This document shows, piece by piece, positions 1 to 64,000 of a DNA stretch of 64,000 nt. This DNA comes from Entophlyctis helioformis (lineage: Eukaryota > Chytridiomycota > Chytridiomycetes > Chytridiales > Chytriomycetaceae). Within the stretch, counting starts at the first letter, position 1. Each line of letters opens with the position of its first letter. The notes beneath the pieces are model-generated. The model saw only the letters and a list, made by a program, of their open reading frames with translations, had not been told where the DNA came from and did not search any database. The stretch is taken from NCBI GenBank assembly GCA_025526915.1, contig JAHLKH010000111.1:27200-91199 (forward strand). Direction: 5' to 3'. The translations under genes and the position numbers were made by a program.

Positions 1-281
1 ACTTGAGTGCCATAACTGAGGCCTCGAATGACCTGCGATGGATTCGATGCGTTGACCATGCGCGTGCGGTGATCGAGCGTGGCCAGCTGGAACGACACAA
101 ACGATACGACACAGATACAGGTGACAATGGTCGTCGCGGTCATGACGGTCACCTTGAGCGTGCGCGCACTGGACACGAGGATCATGATGGCGCAGCCAGC
201 CTCATACAGCCCAAAGAAGCAGAACGCAAACGAGACGGGCACGAAAGCGCGGACAGTCTCGGTGGCATCAGGGTCGCTCAT
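1..281 (-). CDS. seven-helix membrane protein, paralogue 1 (cut by window edge)
   Basis: This is the first exon of a gene that runs off the left edge of the window. The ATG at 281 opens MSDPDATETVRAFVPVSFAF, followed by a first membrane helix with the motif FCFFGLYE and a second helix ending in QLATLDHRTRM. Both motifs recur in the four genes to the right, so this is one of five tandem paralogues on the same strand. Only about 93 residues (two helices) are visible. I do not recognise the family. The whole-family layout of seven helices is inferred from the complete neighbours, and a receptor or transporter-like role is only a possibility. Confidence 0.7.
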   Translation of the reverse strand, partial: MSDPDATETVRAFVPVSFAFCFFGLYEAGCAIMILVSSARTLKVTVMTATTIVTCICVVSFVSFQLATLDHRTRMVNASNPSQVIRGLSYGTQ

Positions 282-634
282 GGCGTGTAGTCGGCGATAG
301 TCAATCAACGATTGTGGCTCAGACAATGGCGTTCAGACTGCATAACTTAAGAATTGTATGCAAAAGCAAGTATGAGTCACGTGGTCTTGGCGGCCGAATA
401 CAACGAGAGGCGTTGGCAAGTCGCCAGCAAGAGTATTTTTGAGGCGAACCACCTTGCTGGTCAGACGATCACCGTGGCGTTCTGAGCGGCATCTGGCGAT
501 GTCACCATTGCCGCTTGTGCTTTGGATCTGATTGGAGATCACTGTTTCATTCGACTCAATCAGTTGGATATCATCGCCCTGCACATGGGCGTGCCTCGCC
601 CAGCCCGCCAACGGACCACCGCTTGCGAAAATGC
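282..634. other. intergenic spacer between 7TM paralogues 1 and 2
   Basis: About 350 bases containing the 5' flank of paralogue 1 and the 3' flank of paralogue 2. I see no convincing gene or repeat here; short open frames in it lack recognisable features. Confidence 0.5.
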
Positions 635-2365
635 CTAGCCGAGCATCATTTGAGGCTTATCGTCATCAGATTGCGGATCGCTGTCGTTGCCAACAAGGTG
701 TTGGGCAGCAGGCTCGTGCACGACTGACTGGCGCTCTTCCATCCTCCCTTGCTCGGCTTGTCCCGCCGACCGTACTGCGAGCGAGAGAAGCGGGATCGTG
801 GGTGGCGGTGACTGCGAGGGTCCGGTCGAAGACAGGGTGGTGCGCTTGCGGTTGGCGAGGCTGTGCTGAGAGAGCATCTCTTTGGCCGTGTTGAATCCAA
901 ACGAGACGAGCGCGGCAATCTCGAGACCAAACAGCCACGAGTGGATGACTGGGGGGTAGGTGTGAGAGTGGGTTGGGATCAGCAGCATGCGTAATGGCAA
1001 GCAGATCGTCAGCAAGCATGCCATGCTGCCTGCAAGACGCGATAAGCGATGGTCTTACAGTTGAACGAGTTGGCAGCGGCGCTTGTCGAGAACCCAATGA
1101 CAGCCACGAGCATGCCGACCTTGACAGAGCGCAGGATGATGATCATGATGAATCGCTGTGAGTGCCATCACCAACCATGTGTCAGCGTCATGCAGCGGTC
1201 AGGTCAAGATGCCCGTCCTTCTGGCACTCGCCTGACCGTTGTGCTTTGTGATCAGCTCGTAGATGAGCATAAAGAAGCTGACACGCAGACCCTTGGCTAG
1301 TTTGCGCAAGAACCCGGCGCAGCACGAGATGGACATGGCCGACTCGGAAACCGTCGCAAGCATGCCAAACAGACCAAACACCTGATCGCATGCCAGCCAG
1401 TCAGCTAGCCAGCCCGTCTGCACGTGAGCGCCATCGCCCACAGCGCCACCACCACCCCCGAGTATTCGCCTCTCACCGTCAAGTACGTCCTTGTCGCAAC
1501 GTTGTTCATGTACACAAGGTAGGCACCCATCGAGCCAACCGTAATGTCAAAGAGAATCGTGAAGACGGCAAGGATGCGCACGGCGAGGTAAAACTTGCCC
1601 TTTGGCTGCACCGCCATCGGCGCGTGTGTTCACATTCCATGAAAACTGTTAGCCCGACTGCCAACCCGGGAGAATGGCGGACAATAGCCGGGGACGGATG
1701 TGGCACACGGTAACGGGACGCGACAGATGGGAAACGCGGCCGAAAAGCACGCGCGACAGGACACGAGAAACAAAAACGACCCAAAAGCAGACGTGCTTAC
1801 GTTGTACAGAGCCTGGACCATAGCCACTAGCGAGCGCGGGGCCGGCCAGAAAAAGGCATGCAGGCTACCGGTCAGCACCGCGGCAGTCTGTCGCCCTTGC
1901 TCCACGGAAGCAGCAGCATGTACAGGCGAGGCGATAGCACAAGCCACTCCAGACGTCGCCAACTTACGCGACATGTAGCACAAGCCCAGCTCGGTCAACG
2001 GGATAAGTGCATTGACGCCATAGCTGATGCGCATGATGTACTGCGACATGGCACGGGCGTCGGTCATGCGCGAACGGTGGTCGAGCATGGCAAGCTGGAT
2101 AGACACAAACGACAGCGAGAAGAAGTCGTGAGCAGGGCCGCGCTGTCAAGCGCGTGAGGCGGAGCGTTTTGAGGTGGGTCACAAGCATCATGACCGCCGT
2201 TGACGACTCGTAGAGACCAAAGAAGCAGAAGGCGAACGAGAGCGGGATGCTGGCGCGGGCTGGGTCTGGCGTGTCGATGGGGAAGATGGGGCCGGCTGTC
2301 GGTGGGCCGGGCAGCGTGGTGTTGGGGAAGCCGCCGCCGCCGATACCGCGTGTGGGGTCGCTCAT
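635..2365 (-). CDS. seven-helix membrane protein, paralogue 2 (one probable frameshift)
   Basis: Reading from the ATG at 2365, a Gly/Pro-rich N-terminus precedes helix 1 (FAFCFFGLYESSTAVMML) and helix 2 (SFVSIQLAMLDHRSRM). Helix 3 is ISYGVNALIPLTELGLCYM. Later exons give helix 4 (about 1615-1480), helix 5 (about 1383-1240, GLFGMLATVSESAMSISCC and then the loop KLAKGLRVSFFMLIYELITK), helix 6 (about 1155-1060) and helix 7 (about 953-880, WLFGLEIAALVSFGF). A Ser-rich, charged tail runs to the stop at 635. Intron donors are GTGCGT/GTAAGT type. The frame changes inside exon 1 at the GGG at 2135-2137: removing one base restores the alignment with the paralogues. Topology suggests a 7TM receptor-like protein; the function is unknown. 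Confidence 0.65.
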
Positions 2366-2948
2366 GTCTGAATGTGGCTGCCTGCTGGGTTTGGTGTTAC
2401 AGTAGCGGCTGCCGCGGTGTCGAACGGCAAGGTATGTTGCGCTGTCCGGAATACGACCGTCCTCAACGGCCAGATGTAGAACGACTGAAAGTCACGACGC
2501 GGCGAAACAGTCGTGGACGCGGAGTCTTGAGGACCGCGAATCGCAACACGTCATCGTCGGTTAGGCACCAAACAGGATCCAGCCTGGCCCGGCACAGTTT
2601 GCTCCTCTGTCTTTCTACACAGCCATCGGAAGGGTCAAGTCGGCCAGACGTCGATTGTATTGCGAGAGTTACAATGGGTTGGGTTCACGAGTCCATGCAT
2701 CGGAGAGGATGTGGCCAGGTATCAATAGACCAGATTCATGATGCAAGGCATCTGCTGGATCAGTGCGTCCAGTTGGAGGGGAATCGGATAAATGACAGTA
2801 AACAAAGTCGTTTTGAACGGTGCCGTGTATACATGGTTGAGTGTGCTGCAACAAACGACTTGAAACAGAAACGGACGAGGCATGGACTGACGCAACGTGT
2901 GGTTGGAGTTGGCGTTGGCGTGGTTTACACGATTCGCGACGCGGCTTG
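2366..2948. other. intergenic region between 7TM paralogues 2 and 3
   Basis: About 580 bases, the presumed promoter of paralogue 2 and 3' flank of paralogue 3. Open frames across it look like chance frames in GC-rich DNA. I see no gene. Confidence 0.5.
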
Positions 2949-4158
2949 TTAGCCGTGCATGGGGGCCGATGCCGCCGAGACCGCCGAGCTGGCGCTGACA
3001 AGGCGTTTAGCTACGATGCTGTGATCGCGCACAATCCGCTTGGTCGACTCGAGGCCAAAGGATACAATGGCAGCGAGCTCGAGAGCCAGGAGCCACGCCT
3101 GGGCATCTGCAAGGTCGTTAGCCGTGATCAGACAAGCGATAGCCGCTAAGTGGACATACAGTTGAAAGAAAACAGTATCGGGGATGTGTATCCGCCGGCG
3201 GTCACCAGCTCGCCGATCATCTTGGAGATGCGCAGGATGATGAGAGCGACAAAGCGCTGACCGTTGTGCTTGGTGATCACGTCGTAGACAAGAGCCGACA
3301 GTCTGACGCTGAGGCCCTTGGACAGTTTCTTGAGGAAGCCGATGGAGCACAGAACGACAAATGTCGTCTCTGCGATGGTGTTTCCTGCGATCGCTAGGAC
3401 AAACGCCTGATCCACCAAGTCAGCTCAGTTGCAGATTGCAAGACACGAGGTGCGACGCGGGGATACAAACGGGAGCGCGTGCTCTATGGACGTACCTGTG
3501 TGAACCATGGAGGGATGCTCAAAGCGAGGTGACCGTTGACAGATATAATCCAAAGCAAGACGTGGCTACGTAGAAAAGCGCCGAAATGACTGCCAGCACG
3601 CACATGCTGCGGTAATAGAGTCCTTGCGGCTGATGGAGCGGGCCGTGGGAAACAGATCGGGGCAAGCGGATCGGAGGATAGATTTAGTAAGTCAGAGCGT
3701 ATCGAGACCAACATCCCCGACGGTATACGAATGCTAAACTCACGCTGAAGAGGGCCCGAATCATCGAGACTGTAGGTGGTGCGATGGTGAGCATGGCTTG
3801 GCGATACTCGTGACTGGCAGGAGCGTGCCACAAACTTACGAGTCAACACGTTGACGCTCGTCTGGGCAAGCGGCAATAGTACGTATACAGCCAAATTGAA
3901 CCGCTTGATCTTGGGCGACGGCAGGGCAGCGTTTGCCATGCGGGTGCGATGGTCAAGCGTGGCCAGCTGCAGCGACACATAGGCGAGAACCAGTACGAAC
4001 GAGATGCACGACGTTGTGTAGACGAGGGATGGCCGGGCATAGCGGGCGTTGGTGAGGAGGATCACGAACACGGCACCGAGCTCGTACAGGCCGAAACTGG
4101 CAAACACGAACGAGGGCGGGACGTAAGCGCGGAGCGCGTCGGTCGTGTCGGGGTCCAT
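2949..4158 (-). CDS. seven-helix membrane protein, paralogue 3
   Basis: The ATG at 4158 is chosen over the one at 4188 because its product (MDPDTTDALRAYVPPSF) aligns with the start of paralogue 1 (MSDPDATETVRAFVPVSF). Exon 1 (to about 3840) holds helix 1 with FASFGLYELGAVFVILL and helix 2 ending LATLDHRTRMANA, then helix 3. A second block near 3640-3500 gives helix 4. The exon at about 3418-3150 gives helices 5 and 6 around the family loop LKKLSKGLSVRLSALVYDVI followed by TKHNGQRF. The last exon (about 3136-2949) gives helix 7 and a short tail. The gene is more compact than its neighbours. No family name is recognised. Confidence 0.7.
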
Positions 4159-4312
4159 AACAAGATGCGATAGCAGTGGTGATGCCAAAGAAGATTTGTC
4201 TCAAGAGATTTGTCTCGAGATAGGACTGGGGATCGTTGAATGACATCATCGGACATTTGGGAGGGATCCTTGAGCACTTCATTCACATTCTACGGCATCC
4301 AGCGCGCAAGGG

Positions 4313-5711
4313 TCATGGTAGCATGGACATCATGGACGGCCGCCGACCGTCTGAAGATACAAACGAAGGCCGACGATCAGACACAAACGACGGCCGCCTG
4401 GCTTCTGGCGCGAGCATCATCTCAGGCGCAGGGTGCGCAGCCGTTGCAGGGGTGTGCTGCCCGGTCGTATTAGACGTGGAGCTGTTGTTGTGCGTGTTGT
4501 GGAGCGAGTAGTCGGTGAGCATCTGCTTGGCCGCCTCAAAGGCAAAGGTCATGAGCCCGGCAAGCTCCAGCGGGAACAGCCATGCATGCAGATCTGTTTG
4601 CTCAGCAAGGGCGTCGTCAGAACGTGTATCGTCTGCGGTGTGAGGACATGCGAGCGTGCGGTCGCGACCTACAGTTGAATGACACCGACACAATGCCTGG
4701 CGATGACGCCAGACCAATAAGGACGACGACGGTCTTGAGGGCACGCAGGAGAATGACCACGAGCAAGCGCTGGCCGTTGTGTTTGGTAATGAGGTCGTAG
4801 ATGAGCACGTAGAACTTGACGCGGAGGCCCTTAGACAGCCGTTGCAGGAAGCCAACACAGCACGAGATCGAGAGGGCAGACTCAAAGATGGATGCAATGA
4901 GGCTGATCCACACCATGGCCTGTCGGTTGAGAGACTCGAGTCAGCCACAGCGCATGAATCTGCGGGTGAACCAAGCAGACGCACGGAGAGGTACATGCTG
5001 GTGCCGACCGTGTGGGAATAGTTGAAGTAGATGCCGAGGATGGCGTGTGTTGAATCTGCTGCAATCACGAGAACGGCGAGTGCGCGCACGCTGCGATAAA
5101 AGACGTCGTTTGGCTGCCAGGTCCCGTGCACAGTGTCAGCTAGGCATGCCATCCGTCGCAGGCTCGGCTCATCAGCAGCCGACTCACATTGAAGATGGTG
5201 CCCACGAGCGTGACTGCAGAGAAACGCGGCGGAGATCCAACGGAGCATGCCCGAAACACAGACCCAAACGCGGCGCGGCACAAAGTCGCATGAATGACGG
5301 ATACCAAACACACCAGCTTCAACATGGGAAGGCGCGGATAAACCCACCGCAAATGTAGCACAACCCAGCCTCGACGACGGGCACGAGACCATAGATAAAG
5401 TAGAACAGCATCGTCATGGTCGGCGTGAGCACAGGGCCAAAGTTGGCCGTGCGCACGCGGTAGTCGAGGAACGCAGCGTCGCAGGACGCCAGGGCGAGCG
5501 CAGCCAGGGCGGTGAAGATGGAGATGAAGGTGAGAAGCGTGAGCTTGGCCGAGCGGACGCTGGATGCGATGATGAGGAGCGCCGCGCCGCATTCGTAGAC
5601 GCCAAAGAAGCAGAAGGCGGCGGCTGGGATGATGTACGCGCGGGACGTCTCGGTGCCTAGCTGAAATGGCGGTGGCGGCTGCTGTGGCTGTTGTGGCGGC
5701 TGCTGGGCCAT
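4313..5711 (-). CDS. seven-helix membrane protein, paralogue 4, with repeated RRPS tail
   Basis: The start at 5711 (MAQQPPQQPQQPPPPFQL) gives a Gln/Pro-rich N-terminus. Helix 1 (FCFFGVYECGAALLIIA), helix 2 ending in FLDYRVRTANF and helix 3 (FYFIYGLVPVVEAGLCYI) follow. Further exons give helix 4 (about 5115-4970), helices 5 and 6 (about 4917-4675, with GFLQRLSKGLRVKFYVLIYD and then LITKHNGQRL) and helix 7 (about 4600-4520). The cytoplasmic-looking tail contains three basic-basic-Pro-Ser motifs within about 30 residues (RRPSFVSDRRPSFVSSDG, then RRPSMMSM) just before the stop at 4313. These match the PKA consensus R-R-x-S. Tail phosphorylation of a 7TM receptor is a natural but unproved reading. 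Confidence 0.7.
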
Positions 5712-6234
5712 GGACCACGTTTCCAGCCTGCTTGTCACGCTTGTGTCGTCTGCCTGAGCCGGGTCGTCCGGCTTGCTGTTGTCTGTGTTGTTGTGCGAAA
5801 GGCTTTGTTGTCTGACGTAGCAACAACTTCCGCTCCACTGTTCAGGCACAGGGGTCGACAGTCGCCGAGGCCGAGCCTGATCAGTTTATCTTGGGCGACC
5901 CAATCGGCCCAGACGCGTGTTGCAGCCTCGCCGAGATCACAAAACTCCGCTTGCCAGGATTTGTGGAATGCCATCGTGCCACATTACATGCCGATTGGAT
6001 TGTGGGTCCAGCTGAACGGTCCACCATCGTGGCTCTGCCAAGCACTCCTTCCGGCAAGGAGAGCATCGTCCAGATCGGGCATCCACCAATTCGACCCAAC
6101 AGACCCAAAGCCAACAAGGCAGGTAGCTGGCACTCGTTGGTGTTGCCCACTGCTCTTCCATACAGACTGCAGACTCGTAACGTCCATCGTAAACACAATT
6201 CACTCAAGGATACAAGGATACACTGCAGCAGTGG
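5712..6234. other. intergenic region between 7TM paralogues 4 and 5
   Basis: About 520 bases, the promoter side of paralogue 4 and the 3' flank of paralogue 5. It has no recognisable gene, RNA or repeat by eye. Confidence 0.45.
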
Positions 6235-7718
6235 CTAAGCAACCGAGCCAGGGATCTGCAGACGAGCGGGCAGCTTATGGTTCTTGTTCTTTGGCGTACT
6301 CGCGGCAGACGACGACTGCGCAGAGCTGAATCCCGTGAACGCATGCTCGTAGACAATGTCCTTGGCCGTGCGGAAGCTCAGTGCAGCATAGGCGTGCAGC
6401 TCGAGCGGAAATATGAATGTCGGCAGATCTGTTTGTTGTCATGGCATGTCCAAGTGAGTGGCGGGCGAATACACAGTCTTGTGGTGGAATGGGATGCGGT
6501 GTGGTGTGGACGTACATGCAAAGCTGCGTGCAAAGGGGTTCAGCGGATCGAACAAGAACCAGACCATGAGCAAGATGGTGGTGAGACGCATCAGGATAAT
6601 GGCAATGAACCGCTGTGATGTGCGCATGCGCGTGTCAGCACGATGGATCACGAATGCAGTGTGTTGAGGCGCGGTTGGCTTACCGTGCCGCCATGGTCAG
6701 AAATGACTTCGTGCAGGATCTGGCGCAGCGTGACGTTGAACCCCTCGGACAGCTTGTACAGGAACCCGACGCAGCACGTGATGGACAGCACAGCTTCAAC
6801 GACGTTGGTCAAGAACCCAGCGCTGCCAAGAATCTGTTTCAAGGAACCGTGTCAGCGCCAGTTGCAAGACAATCATGTGCATGCGAGGCGAGATGGGCGG
6901 CACGTACAGCAAAGAGTTTGCGCGGGACAGCCGGATGGACGGTCGAGTAGAATCCAATCACGGCAATCGTCATGACGCAGAGCATGACCACGGATGCCAT
7001 GATCAAGGAGGAGATTGCCATCGCGCTTCCTCTCTGGAGTGCGATCCGCAAGCAGTCAGCAACGAGCACAGGTCAGGCCACCGACGAGCAAGGGCGTACC
7101 GTGTAAAACACAAACACGAGCGACAGCATCATGTACAGCAGCAGGAGTTTCTGTGCAGCGACACGGTGTCAGCAGGCAGTGCACGCAGCGCACGCAGTCC
7201 ACACAAGACTCACCGTCAAAGGCGTGCACACAAACACGGCGCCTTGCATGCGTTGCTGTGCATGCCATCCCAAGTCAGCCCCCAAACGCTGCACAACCAA
7301 ACACCCGCCCATCCGGATCAGCCCGCATGGCACTCACGACAAAGCTGTCGGGAGCCGGGTACGGCGACACGAAATAGTCGAGCAGCACGGCCTGGAGGCC
7401 CACGAAGACGGCGACAGCAACAACGGTCGCCCAAGCCATGATGTAGCGTCGGGTCACGCGCGGACGGGCCGGTGCAGCCGCTCCTCTGGACAGCAGGGCA
7501 CCGCCACTGCCCGCGCTCCTGTTGGAGCCGGCCGGTCTGGCTGTATCGAAGCGTGAGGTGATGAGCAGCACGATGGCCGAGAACAGCTCGTAGAGGCCCA
7601 GGCCCATGTACATGAGCGAGAAGGTGAGGTAGTGCAGGTTCTGGTCGATGGCGCGGGAAAAGTCGACCGTGTCGCTGTTGTCCACGGCTGCTGGAGTGCT
7701 GTTGGTTGCGGACGACAT
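6235..7718 (-). CDS. seven-helix membrane protein, paralogue 5 (most divergent)
   Basis: The ATG at 7718 gives a Ser/Thr/Asp-rich N-terminus, then helix 1 (FSLMYMGLGLYELFSAIVLL). The motif GLYE is kept, but the preceding FCFF is changed. Helix 2 ends LQAVLLDYFVSPYP. Small exons near 7250, 7150-7100 and 7035-6907 give helices 3 and 4. The exon at about 6835-6685 gives helix 5 and the loop GFLYKLSEGFNVTLRQILHE, and the exon at about 6613-6515 gives helix 6. The last exon has helix 7 (FPLELHAYAALSFRTAKDIV) and a Ser-rich tail ending at 6235. It has more introns than the other copies and is the rightmost of the five-gene array. Confidence 0.65.
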
Positions 7719-7980
7719 GGCTGGTATGGACAGGGTGTGGGGCCGAGAGACGGAGCGACGGGTGGCAGGCGGCGGGCGCTTAAGTATGTGCCGAGTGCGT
7801 GCCGAGTGCGAGCAGAGTGCGTCCTGGGGTTGGTGGGCAACGTTGCGCAAACGGCGGCCACGGGTGCAACTGCAAGGGCGTCTGTAAGGGCGGGCGGAAC
7901 CGCAATCCTGAAACACGCGTCGCGCGCACTGCCAAGGGCGACGCCACTCAAGCAGCAGCCACGAGTGCGTTTTGTGCAAC

Positions 7981-8015
7981 CAGAACAGCCAGAACAGCCA
8001 GAACAGCCAGAACAG
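7981..8015. repeat. 9-bp tandem repeat (CAGAACAGC), nearly four copies
   Basis: Nearly four head-to-tail copies of CAGAACAGC lie just 3' of the ankyrin gene that ends at 8034. This is a simple minisatellite in the short spacer at 7719-8033, which otherwise shows no gene. Confidence 0.8.
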
Positions 8016-8033
8016 TTTCCGCGCCTCGTTTGT

Positions 8034-10387
8034 TCATTCGTAGTAGTCATCGTCGTCGTTGTGCTGCTCGTCGGCGCTGTCCACATGCGCACCGTCAAGC
8101 TCAACAAGCCGGCAGAACCCGCGACGGGTCTTGACGATGCGTAACGCATTCGCCTCACAGAACCCGTCGTTGCCGGCAAGGATCTGCCGGGCATAGTCGT
8201 ATCCATGCAGACACGCATTGCGCAGCAGCGCCTTGCGGTTGGCTGCATCCAGCACCTCGATGAGCATGTCTGCAATGTGTCGTTCATCTTCGGTACCTGC
8301 AGCAGCGTTGTCGTCGGCATCACCATCGCCGTCACCATCATCATCGCCGCCGCTGTCGAGAGAGTCGCGGCCAACAATCTTGTCCTTGCCAAGGATCTCA
8401 AACGTCTCGGCATCCAGATCATGAACAACCTTGAGGTGCTTGAGGAGCCAGGCGACAAGAGACCGACGGCCCGACCGCGCAGCCTCGCGCAGGGCAGTGG
8501 GGCTCCAGCTGTCGGGCCGATGCCTGTGCAGCCACTGCACGACGGCGAGATGGCCGTTGCGTGCAGCGCCGCTCATCGCGGCAGGCGTGCATCCCTCGGG
8601 CCGATGAGCGTGCAGCCACTCGACGACAGGAAGATGGCCGGCAGTCGCCGCGCGGTCCATGGCGTCGGTTGTGCATTTTCTCATGCCAAGTTCGGCAAGC
8701 GACTGCACGGCACCGAGTCGGCCGTGCGCAGCGGCCTCGTCCAGTAACTCGACCTGCAGCTGCCTGCTCCCGCGAAACTTGACGAGCCTGGTGGACATGA
8801 GCCATAGGAACACGTGGAGATGGCCGCCAGCCACGGCGCTCTGGATAGCCAGCCGCGTCCACCCTTCGCTGCGGTTGGCGTGCAGCCACTGGACAACATC
8901 CAGATGGCCGTGGCTCGCAGCGCCGTCAATGGCGTCTGTCGTGCATCCCTCGTCTCTGTTGGCGTGCAGCCACTGCACAATGTCCAAATGCCCGGCAGCC
9001 GCCGCATGGTCCATGGCATCAGTCGTGCATCCCTCGACGCGCGTGTCATGCAGCCACTGCACCACAGACAGATGGCCGCCCCTGGCTGCTCCGTCCATGG
9101 CGCGCGTCGTGCACCCCTCGCGCCGACGCTTGTGGAGCCACTGCACGACAGCGAGACGGCCAGCTGAGGCTGCCCAGTCCATGGCTCGCCGGGAGCAGCC
9201 AGCCGCCAGACACTTTGCGTGCAGGAACTGCAGGATTTGCAAATGCCCACGCCGCGCCGCCCAGTCCATCGCGAGCGGCGTCACGGCCGTGCACCCGGCG
9301 CAATGAGCGTCTCGAGCACGCCAGCATGCCCGAGCGCAGCAGCCGCGTCCATGACGGCCATGAGCGAGTCCGGTCGACCCGGCTCGACGCCATCTGCCGG
9401 AATCAGGCGTCGCCCAACATGGACAACGGTCCACTCCTCGACGCGGACAAGGTCGAGGCGGATGAGCCGCCTGAGCAGCCGCGGGAAGCCGTACAGAACG
9501 GCCAGCCGAGCCGCAGCGAGCGGGCGGACATGCAGCCACGCGTCGTCGATCCATCCATGCTGCAGCGCCACGAGCGTCAGACGCATGGGCTCGACGGCTG
9601 CCGGCGCGCGCGTCCAATCCCCGCGTCCAAACAGCCGGTCGTCCTCGAAGAACTGCGCGGCAGGCTTGGACACGGGAGCGAAGCGCCGCATTTTGATCGC
9701 GCCGCTGGGCATGCGCACGGGCCGGAAACAGTGGGCCATGTCCGTGTACTCGTTGAAGCGCGTGCACAGCCGCGCGTACATGTCCAGCGACCGCACGTGG
9801 CGCAGGGCGTCGCCGATGCGCAGGGACGCGTCTGGGAGGAGGTCGAGCGGGCCGGCCCAGTCCAGCTGCAGAGCGTCGCGCCAGATCTCGAGGGGATGGG
9901 GCGGCGGCGGCGGCGGCGTTGCGAGTGATGCGATCGCGGTGGGCGAGGCGGCGTGCAGCCACAGTGTGAGCGGGCCGGCGAGCTGCGCGATGCACAGGCA
10001 GACGCGCGGCGGCAGCGTGTCCCACCACGACATGCCCGGCGGCAGCGCGGCCAGCCTGGACGGCCCGATGTGCACCACGACGCGGCTTGCAAAGCAGTCG
10101 GCGTCGTCTTCGCTCGACTGCGACTGCGTCGATGAAGGCGAGTGCGAGCGGCTGCGCTTTGGCGTGTGCGACGGCGTGTGCCTAGGCGTGTGCTGCCGCT
10201 GTGGCTTCTGTACCGCCCGGCGCCACCTGCTGGACACCACCTCAAAGTCGCTGTCGCTGTCGTCGTCGTCGTCGTTGTCGTTGTGGCCGCCAACGGAATC
10301 GGCTGCGACGCTGCTGCTTGCGGGCACTGCCCGACTGGCGGGAGCGGCTCGAGCCAGATGCAGAAGCAGAGGCAGAGCCAGAGGCAT
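8034..10387 (-). CDS. ankyrin-repeat protein 1 with F-box-like N-domain; frame broken near 9295
   Basis: The ATG at 10387 starts an acidic, Ser/Arg-rich N-terminus. It leads into a domain shared with the three ankyrin genes at 41.8-46.8 kb: LPPRVCLCIAQLAGPLTLWL, later LDWAGPLDLLPDASLRI and MYARLCTRF. About ten ankyrin-type repeats of the pattern GHLxVVQWLHxxRxEGCTxxAMD follow, then an acidic Asp/Gly stretch and a non-repeat C-terminus ending at 8034. The frame carrying the N-domain stops at about 9281 while the repeat frame is open across it. One extra G in the G run at 9294-9296 would join them in mid-repeat, giving the usual GCT motif. This is a frameshifted gene or a base-calling error. 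Its partner is unknown; F-box plus ankyrin proteins are commonly substrate adaptors for SCF ubiquitin ligases (inference). Confidence 0.7.
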
Positions 10388-10634
10388 AGGCCGACCAGAG
10401 CCAGAGTCCAGGCACACGCCGTGCCAGCTGCCACTGCGCCACTGCTGCCACTGTCGCTGCCACCGTCGCTGCTCATGTGCCCGCCTTCAACGGCCGCGTC
10501 CGCCAAGATCTCGGCGTCGGTTGCAAGTCGCGGCAAGGCGAGTGCGGCAAGCCGTTCAAGAGCTGCAGCTTTTCATTCGATCAGGCAGGCAGCCACAGCA
10601 GCCACAAGCAGAGAGACTAGCAGAGCCACGCCGC

Positions 10635-12556
10635 CTACGCAAGCAGCGACTGGCCCGTCATCTCGGCCGGCACAGGCACGCCCATGACCGACAGCACCGT
10701 CGGCGCCACATCGCACAGCGCGCCGCGCTTGGCGTCGTCAAACTTGTGGGTCGTGGACGTCATGATGAACGGCACGCGGTTGGTCGTGTGCGCCGTGTGC
10801 GGCTGGCCGTTGTCGCCAAACATCTTCTCGGCGTTGCCGTGGTCGGCCGTGATGAAGAGCGTGTAGCCGGCCGCCTCGCACGCGGCGAAGATGATGCCGA
10901 TGCCCTTGTCCGTGGCCTGCACGCCCTCGATGGCGCGCTCGTACACGCCCGTGTGGCCCACCATGTCCGGCGGCGCAAAGTTGCACATGACAAACGGGTA
11001 CTTTTGCGTGGCCACCACCTCGGCAACCTATACACGCACGCATTCAAGCGTGTCGTGTCATTCCATGACCATTCCATGACCATTGTACACGTCAGTCGGT
11101 GGATCTGCATGCACCAAAACAGCGAGACAGCAAGACACACAAACGACGCGGCGACGCACCTTTTCGGCAACCTCGATGGCGCTCATCTCGGGCTTGAGAT
11201 CGTACGTGGCCACCTTGGGCGACGGGACCAGCTCGCGGTCCTCGAGCGGATACTGGGCCTCGGAGCCGCCGTTGAAGAAAAAGGTCACGTGGGCGTACTT
11301 TTCCGTCTCGGCAATGTGGTTCTGGGGGATGCCGCACTTGCCCAGCCACTCGGCGAGCACATTGTCCATGGTCTGCGGCGGGAAGATGGTCGCAAACGGG
11401 AAATCCGCCTTGTACTGCGTCATGGTCGAGATGGAGAGGTTGGCGGGCACCTTGTCGGTCTCGAACGGCATGGGCGTCATGCCGAGGGCCGACGACAGCT
11501 CGCGCATGCGGTCCGAGCGGAAGTTGAAGAAGATGAGCGTGTCATTGTCGCCGATGCGGCTGTCCTCGCCCACGATGATGGGCTTGAGGAACTCGTCCGT
11601 CTCGTCGGCGGCGTAGCGGGCCTCGACCGTTGCGAGCGGATCGGCCGACACCTCGCCGCGGCCCTGCACCAGAGCCTCGTAGGCGATCTTGACACGCTCC
11701 CACCGCTTGTCGCGGTCCATGGCGTAGTAGCGGCCGACAATGGTGGCCAGCTTACCGTAGTGCAGCTCGTCGAGCTTGGCGAGCATGTCCTTGAGGTAGC
11801 CGGCGGCCGAGCGCGGGGCGGTGTCGCGGCCGTCGCCGAAAAAGTGGATAAAGGTCGAGGGCACGCCGGCGGCCTTTGCCGACTCGACGAGCGAGAGGGC
11901 GTGGTTGATGTGGGCGTGGACGCCGCCGTCGGACACGAGGCCGAGCAGGTGCAGACGGCCGTTGCCGGCCTTTGCGCGCTTGAACGCCTCGACGACGGCC
12001 GGCTGGTCCTTGAGCGTGTTGTTCTTGATGGACAGCTCGATGCGGACAATGTCCTGCAGGCGACGGCTCTGTTAGTCGCATGCATGCAGGCAAAGGGATC
12101 GCAGGCAGATCTGGAAGGCATCGGTGTGGGCATCGTGGCGAGCGGACATGTGCACCGCAGGCCAAGTCATTTCTGCGCGATGGGCAGATGGGCACATGGG
12201 CAACTGTGCAAGGCGACTGGCGGACAGCCAGCCAGCCAGCAAGTACTAGACAAGAAGGGCAGGACAGGCAAGCAGGACAGGGCAGGACGCACCTGGTAGA
12301 CGACACGGCCGGCGCCAATGTTGAGGTGGCCGACCTCGGAGTTGCCCATGAGGCCGTCGGGCAGGCCGACGTCGAGGCCGTGGGCGCCGACCGAGGTGGC
12401 GGGGAAGCGGGCGGCGAGGCCGGTCATGACGGGCGTGCTGGCGTTGCGGATGGCGTCGCCGGCCGGGTTCGGGTCGGCAGAGATGCCCCAGCCGTCGATG
12501 ACGATGAGGCAGGCCTTGCGCTGCACGGGGCACGGCACGGATGCGGGGCTGGACAT
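10635..12556 (-). CDS. 2,3-bisphosphoglycerate-independent phosphoglycerate mutase
   Basis: This enzyme interconverts 3- and 2-phosphoglycerate in glycolysis and gluconeogenesis in the cytosol. It belongs to the alkaline-phosphatase superfamily and uses two Mn ions and a phosphoserine. Exon 1 (12293-12556) starts MSSPASV and has [20 protein letters not shown] and [20 protein letters not shown]; the Ser in GNSEVGH is the catalytic nucleophile. Exon 2 (11160-12053) carries the substrate domain, including [19 protein letters not shown] and [12 protein letters not shown]. Exon 3 (10635-11027) has [14 protein letters not shown] and [11 protein letters not shown], the metal ligands. The introns are 11028-11159 and 12054-12292; the larger has CTAAC before CTGCAG. 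The length of about 515 residues fits the family. An in-frame upstream ATG at 12676 is less likely because it adds low-complexity sequence. Confidence 0.93.
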
Positions 12557-13002
12557 GCTGCTGCTGCTGGTGCTGGTGCTCTTATAGGGGCGGTTGTTAT
12601 CGTGGTGGTTGCTATCGTTAGTCGTTGTGGTTGTCGTCGCCAGTAGACTGAGCGCACCTTGCGAGTGTTGCGGCAACCCACGGGAACGCGGCCTGATCGC
12701 TTATGGACCGACGGGCTGTCTGGCTTATGGGCGTGTGGGCTTACGGCTTATAGGCAGATGCACGCATGCACGCACGCACGCACGCACGCCTACTCGCCTG
12801 GCATGCGAGGGATCTGCCCTTGTATGCTCTTGTGCTTGTCCTGCCTTGTGCTTGTCCTGTCGCTGTCGCTGTCGTCGTTGTGGCCAGCGCGACCTCCAAC
12901 GAATCTTGCGCCAGTTTCCCTTGGACGCCAACTTCCCTTCCACAACTTCTCCTTCCAGCACTAGAACTACCACCACCACAACCACCCACAACCACAACCA
13001 CA
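12557..13002. promoter_or_regulatory. divergent promoter region of iPGM and YME1
   Basis: The 446 bases separate two divergent start codons. It holds a run of GCAC repeats (about 12763-12790) and a CA-rich leader (ACAACC repeats, about 12968-13002) directly before the YME1 start, which is typical of fungal 5' untranslated regions. No TATA box is obvious. Confidence 0.5.
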
Positions 13003-15928
13003 ATGGCGTCTGTGTCGCTGGCATCGCTGGCATCGCTGGCGCCGTCTGCGCCGTCCGCCGCCCTCGCCGGCTCGTCGTGTGCGGCTGCCAGTGCGGCTGC
13101 TGCGGCTTCCGTGCGATCACCGTCAAGCACGTCAACGGCCACGAGCACCACGTCGACCACAACGACGGCCGCTGCGAGCAGAGCCGCACGAGCCACTGCA
13201 GGCACCGCATCCCCGCCGCCCGCCCGCCCCGCGCAGCTCCCGTCCACCGCCGCCGCCGTGCGCCACGCTGTGCTGTGGCAGCGGCCGTTGGCGCGCCCAT
13301 CGCCTTGGCCCGCCTCGATGCACTCGCCCACGCAGAACGTGCCCGCGACGTCGGCTTCCGCACTTGCATCGGCTCTTGTATCCGCATCGACCACAACTGC
13401 GACGACGGCGACGCCTACGCAGACGCGCTCGTTCATGTCCGAGCGCCGGCTGTTCCAGCTCGAGAGCGAGGCCATGGACCCCATCCACCGCGCCAACCCG
13501 GCCAAGCAGCGCGAGCTGTACAAGGAGCTGCTGCGCTCCGGCCAGACGAGCTCGCTGATCCACCGCTTCGAGAACCAGACCCAGCTGCCGCCCGTGTCGT
13601 CAAAGTACCCGGCCCCCATGCGTGCCGCCGACGCCCGCCGCATCCAGCAGGATCCAGAGGCCCTCAGGGCCTACATCAGCGCGCTCGCAAAGGACGGCAA
13701 GATCGACCGGCTCGCCCAGCGTGTGTCGGCCATCGTGGCCAGCGGCCGTGACGTGAGCAGTGCGCCGCCGCTGTCGCTTGCTGCCCATGCCGCGGCGTCG
13801 GCACAGGCACAGGCGCAGCAGGAAGAATACGCATCGGACGAGGCATATGCCCGTGGATCACACCAGCAGCAACAATACCAACAACAATACCAACAGCAGC
13901 AGCAACAACAGCAACAGCAGCAACAACAGGCTACAATGCCGATCCTTGGCGCCGTGTCCGAGGGCCGTGACCACATCGTTCGCACCAACCTGTCCGAGTG
14001 GGACCGTGCACTGGGCGGCCGCTCGTCGGCGTCCCAGTCGATCCCGCAGTCGCTGCCGCCCCAACAGTCATTCTCCAACCCCTTTTCGTCGTACACGCGT
14101 CGGACGGGCAGCGGCGGCCGTCCTGCGTCTGGCACCGCTGCTGCTGGTGCTGCTGGTGCAGACGGCCAGCCCATTCAGGTCATCATCAGCGAGGCGTGGT
14201 CTTGGTCCAAGTTCAGCCGCAAGATGGGGTCGCGGCTGTTGTACGGCGTGCTCATCATGACCGGCCTGTCGGTCGTGCTTGACCAGCAGGGAATCATCAA
14301 GTCGGGTAGGTCGCCCATTTATCATGACACGTCGTCGGTTTGTTTGCCTGTCTCAGAGACCGCTGTGAATGTGCGTTGGGTTAACATGGCTTGGCTGTCG
14401 CTGCAGCAGGAATGGGCCAGGGCGAGGTCGAGCCCACCTCGGTGACACAGACGATCACGTTTGCGGACGTGCAGGGCGTCGACGAGGCCAAGCACGAGCT
14501 CGAGGAGGTGGTTGAGTTCCTCAAGGAGCCGGCCAAGTTCATGGAGCTGGGAGGCAAGCTTCCCAAGGGCATCTTGCTGTACGGCCCTCCTGGTACGGGC
14601 AAGACGCACCTGGCGCGTGCCGTCGCGGGCGAGGCCGGCGTTCCCTTTTTCCAGATGAGCGGCTCCGAGTTTGACGAGCTGTACGTGGGTGTCGGAGCCA
14701 GACGTGTGCGCGAGCTGTTTGCCGCGGCCAAGAAGCGCTCGCCGTGCATTGTGTTTATCGACGAGCTCGACGCGGTCGGCTCCAAGCGGTCCATGAAGGA
14801 CCAGTCGTACATGCGCCAGACGCTCAACCAGCTGCTCGTGGAGCTCGACGGCTTCTCTCCGTCCGAGGGCGTCATTCTGATTGCCGCCACCAACACGCCC
14901 GACTCGCTCGACAAGGCCCTTGTGCGTCCCGGCCGCTTCGACCGCCTCGTTCCCGTGCCCCTCCCCGACGTCCGCGGCCGCTCGCAGATCCTCAAAGTGC
15001 ACATGCGCGGCGTGCAGGTCGACCCCGCCGTGCAGCCCGACATTATCGCGCGCGGCACGCCGGGCTTCTCTGGCGCCGACCTCGCCAACCTCATCAACCA
15101 AGCAGCCATCCGCGCGTCCAAGCTCAACAACAAGCACGTGACGATGCCGGACCTCGAGTGGGCCAAGGACAAGATCATCATGGGGTCGGAGCGCAAGTCG
15201 GCAGTCATTACCGACGAGAGCAAGCGGCTGACGGCGTACCACGAGGGCGGCCACACGCTCGTGGCGTTATACACGCAAGGCGCCATGCCGCTGCACAAGG
15301 TGACGGTTATTCCGCGCGGCGATGCGCTGGGCGTGACAGTCATGCTGCCCGAGGCCGACCAGTCGAGCGTCACGCGGCGCGAGCTGTTTGCCCGCATGGA
15401 CGTGTCGATGGGCGGGCGGGTCGCCGAGGAGTTCATTTTTGGCGCCGATGACGTGACGACGGGAGCGCACTCTGACCTGCAGAACGCGACCCGCGTGGCG
15501 CGGTCGATGGTGCTGCACCACGGCATGAGCGACAAGGTCGGCCTGCAGAACTTTAACGACGAAGATTTCGAGAACGCGTCGCCCGAGACCAAGGCGCTGA
15601 TTGAGCGCGAGATCAAGGCGATGCTCGAGGTGCGTTCTTGGCTGTGCAGTGTCGCAGTGTCGCAGTGTCGCAGTGTTGAACTAACAGACGCTGCAGGCTT
15701 CGTATGCGCGCGCGTTTGATGTGCTGCGGACGCACAAGGACGAGCTGCACCTGCTTGCCAAGGCGCTCATCGAGTACGAGACCTTGACGGCCGACGAAGT
15801 GCGGACCGTCATCAAGGGTGAGTGTGGTGTTGCTTTGGCTTCTTGTCTCCTCGTCCACTCACCCATACTCACACTCTCTGCTCCGTTGTCTGTGCGGTGT
15901 AGGCGGTGATCTGGGTGCCAAGAAGTAG
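13003..15928 (+). CDS. YME1: mitochondrial i-AAA protease, Yme1/YME1L family
   Basis: This is an ATP-dependent zinc metalloprotease of the inner mitochondrial membrane, facing the intermembrane space. Exon 1 (13003-14305) has a long Ala/Ser/Thr-rich N-terminus that fits a targeting sequence, a Gln/Tyr-rich tract at about 13863-13928 and one membrane helix ([15 protein letters not shown]). Exon 2 (about 14410-15629) holds the AAA module: Walker [14 protein letters not shown], Walker [13 protein letters not shown] and the arginine finger region [12 protein letters not shown]. It then has the protease with HEGGHTLVA (zinc motif HExxH) and [12 protein letters not shown]. Exons 3 (15697-15817) and 4 (15903-15928) finish the C-terminal helices. 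The splice sites are clean, and CTAAC precedes the third acceptor. The second membrane-bound homologue class (m-AAA) has two helices, so i-AAA fits better. Confidence 0.95.
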
Positions 15929-16017
15929 GGCGGAGTGAGTGACGATGAAGACGATGAAGACGCGGTGGGTTGTGGTGGGATGACGAGATGCGAGGGGGAG
16001 TGTGGGTGATGACCGAC

Positions 16018-16023
16018 AATAAA
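16018..16023 (+). terminator. polyadenylation signal AATAAA of YME1
   Basis: A consensus AATAAA lies 90 bases after the YME1 stop codon, followed by a T/G-rich stretch (GGGTTTTTGTTGTTGTT), as expected of a cleavage/polyadenylation site. It lies in the roughly 300-base spacer between two convergent genes (15929-16230). Confidence 0.7.
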
Positions 16024-16230
16024 GACTGGGTTTTTGTTGTTGTTTTATTGTTGGGTCAGGCGTATGGTGGCATGTCAGTGTGTCGTGTTGTCGATACTAT
16101 CCTCTGCCATGTGATCTCCTGCTGTTACTGTGCGGTGTGGTGGTGGGATGTTAGTGGCAGCACGTGAGCCGTGCACAGTCCATCATGCAGCCACACGTGT
16201 GTGTGTATGTGTGTGTGGGAGAGAGGGCAC

Positions 16231-19200
16231 TCACTTTAGCATGGACGCGGATGGCAGCTCCACCTGTGCACCCGTGACGCCGCTCATGCCTGGCCCGCCG
16301 CCACTGCCGGCCACAGGACGCGACGGCGGCCTCACGGTCTTGGCGGCCACCTTGGGCAGCGACACGCCGACACTGGGGCTCATGCCGACACGCGACAGGT
16401 TGATGGGGCTGACGGTCATGCCGCTAAACTCTTGTTCCAGTAACCGGAGATCGTCTCGTTGTTGCTGTTGCTGCTGCTGCTGCTGTGTTGCTGTGGTTGT
16501 TGTTGTTGTGATGGCTGCGGCTGTTGGGATGTGATGGCGGTGGATGTACCAAGCGAGATGGAGATGCCCGTCACGCCTGATGACGAGGATGACGACGATG
16601 AGGAGGACGACGACGACGAGGACGACGGAACATACGGAGTGGCAGTGGCGCGAGAGGTGGCGCGTGACCGTCGTGACGTGTCGGTGCCTGCAGAGAACGA
16701 TCCGTTGAGTCCGGACCGTCCGACAGCAGCCGCCAGCGAGCTCTTGGACGACGACGGTGAGATGATGGATTGCTGGGCAGCAGCGGCAGCAGCGGCGGCC
16801 GCCGAGCGCGAGGCCGAGGTCGATGTCGATGCGCCGCCGCCGAGGTGGTAGCCACGGGCGACGCGGACGACCCGGACGACGACGCAGCGTCATGTTGCGG
16901 CGAGGGCGTGATGTACAGGTTGAGGTCGCGCGCCGATGCCGCGGCACTGGAGGCTGCCGAGACGGCCGATGACGCGGCGGAGCGAGCCGACGACGACACG
17001 GACGAGGTGGAGACGACGCGGCGACGGACAGACGATCCGACGGGTTTCGACGGCAGCGTGCCGGCCGATGGCGCGGGCGACGCAGCAGGTGCAGCAGCAG
17101 ATCCACTCGCATCCAACGGCCCCTTCATCTTGCTCGAGAAGCTCGACATGCCTTTACGGCCGCCCATGCCCATGCCGCCTCCCCCGCCGCCTCCCCCGCC
17201 GCCGCCACTATTTCCTCCACCACCACTGCCGCCAGACGACGAGGACCCGCTGATACTCGCGCCGAGCGACTCCTTGTCACCGAAACGCCGGTGAAACTCT
17301 TGGCGCGCCTCGTGCAGCTCGCGGCGTTTGGCAACCCAGTCGGTGCCCAGCTGCTCGAAAAACAGCTTGGACTCTTCGTCCTCGCGCGAGCGGTCGAGCG
17401 CATCCGGCGCCATCTCGGTCGCGTCCGGTTGATGGAACAGGTACTCGTCCGTCAGCGACCCCGTCGACGATGATCGCTCGAGACCGGGCTCGGCAGAAGC
17501 GGTGGCGTCCGACCCGCGTGCGACGGCAGCGCCACCTACCGATGCCGGCATGCCGAGCGTGAGCGAATGCCCACCACTGCTGCTGCTGTTGCCGCCTCCG
17601 GTGTCGCGCGAGGTGCGGTGGAGCGAGCCGGATGATGCTGACAACCGCGCTGCCATGGATTTGTCCGTGAAGCCATCGCCGTCAAGCGGTCCGTACGTTG
17701 CAATCAGATGGTTCATGGCCAACATGACATCGCCGTCCGCGTCGCGCGTCAGCAGCGGCTCCGTCGCGTCCATCAGTTTCTGCAGGATCTGTGCATCCAT
17801 CGACGGCGGCTGCGATGATGACGATGATGTGAGGGCTTGTCCGGCTGATGCGCCACGTTGCGAAGCGGTGGGACCCGAGGGTGCAGTGGATGGCATGGCG
17901 GGGTGGCGGAGAGTACGGCGGACCAGTGGCAAGAGCTGGATAAAGCGTTGTCGGATGTTGGGAACGGCATCGCGCGAGAGACCGAGGTAGTGGTGGAACA
18001 CGTGGTCGCGGAAGAACTTGCGGGAGAAGACGCGGAGGATGTTTTCGCAAATGTTGAAGAAGAGGATACGTTGGTGGCAGCTGCGGTCGTCCTTGACATC
18101 TGCACGTGGCGTGTTAGTGCACTGCAGTGCATGTTTGGCATGCATGTGGGAGTCGTGGCCGGCAGACAGACGTACCGAGCAGTTGTTTGAGAATGGTTTC
18201 GCGATGCTCGACACGCTTGAGCTTGCGCATAAATAGTACAAGGGTCTTGATGGCAAGCGACTTGATCGGCAGTGCCGCGCTCTGTCCCGCCCATAGAGCA
18301 CATTGTCAGCAGCAGCTCCTCACAACGACTGGCAAGGGCGCCAAGCCTCACCTCGGTCAGGACCTTGAGAAGCGCAGGGACACACTGCTCGTACACAGAG
18401 TCCGAGTCAAAGTAATCGGGAAACAGGCGATACGAGCTCAGGATACAGTGATGTGCACGCCAATTAAGTACATGAGTGCTCGACGATGTGCATTCACGCT
18501 CCTTTTGTGCAACGGCCGCCAGCACGTCGTCATACTGGTTGTTCTGTACACAGGGTCAGCGGAGCACACTGACCAGAAGGACAGAGACAGAGAGAGGGCG
18601 GTAAACCGACTCACAGCACGGGCAGTCTCGTCTTGTGAAAAAGCCTTGAGGATCGGCTCGAGATTAGCGGCAACGGACTCGACAATCCGCATATCCTCGC
18701 TCAGAATGAGCTTGAGGACGCGGTCTTTGGTCAGCCGGAACGCGCCGGGTCCGAGCTGCGTCGCGACCTGGCCACCAGCAGTCAGTCTCCCTACCATCGC
18801 ACCACGCACAGCCCCAGTCGTAGCGCTACTCACTTCATGGATGCCTTGAGCAGCTGTCCGGCGTACCGACGAGCTCTCGTCAGACACGAGCATGTCCAGC
18901 ACCTTGTCGAGCTTCAACGGCTCAAAATACTGCGGCTTGTACGTCATGACGATGCCCTGTCGATGCAAGGGGTTGAGCACCACATGGGCAGTCGCAATCA
19001 CGGTCGCATCCACTTACAGGAAAGTTGTACGCGCACATCTGTCGCGTGGCCTCGTCAGGCGAAGCCAGCAACGACACGTACACGCCAAGGAAATACTTCT
19101 TGTCCGCATCGCCCATCTCGTCTGTTGCATGCCACAACATATCAGCCGAATTCATCGCAGCAGTCCACGCTCTCTCAGCATTCTCAATACGACCCCCCGC

Positions 19201-20768
19201 TGCACGTCTGCACTTACTGCGACAGCCCCACAGGAACTGGCCGAAATAGCGTGCGATGCACGTCATCACCAGCCCGCTCGGCCGTTCCTCGCACAGCCGC
19301 CGCCACAAGGGAATGACGACGGTGGATCGAGCGTCGGCGTCCAGGCTGTCAACAAGGCTCATGAGGTTGGCGATCGCTGACTCGCGGACGACTTGCTCCT
19401 CGTCCATGATGAGCTCGGTGTACTCGGGGAGCAGCTCGCTTTTCGTGAGCTTGAGCCTATGGGTATCAAATGCGTGCGTGAAGGTGTGTGTGCATGCATG
19501 TGTGTGAGAGCGATATGAGACAATGTGGTGTGATGTGAGGTAAAGCGAGCGTGACATGACGTGACCCACCCAACTGCCTTGGCAATCACGTTGAGCTGGT
19601 TGCACATGGATCTCCGCACTTCGTAGTCCGTGTCTTGGCAGAGTGTGAGGGCTTTCCGGAAGAACAGGTCCTCGATCCTGCACGAGGCTCGGTGTTAGAC
19701 GAGTGTGGGTATTGCACGGTCAAGTGTGGCGCGTACCGTTTGGCGTCGAGGCGTGGTGCAACGGCACCCAGCACGCGGCCACACCATATACGGAAGGGTG
19801 CCGGCTGGGCAAGACCGCCATCGACAAGCGCTTCGGGAAGGATCTGTCCCAACACGGATGTCAGCCGGCAGGGATATGGGCAAGATGCTCGCTGAAACTT
19901 GCCTGCTGAACGATTGTGTCGATGGGGAGATGCTTGATGCATGCAATAAACGCATCCGCCCACACCTCGACGACACCTGTGGCGGCATGTCAGCACACGT
20001 CAAAGAGTCCGTATGCGCTCTTGCACCGCTCCAGGACACGCACCTTCGTCCTTGCTTTCGATCAGCTTGCGTGCGATGGGAGCAACCAGCATGACCAGCT
20101 TGGGCGTGAGCACACCGCGGCTCACGACATCGACCATAAAGTGCCCAAGGGGTTTCTGGAACACGGGCGGCTCAACCAAGACGATTTCCTGCAGACAGCC
20201 GCCACGATGGTCGTCAGCGATCCCACTTTGGCAGTGCAATCCCACGAGCCCACTTGCTCGCTCGGGCAGTCACAGCAGACGCACCATGAGGATCGGCAAC
20301 ACGGCCGTACGGAACTCGTCCGTGTACTCGCGCGCAAGCATAGACAGGCTACCGATGATACACTGTTTCTGTACCGACGCTCCATTGCTGCGCGTCTGTG
20401 AGCACACGCCAACAGCCGCACACGCACACACACAAGGGCACGCACAAGGGCACACAGACGTACCGGAGTATCCACACTGCACGCTCAACGTCAAGCAACT
20501 TGTCATCCACCGTGTACCGCTCAATCTCTTCATCAGACTGCATAGGGCGAGTCAGCACGGCTCCTCTCACGCACGCCAACGCAGGCTCGCACACGCCTAC
20601 ACACGCCTACACGCATGCATTCACACACACCTTATACAACCGCGACGACAGCGACACCTCGTCCGTGCCCTTGATCTCGTCGTCAATCGACCCGTCCTCC
20701 GCACCCATCATCATAGCCTCCCATTCCAAGTCCTCTGGCGAGCTGTCGCGCGCAGCGTTGCCGCCCAT
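16231..20768 (-). CDS. HEAT-repeat regulatory subunit of protein phosphatase 4 (PPP4R4-like)
   Basis: PPP4R4 is a HEAT-repeat scaffold that binds the PP4 catalytic subunit in the cytoplasm. The start at 20768 (MGGNAARDSSPEDLEWEAM) leads to IERYTVDDKLLDVERAVWIL, which closely matches the N-terminus of animal PPP4R4. About a dozen small exons follow: DTDYEVRRSMCNQLNVIAKA near 19650, LLPEYTELIMDEEQVVRESA near 19420, DKKYFLGVYVSLLASPDEAT near 19080 and FSRKFFRDHVFHHYLGLSRD near 18000. The C-terminal tail (about 17700-16231) is low in complexity (Ser, Gly and Gln tracts, an acidic-coding GAC/GAG run). It changes reading frame near 16850 and again near 16500, so its exact structure is unresolved. 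The final residues most likely end LPSASMLK. Intron acceptors show CTGAC branch sites. Confidence 0.75.
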
Positions 20769-21222
20769 GCCATCCCGCCTGCCCCCGACCCCGACCCCCG
20801 TGATGACGACGAGTTGGACAATGAAGACGAGGACGAGGACGAGGAGGATGACGAGTGTCGCGCGGACGCGTCGCCGCCGCTGCTGCTGCTGTGGCCGCCG
20901 CCTGTGGAGCGACCCGACTCGCGTGGACGTTTGTCTTGTGGAATGGTGGGCAAGCTGGTCCTGTTATGTGTGCGTGCGTGTGTATGTGAATGCGTGCGTC
21001 CCGCTCGCTGTCTTGCTGGCTGGTTGTCTGTCTAGCTGTCTAGCTGGTTGCGTTGTCGTCTCTCTCCTGAGATACACACAGAGAGGACAGAGAAGCAATG
21101 TGGGACAATGTCATAAAAACAATAGATCGGATGGCGCCGACGGCGGCGACGACTGAACACGTCTCAGGGAGACCAGGGCTAACAGCAGCTATCAAAAATG
21201 TTCATTGCGGCCCTCTACATCA
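20769..21222. other. spacer upstream of PPP4R4-like gene
   Basis: About 450 bases with a Ser-coding-like GAC/GAG run next to the gene start and a CTGTCTAG/CTGG repetitive patch near 21010-21045. It probably contains the PPP4R4-like promoter and the 3' end of the SEC1 transcript. No gene is seen. Confidence 0.4.
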
Positions 21223-24200
21223 CTAGAACCCGAACCACCCCTTCTTTTCTTTGGCCGGCTTGGCACCCGCAGCGCCAGCGTTCGGGTCGTCCACTGCATC
21301 ACGCGATCCCTGTCGAGACCTGGAGCGTTGCGGTGGCGGTCCCTGGTCGCCGCCACGGTACTCGCGCGACGGCGGCGGCGCGCCATACTGCTGCTGCTGC
21401 TGGTACCTCGGATCCCCACGATCCGGGATCGCCACGAGGATCGCCACGAGGATCACCACGGTAGTCGGGCCCGCCGCGATAGTCTGGCGGGTAGTCTTGG
21501 ACAGCCATCCGGCCCATGGACGCCTCGAGCTGCTGCGGGTTGTACCCACGGTCCCGCGGCCCGCCCGGTCCCTGCCCAGGCACACTCGGCGCTCGGCGCA
21601 CGCCTGCATCGCCCAGACTCGCGTTGCTGCCACCACCGCTACCGCCGCCGCGTGCCCAAGATGGCGACTCGCGTCCAGACCGCACACTGCCCGCACTGCC
21701 GCCCATGCGCGGATCGGCTGCGCGGGGATCCGCTCTGGGATCATAGAATCCATTCCGCCGCCACCGCCGGCGTGGTGCCTGAAATCGGGATCCGACCCGC
21801 CACTGCGGTGGTACGGCGGCTGCCCGGCCGCATTCGGTCCAAGCGATCCCGCACTTCCACTGCGCGACGACGGGTTGCTGCGATCACGGTACCGCGGGTC
21901 TGCCCGTGGATCACCGCGTGGGTCGGCACGGGGATCGCACGGGGATCACCGCGTGGATCACCGCGCGAATCGCCTCGCGGTTGGCGGTACACAGGCGGCT
22001 GGTCAGCACCGCGATCGCCACGTTCGCCACGGCCACGGGACGCATCGCCGCGCGGCGCGATCCCTCTCGAGCTCGGGGGCGACCGCGCCACGGGCGGCAC
22101 GACCACGGGCCGTTTGTACGTCATGAAGCGCACAACATTGCCGTTGCCCTTGTGGAGGTCGGTGAGCGCCTGGACAAAGCCGTCGGGCTGCCACACGTGC
22201 GTGGAGCCGAGCACCACGTCGCGCTGGGCATCTTTGCGCAGCTCGGCCAGCGCGCGCATCTCGGAATACGTGACGCCGCCGAGCACAAAGAAAATGAGGC
22301 GGGGTCCGTTTTCGCGCAGGTCCACGTCGGGCGGTTTGGTCGCGAGCGAGGCCGACGAGGCTGAGCCGGACGTGGCCGGGGTGGAGGTGCCCGTCGAGGC
22401 AGCCGTCTTTCGCGTCGCCCACGACGGCTTCTTGCGGCCAACGGTTGCATTGTCGCCGGCTGCAAGGGACGACGACGAGGAGGACGGGTCGGCCCATGTG
22501 GCGGGACGGTCGCCGTACTCGCCGACCGGCGGCTCCTTGACCCAGGGGTACACGTGCGGGTCCACGGATCCCTTGCACTGGTCCTCGGCCACGTACTTGA
22601 GGAGGGGAGTGAAGCGCGAGTTTTCGAATTTGAATGTGCGGCCCTCGGCGCGTTTGATGATCTCCGCGTTGACGTACGGGTTGCGGGACTCGGCCTTTTT
22701 CTTGGTGTCGAGGGACGGGCTCAGCCGCACGTTGAGGATGCTGAGGTTCGTGATGGCCTGCGTTTCTTCGACCGAGAGGCGGCCGCGCTCGAGGAACCGC
22801 TGGCGGTCCGAGTCTTGCACACCGCCTTGCGAGATGATGGCGAGCATGATCAGCCGGACCTTGTCCAGATGTCTGTCATGGGATGGCCATGCACCATGTC
22901 AGCAACCTGCGCATCACGCCATTGAGAAAAGAGGCAAGGGCAACGGAACAATGCAACTCACTCGATGGATGAGTCCTCCAGAATGCGCTGCACGTCGGAA
23001 AACAGCAGGCGGGACTGCGACGCGTTGGCTGGATCGTTCATGACGAGGTTCTGCTCAACATCGGCCACCTTCTCCAGCATGCGTGCCTGGTACGCCTGCA
23101 TGACTTCCTCGCAGATGGTCGTGTGCAGCGCATACTTGGCTTTCATCTCTGTGTATGCACCCAGCGAGCTCATGGCGTCCTTGAGTCCCTGGATCTTGTC
23201 GTCGTTTTGCCCACTATTTCCCACCAAGACAGCCGGTCAGCCCCATCGGTCCATCCATCTGTCGGAGATCCACATGGGGCAGCCAAAGACACGCGTGCAC
23301 GGCTCAACTGACCCTTCCATCTCCCACTTGGCCGCCTTGTTCTCCGACGTGAACTGCTTGAACAGCACAGGCAAGTACTCGAGCACTTCGGCGATATGCC
23401 AGGTGCGCACCTCGGACCAGATGGGATCCGTTTCATCCAGCGCCACGTCCTTGCCCTCCTTCTTGTCTCTGTACTTGCCGTTCTCGAGCCCAATCAGGTC
23501 AGCGACCATGGACTGGTATGAGAACTCGTGGAGGAGCGGCGCAATCACGTCGAGAGTTCGGTCCGAGATGACCAGAATGGCGCGCTTGTGCTTGGACGGC
23601 GGCGGGAAGGAGGGGTCGTGGCGGCAGAGGGTGTCGAGCTCTTCCTGCACCAGAAAGGCGAGCTCCTGCGATAACGACTTTTGGGGCGTGGTCGAGAAGA
23701 GGGTTGGACGTGTATGGTAGCGGATGTACGGGTACTCCCCGAGAGTGGCCAGAACAGAGACAATCTGTCGGGGTGTGCGCGCATGTGCCAGTCGTCAGTC
23801 GTCAGTATGCGTGGACGGATCTGTAGGTGGATCTGTGCCACTGCACCAGGGATCTGCAGGACAAACGCACTCGTTTTGCAATAATGTCGAGTTCGTAGCG
23901 CAGGAGAGAGGGGGCTTGTGGGTTGAACAGCGAGTACCATGCGTCTGGATAGTCAAACAGAAACGTCTGCGCATCAGGAGCTGTCCGTTGTGAGGGGCAA
24001 GAGCGTGTCAGTCACGACGCCAATCGCCTGTAAAAGCCTGGCGATATTGGCCGGTGTTGGATAAAAGGAGGCAATAGTGAAGCGACGAGGACAGCAGAGA
24101 GACGCAGAGGGACGCAGAGGGACGGACCAAAAAAGTCAATGTTGAGCTCCTTGCAGGTGCGCAGGTAGTTGACGACGGGCGAGTTCTTGATGCGGTCAAA

Positions 24201-24778
24201 GAGCGAGTCTGAGAGCGGCGATGTGGTGAAGAGGTGGACGGCAGCGTAGGGCGGGCGGCCCTTGACGTAGTCGTCGATGACGAGCCTGACGCTGTCCTGC
24301 GAGGGCGTGATGAAGTAGATGGCCTCAGTGTCTGGGTGGGGCTGGCGCTTGTTGGTCAGGCCCTCGACGACGGACACGTTTTCCGAGAGCACGTCGCTCA
24401 TGGAGCACACGCCGTTCAGGAGGCGCAGGGCGTGCGGGTCGACGACGAGGATCTTCCACCGGCTCGGCGGGTTGACGGTGCGCAGCATGCCCTCGAGGAT
24501 GCCTGGTGTGTAAAAGAGTCGGCGTGTGAGTATATAAGAGGGCTTAGGGTTGTAAGAGGGCGTGTGTGTGTGCAGATGGCTGCCTGCAGTGGCTGCCTGC
24601 AGATGGCTGCCTGCAGTTGGCTGCCTTGGAGGGGCGGCAGCGGCACGCACACCAAGAGAGCGGCAGCCACAGCGACGCGACAAGCAGCAAGCAGCTAAGC
24701 AGCCAAGCGGTAAGCAGTTAAGCAAGCAGCAAGGACCAACGACGCACGCTTCTTGAGCGAGTCTCTGACGGACGGCAT
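21223..24778 (-). CDS. SEC1: Sec1/Munc18-family syntaxin-binding protein with repetitive tail
   Basis: SM proteins clasp syntaxin/SNARE bundles and drive vesicle fusion, here most likely exocytosis at the plasma membrane. The ATG at 24778 gives MPSVRDSLKK; after an intron follow RILEGMLRTVNPPSRWKILV and domain 1 with YFITPSQDSVRLVIDDY. Domain 2 has ILVISDRTLDVIAPLLHEFS, then YQSMVADLIGLENGKYRDKK. A coiled exon (about 23213-22962) and domain 3 (ITNLSILNVRL, LIFFVLGGVTYSEMRALAEL) follow. After about 22090 the protein is disordered, with repeats of the type RGDPRGDPRADPR, ending KPAKEKKGWFGF at 21223. In the tail three frames must be combined (changes near 21936, 21758 and 21425), so its sequence is uncertain. 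Five or six introns are present. Confidence 0.88.
24573..24625. repeat. 12-bp tandem repeat of TGGCTGCCTGCAG type in SEC1 intron 1
   Basis: Four imperfect copies of a TGGCTGCCTGCA unit, containing CTGCAG palindromes, lie inside the first SEC1 intron. An AAGC-rich patch lies further along (24680-24735). Both are simple-sequence expansions in an intron. Confidence 0.7.
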
Positions 24779-24891
24779 GGCGGGCGGCGGTCTGTGTGCT
24801 GCAAAGACTACGACTGCGACTGACTGCGACTGACTGCTACTAAGGCGGCGACGACCAGGCGGGCAGGCTTCAACGTCGAACGGCAATCTCA

Positions 24892-26152
24892 CAAATGGCC
24901 GCCGCGACGATTTTGACGTGGCAAAGTTCCTGCGGTTGGAGGTGCGTACCAGTGCGTGGCTGCCTGTGACTGCCTGCATGCGTGACTGTCTGTGCGTGCC
25001 TGCGTGTGGGCTTATGGCGCAGCGCATGCGCCTGTAAAAGACGCACGCACACGCAGCGACTCACACGCAGCCCGCCAGTCCAACGACTTCAACCAGCGCC
25101 AGGAGGTCGAGCGCATCCTGGCCGTGCATGCGTCGCTGGCCCCCGTGCAGCTGCCCGACGCTTCGGGCAACGTGCAGCTCGAGCAGCTGCAGAGCACGCT
25201 GGAGCAGCAGCTGCTGGCCGAGCAGGCCGCCCACGACTCGGCTGCATCGTCGTCGTCGGGGTCGGGGTCGGGGTCGTCGGCCACGACGTCGATTGGCGCG
25301 GCGCAGCTCAACCCGATCGACGTGCTGGACCTGCCGCTGTCCGTGTACATCACCTGCGCCATCGAGGACCGGCTGGTCAAGACGCAGTACCGCAAGCGCT
25401 CGCTGCTGGTGCACCCGGACAAGTGCAGCCACGCCCGTGCGCAAGAGGCCTTTGATCTGCTCAAAAAGGCCGAGAACACCATCATGGACCCGGCCAAGCG
25501 CAAGCGGCTGCTGGGCTTCCTGATCGATGCCCGCGCCGCCGTGTTCATGGCCAAGGGCGTGCGGCCGCCCAAGATCCAGACGCCTGCCGGCCCCAAGCTC
25601 GCGCTGGACGCGCCAGAGTCGGCCGCGTCGGCTGCGGCTGCGGCCGCGGGCATGCCCGTGACGGCCGAGGCGATCGATGCCGCCGCGCTGGAGGCGCAGT
25701 TCCCCGGTCTGGGCAAGGAGATCCAGACCGAGACGCGCAAGCTGCTGTTTGATCTCGTGAACCGAGACCGCATCCGGCTCAAGAACGACATGGAGCGCAA
25801 GCTGGCGCAGGCGGAGCGCGACACGGCCGAGCGCAAGCGCAAGATGGAGCACCAAAAGACATGGGAAGAGGTAAGCGGGGAATGCCGCGGTGGCTGGCTG
25901 GCTGGCAGGATGGTTGGCTGGCAGGATGGCTGCGGGTCCGAGATAGACATGGACATGGACATGGACGGACTGGACAGCGACTGACACACTACATGGATGC
26001 ATGCGTGCATGCACGCGGCGTGCCAGTCGCGGGAAGAGCGCGTAGGAAACTGGCGCAAGTTCCAGCAAGGCGTGGGCAAGAAGAAGCGGAAGAAGGACGA
26101 GCTGCCGGGCGCACTGCCGTTTGACCCGTCACTGCTGGCCAAGAAGAAATGA
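24892..26152 (+). CDS. DNAJC8-like J-domain protein (5' end uncertain)
   Basis: DNAJC8/SPF31 is a nuclear J protein associated with the spliceosome. Exon 2 (25079-25870) encodes a J-like domain (LVKTQYRKRSLLVHPDKCSH, with HPD intact) after a Ser/Gly linker. A long charged helix follows (ENTIMDPAKRKRLLG, then MERKLAQAERDTAERKRKME), ending HQKTWEE. Exon 3 (26027-26152) continues SREERVGNWRKFQ and a Lys-rich tail ending in AKKK. The match to the animal WQKNFEESRDGRVDSWRNFQ region is clear. The first exon ends at 24941 with a GTGCGT donor, but the frame that continues into exon 2 (DDFDVAKFLRLE) has no upstream ATG. The well-placed ATG at 24892 is in another frame. A missing upstream exon or a one-base error is possible. 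It is divergent from SEC1, about 110 bases away. Confidence 0.8.
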
Positions 26153-26251
26153 ATCAGCCCTGCGCTTATGAGCGCGGCCTTGTTTTACAGAGGGACACGG
26201 GGCGAGCGTGGCGCAAGGAGGCGCGGGGAAGACCTGCACTGTCTGTCTGTC

Positions 26252-26306
26252 TGCATCGCACGTCTGTCGTCATATGTCTGTCGTCATCTGTCTGTCGTCA
26301 TATGCC
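26252..26306. repeat. TCTGTCGTCAT tandem repeat upstream of RIB1
   Basis: Three copies of a unit close to GTCTGTCGTCATAT/C lie in the spacer between the DNAJC8-like stop and the RIB1 region (26153-26521). An adjoining GTCTGTCTGTC run gives the strand a strong TCTG/TCGTC bias. No gene is seen in the spacer. Confidence 0.7.
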
Positions 26307-26521
26307 GTCTGCATCGCATATTCAGGTTGTGCCAAAACGGATTCGCCGGATTGCGAATCCTCAAACATCCGGAAGATCACTTGAGGCGGGTCTGCTACAT
26401 AGGCGACTGCAGCGACGACGCAGGCTGCAGCTCAACCACTACAACTCACCACCACAACCACAGCGACAACCACCACAACTACTACAACCAACAAGCACAA
26501 CCACCACAGCGACCACCACTC

Positions 26522-28409
26522 ATGCCCGCCACCACGCCCAGCGCCGCTGTGGCCACTGCAACAGCACCAGCGTCACCTGCAACGGCACCAGCAACGGCAA
26601 CTGCGACTGCGCCGACGGCCGCACCAACAGCCGGCAGCACTGCGCCGACCACCGGCACCACGGCGGCGGCTCTGCAGCCTGATCCGCCCCTCAAAGCCGC
26701 CGCCCTCTCGGCCGCCTGGCTGCCCTCGCATTCACATGTGCAAGCAACTGCCACAACAGCACGACTGCCACAACAGCCACGACTATCAAAGCGACGACGA
26801 CGACGGCCACGACACCGGCCGCCCCGCTGACCTCGGACGGCCTGTCCAGATCGACGGCCACGGCCACAGACTCGGACTCGGACCCGGATGCCGATGCCGA
26901 TGCCGATGCCGATGCTCAGTCCGACGATGCGGATGCGCTGTCGTCGCCATCAACGCTGCCCGCCGCGCATGCCGCCGACGCCAACGCCGACGACAACGAC
27001 AACGCCAACGAGCTCGACGCTGCACCACGGCCCGCCTCGCCGTCGGACGGCGCCACGCTGCCGATCGGCATCCATCCCGACGTGCTGTTGAGGCGGCAGT
27101 CGTGGTTCATTGGCCACTCGCAGAGCCAGCTGGAGCTCGGCCTGGACGACCTCGACGCCCTCGACGGCCCGGACGCCGATCTGCGTGAAGCAGCTGGCAA
27201 CAACACGCAGGATGCCGTGTCCACACCATCACAGGATGTGCACGCGCACGCGCATGCAGGTCTTGCCAGCCCCGCCAGCCCCGCCAGCCTTGCCAGCAGC
27301 CCCGCAAAGGCACACGCACATGAGCATGCCAGCCCTGCTAGCAGCACAACAGCAGCAGCCACATTCGCAGTCGCAGCCACAGCCGCAGCCGCATCCACTG
27401 CAGACACACGGCGGGCCAGCCTCGTCCAGCCGCACCGCCGACACCTGCCGCACGTGCAATGCGAGGCCGCAGCGCGCATCCCATCGTCGTTTGGCGGCGG
27501 CACGCACACGCTGCACATCTACTCCAACACAGACGACGACAAGGAGCACATGGCGTTTGTCTTTGGCTCCGACATTGTCTCGGCGTCGTTGAATGCCGAG
27601 CGGCCCGGCGACACGCCCGAGACGCGCCGTATCCGCGGTGCCAAGCCTGAGCTGCCGTCGGTTGCTGATGCGGCCGCCTCGCACGCCGCCGGCCATGCGG
27701 ACCCGCCGCTCGTGCGGATCCATTCGTGCTGCTTTACTGGCGAGACGGTCGGCTCGTTACGATGCGACTGCGCCGAGCAGCTGCAGGAAGCGATGCGGAT
27801 CATGACGGCCGCCGGCCGCGGTGTCGTGTTGTATCTGATCCAGGAAGGCCGCGGTATTGGGCTCCGCGACAAGCTGATGTAAGCCGTCGCACCACTCACT
27901 GTCTGGTCATCTGCGCGTGCTCGTGCTAACTCCTTATGCTTGCATACGCAATGACCGCGACCATGACGGCCAGGGCGTACAACCTCATCGACATGGGCCA
28001 CGACACGCTGTCGGCCAATATCGCGCTGGGACATCCACCCGACGCGCGCACGTACACGATTGCCTCAGCGATTCTCGCCGATCTGGGCATCGACCGCGTG
28101 CGGTTGCTGACCAACAACCCCAGCAAGGTGCATGCCATCCAGCAGGACGGCGTGGCCATCACCGAGCGCATCGCCATGATGCCAACGTCGTGGAAGTTGC
28201 GGCACAGTGTCGTTGGCAGCGAGCGTCTGTCGGTCACAAAGGGCGGCCACGAGCTCACCAGCAGGGAGGGTGCCGGTGCCGGTGGCGATGCCGGCCATGA
28301 CATCCAGGACCGTGACGAGTACCTTGTGACCAAGATCCAGAAGATGGGGCATATACTGGACATCCCCGACTCTATTCTGCGCGGTGTCTCGGCATCCCCT
28401 CGGTTGTGA
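26522..28409 (+). CDS. RIB1: GTP cyclohydrolase II (riboflavin pathway)
   Basis: This enzyme opens the imidazole ring of GTP with release of formate and pyrophosphate, the first step of riboflavin synthesis. Animals lack it, which supports a fungal source. The core begins near 27470. The zinc site is [20 protein letters not shown] (three Cys), followed by [16 protein letters not shown] small intron at 27879-27973 (GTAAGC donor) splits a codon; the second exon then reads [34 protein letters not shown] and a C-terminal tail to 28409. The long N-terminal part is low in complexity (Ala/Thr, then an Asp/Ala repeat near 26880-26930). Its frame shifts relative to the ATG at 26522, so the true start and any 5' intron are unresolved. 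It converges with the AMSH-like gene, with only 68 bases between stops. Confidence 0.88.
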
Positions 28410-28477
28410 ATGAACCCCTACCCTACAACAACGCGTACACGGGCACGGTGCCAGATATACACAGCGACACGCGCGCT

Positions 28478-30517
28478 TTATTTCTTGTCCCGCAGGTCAA
28501 TGACGTCGAAGCGTGCGTCGACCAGCTGCACGTGGCCGCCGGACACGGGCTCGTAGAGGTCGTCGGCAGCGTAGCCGTCGTGCGGATGGAACATTTGCGG
28601 GTTCCGGCACGCGGAGATGACGTCCAGGCCGGGCGGATCCGTGAGGCGGAAGATGCCCTGCGACGGTGTCTTGGACGGCGCCATGACAATCGCAATCGCC
28701 TCGGGCATCATGATCCTACACATATCCGTGCACGTGTGTGTGTGTTTAGTCGCGGTTGTGCAACAGCGAGAGGAGAGAGTGACGTACTGGTACGAGCAAT
28801 GGGTATGCAGATCCACCGAGCTCATGAAACAGGACTGGCTCGGATGAGTGTGGATCCAGCCAAGGGTGAGCAGCTCGCGCGAGTCCTGCACTTCAAAGAT
28901 GAGTTCCTCGTTGCGCGTGGTGCACGAGTCCGACGTCGCCGTCTGCTGCGGGATGAGCAGTGTCGTGACGGTAAAGGCGGAGCGCGAGAGCGTGCCGCAG
29001 AGGATGCCGCACGTCTCGAGGTTGAGGCGTGTGTTGGGTGCGGCGATGTTCAAAAAGGTGGACGCGAGTGTGCGCGGGAGGTTGAGCGTGCGCAGACCGT
29101 CGGGCCGCGTGTCTTCAAAGATCATGGCCTCTGTTGGTTTGTGCGTGAGTGCGTGAGTGCGTGGGCAATCGGCATGTCAAGAGCGTCGTGCTTACGTGTG
29201 GGTGAGCCGGCGGATGGCGAGTCGGGCGGCTGGTTGGGTCCTGTGCCCAGCAGCGCCGAGAGCGCGTTGCTCGGCTTGACAGGCACAGGCGGCGGCAACG
29301 AGACGCTTGCAGCGTATCCAGCCACGGGTGCATGCATCGGCGTCTCAATAGACGCGCTTCCATACATCCCAGACGACTGCTGCGGCGGGAGGGGCAGTGG
29401 CGGCGCAACGCTCGGATACGATGCCGCAACAGGTGCGATCATCGGCCCGACGATGCCAGTGCTGCTGCTGCTGCTACTGCTGCCGCTAGGCGTGGCGAGC
29501 CGTTCAAGCTGCCGCCTCAGCTCGGCCGCCGATGCGCTCTCGCCGCCTGTTTTCCACCACTCGGCGTCCGCTGTTCCCGCGGCCGTTCCCGCAGCCGTAG
29601 TCACCGACACGGCTGTCACGGCGATCGTGCCATGCGTCGCCGAGCTGGCAGAAGTCGGCGTCGTCGGCCGAGACAGCACAGCGACCTCGGCCCGCACAGC
29701 ACGGTCCCGCCGTTTGCGCTCAATCTCTGCCTGATTGTCCATCTCCAGCCTGGCAAAGCGCTGCTGGAGCAGCGGCCGGATCGTCTCCATCTTCTCCACG
29801 GCGACCCTCGCGTTCTGTGTGTGTGCGTGTGTTTGTGAGTGTGCGCGATGCCAACGGTGAGTGGTAGCAGCGCGGGAAAGACGCATGCAGTGGGCACGCA
29901 CCTCGCGGAGCTTGGCGAGACCGGGCTGCATGGCCGGCAGCTTGGACTCTGGATGGCTCTTGAGGCCGGTGATGGACAGCCTGGCTGTGCGAGTCAGTGC
30001 ACCGCACGTCCCGATCGCATGCACAGACACGCAAGAACGCAAGGACGCACGTCGTGTAGCGCATGTACATCAGATACGCCATGACGATGTTGCGCTCCGA
30101 TTCGTAGATGCGCGCCTGTCGCCACAGCACGTCGGCCGACCTGGTGTGGCCCGCACGGCCGTCAGTCGGGCACTGCACGCTGGCCGCAGCCTCGGCGGCA
30201 TCGCTTACCGAAAGTACAGCTGCGGTGGCATGCCGTGCAGTGCCATGTCGTGCCGTGCAGCGCCGTGCAGCGCCGTGCGAGTGTCAGTCGGCATCAGTCG
30301 CTGCGCACGGCTGCCATGTGCCCACCTTGAGCGGTTTCGTTGCGTCGACATCGACGTTGGCCCGCTGGTGCAGCACCCGGAACGACTCTCGCACGAAATC
30401 GCTCATGCCCGCCGGCTGCGCTGCTTGTTGTGCTGCTGCTTGTTGCGGTTGTGGCTGCTGTGGTTGTGTCGTCGTGCCGGCGAGCACCGCTGCCCGCATC
30501 TCCGCCAAGCTCTTCAT
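28478..30517 (-). CDS. AMSH/Sst2-type JAMM deubiquitinase
   Basis: AMSH-family proteases cleave K63-linked ubiquitin chains on endosomes, working with ESCRT-0. The start at 30517 (MKSLAEMRAAVLAG) gives an N-terminal helical region resembling the USP8-dimerisation/MIT-like domain: ADVLWRQARIYESERNIVMA and later TIRPLLQQRFARLEMDNQAE. A Pro/Ser-rich linker follows, then the MPN+ domain. It has LETCGILCGTLSRSAFTVTT, the JAMM zinc motif GWIHTHPSQSCFMSSVDLHT, then HCSYQ and MPEAIAIVMAPSKTPSQGIF. The end (VQLVDARFDVIDLRDKK) matches the family's C-terminus. About six introns are present. The start codon lies only 53 bases from the stop of the gene upstream, so the promoter must be very short or overlap that gene. 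Confidence 0.9.
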
Positions 30518-30570
30518 GTGGATCGTGCAATGCCACAAACCTTGCGCAAACCACACAAACAAAGACGTGT

Positions 30571-33500
30571 TCATTCACGGTGGATGCCGCACGCGCCGCG
30601 CATCTCGGTCCACACCATCTCAGAGTAGCGCTCGCCCAGCACGGCGAGGTACTCGCGCGATGCCGCGTAGCTGTAGCCGTCGCCAATGAGGTCGCCGCGC
30701 GCCATGAGGCCGATCAGGTCACAGTCGCGCGCGGCAGCCAGAAACAGCGACCGCGCATGGCGGATGAGCGAGATGGCCACATAGATCTGCGTGTCTGGCC
30801 CGTGGAGCAGGCTACCCAGCGTGACGTTGGAGATCTCTGAGAGCGGGAGGACGTTCCAGTAGCACTCGCGCAGCCACCGCTGCACCATCTGTCGCAAGGT
30901 GTGTGTGAGTGCATGGCTGCATGGCTGCATGCAAGGACACGAGGGTCGCGTGCACAGGCAACGCACCTGTGTTGGCGTGCATCCACTGAGCGTGAATGCT
31001 GACGACACCATCGGCAGCTCCGTCTCGAGAATGGCCTCGACGAGATGGCAGCACGTGGGGACGAGAAGCTGGTACCGCTTTTCCTGCTCGTCGTCCCAGG
31101 AGAGCGGTGGCCGCGACCAGATGAACACGGACATCATGCGGCCGTGGATGGCGGTCAGCAGGCCCATGACGGTCGCCGTGTCGCCATCGCACAGGATGAA
31201 CAGTGTCGCTGCGAACCAGTCGAATCCCGTAAAGGGAGCCGGCGCAGACGCCGAGCCGGACTTGACGTCCTTCTTGGCCGGAGCAGCAGCCGGTGGCTTT
31301 GGCGAGGCTGGATAAAAGGCCGACCGGCACAGGTGGAACAGCGACTCGAGCCGCGCATACGCGGTCGCACGATCAATGGCAAGGAACCGCGTCGCATACC
31401 GTGCAGCCAGCGCAATGCCCAGCTTATGGCCAGGCGGTATCTGTCGCCACAACAGCCATCTTAGCACCGCTCCTCTCTCGAAGCCCATACATGCGCTCGA
31501 CTCACTTCTGCAGCAGACGTGTTGGATGCCACCCGGCCCGCGTCGCCAGATCGGCGCGGCACGAGCTCGGTCAGGCCCATGGTGGCAGCCGTCTCCTTGC
31601 CCATGCGGCCACACACGTCCGATAGCGCGCCAACAAGCCGCTTGGACAGCGGCAGGGGAACGCATCCGCTCTCGTTGGCATCCAGACACGCTGTAAAGGC
31701 ATCCCGCGTGTCCTTTAGCCACCTGTCAATGCCCGCAGCCTGGAGTCCCTGCGCACTCGACACCAGCTGGCTCAAGGCCGCGTTGACCGACCCGGACTCG
31801 TCGCGATACGCGGCCTTGTCCACCTGCGTCAGAACGCCGGGTGGAATGGACCGCCCATCAAACACTGGGATGGAGCGCACATCAAACGTGGAGCCGTCGA
31901 TCGGCACGGTGATGGGCGGCAGCGAGCGCTCGCCAGCACCGCCGACCGTGAGTGTCGCCAGCAGGATATGGTTTCGCAGCAACGAGTTTTCGTCAACCAC
32001 AAACGTTGCTGCATGGCCGCCTTCCACTGCCACACACAAGCACGCCGTCAGCCAGTCAGTCAGCCAGTCAGCCAGTCAACACAACCAGACACTTCCAGAA
32101 GCGAAATGGAGACGAACCCGTCTGGATATGCGATTCCTGCTGGAGCTGCATCAGCGACTCCTGGACGCGGAACGTGACTTGCAACAGAATCATCGAGTCC
32201 AGGCTCGAGCAGCTCACAAGCCGCAGCACGCGCAGGCCGACCTGGTGGCCGTCGTCAAACGACACGATCCAGTCACAGTCCACCTGCGCGTCGACGGTGA
32301 CGAGTTTGCGCACAAGGTACGACAGCGTGTTGCGGTCGGCCGTGGCGTCGGGCGGGTCGAGCCGCAGACACGTGGCCACGGCCGGGAACGACACAAAGAT
32401 CTTGAGCACGTTGGACACGGTTTTGTTGAACGAGTACTCGTCAATGTCGGGATGCAGTTGCGCCAGGGGCCGGTCGCAGGAGAGGTGCGACCACATGTCG
32501 TGGATGAACGAGTGCACGAGACCCGTTTTCCAGAGGGCCTCGGTGCCGGCCGGTGTGGTCGAGATCTGGGACACCAGCGTGCCGTAGCCAAACTTTTCGC
32601 ACTTGCTGACTTGCAGTTTCTTTTGGTACCTATGCAGACAGGTTTGTTGAGTCGCATGCGCTGGCTTTGTCACGGAAACAAGGACACGTGCGAGTTTTGG
32701 TTACCGTTGGAACATGTACGCGACGCACGGCTCCATGGCGCCAGTTTGTCGCAGCAGCATCACACCCTTGGGCGTGGCGGCAAAGTTGAGGAGATTGTCA
32801 ATGAGCATGGCGTTCCACTCGCGGTCCGACTCGCCGCGCGCTGTGGTGCTGCGGTACATGGCGAGCGTCGTGTGCAGGTCGTGTTTCTCGAGCCAGAGGA
32901 GACCCTCGCACGAGCGGTACAGCTGGCGCAGGAAGAAGATGTAGCCGCCAACCACACGGCGCGCGACAGCCACGGCAGCCGCGCCAGACGCGGCAACAAT
33001 GCTTGAGCTTGTGGAGGACGACGCAAGACCCGGCCCCGTCGCCGCTGAAGGCGTCGAGGAGGCTGCTGTTGCCGACGACTGGGCCGTGGACACAATGCCC
33101 GACACGGATGCCGGTGCACCACCGCCTACGCCCGAGCCAGGCAAAGCGGACGACGAGACAGCGGGAGCAGAGACCAGCCCGCCAGCCGATGCCGACACGC
33201 CGGCGCCACCACTGGCAGCAACAGACGCGACACTGCTCGCCGCTGCACCAACCCCGCTGCTGGACGCACCGGCACCGGCACCCACAGCGCGCATCTCGCC
33301 CCTGAGCGACTGCTTCACAAAGGTGGCGATCGTGTCAATGACGTCGTTGGACCCGCTGCGCACGGCCGTCATGGCGTTAAAGTCTGGGTTGCGGTACTGC
33401 GTCTCGCCGCGCAGGATAAACGTGCGGCCAGAGTCCGTGGCGGCGATATCCGACAGCGCCTCGGCGACAGCCAGGAGCCCGGTTTCCTCGGCCAGTCCCG

Positions 33501-36074
33501 CGCGGCCATCCAGAGCAAGCCGCACAGGCCGCATCAGTTCGCGCAGCACGTTATCCTGCAGCCCGTACAAGGTCAGTGTGTGTGAGGGCATCCTGCGACA
33601 CCGACAGATGGGCGGGTACCTTGTAAAGCTCCTCGCGGCACTGAGAGTCGGCTGCGGCGATCGTCTTGAGGATGCGCGACATGAATCGCGACATGGAGAA
33701 GCTGTCAACCACGTCGCGGTCGCTGACGGACGGGTACTCGCCGGTCGCGTTGGACAGCGTCGCTTTGGACGCCATTTGGCGGATGAGGATCATGATGAAC
33801 GATCGGAGAGACAGCTCGTACTTGGCCGTGGGACTCTGGCCATCGATTTCTGTGGACATGTCGTCAGTGCACAGCCGCCAGTGACCTGATATCCAAGAGT
33901 GACGCAGAGAGGCGTACCGGGGACACGCAGAAGCGGGGCAAGAGCCGAAGACTGCACCAACGCCGAGTCCTCGATGCGCACGGGAAAGTAGCGTCGGCCA
34001 GCTGCCGACAACGACACTCTTGCAATCATGACCACGACGTGCAAAAAGTGCGTATACTCGAGGTCGCCCCTGTGAATAAAGCTTCCGACATCGCCGTCGT
34101 CATTGACGTCCACATCCTCAACAAGGAGCTCGTCGTGTGCAGCACCGCCCTCGACACCGCACAGGCCGATTGCAAAGTGCACAAACGCGTTGGCGAGGTC
34201 GACAATCGTCTCGTTGCGCTGCATCGCGGCGACGACATGCGCGCGGCCGAGGTTCGACATCATCCATTTCTCGAACCATGTTGAGCGGGGGTCGATGATG
34301 GCAAGGTAGTGGAGCGGCGTGAGGGTGCCGACGTGTTTGCGTGGCGAGCGGATGAGGCGGAAGGAGAGCGTCATGACGTCCTTGAAGACCTGCTCGGGGA
34401 ATCTGAACCACAGCGACGGGATTTCCATCATGAACTGGTGCAGTAGTCGGAACTAGAGAGTGCATGTGTCAGTTGCGAGTGGGGAGAGCCATGGCAAGCG
34501 ATGATGGCGGGACGGTGGTGCAAGGAGCGGTGACACCTTTTTCAGAGTGAGCTCGACGCGCGGGTCGCGAGTGTCCAGCCCGACCGTTGTCTTGGCAAGC
34601 GGCGTGTTCTCAAACACGTGCACGAGGTGCGACACGAAGCTCAGATAGACTTCCGGTGTCATGTACGGCGGCGCCGTCTTGAACGCACGCGCATAGATGC
34701 GCAGCCCAATGAACGCGATCCTGTCCCACGCGTCAGCCGCTTTCCCCCCATCGCACACGCACGTGGGCAGCTTCTCCAACCAGCAGAAAGTACCGTGTAT
34801 CGGGATCGGCAAGCGCCAGCTCCATGTTCTTCTTCGAGTCTGGCCAAAACTCGTCGGCCAGCATGTCTCCGATCGAGAACGACGCCAGCCGCTGCACCGT
34901 CGCCATGCGGTTCTCGTACGTCTGGCCAGGATGGAGCTTGCCAAACATGTGCTTGAGCTCATCAAGCCCAGGACATATGCCAGACGAGATGGATCCCATG
35001 GACGAGCTCTCGTAGGTTGCGCTCGAGTGTGCGGAGAAGGAGGGATCGTGGCTGGGCGGCCGGCCAGCGGCAGCGGCAGAAGCATGTGGAGCATAGAGAT
35101 CAGCCATGGCGGGCTTGTGCTGGAGGAGGTGGTCGGTGAGCGCGGCGATGGATGCCTTGGCGTCCTCGGTGACGCGGTGTGAGAGGGCGGCGTACTCGGG
35201 CGAGGCGAGGATCTTGTCGACGAGCGACGGCACGAGGTTGTCAGCGGGCATGGACGTGATGGCGGGCGACTTGAGGTGCTCGGCGAGGATGGGGCCCACA
35301 AAGGCGTCGATGCGCTTGCGGATGTTCTTGACGAACGCGTATTTCTGTGATGCGTGGCAGCGATGTCAGCGGGATGGGTTTGAGATGGCCACGGCAAGCA
35401 GACGGGCAAGCAGGCGGGCAGCCACGCTCGCGCAGTCACCTCAAAGTTCTCGTCCATGCGCTCGCTGCTGAGGTTGAGCTGCACGGGCGGCGGCGCGTCG
35501 GGCTTGAGTTTGGCGCCACGCGGAAGCGCCAGGCAGCGGCGCACAAACGCCAGCAGCTCCTGGTCGCTGTGGGCAAAGTCGGACGCTGCGTTGCGGGCGG
35601 CGGCGCACTTGGCGCCCTGTGCGAGGGCCGCCTGCTGCGCCTGCGACAGCGCGGTCGATGCTGTTCCTGCTGCTCCTGTTGCTGTGTGGTTGTTGTTGTG
35701 CTTGTTGTGGTGGTTGTGCGCCAGGTGCCGACAGCGACGACGACGCGACAACGCGGCCGATGCTGGGGCACAGCAGCGCCGCCGTGGACAGCGTGGCTGC
35801 TGCCGTGCGCAAGGGCGTGCGCGGCCTGCGGGTGCTGCGAGTGCTGCAGATGCGGCAGCTGCGGCACGGGCGTCGAGGCGTGCGGCAGCGGCGACTGCGT
35901 CTCGTGGCGTCCGGCGGGATGCGAGTTGCCAACGTTGCTGTTGCTGTTGCTGGCTGTGCCGTGGCCGTGGCCGTGGCCGTAGTAGAGGGCGTGCTGGCTG
36001 GAGGCTGCGCTGCTGCCGCCAAGCGCACCGCTGGGCCCGCTGCCTGCAGACGGGCGGCTCTGTCGGCTGTACAT
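30571..36074 (-). CDS. TBC1D32/BROMI-like ciliary protein
   Basis: Broad-minded (TBC1D32) acts with a CDK-like kinase in cilium assembly and Hedgehog signalling in animals. The C-terminal half matches it well by eye: KCEKFGYGTLVSQISTTPAG near 32600, FDWFAATLFILCDGD near 31230 and LPMVSSAFTLSGCTPTQ near 31010. It also has WLRECYWNVLPLSEISNVTL and LLHGPDTQIYVAISLIRHAR near 30850. The end is EYLAVLGERYSEMVWTEMRG at 30571. Middle exons (35340-33600) encode helical-repeat-like sequence such as TLTPLHYLAIIDPRSTWFEK. A large Ala/Ser/Gly spacer is coded at 33260-32990. The start at 36074 (MYSRQSRPSAGSGPSGALGG) leads into a low-complexity N-terminus whose frame changes about twice before 35660, so the first 130 residues are uncertain. 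Confidence 0.8.
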
Positions 36075-36193
36075 GCAGACGCGGCCTGGACGGCGAGTTG
36101 CGGATCTGCGTGGACAACGAAGAACGCGTTGGCTGCGCGTTCATGGGCGTGGCTGCCTGACTACGTGTGGCTGACTACGTGTTCATTGCGTGC

Positions 36194-38807
36194 TCACTGG
36201 CCAAGAGACGCGTCGAGCAGATGCAGCGTCGCAGCCACGACAGTGCGCATGTCGAGCGACGCGGCCGCTGCGTCGTTCATCTGCTGCTGCTGCTGCTCGG
36301 ATCCCAGCTCGAATGGCGTCCACTCGTGCGCATCTTGGCCCCCTGCCAGTGCCGATGCATGTGCAGATGCCGTCCATAGCGCGACCGTCACGTGGCACTC
36401 CTCGCTCACCCGCACGTCTACGCGGAACACATGCGGCGGCCGTGCGTGCAGGAATGCCACTCCCACGCTGCGCGGCGGGTCCCAGTGCACCACATCCAGC
36501 GTGTGCTGGCTGGCTGCGTGTGTCTGCTGCTGCGCAAGCTCTCCAGGTACGCCAAACGCACTCTTGAACAGCTGCTCAAACACGGCATGCTGCCTCAGGA
36601 TCTGTCGCACGCACGCACAAGCAATCCCTGCCAGTTAGCCGTTGCATCTGGCTGCTTGCAGCAACTACAACAGCCTGACCAACCAACCTTGAAGATGCCT
36701 GCCAGCTTGGATGGTCCGTCAAACGGAACCCGCGACACGCGCACGCCAGCCGTCTGCGTTGGGCATGAAAACACAAACTGCAGCTCATGGTCATCGTGCT
36801 TGCCAGGCTCGGAATCACCGCGTTGCCTTGCTGGCGTCAGGTTGCCAAACTGCCAGGATAATGCGCGCATGGGCAAGTGTCAGTGTCGCTTCAGTGTAAT
36901 GCAGCAATGCACATCATCATGCGCTTACCAGCAGATCCTCGTACGACTTGGGAACAGAGTCTGGTGCGCCGCCGCCCTCCTCATCCGTCGCCATATCTGC
37001 TCCATCAGAAGCAGTCGCGTCGCACATGGCTGCAAGTCTTACTGCAGCATCTCCCGTCACTACAACTGCTGGCACAAGTTGCAGCACAAACGTTGCTGGT
37101 GCGGCGCCTCCCACTCCAGCATCCAATCCACCAGCCGCCTTGGGTTGGCACCACTCCACTGCCCGCCATTCAACCCACTCTGCTGGATCACCAAATCACA
37201 GCCATCGTCCACGCTCGCATCACTTGTTGCCCGTCTGGCTCCTTGCTCGTCAGTGACAGCCACCAGGTACTGGCTGCGACTCGGTGGCAAGAACCGCGTG
37301 TCCGGCCCATCCTCCATCCCGATAAACGCCTTGAAGTAGTTGCCACTGCCTGGCGTCTCTGACGCTCCTCGCACAGCCTCGGGGTTGTCTGTGAGGCTCG
37401 CTCGGGTCGCTGGATCGCACCAATACAGCACAGACGGACCCCATCGCTCAGAGTGAAAGCGTGGCAGTCCGTGTCCAGTCATCAGCACGCGATCCACGCT
37501 GCCCGTCATTTCCCTGAGAGCATGCGTTGCCCATCGATCCAGCGCATGTCAGTACCCATGCAGAGACGCATGAAGGAGAGAAGGAAGGCTCATGCGGATA
37601 CTTGCATTTCCGTCTCAAAGAGACTTTTCAGATCGGCTTCGACGGACCGCAGGCATTGGAACAAGTCGACGCCAGACGATGATCCAGTGAGCGTGTCGAG
37701 AAAGGCAAGCGTCTCCAGACACCCACGGAACGCGTTCAAGTCGTGTGTTCTGTTTGCGTGTCAGTCGCGTCAGTCGCGGTGATCCGGATGCACGAATAGG
37801 GTATCCCATGAACAAACGAAACGCACCTGGCGAGATGTGTCAACAGTGCCTCTGCGTGCTGCATCCGCACACATGCACATGCACAAACAGCTCTCAGTTT
37901 CACAGTCTTCTTGGTATGTCCTTGAGCAATGAACCAGCAACAGACATCAACAAGCAGCGCTCACTGGATCTGTGCGATCGACCTCGGGTGCAATGGACAG
38001 CTTGACATGGTCGACACGGCCAGACACCTCAAACACCATCTGTGCATTCACCGACTCGTCAGTCACCAAACTCGCATTCACGTCCTTGAGAAGTGGCGGC
38101 AACTCACATCCACAACGACGATCGAGCCACAGATCGTGATGGCCGGCATGCCGCCCTCGACTTCCGACGGCTCTGCCAAGAACTGGAGCCTGTTGAGTGG
38201 CCCAGTCAGTCCAGCCAGTCAGCCAGTCAGCCAGTCGGTCAGACGGACGGACGGACGATCCAAGTCGCAGATGCGGGCACATCGACGCCAAGGCAGACGC
38301 ACCCCAGATCAGCGCACATGAGCTCAAAGGCCCGTTCGGTGATCCGCGACCTGTTGCCGCCGCTCGCATGGCACGCAGCAGCCATCACACAGTCGCGCAG
38401 GGCCGTGTGCAGCAGCCGACGTCCACGGACAGCGTCGCTTTGTTTCTGTCGCAGGCAGACGGCGTGAGCAGGAGAGAGCGCATGAGCGGGCAAGCGAGCA
38501 GCAGCAGGGCAAGCGCACCTGGAGGGCAGCGGTGTAGTCGGCAGCTGCCAGTGAGGGTGCGGCCGAGTCCAGCAGGCTTGACGCCTGTGCGAGCAACCTG
38601 GCCAGATGCCGCCGCAGCCTGAACGGATTGACGGCGAGCACATGCAGCGACTCTGAGTGCGTGTATGTGCGTATGTGTGTCAGTAGGTAGGCAGGACCGT
38701 CGTGCGCACGTCTGCACACACACACACACACCGTGCTGCTGTGCTGGCTGTGCTGGCTGGCTGGCCGTCCGCAGCAGCGTGTCCATCTGGCTGAGTGCTG
38801 AGTCCAT
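36194..38807 (-). CDS. possible Mediator subunit 1-like protein
   Basis: The start at 38807 gives MDSALSQMDTLLRTASQPAQ; after an intron come NPFRLRRHLARLLAQASSLL and SLAAADYTAALQ. Later pieces are LLHTALRDCVMAAACHASGG, FLAEPSEVEGGMPAITICGS, VIVVDV-like beta sequence, MVFEVSGRVDHVKLSIAPEV and HDDHELQFVFSCPTQTAGVR. The last exon reads ILRQHAVFEQLFKSAFGVPG and a C-terminal domain ending at 36194. The arrangement (N-terminal helices, repeated beta segments, an ILRQHxxFxQL segment near the C-terminus) recalls Mediator MED1 of fungi and animals, a coactivator subunit of RNA polymerase II. No diagnostic motif proves this, and it should be treated as a hypothetical protein with a suggested relation. 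About eight introns are inferred. Confidence 0.45.
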
Positions 38808-38981
38808 CTCGCTCGCTGACGGGATCTATCGCGGCTGTTCTGTGGTTCAACGCCAAGCCCATCGATGTGGGCCACGCGCTGGTTCGCCAAAAGACGGCCG
38901 CCAACTGCACGCCAGAAGAGCGCCGGGAAAGTGTAAAGACAATGCATTTTCTAACATGCTGCAGTGCGAAGCCGCTTGGTC

Positions 38982-40980
38982 TCAGGCACAGAACCACAGC
39001 TTACACGACTGGTCCACCGATCCAGTGGCCACCACGCCCTGCGTGTGGTGCACGGCAACCGACGTCACGAAATGTGTGTGCGCCTCGTACGCCTTGATGG
39101 TCTTGCCCGTCGTGAGGTCCCACACGCGCAACGTCTTGTCGTCCGACACCGTCACAAGGTACGGCGATGAGGCAAAGAAGCACAGGTCTCGGATCCAGTT
39201 CTCGTGGCCCGCCTGTTGCGCCATGCCATGCCATGGTACATGGTGGTGAGTTTGAGCGGATGGGCGAGGCGAGCGACAAGGGGCAGAGACTCACAAAGGA
39301 GAAGATGGCCTGTGACGAGACAACGTCCCAGATCACGACAATCTTGTCGCGCGACCCAGAGGCGACGTAGATGGGCGATCCGCCCATGACGGGCTGTGTC
39401 TTGATGGAGGCCTGCGCAGCGAGTTTGGTGATGTACGGTGCAACGGCAGACGGGGCAAAGGCAACAGCCTCGACAACGTGGGTATGGCCGCGCAGCTGTG
39501 CGACTTCTGTCCAAGTGGACGCGTCCCACACAATCACAGACTGGCCATGGCCGCGCGTGTCAACGGCACACGCAACGATGAATGACGGCAGGCAGTTGCG
39601 ACGCACCTGGTCGTTTGAGCCCGAGGCTGCAAACATGCCGTCCTCGCTCCAGACCACATCTCGCACCCAGTCCTCATGTCCCTGAATAGTCTTGGTGGCA
39701 TACCTGTGGCAGCCTCGTGTAAGCCAACGCGCTGGCGACCCATCCAGCCAGCAGTATGCAACCAAGCAAGCAGGCAACCAAGCAACCAAGCAGGCAAGCA
39801 CACACCCAGTGGCAGTCTCCCAAAGACGGATCGTCTTGTCGCGCGATGCCGACAGAATATAGTCGCCATTGGGCGAAAAGGCAACGGCAGACACGCTATG
39901 GTCGTGTCCGAACAGCGTGCGCACACACACATAGTCATTGTCGACATCCCAAAGCTTGACCGACAGATCCGCAGATCCCGTAACTGCCAGCCAGTTAGTC
40001 AGTCAGTCAGTCAGTCAGTCAGTCAGTCAGTCAGTCAGTCAGTCAGTCCATGCCGGCCACACCAGCACCGCAGCAGCAGCAGCACCAGCAGCACCAGCAT
40101 CGCAGCGGCACTCACCCATGAGGTTGCCGTTGGGGTGAAAGTCGACATCGTGCACAGCGCGCGTGTGGCCCTTGACGGTGCGCTCGAACCCGCCCGTCTC
40201 GTAGTCCCAGATCTTGACGGTGGCATCCTCGCTCGCCGTCGCCACGACCGAATACACGGGATGGAAGGCGACCTTGGTGACCGGGCTCCGGTGGCCCGAC
40301 AGCCGGTGCTTTTCTGGCGTGCGCGGCAGCAGATCCGCGCCGCCCGACCCAGGACCGCCGCCACCTGCGCCTTGCCGCTTGCGTGGCGGCGCGGCCTGCA
40401 GCTCGGCCTGCAGCTGTGCAATCTGCGTCTCGAGGTCCATGATCTGCGCAGATGCCAGCGGGTGTGTGAGTGTGTGGCGGCGTGAGACAGCCGTGAGACA
40501 GCCGTGAGACAGCCGACGGCAAGAGGCGGCCAGCCAGCCAGCCAGCAAACCAACCGACGCACAGACCTTCTTCTGCAGACGGATGACCGACGTCCACTTC
40601 TTCTCGAGCAGGCCCGAGTACTTTTGGTTGCCGTCGGCCACAAAGTCTGCGACGCCGGCCTCTTGGCGCAGGGCCGCATACGAGCTCTGCAGGCCGGCCG
40701 AATGCAGATAGTCGAGGATGGCCAGGCGGCTGTTGGTGGCCGGGCAGCGGTTGGACGTCGTTGTCGTCGTTGGTGTCGTTGGTGTCGTTGGTCGTTGTTG
40801 TCGTCGAGCCAAGAGCCACGTTCAAGCGTCAGTCGACGAACGGACGGCTCCGCCAGGCTGCAGCACCTGCACAGCACGGCAGGCTCGCCAGCCAGCCAGG
40901 CCGCCAGCCAGCCAGCCAGCACACCAACCGACGCACAGCTCTTCCTCTTGCCGGTTCGACAGCAGCGACGTCGCGGCCAT
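38982..40980 (-). CDS. PAFAH1B1: LIS1/NudF dynein regulator (WD40)
   Basis: LIS1 binds cytoplasmic dynein and NudE to control force and nuclear or organelle movement. Exon 1 (40937-40980) encodes MAATSLLSNRQEEEL and matches the animal start. Exon 2 begins at 40729 and carries the LisH motif (LAILDYLHSAGLQSSYAALR) and YSGLLEKKWTSVIRLQKKV. A coiled coil (IMDLETQIAQLQAELQAAP) and seven WD40 blades follow: KHRLSGHRSPVTKVAFHPVY, ASEDATVKIWDYETGGFERT, ILSASRDKTIRLWETATG, HEDWVRDVVWSEDGMFAASG, ASGSRDKIVVIWDVVS, HENWIRDLCFFASSPYLVTV and VVATGSVDQSCKLW. It ends FCA at 38982. At least six introns are present; two share a near-identical 36-base 5' segment. Confidence 0.95.
39997..40048. repeat. (AGTC)13 microsatellite in a LIS1 intron
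   Basis: Thirteen perfect AGTC units. On the coding strand this reads CTGA repeated, close to the CTGAC branch-site consensus of this genome, and it lies close to the 5' end of that intron. Confidence 0.95.
40529..40564 (-). repeat. shared intron 5' segment, copy in LIS1 intron 2
   Basis: Thirty-six bases at the donor end of LIS1 intron 2, made of a (GCCA)n run plus a unique ACCAACCGACGCACAG part. They match 40903-40938 with one mismatch. Confidence 0.85.
40903..40938 (-). repeat. shared intron 5' segment, copy in LIS1 intron 1
   Basis: This copy overlaps the exon 1 donor of LIS1. Besides the simple GCCA run it shares the unique ACCAACCGACGCACAG portion with intron 2, so simple-repeat slippage alone does not explain it. 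Confidence 0.85.
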
Positions 40981-41788
40981 TCCGAGCGCGTTGTAAGCGG
41001 ACAAGTGGGCAAGCGGCGGATTGCCAGCCGCGCACTGTAAAGGGACGAGTGCACCGTCAGATCCCGTTCGCACGCAGCCGCCGTGCGGTGTCTGATGGTA
41101 TTCTACACCAGCATCTGAATCTACGACTCGTGCCTCGCAGTCTCGCTCTCTGGCACGGCAGCCGTCGCTCAACAGCCGTCGCACCACATCAGCAGCTGCA
41201 CTGCCGCATGGCCGTTGTCGCCACTGTCATCGCCAGCATTAACAGCTGCTGCAGGAGTGCGCGATGAGCTGAGCACCGTCTTCAGGCGTCTCGATCCCAA
41301 GCACGCTGCGTGTGCCGCGACTGGCTGCTATGCCGACACTCGACATCACGGCCTGCGCGCTGCACTCAACTGGCGCATCATGCGTCTCAATGGACAGCTG
41401 CGTGCCCAACGGCGGCAGCCTGCCTCGTCCCCATCCACACAATCGGCCGCAGCATTGCGATCGACTTCCAACAGCCAGGCCATGCACAGCGCAGCAGACG
41501 ATGCAGGCGAGAGCCAAGGCTTTGATGATCTGAGCCAGCCGCCACTGCCAGACACGGAGTTGCTGCGTCTTGATCTGCCTGGGTCCAGCCGCACTCATGC
41601 TCGGCCACGCGCATCCATTGACAGCGTTGTTGTTACCGATTGGACTCTTTGCATGGCTGGTTGTGATGGCAGCGCTGCTTGATATTCGGCCAACAGTCAA
41701 AGCGAGATTGGCCAACTTGTGCTTGGTCTGGTTGGTCTTGTTGGCGAAGACAGGCAGAGTCACTGGCTTCATTAAGAGACGCGATCAA
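40981..41788. other. intergenic region upstream of LIS1
   Basis: About 800 bases between the LIS1 start and the end of ankyrin gene 2. It presumably holds the LIS1 promoter. The open frames have no recognisable domain; one short hydrophobic frame near 41630-41770 looks like chance. Confidence 0.4.
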
Positions 41789-43153
41789 TCAAGCAAGGAG
41801 AGACAGAATGCGGTTGATGGCAGCCGTGTTGCCAGTAGTAGCGATCTGCTGGGCTATGGCGTTGCGTCTCTCTGGCGTCAGACTCTTGACCAGAACAGCG
41901 GCGATCTCGTCGGTCTTGGCATTGATGATGGCATCAGCAGTGAAGCCTTCAGTGCGGTTGGCCAGAAGCCACTGGATGACGTGAAGATGTCCTTTCTCAG
42001 CAGCCCAGTCCAACGCTCTTGTTGTGCATCCTTCTGTGCGGTTGGCGTGAAGCCACTGGACAATGTGAAGACGGCCAAAATGGGCAGCACCGTCCATCGC
42101 TTTTGTTGTGCATCCTTCGGTGCGGTTGGCCAGAAGCCACTGGACGACGTGCAGGTGACCCATAGCCGCAGCAAGGAATGCCGCCTCAGTCGTGCATCCT
42201 TCGGTGCGATTGGCATGGAGCCACTGGATGACATGCAGATGGCCAGACCGAGCCGCCCAGTCCATCGCTCTTGTTGTGCATCCTTCCGTGCGGTTGGTGT
42301 GAAGCCAGATGACCAGATCCAAGTTGCCTGATGCTGCAGCATCATCCATGGCGCGTGACGTGCAGCGAACCTTGGGAAGCGACAGCAGATACTGCACCAT
42401 CTCGAGTCCGCCGTATCTTGCAGCAAGATCGAGGACGGACTTTTGACTAGTAATGGCACACTCGTCATGTTGGTTGATCTTCTCGATCGTGACGAGCTTC
42501 TTGCCGAGGAGATACTTGAGAAAGTCGACGCAGTTGCCCTTGACAGCCATGATGCCGAGATCAACGAAATCCCTCAGCGGCACAGCATCCAGCCACATCT
42601 TCTGCATTGGGATGCATCGGATCAAGTCACCAGTGAATCGCTCGCACAGTCGCTGGTACATGCCGATCGACTTGACATGCGCAACGTCCTCGACTTCCAA
42701 GAAGACAGAAGGCAGCAGACCAAGATCGCCCTGCCAGTCCATCTTGAAGCCATCAACCCACAGCGCTCGCTTGGCTGCCTTGTCCATCGTGTCAGCATCG
42801 AGACGGCCGTGAAGGAAGCGAGTGAGCGGGCCAGCAAAGTCGACGATGATGTCCCGGACCTCTTGCGGACACAGCAGCCAGTAGTCGGACGCCTGCTGAG
42901 CTCGCTGAGCGGCGAGTCTGGCTTGCGGCGACTGCACAACGACGCCGGCTTCCTTGAGTGCCACTGACGGAACGGCTTGAACGAACGCAGCGACAATGGC
43001 TGCCAGCGAGTGGCCGGCAGTGACGAGGTCCTGCACGATGGCGGCGGCCTTGGCTGCGAGGCTCTCCTGCTGCTCGTGGCCACTCTCCTCGTTGATGCTC
43101 AGCGACTGGCTTGTGCGACGGCGCTTTGTGTGTGTGCGGGTCTCAGGCGGCAT
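41789..43153 (-). CDS. ankyrin-repeat protein 2 with F-box-like N-domain
   Basis: The ATG at 43153 (MPPETRTHTKRRRTSQSL) is preferred; the frame stays open upstream to about 43792, but that part looks non-coding. After a basic, Ser-rich start come LLCPQEVRDIIVDFAGPLTR, RALWVDGFKMDWQGDLGLLP and MYQRLCERF, the N-domain shared by all four ankyrin genes in the window. About seven repeats follow (for example HLHVIQWLHANRTEGCTTRA), with GCT-x-x-AMDxAA at each turn. The C-terminus ends INRILSLLA. It is intronless, about 454 residues. Probably an SCF-type substrate adaptor, inferred only from the F-box-like position plus ankyrin architecture. Confidence 0.75.
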   Translation of the reverse strand: MPPETRTHTKRRRTSQSLSINEESGHEQQESLAAKAAAIVQDLVTAGHSLAAIVAAFVQAVPSVALKEAGVVVQSPQARLAAQRAQQASDYWLLCPQEVRDIIVDFAGPLTRFLHGRLDADTMDKAAKRALWVDGFKMDWQGDLGLLPSVFLEVEDVAHVKSIGMYQRLCERFTGDLIRCIPMQKMWLDAVPLRDFVDLGIMAVKGNCVDFLKYLLGKKLVTIEKINQHDECAITSQKSVLDLAARYGGLEMVQYLLSLPKVRCTSRAMDDAAASGNLDLVIWLHTNRTEGCTTRAMDWAARSGHLHVIQWLHANRTEGCTTEAAFLAAAMGHLHVVQWLLANRTEGCTTKAMDGAAHFGRLHIVQWLHANRTEGCTTRALDWAAEKGHLHVIQWLLANRTEGFTADAIINAKTDEIAAVLVKSLTPERRNAIAQQIATTGNTAAINRILSLLA

Positions 43154-43870
43154 CTGTCCGAAAGTGTTTGTTGTTGTGGCGGCAACCACGACGCAACTGC
43201 ACAGATCCAAGTGGTGCGGCTGCTGGTCGCTGTGCTGCTCATGTGCTCGGCACTTGCCACGATCGCAGTGCCAGCGGCCGTGAGCATGCTGGCTGCTGGC
43301 GGTGGCCGCACGCATACGGCCAGTGGCACGGTCACCTCCAGCAGACCTCGGCTTCAGCCGCAATGGCAGCGAGGCAGCCGAGCAGCGTGCAGGCAATCCC
43401 AATGCAGCAGGCGGCAGACGCAGCACCATGACCAAGGCCGGATCGCTGATCGTGGCTGGCACGCAGCAACAAGCAGCAACCGCAAGCAGCAGCAGGACCA
43501 CTGACCATCCCAGAGAGCCGCGGCACCGACAGGTCCGTGGGATCGTCGCCCCCACACGGCGGTGCAGCACTCCATCTGGCATCCAAGTCCGTCGCGGGCA
43601 TCTCGCCGTCGGTGTCACAGCAGCCATCGCCGCCCAAGTGCGGTGTTCCATTGCAGCACACTGCACTCCCACTCTTGTCCGTCTGCATCCCTTGTTCGGC
43701 GTCGCCTTGCCTTGCCATGCAGCTGTCCAGTGGCGCGTCTGCCTTGCAACCATCGCGTCTGCACAAGACGCGCTCTGTCCCAGTCCACCCACATGTCACT
43801 GTGCATCAGCAGCCATAAGTTTGAACACAGCATCCGCATTCAAGAGTGGCATGCTTTATTCGCAGGCTGA
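43154..43870. other. intergenic region between ankyrin genes 2 and 3
   Basis: About 720 bases. It is open in several frames because of high GC, but I see no domain. It includes the 3' flank of ankyrin gene 3, with its AATAAA, and the promoter of gene 2. Confidence 0.4.
43855..43860 (-). terminator. polyadenylation signal of ankyrin gene 3
   Basis: AATAAA on the minus strand lies 10 bases after the stop codon. The same arrangement and surrounding sequence occur after ankyrin gene 4, so it was duplicated with the gene. Confidence 0.7.
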
Positions 43871-45067
43871 TCACGCCTGCTTCTCCGCAACTGCGCGCTC
43901 GAGACGCTCAACGAGCATGTGACCTCCACGTTGAGCCCTTATTGTCTGCAGCATCTCCATCGCACACGCAAGGGTCATGCTGTCCACCAGAACATCAACG
44001 ATCGCTTCACTCTTCGCATGCCGGAGTGCATAAAACGTGAACGGATATCCACACGAGAGCAAGAACTGCACGACTTGGAAGTGGCCGTTCGCTGCTGCAT
44101 CCTTGATAGCATCAGCCGTACACCCCTCGGTGCGGTTGGCATGCAGCCACCGTACAACGTCGAGATGACCCTTCTCCGCTGCTGCATCCATTGCCAATGC
44201 CGAGCATCCTTCCGTTCGATTCTCGTGGAGCCAGATTACCACTTGCAGATGGCCTCGAAATGCCGCATTATCCATCGCCCTTGTCGTGCATCCTTCTGTG
44301 CGGTTGGCATGCAGCCACTTGACGACATGCAGATGGCCATGCTCTGCCGCCGAATTCATAGCGTCATCCGAGCACGACGTGTTGCCTGCATCGTGGAGCA
44401 TCTGCACAACATCGAGACTGCCACTCGTTGCAGCCAGATCCATCGCCAAGCGTCCCCAGTAACTCACGAACCTGCCGAGATCAACGCCGTGATGCTCAGC
44501 AAGGTGCTTGAGGAGTCCTGCATGGCCGAAGGAGATCGCTATCCAGCCAAGAGCGATCGGATGCGAAAAGTCCAGAAGGTCGAACCAGCCGTTGCGCATC
44601 GGGATGTGATAGAGGCGACTCGCATCAAAGTTTTCCATCTCTGGGTCGATGTCGGCCTCATACTCGTTGTCATCAGGGTTGATGTCGTCACAAAGCGTTG
44701 GGTCTGGAAAGCGAGTGCACAGGCGGCCGTACATAGACCGAGAGACTGGCAGCGAGAGCATGTCGAGAACAGGACGCTTGCGTGAAATGGCCTTGCCAGC
44801 ATGGAGGTCGATGTCTGGCAGCAGAGCGAGGTCGCCTTGCCAGTCGATGCTGATGGCATCCGTCCACAGCGCTTCGACTGTCGCTTCGTCGAGGCTGTCC
44901 TTGTCGCCGAGCAGACCGTTGATGAAGAGCGTGAGGGGGCCAGCTGCCTTGAGTATCATGGCGTGCACCTCGGCTGGCTTGCTGTCCCAGTGGCTGCGTC
45001 CGTACGGCAGAGACCCGTTGTCGTCCAGCTCAAGCGAAGCGACTGTCACATCAGCGAGGTTGTCCAT
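43871..45067 (-). CDS. ankyrin-repeat protein 3 (tandem duplicate of gene 4)
   Basis: The ATG at 45067 opens MDNLADVTVASLELDDNGSL. The frame upstream is stopped by TGA within sequence that is otherwise duplicated before gene 4, which supports this start for both. The N-domain reads KPAEVHAMILKAAGPLTLFI, ALWTDAISIDWQGDLALLPD and RSMYGRLCTRF. About six ankyrin-type repeats follow (HLHVVKWLHANRTEGCTTRA and similar), then a helical C-terminus ending ERAVAEKQA. The protein has 398 residues with no intron. It is nearly identical to gene 4 over large parts of the N-domain (for example the whole segment around WTDAISIDWQGDLALLPD) but has fewer repeats. Confidence 0.8.
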   Translation of the reverse strand: MDNLADVTVASLELDDNGSLPYGRSHWDSKPAEVHAMILKAAGPLTLFINGLLGDKDSLDEATVEALWTDAISIDWQGDLALLPDIDLHAGKAISRKRPVLDMLSLPVSRSMYGRLCTRFPDPTLCDDINPDDNEYEADIDPEMENFDASRLYHIPMRNGWFDLLDFSHPIALGWIAISFGHAGLLKHLAEHHGVDLGRFVSYWGRLAMDLAATSGSLDVVQMLHDAGNTSCSDDAMNSAAEHGHLHVVKWLHANRTEGCTTRAMDNAAFRGHLQVVIWLHENRTEGCSALAMDAAAEKGHLDVVRWLHANRTEGCTADAIKDAAANGHFQVVQFLLSCGYPFTFYALRHAKSEAIVDVLVDSMTLACAMEMLQTIRAQRGGHMLVERLERAVAEKQA

Positions 45068-45396
45068 TGTCGTCGAGCAGCGTTTTGTGGTTGGCAGGCA
45101 AGCGTGTCATAGCCACAATGCCGCTTTGGACACGCAGCGCAGCATGGCTGGCACAGATGGCACAGATGACGAGGCAGGCAGTGTGGCCAGACATCGACTG
45201 CAGTGGCATGTGGCTGGATGGCTGATGTGATGCAATGCCAGATTGCGGTGTAAGTGCAGCAACACGACGACAAGGCTGCAACTGCATGCACTGATGGCGA
45301 TCCCTTGCTGTGCATCAGCAACTGTGTTGTCTGAACAAGAAAGACACGCAGTGTCGCATCTGCGTTCAAGAGTGGCACACTTTATTGGCTGGCCGA
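45068..45396. other. spacer between the duplicated ankyrin genes
   Basis: About 330 bases. The part next to gene 3 repeats the sequence found upstream of gene 4 (46844-46930), so the duplication includes the proximal promoter. The part next to gene 4 repeats the 3' flank of gene 3. No separate gene. Confidence 0.6.
45381..45386 (-). terminator. polyadenylation signal of ankyrin gene 4
   Basis: AATAAA on the minus strand lies 10 bases after the stop of ankyrin gene 4, in sequence homologous to the 3' flank of gene 3. Confidence 0.7.
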
Positions 45397-46843
45397 TCAC
45401 GCCTGCTTGGCTGCAACTGTGCGCTCGAGACGCTCGACGATTCCGACTAGTTTACGTTGAGCCCTGGCCCTTCGCAGAATCTCCTTTGCACGTGCAAGGT
45501 TCATGCTGTTCACCAGAACATCAACGATCGCATCATCCTTCGCATACCGGAGTGCATCAAATGTGAACTCATATCCGCACTCGAGCAAGAACTGCACGAC
45601 CTCGAGGTGGCCTTCTTTTGCTGCATCATCCATCGCCTTTGTCGTGCATCCTTCAGTCCTGTTGGCATGCAGCCACCGCACAACATCGAGATGACCATTT
45701 TGCGCTGCACGGTCCATCGCCTCCGTGGTGCATCCTTCCGTCCGGTTGACATGCAGCCACTGAACAACGTCGAGATGGCCGTTCGCAGCTGCACCATTCA
45801 TCGCCCATTTCGTACATCCTTCCGTCCTGTTGACATGCAGCCACTGAACAACTTCGAGATGACCGTGCTTCGCCGCGGGAATCCATCGCGTACCAGGAGC
45901 ATCCTTCTGTCCTGTTCTCGTGGAGCCACATGACCACATCGAGATGGCCCTTCTCTGCTGCATTGGAAATAGCAGATGCGCATCCTTCGGTGCGGTTCTC
46001 GTGGAGCCACTTGACCACAGAGAGTTGACCATTCTTCGCCGCCAAATCCATCGCATCGATCGTGCATCCTTCCGTCCGATTCTCGTTGAGCCAGATGACG
46101 ACCTCGAGATGGCCATACTCCGCAGCACGATCCATAGCTTCATCCGAGCACGACGTGTTGCCTGCATCGTGCAGCATCTGTACAACATCGAGATGGCCAC
46201 TCTCTGCAGCCATATCCATCGCCATCCATCTTTCGTAACTCTCGAACTTGTCGAGGGCAACGCCGTGATGCTCAACAAGGTGCTTGAGGAGTGCCGCGTG
46301 GCCGTAGTAGATCGCTATCCAGCCAAGAGCGATCGGATGCGAGAAATCGACGAGATCTAACCAGCCGTTGCGCATGGGGATGTGATGGAGGCGAGTCGAC
46401 TCGAAGCCAAGGACCTCAGGGTCGATGTCGACTAGGTACTGGTTGAGCTGTTCGTTTATGTCGACTTGAAGTGCTTGGTCTGGAAAGCGAGTGCACAGGC
46501 GGCCGTACATAGACCGAGAGACTGGCAGCGAGAGCATGTCGAGAGCAGGCCGCTCGTGCTGGTTGGCCTCGCCAGCATAGATGGTGACGTCTGGCAACAG
46601 AGCGAGGTCGCCTTGCCAGTCGATGCTGATGGCATCGGTCCACAGCGCTTCGACTGTCGCTTCGTCGAGGCTGTCCTTGTCGCCGAGCAGACCGTTGACA
46701 AAGAGCGTGAGAGGGCCGGCTGCCTTGAGGATCATGGCGTGCACCTCTGCCGGCTTGCCGTCCCAGTGGCTGCGTCCGTACGGCAGAGGCTCGTTGTCGT
46801 CCAGCTCAAGCGAAGCGACTGTCACATAAGCGAGGTTGTCCAT
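45397..46843 (-). CDS. ankyrin-repeat protein 4 (duplicate; one-base frame break)
   Basis: The ATG at 46843 gives MDNLAYVTVASLELDDNEPL, then the same N-domain as gene 3 and some nine to ten ankyrin-type repeats, several differing by one or two residues (VVQWLHVNRTEGC twice in a row). The C-terminus (DAIVDVLVNSMNLARAKEIL, ending ERTVAAKQA) is homologous to gene 3. The frame with the N-domain runs out of pattern at the GGG at 45877-45879. Removing one base joins it to the repeat frame in the middle of the AMDxAAKHGH motif. Either a recent frameshift in a duplicate or a base-calling error. Confidence 0.75.
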
Positions 46844-46987
46844 TGTCGTCGAGCAGCGTTTTGTGGTTGGCAGGCAAGCGTGCCATAGCCACAATGCTGC
46901 TTTGGACACGCAGCGCAGCATGGCTGACACTGCACGTCTGTAAAAGGGACCGGCTTCATTGAGATTGGACAACAGCAGACGAGGTTG

Positions 46988-48379
46988 CTACGTGCTGGAT
47001 GCTGCAGCCTTGGTGAGTAGATGGCGCTCGCTTTCGTACACTCGGCGCGCAATATCCTCGCACAGACGACGCTTTTCGCCAGTGCCCATGAACCGCCACT
47101 GCGGCACATCCGACGCTGTTGCCACGAACCTCTTGACAAACGAGTACTTCCAGATGGCGTCTGTCAGATCGCGGCCCTCCATAAACACATCGCCGCTCCC
47201 CACGCCGCTCATGGCACGCAGCGCACTCTGTATCAGCAGTCTCCGCTCAGTGGGTGGGAACGGCGGCTCGCTGGCGAGACTGGCAACAAGCTGCGATGCG
47301 TCATTGGAGTCGCCGTCAAGGAACGCCAGTACACGGCCATCGATGACGTTGTGGACATCAAATGCAGGCGACGCAGACCGGATGAGTGCAAGCCGTTCGG
47401 CGTTTGTGCACTTTGGCGGCGGGCGTTTGATGGTGATGGAGGACATCAGCCATGACAGGTGAGCGACAAGCCGCAGGGGCCGCACCATGGCGATCGGAGC
47501 ATCCATGTCAATGGACGACGACGAGGAGACGAGAAGATCGCCGGTGGTGGGGACGGGCGACACCGCGTACTCGAGGTAGAAGTCGAGCTCGCCGAGATAG
47601 TGGGAGCCAGGAGTGCTGGCGTCAAAGTGGTACTGGCGCTCAAACTCGGGGCGGTACGTCTCGTTGAAGAGCGTGTGTGCGGTGAGGAAGGCGGCCGCGG
47701 ATGACTGCGGGGCAGGCTGCGACGTGTACTTGGAGACGTACTCGGAATGCAGGGACGCCCATGCCTCGTTGCAAACGCGGACTGGGACGACCACGCGGTT
47801 CATGGGAAGCAGCCCATCAGGCGATGCCACGTATCCGTGCGGCGCGAGCGGTGACGGTGCAGCGGACTGATCGCCTGCAAGGCCGGCACTCTCAGCGCCA
47901 GGACGCTCAGACGCACCGTCAGCACCGTCAGTGCCGGTAGCAGCATAGACGGCAGGCAGGAACGTCACGGTTTGGTTGGCAAAGTTGACGTGCGAAGGTG
48001 CCAGCCGCACGTACGACGGCCTGGCGTGCACGACGCTTGGAGCGACAGCGTCGCCCGGAAGCGCGTTTGCAGCCGGCGACGGTGCGCCGAGGGTGGTGCG
48101 AAGCGAGCCGGCCGGACACTCGATGTACACGCATGGCAGCGACCAGTTGAGGGCAGAGCCTCGACGATGGATGCCGACGCCGTGCGACGTGCGGCCGAGC
48201 ACCTTGAGCAGCAGCGCCTGGTGGGCCGCGGCCTGCATGGTGCGCGAGCAGCGCGCGACGGCCGCGACGGACGCCAGGTCCAGCCAGCCCAGCGCATCGG
48301 CCAGCACGGGCAGCGGCAGGCTCTGCAGCGAGGCCGCTGCGATGGCCGGCGTGGCAGCGGTGGGGTTGCACGCAGTCAT
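46988..48379 (-). CDS. F-box-like protein of unknown specificity
   Basis: This is a single open frame of 463 residues. The N-terminus has an F-box-like helix bundle: LQSLPLPVLADALGWLDLAS, then VAAVARCSRTMQAAAHQALL. The rest has no repeat or catalytic motif I recognise. Aromatic-rich stretches (FERQYHFDASTPGSHYLGEL, DFYLEYAVSPVPTTG) and a late segment with GRDLTDAIWKYSFVKRFVAT suggest a folded C-terminal domain. F-box proteins usually bring substrates to SCF ubiquitin ligases; that role is inferred. Its start codon lies 76 bases from the start of the divergent SLA2. Confidence 0.65.
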   Translation of the reverse strand: MTACNPTAATPAIAAASLQSLPLPVLADALGWLDLASVAAVARCSRTMQAAAHQALLLKVLGRTSHGVGIHRRGSALNWSLPCVYIECPAGSLRTTLGAPSPAANALPGDAVAPSVVHARPSYVRLAPSHVNFANQTVTFLPAVYAATGTDGADGASERPGAESAGLAGDQSAAPSPLAPHGYVASPDGLLPMNRVVVPVRVCNEAWASLHSEYVSKYTSQPAPQSSAAAFLTAHTLFNETYRPEFERQYHFDASTPGSHYLGELDFYLEYAVSPVPTTGDLLVSSSSSIDMDAPIAMVRPLRLVAHLSWLMSSITIKRPPPKCTNAERLALIRSASPAFDVHNVIDGRVLAFLDGDSNDASQLVASLASEPPFPPTERRLLIQSALRAMSGVGSGDVFMEGRDLTDAIWKYSFVKRFVATASDVPQWRFMGTGEKRRLCEDIARRVYESERHLLTKAAASST

Positions 48380-48455
48380 GGGCGGTGTCGCGGGGGCAGA
48401 TCTGGGTCGGAGCGTTGGTGTAGCTTAACGCGCAAGTAGGAAAGTGCCGACAGCG
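48380..48455. promoter_or_regulatory. 76-bp bidirectional promoter between F-box gene and SLA2
   Basis: Two divergent ATG codons, each confirmed by coding sequence, are only 76 bases apart, so both transcripts must start within this interval or inside the neighbouring gene. No CCAAT or TATA motif is evident. Confidence 0.6.
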
Positions 48456-51400
48456 ATGGGCAGCAGATACGGCGGCGGCTACGCGGTCGAAAAGTACGAG
48501 GAGGAGCTGGCGCAGGCCATCAAGAAGGCGCTGTCGCCCGACGAGGCGGCGCCCAAGCAGAAGCACGTCCGCTCGTGCATCCTGTACACCTGGGACGTCA
48601 AGGGCGCCGGCTCGTTCTGGGCGGCCATCAAGACGTACCCGATGGTCGGCGACGAGATTGTGTCGTTCAAGGCGCTCGTCACCATCCACAAGGTCATCCG
48701 CCAGGGCCACCCGCAGGTGGGTTGGCCGTTGCTGGCTGCCTCTAGCTGCGTCTAGCTGCTGCTGGCTGCTGCTGGCTGCAACTGGCTGCTACCGCCGTGT
48801 CTGGCCACCCCGGCGCTTGCCGTTGTTGTTCCCTTGCGTGGTTGAGCGTGCCAAGCACGGCATGTCGCTTGTGCCGCGGCTGGTGGCTGACAACCGATGC
48901 CCGATGCCCGATGCCCGATGGCTGGCATGTCTTGCCTGGCTTGCCTGGCTTGGCCCGACAGGTGCTCAAGGCGGCCATCGAGCAGTCTGGCTGGCTCGAC
49001 CAGCTCGCCGCCAGTCCGGCTACAACAGCAGAGGTCGGTTGCCGCTGCTCGCTGGTGCACCGCGGCTGTGGCTCTTTCATTGCTGCTGCTGCTGATGCTG
49101 CTGCTGCTGCCGCTCTGCGCTCGCATAGGCTACGGCGGCCTCATCACGGCGTACGTGACGTACCTGCAGACCAAGCTGCAGTTCCACGCCATCCACCCAG
49201 AGTTCTCGGGCACCTTTGACTACGAGGAGTACGTCTCGCTCCGCGGCATCGACGATCCCAACGAAGGGTACGCACGCACGCACGCCTGTCCATCTACTGC
49301 CATTTACCCGCATCTGGCTGGCATCTGCATCTGACCTCTGCACATCTGGCTGACCTCTGGCTGTGCTTGACCATGCAAACCAACGCCACAGATACGAGAC
49401 CATCAGCGAGCTGCTGCTGCTGCTGGACAAGATCGACGCCTTTTCCAAGCTCATCTTTGGCGCCGTGCGGTCCATGGGCAGCTCCGAAGCCCGCGTGTCG
49501 GCGCTCGTGCCGCTCGTCGAAGAGTCGCACGGCATCTACCTCTTCATCGTCAGCATGATGTCTGCCATGCACCAGAGTGCGTCGTTGCTCATCCGCTTGT
49601 ATGCAGCCGCTCGAGTGCTAACCTCTGCACCATCGCCGCTCTCCCTCCCGCAACAGTCATTGGCTCCGTCGAAGTCCTCGCTCCTCTCCGCGAACAGTTC
49701 AAGCGCAACCACTACGCCCTCGTCAAGTTCTACGACGAGTGCTCCATGTTAAAGTACCTGACTGCGCTCGTGACGATCCCCAAGATCTCGGCCGACGCGC
49801 CAGACTTTTTGTCGCAAGGTGCACCCACGCAGCAGCCCAAGAAAAACACCAACAACAACAACAATGCCGCCAATGCTGCACGCAAGAAGCAGGAAGAGGA
49901 CGAGGCGTTTATGCGCCAGCAGGAGGAAATGCAGCGCAAGTTTCTTGAAGAGCAGGAGCAGCTCGAGCGCCAGCAGGCCGAGATGGAGCGTCTGCGCCAG
50001 GCCGAGCTGGCCCGCCAGCAGGAGATGCTCCGCCAGCAAGAGCTGCTCAGACAGCAGGAGCAGGAGCGCGTGCGGATGCAGATGCAGGCGCAGGAGCAGC
50101 AGATGATCAACTCGCGGCTGCTTGACGCGCACTCGCAGCTCGAGTACTTCCGCAACCAGTCCGCCCAGGACCGCAACATGATTGAGCAGTACAGCCAGGT
50201 AGGGAGATGCGCTGATGCCCAAGCTGCGTTACCAGCCATTGCTGGGCAGGATTTGGCTGACGATCCGGGTCTGTGTCATTAGCGCGTTGGGCAGCTCGAG
50301 CAGCAGCTCGCACAGATGAGCCTGACCAGCTCGGCCAATGCAGGCAAGGACGACATCATCAAGCGGCTGCAGGACGAGATTGCCCAATGGAAGCAAAAGT
50401 ACGAGTCGCTTGCCAAGTTGTATGCCCAGCTGCGCAAGGAGCACCTGGATCTGCTGAACAAGTTCAAGACCATCAAGGACGCAGGCACCAAGGCGACCGA
50501 CGAGGTCCGACGCGAAGTTGTGCGCCTCGAGGCGGAGCTCAAGGTCAGACAGTGCATCGTGTAACAACTCTTGTTGCAGTGGTGCTCCCGACTGACACGC
50601 GATATGCATCGAAACACTGGCCCTCCATCCAGGCCAAAGCAAACGAGCTCACCGAAGCGCTTGTCAACAACAACAGAGCTCGTGGCGACACGGACCGCAT
50701 CCGCATGCAGTAACGAGGAGGAGCTCGCACGTCTCCGCCGGGAGATCCAAGAGTCCAAGGCGGCTCTGAACGACATTTCGTCGACCAAGGGTGCCGAGGT
50801 GCAGGCCCTCGTCGCGCGCTTCACCAACGAGCAGACGCAGCTGGAGAACATCATCCGCGCCAAGCAGGCCGAGGCCGAAGAGATGAGGCGGCGCCTGGAC
50901 GATCTGCTGATCACGCTCGAGCGCAACAAGGCGGCGAGCGACGAGGAGGTGGCTGTCCTCCAGGCCGGCCTTGACCAGGCTCTGCTGGTCCTGTCGCAGC
51001 AGCAGAAGGAGAGCCAGATGGGTCTTGTGACGCGCGACGACGAGATCACCAAGCTGCGCAACGAGCACCGCAAGCTGTTGTACCAAATGATGGGTGGGTG
51101 GATATGCATCTTGTGTGTAGACAAGTGGCCCTGTTGATGCTGACGAGGCACTGCCGTGATGACAGACAATGTGCTCAATGCCTGCTCGACCACGGTCATG
51201 GAGGCTGTGTACGAACTCGACAGCGCTGCGCACGAGGGCAACCAGACCGCATCGCCCGAGCATGTGCTGTCGCTCATGGAAAAGGCACAGCAGAACTGCA
51301 GCGAGTTCAGCGCCTCGTTTGTGCGTCTTGTGAACGGCGCAGATCCCAAGGACGCCATCAACACGTCGAGTGCGCTTGCACAGTCGGTGTCGCAGCTGCT

Positions 51401-52358
51401 CCACAACGGCAAGGGCGTTGTGCGTCTTGCGCCAAACGACGCTGATGCAGAGGACACGATGCGTTCCCTCCGCATGGGTGCCGACGCCACCATTGACTTT
51501 TTCAACCAGCTCAAGTCGACGGCGCTGGCCCTCATTGCCTCTGACCAGCAGGCCGTCCGCATTGTCGAGCTTTCGCGGGCAACGCAGCACCATGTCGGCC
51601 GTGTCGGCCCCATTGTCGAGAAGCTGTCGCAGTCCAAGCTGCAGGGCACGCTCGAGGGCGATCTCGGCGACGCGGTCGAGCGCGAGCTGGGCAATGCAGC
51701 CCGTGCCATTGACGAGGCTACGCGCCGCATGCAGGAGCTTCTTGCCCGCTCTGGCCCCGACCTCAACGTGCACTCTGCGATCCTGCAGGCTGCGCTCGCC
51801 ATCACGACTGCGATTGCCAACCTCATTCGCTGCGCCACGGCGTCGCAGCAGGAGATTGTTGCGCACGGCAAGGGCAGCACCACCAAGGGAGCCTTTTACA
51901 AGAAGAACAACAAGTGGACCGAGGGACTCGTGTCTGCCGCGCAGTCGGTCGCCGTGGCCACCACGTACCTTGTCGAGGTCGCCGACGGCCTTGTGCAGGG
52001 CACCCACTCGCTCGAGCAGCTCGCCGTGGCTGCGCAGGAAGTCTCGGTTGCCACGACCCAGCTTGTCGCTGCCGCCCGTGTCAAGGCCGTGCCGCTCTCC
52101 AAGACCCACGACCGGCTCGAAGAAGCGGCCAGCGCTGTGCGCGAGGCCACCAAGCTGCTTGTGCGTGCGGCCAAGGATGCGGCCAAGTTGTCTGCCGAGT
52201 CCCGCGCGCGTGGCGAGATCTCCCAGATGAGCAAGCACGAGGCCAAGATCCGCGAGATGCAGCAGCAGGTGCGCATCCTCGAGCTCGAGAAGGAGCTGTC
52301 CACCGCGCGGTTCCAGCTCGGCGAGATGCGTCGCCAGGGATACCACGAGGACGAGTAG
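48456..52358 (+). CDS. SLA2: Sla2/HIP1-family endocytic adaptor
   Basis: Sla2 links clathrin coats and PI(4,5)P2 membranes to actin in endocytosis. Exon 1 (48456-48716) starts MGSRYGGGYAVEKYEEELAQ, an ANTH domain (FKALVTIHKVIRQGHPQ). Further ANTH exons have LITAYVTYLQTKLQFHAIHP and LVPLVEESHGIYLFIVSMMS. A Gln/Glu-rich coiled coil (MRQQEEMQRKFLEEQEQLER onward, about 49900-50200) continues through IIKRLQDEIAQWKQKYESLA and LRREIQESKAALNDIS. The C-terminal I/LWEQ (THATCH) actin-binding module is coded at about 51165-52358: SFVRLVNGADPKDAINTS, KWTEGLVSAAQSVAVATTYL and LEKELSTARFQLGEMRRQGY. About eight introns are present, the first acceptor at 48960-48961. The domain order is complete for the family. 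Confidence 0.93.
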
Positions 52359-52548
52359 ACGGTGCTTGTCTGTGCTTGCAATGCGTTCCCCTCCAACATC
52401 CGCTCAACCACCACATCCGCTCAACCACAACCGTCCATCCATCGATCATCCCTGCCATGCCAAATGAAACGCGATCACTTGAAACAGCGTCGTCGTCATG
52501 CCCGCCGTTCAACTTGACCATCAAAGCCAATAGACGTGCAGTGGCACC

Positions 52549-53141
52549 ATGGCGTACCACGACACCAGCATCGACGACAAGCCAGTGCCAGGCCCGATTG
52601 CGGTCATGGGCTTCAGCCTCGGCTTCATCTTCTTCACCAACCAGCAGTCCTGGACGCAATGGCGCAACATCCTCCTCGTGATCGCCGCCTGTGCCTTTTG
52701 CGTCTTTGCCGAGAACCTCTACACGCTGGTACTCGACATCAACGGCTTCCAGCCCAAGCTGCGCCGACGGAAATCCGGCGCCTACTCGGCGTGGTTCGTG
52801 TGCACCATGATCCTCCTGGTCGTGACGCTGTGTCTGCCCAGGCCGCTGCTGACCTATGGGCTCGCATGGCCCTCTTTGCGTCCGTGTCCGCCGGCATGCT
52901 TCTGCTGTTTGGTTTCATGGACATGGCGGCCAACGGGTTCCGGTGGCGCAAGTTTGACGAGAACCGCCCTGATGGCGCGGACCACGACAGCGAGCTGTTT
53001 GACGAGGAGGGCCAGGACGTGATTGACCTGCAGGAAGAGCCGCTGCCGAGGTACTCGCTGATGGGTGCGTTTACTGTCGTGGCCGTCGAGCCTGCGCCGC
53101 CGTACAGCATCGAGGGCGGCGCGGATGCATCTGCAAAATGA
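52549..53141 (+). CDS. small four-helix membrane protein (one-base frame break)
   Basis: The ATG at 52549 gives MAYHDTSIDDKPVPGPIAVM, with helices near IAVMGFSLGFIFFTN, ILLVIAACAFCVFAENLYTL, WFVCTMILLVVTLCL and, after a frame change, LFASVSAGMLLLFGFMDMAA. A cytoplasmic-type acidic tail follows (FDENRPDGADHDSELFDEEG, ending GADASAK). The first frame continues past 52860 into Cys/Trp-rich nonsense, while the second carries helix 4 and the tail. One more G in the GGG at 52858-52860 joins them. I do not recognise the family; four helices and an acidic tail with two aromatic-Pro motifs are all that can be said. Confidence 0.6.
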
Positions 53142-53422
53142 AATACTGAAACACGTCCAACGACCCGTCGTGCCAGAGGAGCCAACAGTGGCGATGCGGA
53201 CAGCATTGGAAACGGGCCGTGGGACATGGGCAGTTGCCAGCAGGCTCTCTCGCTGTGATCTTGGCTGCGGAAACCAACGAGATGCGTTGATAGTATGCCG
53301 TCACGGATGCAACCGAGTCTAGCTTTGGACGCAGATGCAGCTGGGACTGGGAGTCTGCAGTGTGCATTCTGCGTTGCACCACGGAGGCTGGGACTGCCAG
53401 CAGGCTGGCAGGGGCAGGTGGC

Positions 53423-53512
53423 ATCATCAAGCGCATGCTTCCAGACTTTGACGTGGCGGGCGGTTGAGTTAAAAGAGTCGCTTTCCCAGGAGCTGGACTT
53501 TGTGCACGAGGT
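53423..53512 (+). pseudogene. relic of an ABC1/ADCK-type atypical kinase
   Basis: Two adjacent frames read IIKRMLPDFDVAG and then VELKESLSQELDFVHEV before a stop. This matches the conserved region of ABC1/COQ8/ADCK kinases, where a Pro-Asp-Phe stretch is followed by (D/E)-x-L-K-x-S-L-x-x-E-L-D-F-x-x-E. Only about 30 residues survive, with a frame break and no start, ATP loop or catalytic motif. It lies in the 515-base stretch 53142-53657, which otherwise shows no gene. Confidence 0.55.
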
Positions 53513-53657
53513 GTAGCATCGAGTTGCTCTTCATTACTTTGGCGATTCAAGGACGCCTTTTCTCGGCGATGCTTTGTGCTCTTTCTTCAGCTCTGGCGTA
53601 ACAGATCCGAATGACTTTGATTGTGGGCTTGGTGCGTAACTGACCACCAAGTATGGC

Positions 53658-55672
53658 CTATGGCTGCATGGCGTCATTCTGCCGAAATTGGCTCTCAGCA
53701 AACAGACAGTGCACCATCATCACACGAAGTGCAATGAATACCTGGACGGGTGCAATGCCAAACCCAGACGTGATGCCCTCGATCTCCAGCAGCTCAGACA
53801 GCGACGCAGACGGCCTGTTGTTTGACTCGATGCCGTGCATGAACACATTGAAGGCCATCTGGCTATCGTGCGGTCTTGCCCGACGATTCCTCCAGTGTGC
53901 TAAAGTCTTCCTGGATCTTTCCTTGACTCTACGCGACTCAGTATTGCTGATCCTTTCGTTTGCTGTCTCGATGGTTTCATCGATCGCGGCATCCACTACT
54001 TCCGTGTAGAGGTCAAGCAACTGCTGTGCGCGGTCCTCCAAGTCGTTTGGAAGGCGTCTCGACAAGTACACGACCAAGTCCCATGCAGCCTGAAATGAGA
54101 ACATGGGGTTTGCATAATCGCATCCACTCACGCTGGCAAACACAGCCAGATCGGATTCTTGCTGGAATCCCCCTGCCTCAAGTATCTTGTCCTGGCTGAT
54201 CAGATCCTTGCTCTTATCACCAAGGCGGAGTGTGTATTTGCAGCCTGGAGTGAACGGGATATCAGCGTCTCCAGATACCGCGATGACGTTGTCCTTGCTT
54301 GCCGCCCTCGCAATGGGCACGTCGGCCTCAAACTCGGCCTGCACCACACTTGCTCGCACTGCAACAGGTAGTCGACGCGCCGAGACGAGATCTGCGAGCG
54401 GCAAAGCACCTGGGCCAGCTCGGGCGGCGTGTGCGTGGATGAGCGAGATCGCCTCATCGAATGCACGCTTGGCGCGACCTTGGATCGCCTGGTCGCCATT
54501 GGTGGCGGGGTAGGGAATGCCTTGAGTATCCACCTGCAGAGGACCACGGCGTTCTCGAGACGTGAGCAGATCGAAGCCCTTGGCACACGCCTCGGCCTCG
54601 CTCGCGAGATCCTTGAGAATTCTGATCTGCTGTTGGATCTTGGAAGCAAGCTCAGGATAGAGCTTGCACACCATGCTCGCAACACGCTTGAGAAAGTCGT
54701 GTTTGGCTTCGACCAATAACCAAACAAGCAGGAGATAGATGAGGTGCTTGTGTGGAGGTGCGAGGAAAAAGCATTTGCGACGGACGGAGTCGATTTGTGC
54801 TGCTAGTTCGCTGACACGCTTCCTGACTGTGTGGGTTTGCTGGCCGTCAGGATATTGCGCACTTCAGATGAAAAGGATGCTGTTAGCGGTGAACTCTGGC
54901 TCGTGCCATGCACTGAAAGTACTGACAGCAACGCCTTATACTCATCAAAGAGCCCTTTCATCGGCTGATAAGCAGATATGGCCGTTCTCTGTTTTAAGCT
55001 GGTCTTGTTCATCTTGGCACCCGATGTTTCACCGTCTACAACAAGACAGACATCTTTGAATGTGGAGAGCGAGGCAAGCAGCTCTATAGCGATCTCCTTG
55101 ACCGGTTTGAACCATTCTCCTGGCCTGATGTTATAGCACTTCTTGTTGAGCATCTTGGGGTATGCGTTTCCGAGGAAGTCGACGGCCGCATGCCAGCTGT
55201 TAGCAGCGACGCCGCTGATGGGACCGTCATGCCATTCCATAGCTGCTGACAGCCCCGTCTTCCGAAGGAGAGTTGCCGCCCCTTTTGCTGACCAGGTCAT
55301 CGTGTTGGTTGAGCCAGAAGGTGCAGCGGCTTCGGCGACAGCAGACGCAGCTTGTACTGCTTCGGCAATGGCCTTGCAGTGACGGTTTGGAGCTGTTAGG
55401 CTGTTGGCACTCAAGCCAATGGCAGGACACTGGCAGGGCGCACCACTCACATCATCGAAAAGGCTGTCGGGAGACGCAGCAGCTTGTTGAGCAGCAGGCT
55501 CCTGGCGAGCAACAGTGCCCTTCCAGCCCTCAGCAGCCGCACCAGAAGCAGCCGCGTGTCGTTGCTCGAGCCTCCATCCCATAATGCAGGTTTCGAGATC
55601 AATGCAAACAAAGAGAATCGCACGACTCGGTCGAGCCACATGGCGCGTTGTTGCTGTGCTGGTATCGCGCAT
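53658..55672 (-). CDS. Rad2/XPG-family-like structure-specific nuclease
   Basis: FEN1/XPG/EXO1 nucleases cut flap or bubble DNA with two metals. The first exon (start taken at 55672, MRDTSTATTRHVARPSRAIL) has an N-terminal extension, then GAATLLRKTGLSAAMEWHDG, SGVAANSWHAAVDFL and LASLSTFKDVCLVVDGETSG. The last of these places an Asp as in the XPG N-domain. An intron lies at about 54920-54800 (exact ends unresolved). The second exon reads CFFLAPPHKHLIYLLLVWLL, VVQAEFEADVPIARAASKDN (E-x-E-A-D), VIAVSGDADIPFTPG (D-x-D) and FASVSGCDYA (G-C-D-Y), followed by a helical, basic C-terminus ending at 53658. The first family Asp (VAVDA) seems replaced by Ala-Asn. It is on the same strand as the Fanzor-like gene, 1.1 kb downstream of it. 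Confidence 0.6.
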
Positions 55673-55702
55673 TGTCTGCGCTTCGCAAGAGCTCTCTAGA
55701 TC

Positions 55703-55749
55703 GACCAATCACAGCGATTCCACCAGGATTGACCAATCACAGCGATTCC
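55703..55749 (-). promoter_or_regulatory. tandem CCAAT-box element upstream of the XPG-like gene
   Basis: Two perfect copies of GACCAATCACAGCGATTCC, starting at 55703 and 55731, lie 31-77 bases upstream of the putative ATG at 55672. CCAAT boxes bind the fungal HAP/NF-Y complex; the exact duplication of 19 bases suggests a functional or recently duplicated element. Confidence 0.6.
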
Positions 55750-56766
55750 GCCAAAGCGAGCTGGGCCACAATCTCGATCTGTTCCTCAACCAAGGACCAA
55801 CTCGAGCAGCGACGGGGCATCGTCAGCATGAACAGCAAGTGTTGGCTGCTGCAGCGGCTGCAGTCCACGTAGCGTCACAGCGACGCTGACCCGCTCGGCA
55901 CATCCAGTGGCAACGGTCTGCATTGCCGCATCCGCCAGATGCTTCCAGCAGCGTCGCAGTTCAACGACAGACGCTTGCTGCCAAGACACAGGCTGCTGGC
56001 TGGCGGGCTCTCGAGCTGGCTGGCTGGCTGTTCGGCTTCGAGCCGCTGTGTCCTGGCAGCAAGTGGCTGGCTCAAAACGACACGGCCTGGCTGACGGCAG
56101 ACGCCGAGCCACCAACGAGCGCCTTGCTGACTCGCTGTGTGCGAGTAACTGACCCTGCTCTGATGCGGCACAGACGGGCATCAGACTGGCCGACCAAGGG
56201 TGACCGGCCGACCAAAGCCAAGATACGCAGCACGCCTGCCACGATCAGACGCAGCAGCATGTTTGCCCTCCCTTGCAGCCACGCCACCACAACCACTCGA
56301 GACGATCAACAGCAGCGCCACTGTCTTTGGCATCTTGCACGACAGAGACCAAACAGGCGCATAATGGAGCAGGCACGATGCCGCAGATCCCAGCCAGCCA
56401 GCACATCCAGGCCACCAGCACCACTGCAACACGAAAACCAAGGCGCACCACTCGGCCGATTCGATCCGCTGCCAGACCACCATCCTTGGACTGCCTTGAC
56501 ATCCCACGGGCATCTCGGAATGGTTCAAAGACGAACAGCAGCGACACCGCAGCATATCATGACAACTGCCCCAACCACTCGAGCAAACAGCCGAAATCCA
56601 TCCAATGGAGCAATACTCGGCTGCGGGCGTGCAGATGCGCACCAACTGCGATCGCCAGTTGTTCTGAGAGACACACTGGATGCCGAGCAATTTTATGTGA
56701 CTAGCAGAAGAGAAATGGAATGAATCGCGGGGTGCACATCCGGCGGTCAGAGACAAACGCCACGCA
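55750..56766. other. 1-kb non-coding stretch downstream of the Fanzor-like gene
   Basis: No gene is supported here. Open frames on both strands are composition-driven. It contains CTGGCTGG-rich patches near 55990-56035. Because guide RNAs of TnpB and Fanzor elements come from the 3' flank of the nuclease gene, the part adjoining 56766 is where such an RNA or an element end would lie (inference). Confidence 0.4.
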
Positions 56767-59716
56767 TTACTTCTTGCCACGAGGGACAACAACCAGCGTC
56801 GCGTTTCTTCGCCAGCGTCCCTGAAACTGAACCCTTTCTACGCCAACACGGTTTCTCTGCTCCTGGCGGGGTGCACGTGCCTGCTGCTGGTCCATTGTCG
56901 GCTGCTGACTGTCGACACGCGCCATGATGTCATCCTGGCAAGTGTTGCGACGTTTCTGGCGGCTGTCTGATCCAGCCGTGCCTTCTTGAGGATCGGCGGC
57001 TTGTCGCTTAGTGGAGGCCCCAGCAGCATTCCTGGCTTTCTTGCTTGTGCGGGGATTGGCTCCTTCAGTGAACGCCTCTGGACGCAGCCCACACTCGAGA
57101 TAGCTGCGCAAGATCATTGCAATGCAATGTGCAGCGGCGAAATCGCGGTGGTAGTGAGCAGGTCCAAACACTTGCTCGGGCAGCTCATTGACCTTGCCAT
57201 CAGATGAAACGCGCAATTCAGGTGTTCTTGTATCATGCAGACCCGACCTGCATGGCAGCCAAGCCGCGAGAGATGGCAATCGTTAGATGCATGCAGTGCA
57301 AGACAAGGAGGATCAAAGGGCATCAGAAGTCGACTGCACATACTTGCAGATCTTGAAGCGTATGGCGCGGTGCGAGTCCTTATCCTCAGTATGCTGGCAA
57401 TCCTCGAGGGGCTCCAGACAGACTCCACAGCGCCGCGATGTGAACTGATCATTCACAATGAACTGCTGCTCATGGAATGTGTTCAGTCCTGTGACAGCAG
57501 ACATGATGGCAAGCCAAGCATGGCGAGACATATCCAGCTGCAACTTACATTCATGAATCCATTGCTGTTGCACTTGGAAGAGCATCTGAATGCCAGCTGA
57601 TTGGCAAGAGACTGGCTACCAGGCTTGTTCCTCAGCCAGCCAGCACCATCAAATCCAATGTATGCAGACACATCGTCTTGGGGGAGGCTGTGAGCTGCAA
57701 GCCGCTCCTTTGCATGTTGCACACCAGCACGGATCAGGTTCACAAACGACTGGCTGAATCGGTCCATCGCGGCAGTAGCATAAGACTTGGCAACAGACTT
57801 GGGCCTGGTGGCAAACTGTACACCGCATAACGTCAAATGTGTGTCGCTTGGATCAGCGCCAGCAATCATCATAGACACACGACCTACCTCGCTGCCAAAG
57901 TGCTTGTTCATCACATCGCCACACCTTGCCTTTTCAGCATCAGTCAAGCCACCAACAGACAGCTTTTCCAATGCCTCACGGACAGCGACATCTCCAGCAG
58001 TGGACTTGTTTCGGAACCTGGTCGCGATTTTGTGGTACAGGCAGAATGCAGCCTTCTTCCATCCGAGTTCCGAGGAGAAGACTTCGAGCGGCTCGGTCGA
58101 CACCAGTCCATCACTTGTCACGCGGTAAACAACAACGACGGCCTTGACAGCTAGTGGGATGTGGACGTTTGTGTCCACACCCACAACAACGACTGTGCAC
58201 GTGCGTCGCCGCGATGCAAAGTCGGTATTCTTGATATTCTTGATGAACATCTTGCCATTAAGGAGTGGCTGGATGCATGAATGCAGGATCAGAGAGTGGG
58301 CATTTGTGCAAAATGAAAGATCAGCCTGTCTGCTGTGCACAGTCAATGCCATTGCACTTACAGATGGATTGAGAATCGGCAGTACTGGATTGCCATCCTT
58401 GTCCTTTGACGGTAGAGGGCCATGGATCTTCAATGGACGTGCTCGGACAAACTTGACAGCAGTAATGTTTGTGCCATCTGTCCAGAAATTTCGACCAAGG
58501 ATGACACGGTCGTCCTTGCTTGCCTCTGCCGCCAGCTTGAACCGAGAGAGGCCAGTGAAGAGGGCCTTGATGACACAGCCAGGTTTGCGAGCAGGACATT
58601 CAACACCATCCTTCAATAGGAAGCGTTTCATGGGGTCTGTGAAGAATGTCACACCGGTTGCGAGCTCGTCAAGGCCTGTCGGAACCTTGACCCTCTTGTC
58701 AAAGCAGATGAGTGGCCATAGATGCCTCTCCTCGATGAGAACTGGAAGCCGAGAGTGTGACAGTCTGGAAGGGAGCTTCCAAGCAACACGGCTGTTTCTC
58801 TCACGCCACTCATTCACAGCACAGAATGCCTGTTCAAGATTGCATATCATCAACTGCAAAGCTCAGCAAGTCAGATGGACAACAGTTGAACTCACATGAA
58901 GTGGAGAAGCATTCTTATCCTGCAACGCAAGAAACTCCTTGAAGTCATCAGACAGCTCTGAGACTTTTGCAAGTGCCTGGGCTGCCTTGCACCAGATGCT
59001 GCCAGCAGGTATGTTAAGCACCTTGCAATATGCCTTGGCTGCTCCAGCACGTTTTTCAGCCTCTTTCTCTCGCTCTTCTTGGATATCCTCCCATGACTGC
59101 ACTTGAGATTTGACGACCACTGCCTTCTTGCTGACTTGCTTGGATTTGCTGCCTGGCTTGGTTTCAACAGCAGTTGTGGTTTCAACAGCAGTCTTGTCAT
59201 GAGAAAGAATGAAGCAAACAACAAACAAGAGAGTCAGTTCAGTCAGCATTGCCACCACTACCAGCAGGCATAATATACATATGCACACACATCAACTGGA
59301 GGAGGAACATAATCACGACCATTGTCCTTGTACAAACCAACAATCATCCTTTCTGCCAGTGGTGGAATGTCAACTTGCATGTAGTGCTGGTTGCAAGCAA
59401 ACAGCTGTTGTGTTGCCACTTCGAGATCCTGTCTGACAATGTTGCGGGTCTTGATTGCAAAGGTCTGGATAACAATCTTGTCTAGGCCAGCTGAATGCTG
59501 CCAATTCGCCACATGAATCTTGAGGTTTTCCTCAAGGACGTAGCCAAGGAGTGTCTGCAGCCTCACACCTCCCGGGTTAACTGGTGGCTGTGGAGCATTG
59601 ATCTTCCAGCCAGAAAACTTGTCGCCATGGAGGATCACAATGACCTTGTACAGGGCATCCTTTGCAGCCTCTGTGTATGACTTGCTTGTCTCATCTTCAT
59701 CAGATGCTTCAGGGGT
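56767..59716 (-). CDS. Fanzor-like (eukaryotic TnpB relative) RuvC nuclease
   Basis: Fanzors are RNA-guided DNA nucleases of eukaryotes related to TnpB. Inferred exons are 59291-59716, 58896-59192, 58362-58853, 57549-58268, 57344-57465 and 56767-57247, all with GT-AG ends (GTGTGT, GTGAGT, GTAAGT, GTAAGT, GTATGT donors). Numbering from the first codon seen (the Met exon is not found), about 845 residues. A helical N-terminal half includes LPVLIEERHLWPLICFDKRV and ILGRNFWTDGTNITAVKF. RuvC-I is VVVVGVDTNVHIPLAV (D437) and RuvC-II starts YIGFDGAGWLRNKPGSQSLA (D612). FIVNDQFTSRRCGVC follows, with Asp 651 where many Fanzors have Glu, plus the first zinc-ribbon CxxC (658, 661). The second half of the ribbon is KICKSGLH (C685, H690), not CxxC. 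RuvC-III is HYHRDFAAAHCIAMIL (D721). The basic tail (TKRQ, RQKRRN) could be a nuclear signal. Family assignment rests on motif order, not on a search. Confidence 0.72.
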
Positions 59717-59885
59717 CTGGAGGGCATGTTAAACAGAAGGTCAATGCCAGAGCATAACAGACATGTATGGGTGGAGAGTGGGTACAAGTCAGTCACATTA
59801 AACAAGGTGTGTGCACAGACAGCTGTGCAATCAAGACACATTCATGTAATATTGGATGACCGTGTAACGGATGCTCGGTCGCGGT

Positions 59886-59909
59886 CACGTGATCCACGTG
59901 ACCCACGTG
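59886..59909. promoter_or_regulatory. three CACGTG boxes in 9-bp phase
   Basis: CACGTG occurs at 59886, 59895 and 59904, exactly 9 bases apart, embedded in TCACGTGATCCACGTGACC and CACGTGACC repeats that also form a near-perfect palindrome. CACGTG is the core site of bHLH factors such as Cbf1. It lies between the Fanzor-like gene (minus) and the retrotransposon gag (plus) and could serve either. Confidence 0.55.
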
Positions 59910-59963
59910 ACCGGACAGACATCGCCCGGCCGCGTCCCCCGCTCTGGTTGCCCCCGTTCTTGC

Positions 59964-60087
59964 AGTCGTCTGCCCGCCCTTCTTCGCGTGCATACTCACT
60001 GCCCCTGCAACCAGGTCCGTGCTTATGTCTCAATGAAGTCGTCTGCCCGCCCTTCCTCGCGTGCATACTCACTGCCCCTGCAACCAG
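59964..60087. repeat. 51-bp direct repeat at the 5' side of the retrotransposon
   Basis: Two 51-base copies (59964-60014 and 60037-60087) differ at one base and are offset by 73 bases. Each ends CCCCTGCAACCAG. They lie in the 494-base stretch 59717-60210 upstream of gag, which also has a T run (60194-60202). The repeat may belong to an LTR or 5' leader. Confidence 0.85.
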
Positions 60088-60210
60088 CCGGCAAGTCTGC
60101 CTGGAGGCCCAGTGCTACAGCAAGAACCGCCCTCTCGACGCCGTCGGCCGCCGTTCCCCGCCGCCGTCGATCGATTTTTCCGTCGTTTTTCCGTTTTTTT
60201 TTTCCTTTGG

Positions 60211-62136
60211 ATGGCCGTCGAGCGCTCGCCCCAGCCCGCGGCTCGCTCGGCCGCCGCCCCCTTGGGCACTGACCAGGACCTCCTCGGCGAGGCCTCGTTC
60301 GATACGGCCCGCTCGTTCATCGACGCCACCCCCCCAAGGTCCCAGCACCGCCCCGACCCTGTGGGTACGTCGTCCGTCTTGATGGCCGACTCTGCTCTGG
60401 GCGCGTCTTTTGGCGCCTCACCAGCGCGCCGCCACTCCTCGGCCGATCTGTTGGGCCGCCACGACGCAGACGCTGGTCGGCGCCAAGAGGCGTTCCTCTC
60501 CAGCACGCCGGCCGTCCAGCCCGGCGCTGGGAGTGCCCCCAGGCGGCCCTTCACCATCACTGGAGAGCACATGTTCTACGAACTCGTGCGCCTCCACACG
60601 GGGGCGTCAGACACCAGCCGAGCACTCAAGGCGACCACATCATCTGCGGCCGCCGCCCACGCTGCCATCGACGATCTGCGGCTTCAGCTGCAGTCGGACC
60701 GCGACATGGCCGCCAGGCAGGCTGAGGCCTACTCCAGCGCCACCCAGCTCCACCATCAACGCCTGGTGGCACTCTTTGACTCTGTCGAGGCCAACTCAGA
60801 GGCCATACGGGGCCTGCAGAAGAGCGTCGCCAACACGTCGGAATCCGTGATTGCACTGGAGCAGGTCTTCTCGGATGCCGTCGCCAAGGCCACCAAAACG
60901 GCAAACGCTGCGTTGGCGCAGGCCTCAGCCACGGCGACCCTGCTTGCGGAGCATCCGGTCCAGGCGCTTGGGTCCTCGGTGGACTCGCGTCCGGCCCACG
61001 CGTCGGGATCCTCGGTGGATGCTCGCCTGCCAGCAGCCGTGGAAGCCCGTGCACCAAACTTGGCCAAGGTGTTCTCGGAATCGCTTGGCAGACAGGTGCC
61101 GTTCAACGGCCTTGTCATGGTCAAGGGCTCGCAGCTGACGGTCAACTGGAACGCCACTCGCGAGAGCCTCGAGCCGTTCGTCCTTGCCATTGAGATGGCC
61201 TACAAGAGCGCCTGCAAGGCGACCGGCGTGGATGCGATCCCCCTGAGCGACATTGGCGCAACCCTCCTGACGCTCCTCACAGGCGATGCCCGTGTATTCG
61301 CCACCGCCTGGTTCAAGTCGCTCAAGACAGACGATCCGCCCCCGACGCTCGCCCACTTCCTTGCGGACCTCGTGTCGCGCCACAGTGCCCCGGAACGAGT
61401 CCGAGGCCAGGCTCGCCAGAAGCTGGAGCGTGACTTTGCGCCCACTGAGTGCCATGGCCGTGTCCCGCAGGATTGGCTGCATGCAGCCGAGCGGCTGTTC
61501 GATGACGCCCAGCTTACGGAGGCGGAGAGGCTCACATTCCTCCGCACGCGCATCAAGGACAAGCCCGAGGCGTGGGATTCGCTCACGACCTACTCGGCCC
61601 TCCGCGAGGCGTTCATCAAGCGACACTCAGGCGCGGAGGAACACGAGCGTGACATTGCAATTGCCACTGCCCTCGCCAACGCTCACAAGGCCCAAGACGC
61701 CAAGTCGACGCCCAGCTCTGGCAAGACAGCCGCCGCGTCGCCGCGTTCTTGGAGCTCCTCATCGCCCAAGGCCACTCCTGCGCCCTCTGGCAACAACAGC
61801 GCATCTGAAACGCGTAAGGCCGCCTCGCCCGCTGCGACAGCCGACCATGCCAGCCGATCGCCTAGCCAGCGCCCGCCCCACTCTAAGGTCGGGCGCATCG
61901 CGGCAAAGGCCAAGGCACCCGGGTACGTTCGCTCGCCCCCTCTGGCTCCTCCTGCTCCTGCGGCTAAGCACGCTTCGGCGGCTAAGCCTGCGCCGCGCGT
62001 AAGCCCAATGCTGACACCGAACCTCCATCGGTCCCTGCCCGTGACGACGGCGCACCAGCAATGGCTCCGGCTCGCGGTCGCTCGAAACCGTCTCGTCGTT
62101 CTCAGACGACGGGACCCAGTACAGCGACGCAGATGA
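60211..62136 (+). CDS. retrotransposon Gag-like protein without zinc knuckle
   Basis: Gag packages the element's RNA in virus-like particles. The ATG at 60211 follows a T-rich leader. An N-terminal Ser/Pro-rich part gives way to a coiled-coil-like segment (about residues 110-250). The retrotransposon gag domain follows, with NATRESLEPFVLAIEMAYKS, TGDARVFATAWFKSL and AWDSLTTYSALREAFIKRHS. The C-terminus is Ser/Pro/Lys-rich and ends with Arg clusters at 62136. I see no CCHC zinc knuckle, usual in gypsy Gag; the basic tail may bind RNA instead. It overlaps pol by 76 bases in the -1 frame. Confidence 0.75.
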   Translation: MAVERSPQPAARSAAAPLGTDQDLLGEASFDTARSFIDATPPRSQHRPDPVGTSSVLMADSALGASFGASPARRHSSADLLGRHDADAGRRQEAFLSSTPAVQPGAGSAPRRPFTITGEHMFYELVRLHTGASDTSRALKATTSSAAAAHAAIDDLRLQLQSDRDMAARQAEAYSSATQLHHQRLVALFDSVEANSEAIRGLQKSVANTSESVIALEQVFSDAVAKATKTANAALAQASATATLLAEHPVQALGSSVDSRPAHASGSSVDARLPAAVEARAPNLAKVFSESLGRQVPFNGLVMVKGSQLTVNWNATRESLEPFVLAIEMAYKSACKATGVDAIPLSDIGATLLTLLTGDARVFATAWFKSLKTDDPPPTLAHFLADLVSRHSAPERVRGQARQKLERDFAPTECHGRVPQDWLHAAERLFDDAQLTEAERLTFLRTRIKDKPEAWDSLTTYSALREAFIKRHSGAEEHERDIAIATALANAHKAQDAKSTPSSGKTAAASPRSWSSSSPKATPAPSGNNSASETRKAASPAATADHASRSPSQRPPHSKVGRIAAKAKAPGYVRSPPLAPPAPAAKHASAAKPAPRVSPMLTPNLHRSLPVTTAHQQWLRLAVARNRLVVLRRRDPVQRRR

Positions 62137-64000
62137 AGAAGAGTAGCCCAGTTGTGGCTGATGCGAATAAAAGGTTGCCCTCTGTGGCCCCTGATCACCC
62201 TGTTTGTCCTGTGTTGCCGCCGTCGCGACTGAAGGAGGGGCACCTGGCTCCTGTGAAGCCCATCACAGAGAACCGGTGCACCTTCCCTGTCTTCTTAGAC
62301 AATCGCAGCGCCAGCGTCCTGGTGGACACTGGCAGCAGCGCGAATCTAGTGGCTCGCCGTTGGTTGGATGCCAACGGCCTGCTCGCCGCTGCCCGGCCGT
62401 TCACCCGGCAGGCGGTGACTCTCGAGTTTGCCAACGGCAACTTGCAGAGGCTAGATTCAGAGGTCTACCTCACGCTCGCTGACAGAACAGATGCTGTTGG
62501 CAGAGTGCGGTTCCTTGTCTATGACGGTGTGGATGATGTCATCCTGGGCATGCCGTGGCTGCGCACCACCGCGAAGGCGTCATTCAACTTCCGTCGCGGC
62601 GTTTTCCGCTTCTCAACCGAGTCGCGCCCCGATGTGCACCACATCTGGCAGCACGAAGACGCTCCGCCGTCTGCTGCACCCCACAACCGGCCGCACTCTG
62701 ACATCGTGGTTACCATGTCGGACATCCTCGCCCATCCTGACGAGTATGCGGAGCTGGTCTATGTGGATGACCTGCCTGAGGACCGTGAGGCAGCTGCTGA
62801 TGCGCGCCTTCGCGTCGCGGCTGCAAACGGCCTCACCCCGGACGAGCTGAAGGAGAAGTACCCCTACCTTCCAGTCTGCCCGGACGAGGAGACGCAGAAG
62901 GCATTCATCGAGTACTACGAGGTCTGCTGCCCGCCGCAAGGCCGTGCGCACGACTCGGAGTTCGAGATTGCGATCCCTTTCATTAAGGATGCGCAGCTGC
63001 CGCCGCGTCGTGGCCTCAAGAGACTGAACCAGGATGCATCCATAGCGCTCAAGAAGCAGCTAGACGAGTGGTACACCAAAGGTTACATCCGCCGCTCGTC
63101 ATCGCCTTTGGGCGCCGGCACGCTCTTTGTCCGCAAAAAGGATGGTTCGCTGCGGTTGGTCATCGACTACCGCGGCTTGAACAACATCTCGGTGAAGTTC
63201 CACAGTGCGATCCCGGAGATTGAGACCCTCCGTGATAACTTGGCAAACAAACCCTTCCGCTCGATGCTTGACATCCGCGAGGGCTTCCTTAACATTCGTG
63301 TTAAGGCGGAGGACCAGTGGAAAACTGCGTTCTCCACCCAGTTTGGTCACTTTGAGTTCACGGTCATGCCTTTTGGGCTGACCAATGCTCCGGCTGTGTT
63401 TACACAGGCCATCCAGTCGACGCTCAATGAGCTGCTGGGCACGTGCGTCTCGGTGTACATGGATGACATCTACATCTACAGCGCGACGTACAAGGAGCAT
63501 ATCAAACACCTACGCACTGTTCTCAAGCTGCTACTGGAGGCTCAATTGTACATTAAGCCGTCCAAGTGCATGATCCTGCAGCAGGACATTGAGTTCTGCG
63601 GTCACGTGCTTTCGCCCACTGGTTATTCCATTGCGCCAAAGCACTTGCAGGACATGGCAGCAGCGCCACACATCTCAAACACAACCACTCTGGCAACTTG
63701 GCTTGGCAAGCTTGTGTGGTTAAAGTCATTCATTGGTGGGCCGAACCCTGCAAAGGCGTACGCCACCATGTGTCTGCCACTTTACAAGCTACTAGCCAAG
63801 AATGCCAAGTGGGAGTGGGGGCCCTGCTCAAAAGCAGGCTGTGGAAGACCTGCGACAGGCAGTGCTGAAAGCGACCGAGCTGCGGTTCTTTGACCCGGCT
63901 CTGGAAACGCATGTCTACACTGATGCCAGCAACTACGTCATTGCCGGCTACCTGTCGCAGATCCACCCAGATGGCGAGAAGCTGGTGGCCTGCTGGTCAC
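62061..64000 (+). CDS. retrotransposon Pol: protease, reverse transcriptase, RNase H (partial, frame break)
   Basis: Pol lies in the -1 frame relative to Gag, with an ATG at 62061 inside the overlap, so either -1 frameshifting or re-initiation may be used. The aspartic protease has VLVDTGSSANLVARRW and a late VILGMPWL. The reverse transcriptase has FVRKKDGSLRLVIDYRGLN, MPFGLTNAPAVFTQA and the catalytic YMDDIYIYS. The frame stops at 63893, but the RNase H-type continuation (VYTDASNYVIAGYLSQ) runs in another frame to the window end. The break is at the G5 run at 63817-63821 and implies one extra base. Integrase must lie outside the window. Confidence 0.8.

Follow-up and report, generated by a model that had tools for sequence, protein, structure and literature searches.

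Spizellomyces punctatus is a chytrid, and its SpuFz1, which we take to be SPu-1-1p, is a Fanzor1 in a fungal host, the same setting as that of the gene described here. The catalytic residues of SpuFz1 are given as D383, E541, and D606 (PMC11423790), and SPu-1-1p is described as a single ORF, carried by an element that measures about 2.1 kb and has 33-bp TIRs (PMC3627910). In the account of Fanzor1 in PMC10711439, the TDG of the WED domain is characteristic of the group, and six residues separate the catalytic Glu from the first zinc Cys. The literature connects Fanzors by distant common ancestry to TnpB of IS200/IS605 and IS607, a link that would reach the present protein through the Fanzors. 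Among the titles and abstract openings searched, we found no report of this gene or of a Fanzor with Asp in place of the Glu.

We analyzed a 64,000-nucleotide stretch of Entophlyctis helioformis DNA (the window; bases 27200-91199 of contig C111, one of 482 contigs in a 29.6-Mb genome). On its minus strand, exons with GT-AG borders between 56767 and 59716 join in frame into a Fanzor1-like protein of about 821 aa, a length that holds when an optional intron at 57816-57887 is removed and one exon starts at 57465. The original prediction had six exons joining in frame, and an independent reconstruction again ran from 59716 to 56767 and had six exons. In the direction of the gene, the exons lie at 59291-59716 (N-terminal region, from the exon reconstruction), 58896-59192, 58362-58853 (with TDG at 58473-58481), 57888-58268 (with RuvC-I GVDTNV at 58164-58181, its Asp at 58173-58175), 57549-57815 (with GFDGAGWLRN at 57627-57656), 57344-57465 (with VNDQFTSRRCGVC, VNDQFTS at 57436-57456, and Cys 1-3 of the zinc knuckle), and 56767-57247 (with HRDFAAAHCI, the RuvC-III Asp at 57142-57144, RPEAFT, and the stop codon), all on the minus strand; all four motifs quoted in that prediction are among them. 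The acceptor preceding VNDQFTS is a CAGCAG tandem, and its exon runs from 57465 or 57462. Without the optional intron, a single exon covers 57549-58268, and the gene body has six or seven exons. The final model contains six introns of 42-98 nt, all GT-AG, and its exon joins are splice-consistent open frames. In contrast to this multi-exon gene, SPu-1-1p is a single ORF according to its published description.

The gene body overlaps the public gene model P0001 (hypothetical protein BC831DRAFT_513972), which shares much of its sequence with our reconstruction. P0001 omits parts of exons, uses another intron before VNDQFTS, and ends ahead of RuvC-III, leaving the annotated protein without that motif. 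It adds the in-frame 72-nt intron at 57816-57887, which was exon sequence in the first six-exon model, and a weak 6-nt first exon, ATGAAT, at 59840-59845 on the minus strand, placed from the MN start of P0001. No true first exon was found upstream of the exon at 59291-59716, and it could not be placed because an LTR retrotransposon begins at 59863. This element lies head-to-head just upstream of the gene on the plus strand (59863-64000), starts 17 bp beyond the presumed start codon of P0001, and extends to the contig end. Among the other LTR matches listed (40 of 311 candidates scored), 37 of 38 are 97-100% identical and one is 87% identical; the insertion is apparently recent. By eye, the element holds gag-, protease-, and RT-like frames, and GACCG is a candidate 5-bp target duplication. 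A genome search for the other side of the insertion (the LTR end plus the presumed target duplication) gave 0 matches.

We then compared the motifs of the protein with those of Fanzors. They follow the order TDG, RuvC-I Asp, TSxxCxxC, and RuvC-III RD, with TDG at residues 366-368, 71 residues N-terminal of the RuvC-I Asp437, and with Asp697 as the RuvC-III Asp. The Fanzor/TnpB spacing D-X(125,275)-[TS][TS]xx is kept, with 192 residues between Asp437 and Thr630, as is X(5,50)-RD, with 34 residues from Cys661 to the R of the RD that contains Asp697. The protein contains the published TnpB/Fanzor motif once this is relaxed to three Cys, as do 15 of 20,000 shuffles of it; together with TDG, the motif occurred in none of 20,000 shuffles. 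TDG was found in this protein and in all 120 Fanzor matches listed, an agreement that is not a blind test, since the motif was spotted in alignments before the literature confirmed it.

The protein departs from Fanzors in three places. RuvC-I reads DTN instead of the Fanzor DPG, a feature to which we give little weight because RuvC-I reads DWG in the canonical Fanzors of the same genome; DPG is therefore not universal in Fanzors. Asp627 (57448-57450, in the exon with VNDQFTSRRCGVC) stands in place of the alternative Glu, with six residues between it and the first zinc Cys. The zinc Cys are Cys634, Cys637, and Cys661 only, the fourth Cys of a C4 zinc finger being absent; His666 may be a fourth ligand. 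Because two defining features, the Glu and the C4 zinc finger, are lacking, we do not class the protein as a proven Fanzor and call it Fanzor1-derived.

Against Pfam, the whole protein gave nothing significant (best E 0.13, an unrelated family), and its C-terminal piece reached 13 bits against PF07282 (TNB; E 0.12), below the cut-off of 26.3. It had no match in NCBIfam, TnpB included, whereas a canonical copy matched TnpB there at E 5.5e-5; the best E against PDB sequences was 1.7, to a ribosomal protein. Among the 7,992 candidates scored in a protein search, one matched, P0001, which is the same gene. The original prediction named the lack of a hit to Fanzor/TnpB profiles as grounds for refutation; the curated libraries (Pfam and NCBIfam) gave no significant hit, but a dedicated combined profile did. 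This profile, built from 13 environmental and 11 canonical sequences of the same genome after single profiles had given weak results, scored the protein at 4.3 bits in hmmsearch; the best of 100 shuffles reached 2.2, and each of 67 decoys, cut to matching length from real ORFs, scored -3.4 or less. In hhalign, the protein reached 34.9 and the best of 60 shuffles 28.1, with a best probability for the protein of just 13%; the alignment spans TSxxCxxC through HRD to RP, and RuvC-I forms a second weak alignment in the correct order. The canonical core profile alone gave 21.4 in hhalign (best of 30 shuffles, 19.0), a profile of canonical copies with the N-terminal extension gave 21.5, below the best of 60 shuffles (25.1), and environmental Fanzors alone gave P 0.18 (the hhalign P, without a shuffle control). 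As a positive control, canonical Fanzors aligned to environmental ones by hhalign at P 2.8e-8, and the canonical profile gave an environmental member 11.8 bits; P0001 and environmental Fanzors are 19-21% identical. AlphaFold2 yielded unusable models, both for P0001 alone (pLDDT 32.6) and with alignment A2 (18 rows, the canonical rows partly misaligned; pLDDT 37.6).

The genome itself is rich in canonical Fanzors. At least 150 PF07282 matches exceed the cut-off (150 of the 150 scored, out of 205 candidates, in 29.6 Mb), and the canonical loci read (from the L001-L008 and L034-L045 set) are intron-bearing Fanzor genes. This number is high but has a precedent in Cyanidioschyzon merolae, for which about 150 copies of a single Fanzor element have been recorded (PMC3627910). 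In all 14 canonical loci read, both the alternative Glu and the C4 zinc finger are retained, and RuvC-I reads DWG in each of the 10 with the RuvC-I exon recovered. A conserved 3' end was present in 12 of the 14, and a 204-base canonical 3' end matched at least 40 places (40 of 40 scored, of 208 candidates, the query's own place included). This 3' end is sharp, reading ..ATCGGGCC in most elements, and taking a tandem repeat that they share as the 5' end would give the elements a length of 7-9 kb. Aligned, the 12 conserved 3' ends show long blocks without variation and a mean column identity of 79%. They could be guide RNA, and a folded one is plausible; none of 49 predicted pairs has changed on both sides, and a folded guide RNA is therefore not supported by covariation. 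No transposase was recognized in the six ORFs of one canonical copy, and a PDB sequence search with a canonical copy gave 4 matches, none of them a Fanzor.

Canonical Fanzors (such as L038 and L042; public models P0002-P0006) have the motif order and TDG in common with the gene in the window, as well as two or three introns of equal phase at similar positions; they differ from it in their number, the alternative Glu, the C4 finger, and the conserved 3' end. We considered whether the gene is one of these abundant copies and rejected this, as its RuvC-I/II exon had no match in the genome other than itself. Of the canonical phase-0 introns, the first precedes the RuvC-I Asp by about 33 residues, the second the RuvC-II-strand Asp by about 60, and the third the first zinc Cys by 12. 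Public models support individual joins: the first and second in P0002, the second in P0003, and the third in P0004, with P0003 reading across the third. Introns w3, w4, and w5 of the gene in the window lie 1, 5, and 0 residues from these positions, all in phase 0. Mapping by the nearest motif offset (nearest anchor) gave P of about 5e-4, a value to be read with the facts that this mapping was picked after the linear one, that one intron comes from the public model, and that acceptor 57465 was chosen of two. With linear interpolation, only one intron agreed at a limit of 3 residues (P 0.13), and two agreed at limits of 5 to 10 residues (P 0.014-0.051, with 0.014 at 5 residues). Two or three of the four introns in the motif region are thus near introns of the genome's ordinary Fanzors, which we regard as supporting evidence for Fanzor ancestry, not proof. 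The original prediction had also read the many introns as a sign of long residence and possible domestication. Long residence is plausible, but we dropped the step to domestication because the multi-copy canonical Fanzor genes here carry introns too.

One other copy of the gene was found in the genome, a pseudogene on contig C16 (L022 5063-6637). It is 90% identical over a stretch that starts shortly ahead of the third zinc Cys and reaches about 370 nt beyond the stop codon, and 73% identical around the exon at 58896-59192, where there are no indels. RuvC-I and II are absent from it, and a one-base shift lies at RuvC-III. No second copy of the RuvC-I/II exon and no second intact copy of the gene were found in the genome. 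dN/dS between the two copies in four blocks is 0.61 (the exon at 58896-59192), 0.42, 0.41, and 0.44, on few sites, and raw differences by codon position in that exon are 30, 23, and 28 of 99, with little third-position excess. The range of 0.41-0.61 suggests past coding constraint, in a family with formerly several members. The C16 copy also shows two levels of divergence, 73% identity in the 5' exon and 90% in the 3' half; these suggest that it is a mosaic of older family members.

We looked for a guide RNA beside the gene. The 3' flank (56395-56766, minus strand) is 91% identical to the C16 copy, and similarity between the two ends near 56395-56433. Its predicted RNA structure is not unusual (z -0.52), and the canonical 3'-end model R1 had no match within the window; no guide RNA was recognized at the gene from either. 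Rfam gave 0 matches in the window and 0 in four loci, and a scan for bacterial-type promoters and terminators gave no clear excess over shuffles.

Other features of the window were recorded alongside. At 55639-55754, about 116 bp contain 27-bp tandem repeats (ATTGG, the inverted CCAAT, by eye) and match the presumed 5' end at 88-91% identity in five of the six canonical loci compared (L040-L044, not L045); despite this repeat, there was no Fanzor among the PF07282 matches scored on contig C111 (150 of 205 candidates scored). Directly behind the repeat, at 53661-55708 on the minus strand, is a two-ORF gene, which occurs once more on contig C140 with 72% identity at the DNA level. Its FEN1/XPG-like appearance was judged by eye only; neither ORF has Pfam support, and the C-terminal ORF has no PDB support. 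On the same strand, several ORFs at about 8037-10181 and 41792-46987 share, by eye, an ankyrin-like repeat unit (..ANRTEGCTTRAMDWAA..GHLHVIQWLH..).

Shared ancestry with Fanzor1 is the best reading of these data, and the Fanzor ancestry in a fungal host put forward by the original prediction is supported by TDG, motif order, the combined-profile score, and intron positions. We consider it probable that the gene belongs to the Fanzor1 lineage, within which it has diverged strongly, and that it was the coding part of a transposable element once present in low copy number; one other copy, on C16 and broken, was found. The ancestor of the gene would presumably have been an omega-RNA-guided RuvC nuclease serving to protect or propagate the transposon that carried it. 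The present protein is readable across about 2.5 kb and has probably kept its fold, which we infer to be that of RuvC; the Asp437/Asp627/Asp697 active site, the three-Cys knuckle, and the LTR element on the promoter side would make full nuclease activity doubtful, with cleavage lost or weakened. If the motif match were due to chance, the protein would be an orphan or belong to another mobile element. The weak single profiles and the low identity of P0001 to environmental Fanzors are in keeping with this; TDG together with the RuvC/zinc pattern was absent from every shuffle, the combined profile exceeded its decoy and shuffle controls, and introns lie near those of canonical Fanzors, and we hold an origin outside the Fanzors to be very improbable.

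The further proposal that the gene could encode an uncharacterised RNA-guided nuclease is unproven in view of the change from Glu to Asp, the three-Cys finger, the PF07282 score of the C-terminal piece (13 bits where 26.3 is the cut-off), and a guide RNA search without result. An active Fanzor1 variant, in which Asp627 binds metal, Cys634, Cys637, Cys661, and His666 form a Cys3-His knuckle, and the protein cleaves with its own guide RNA, is in our judgment unlikely. It would fit the retained Asp of RuvC-I and RuvC-III, the conservative nature of the Asp change, the open frames, and a His five residues after Cys661 that the C16 copy keeps, but neither a guide RNA (from the 3' flank or the canonical 3'-end model) nor a second intact copy in the genome was found, and an LTR element sits at the 5' side. 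TldR proteins are nuclease-dead TnpB repressors of bacteria, and by analogy a Fanzor with altered cleavage might have been domesticated as a host RNA-guided DNA binder. One readable copy, the Glu-to-Asp change, and past coding constraint would agree with such a role; that constraint, however, was gauged against a pseudogene only and from a small number of sites, the 7,992 candidates scored included no orthologue from another species, and the LTR insertion on the upstream side is apparently recent, so that we give domestication very little credence. A Fanzor1-lineage protein that has survived as a single host gene with an Asp-Asp-Asp site and a Cys3-His knuckle, acting as an RNA-guided binder or nicking variant, is a long shot. 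Overall, the gene is probably a spliced low-copy relic of the Fanzor1 lineage that was once under coding constraint, and its putative activity and domestication are unproven.

The gene indicates how far a Fanzor1 may drift while remaining readable, here below the detection limit of Pfam and NCBIfam. Fanzor counts can overlook such genes when they rely on standard profiles or on public gene models; P0001, the public model of this one, lacks RuvC-III. It also makes a natural Glu-to-Asp, three-Cys Fanzor1 variant available for testing. If expressed, it would permit a direct test of whether a eukaryotic Fanzor can become a non-cutting RNA-guided binder, and a host genome rich in canonical Fanzors with a conserved 3' end would be a good setting for that test.
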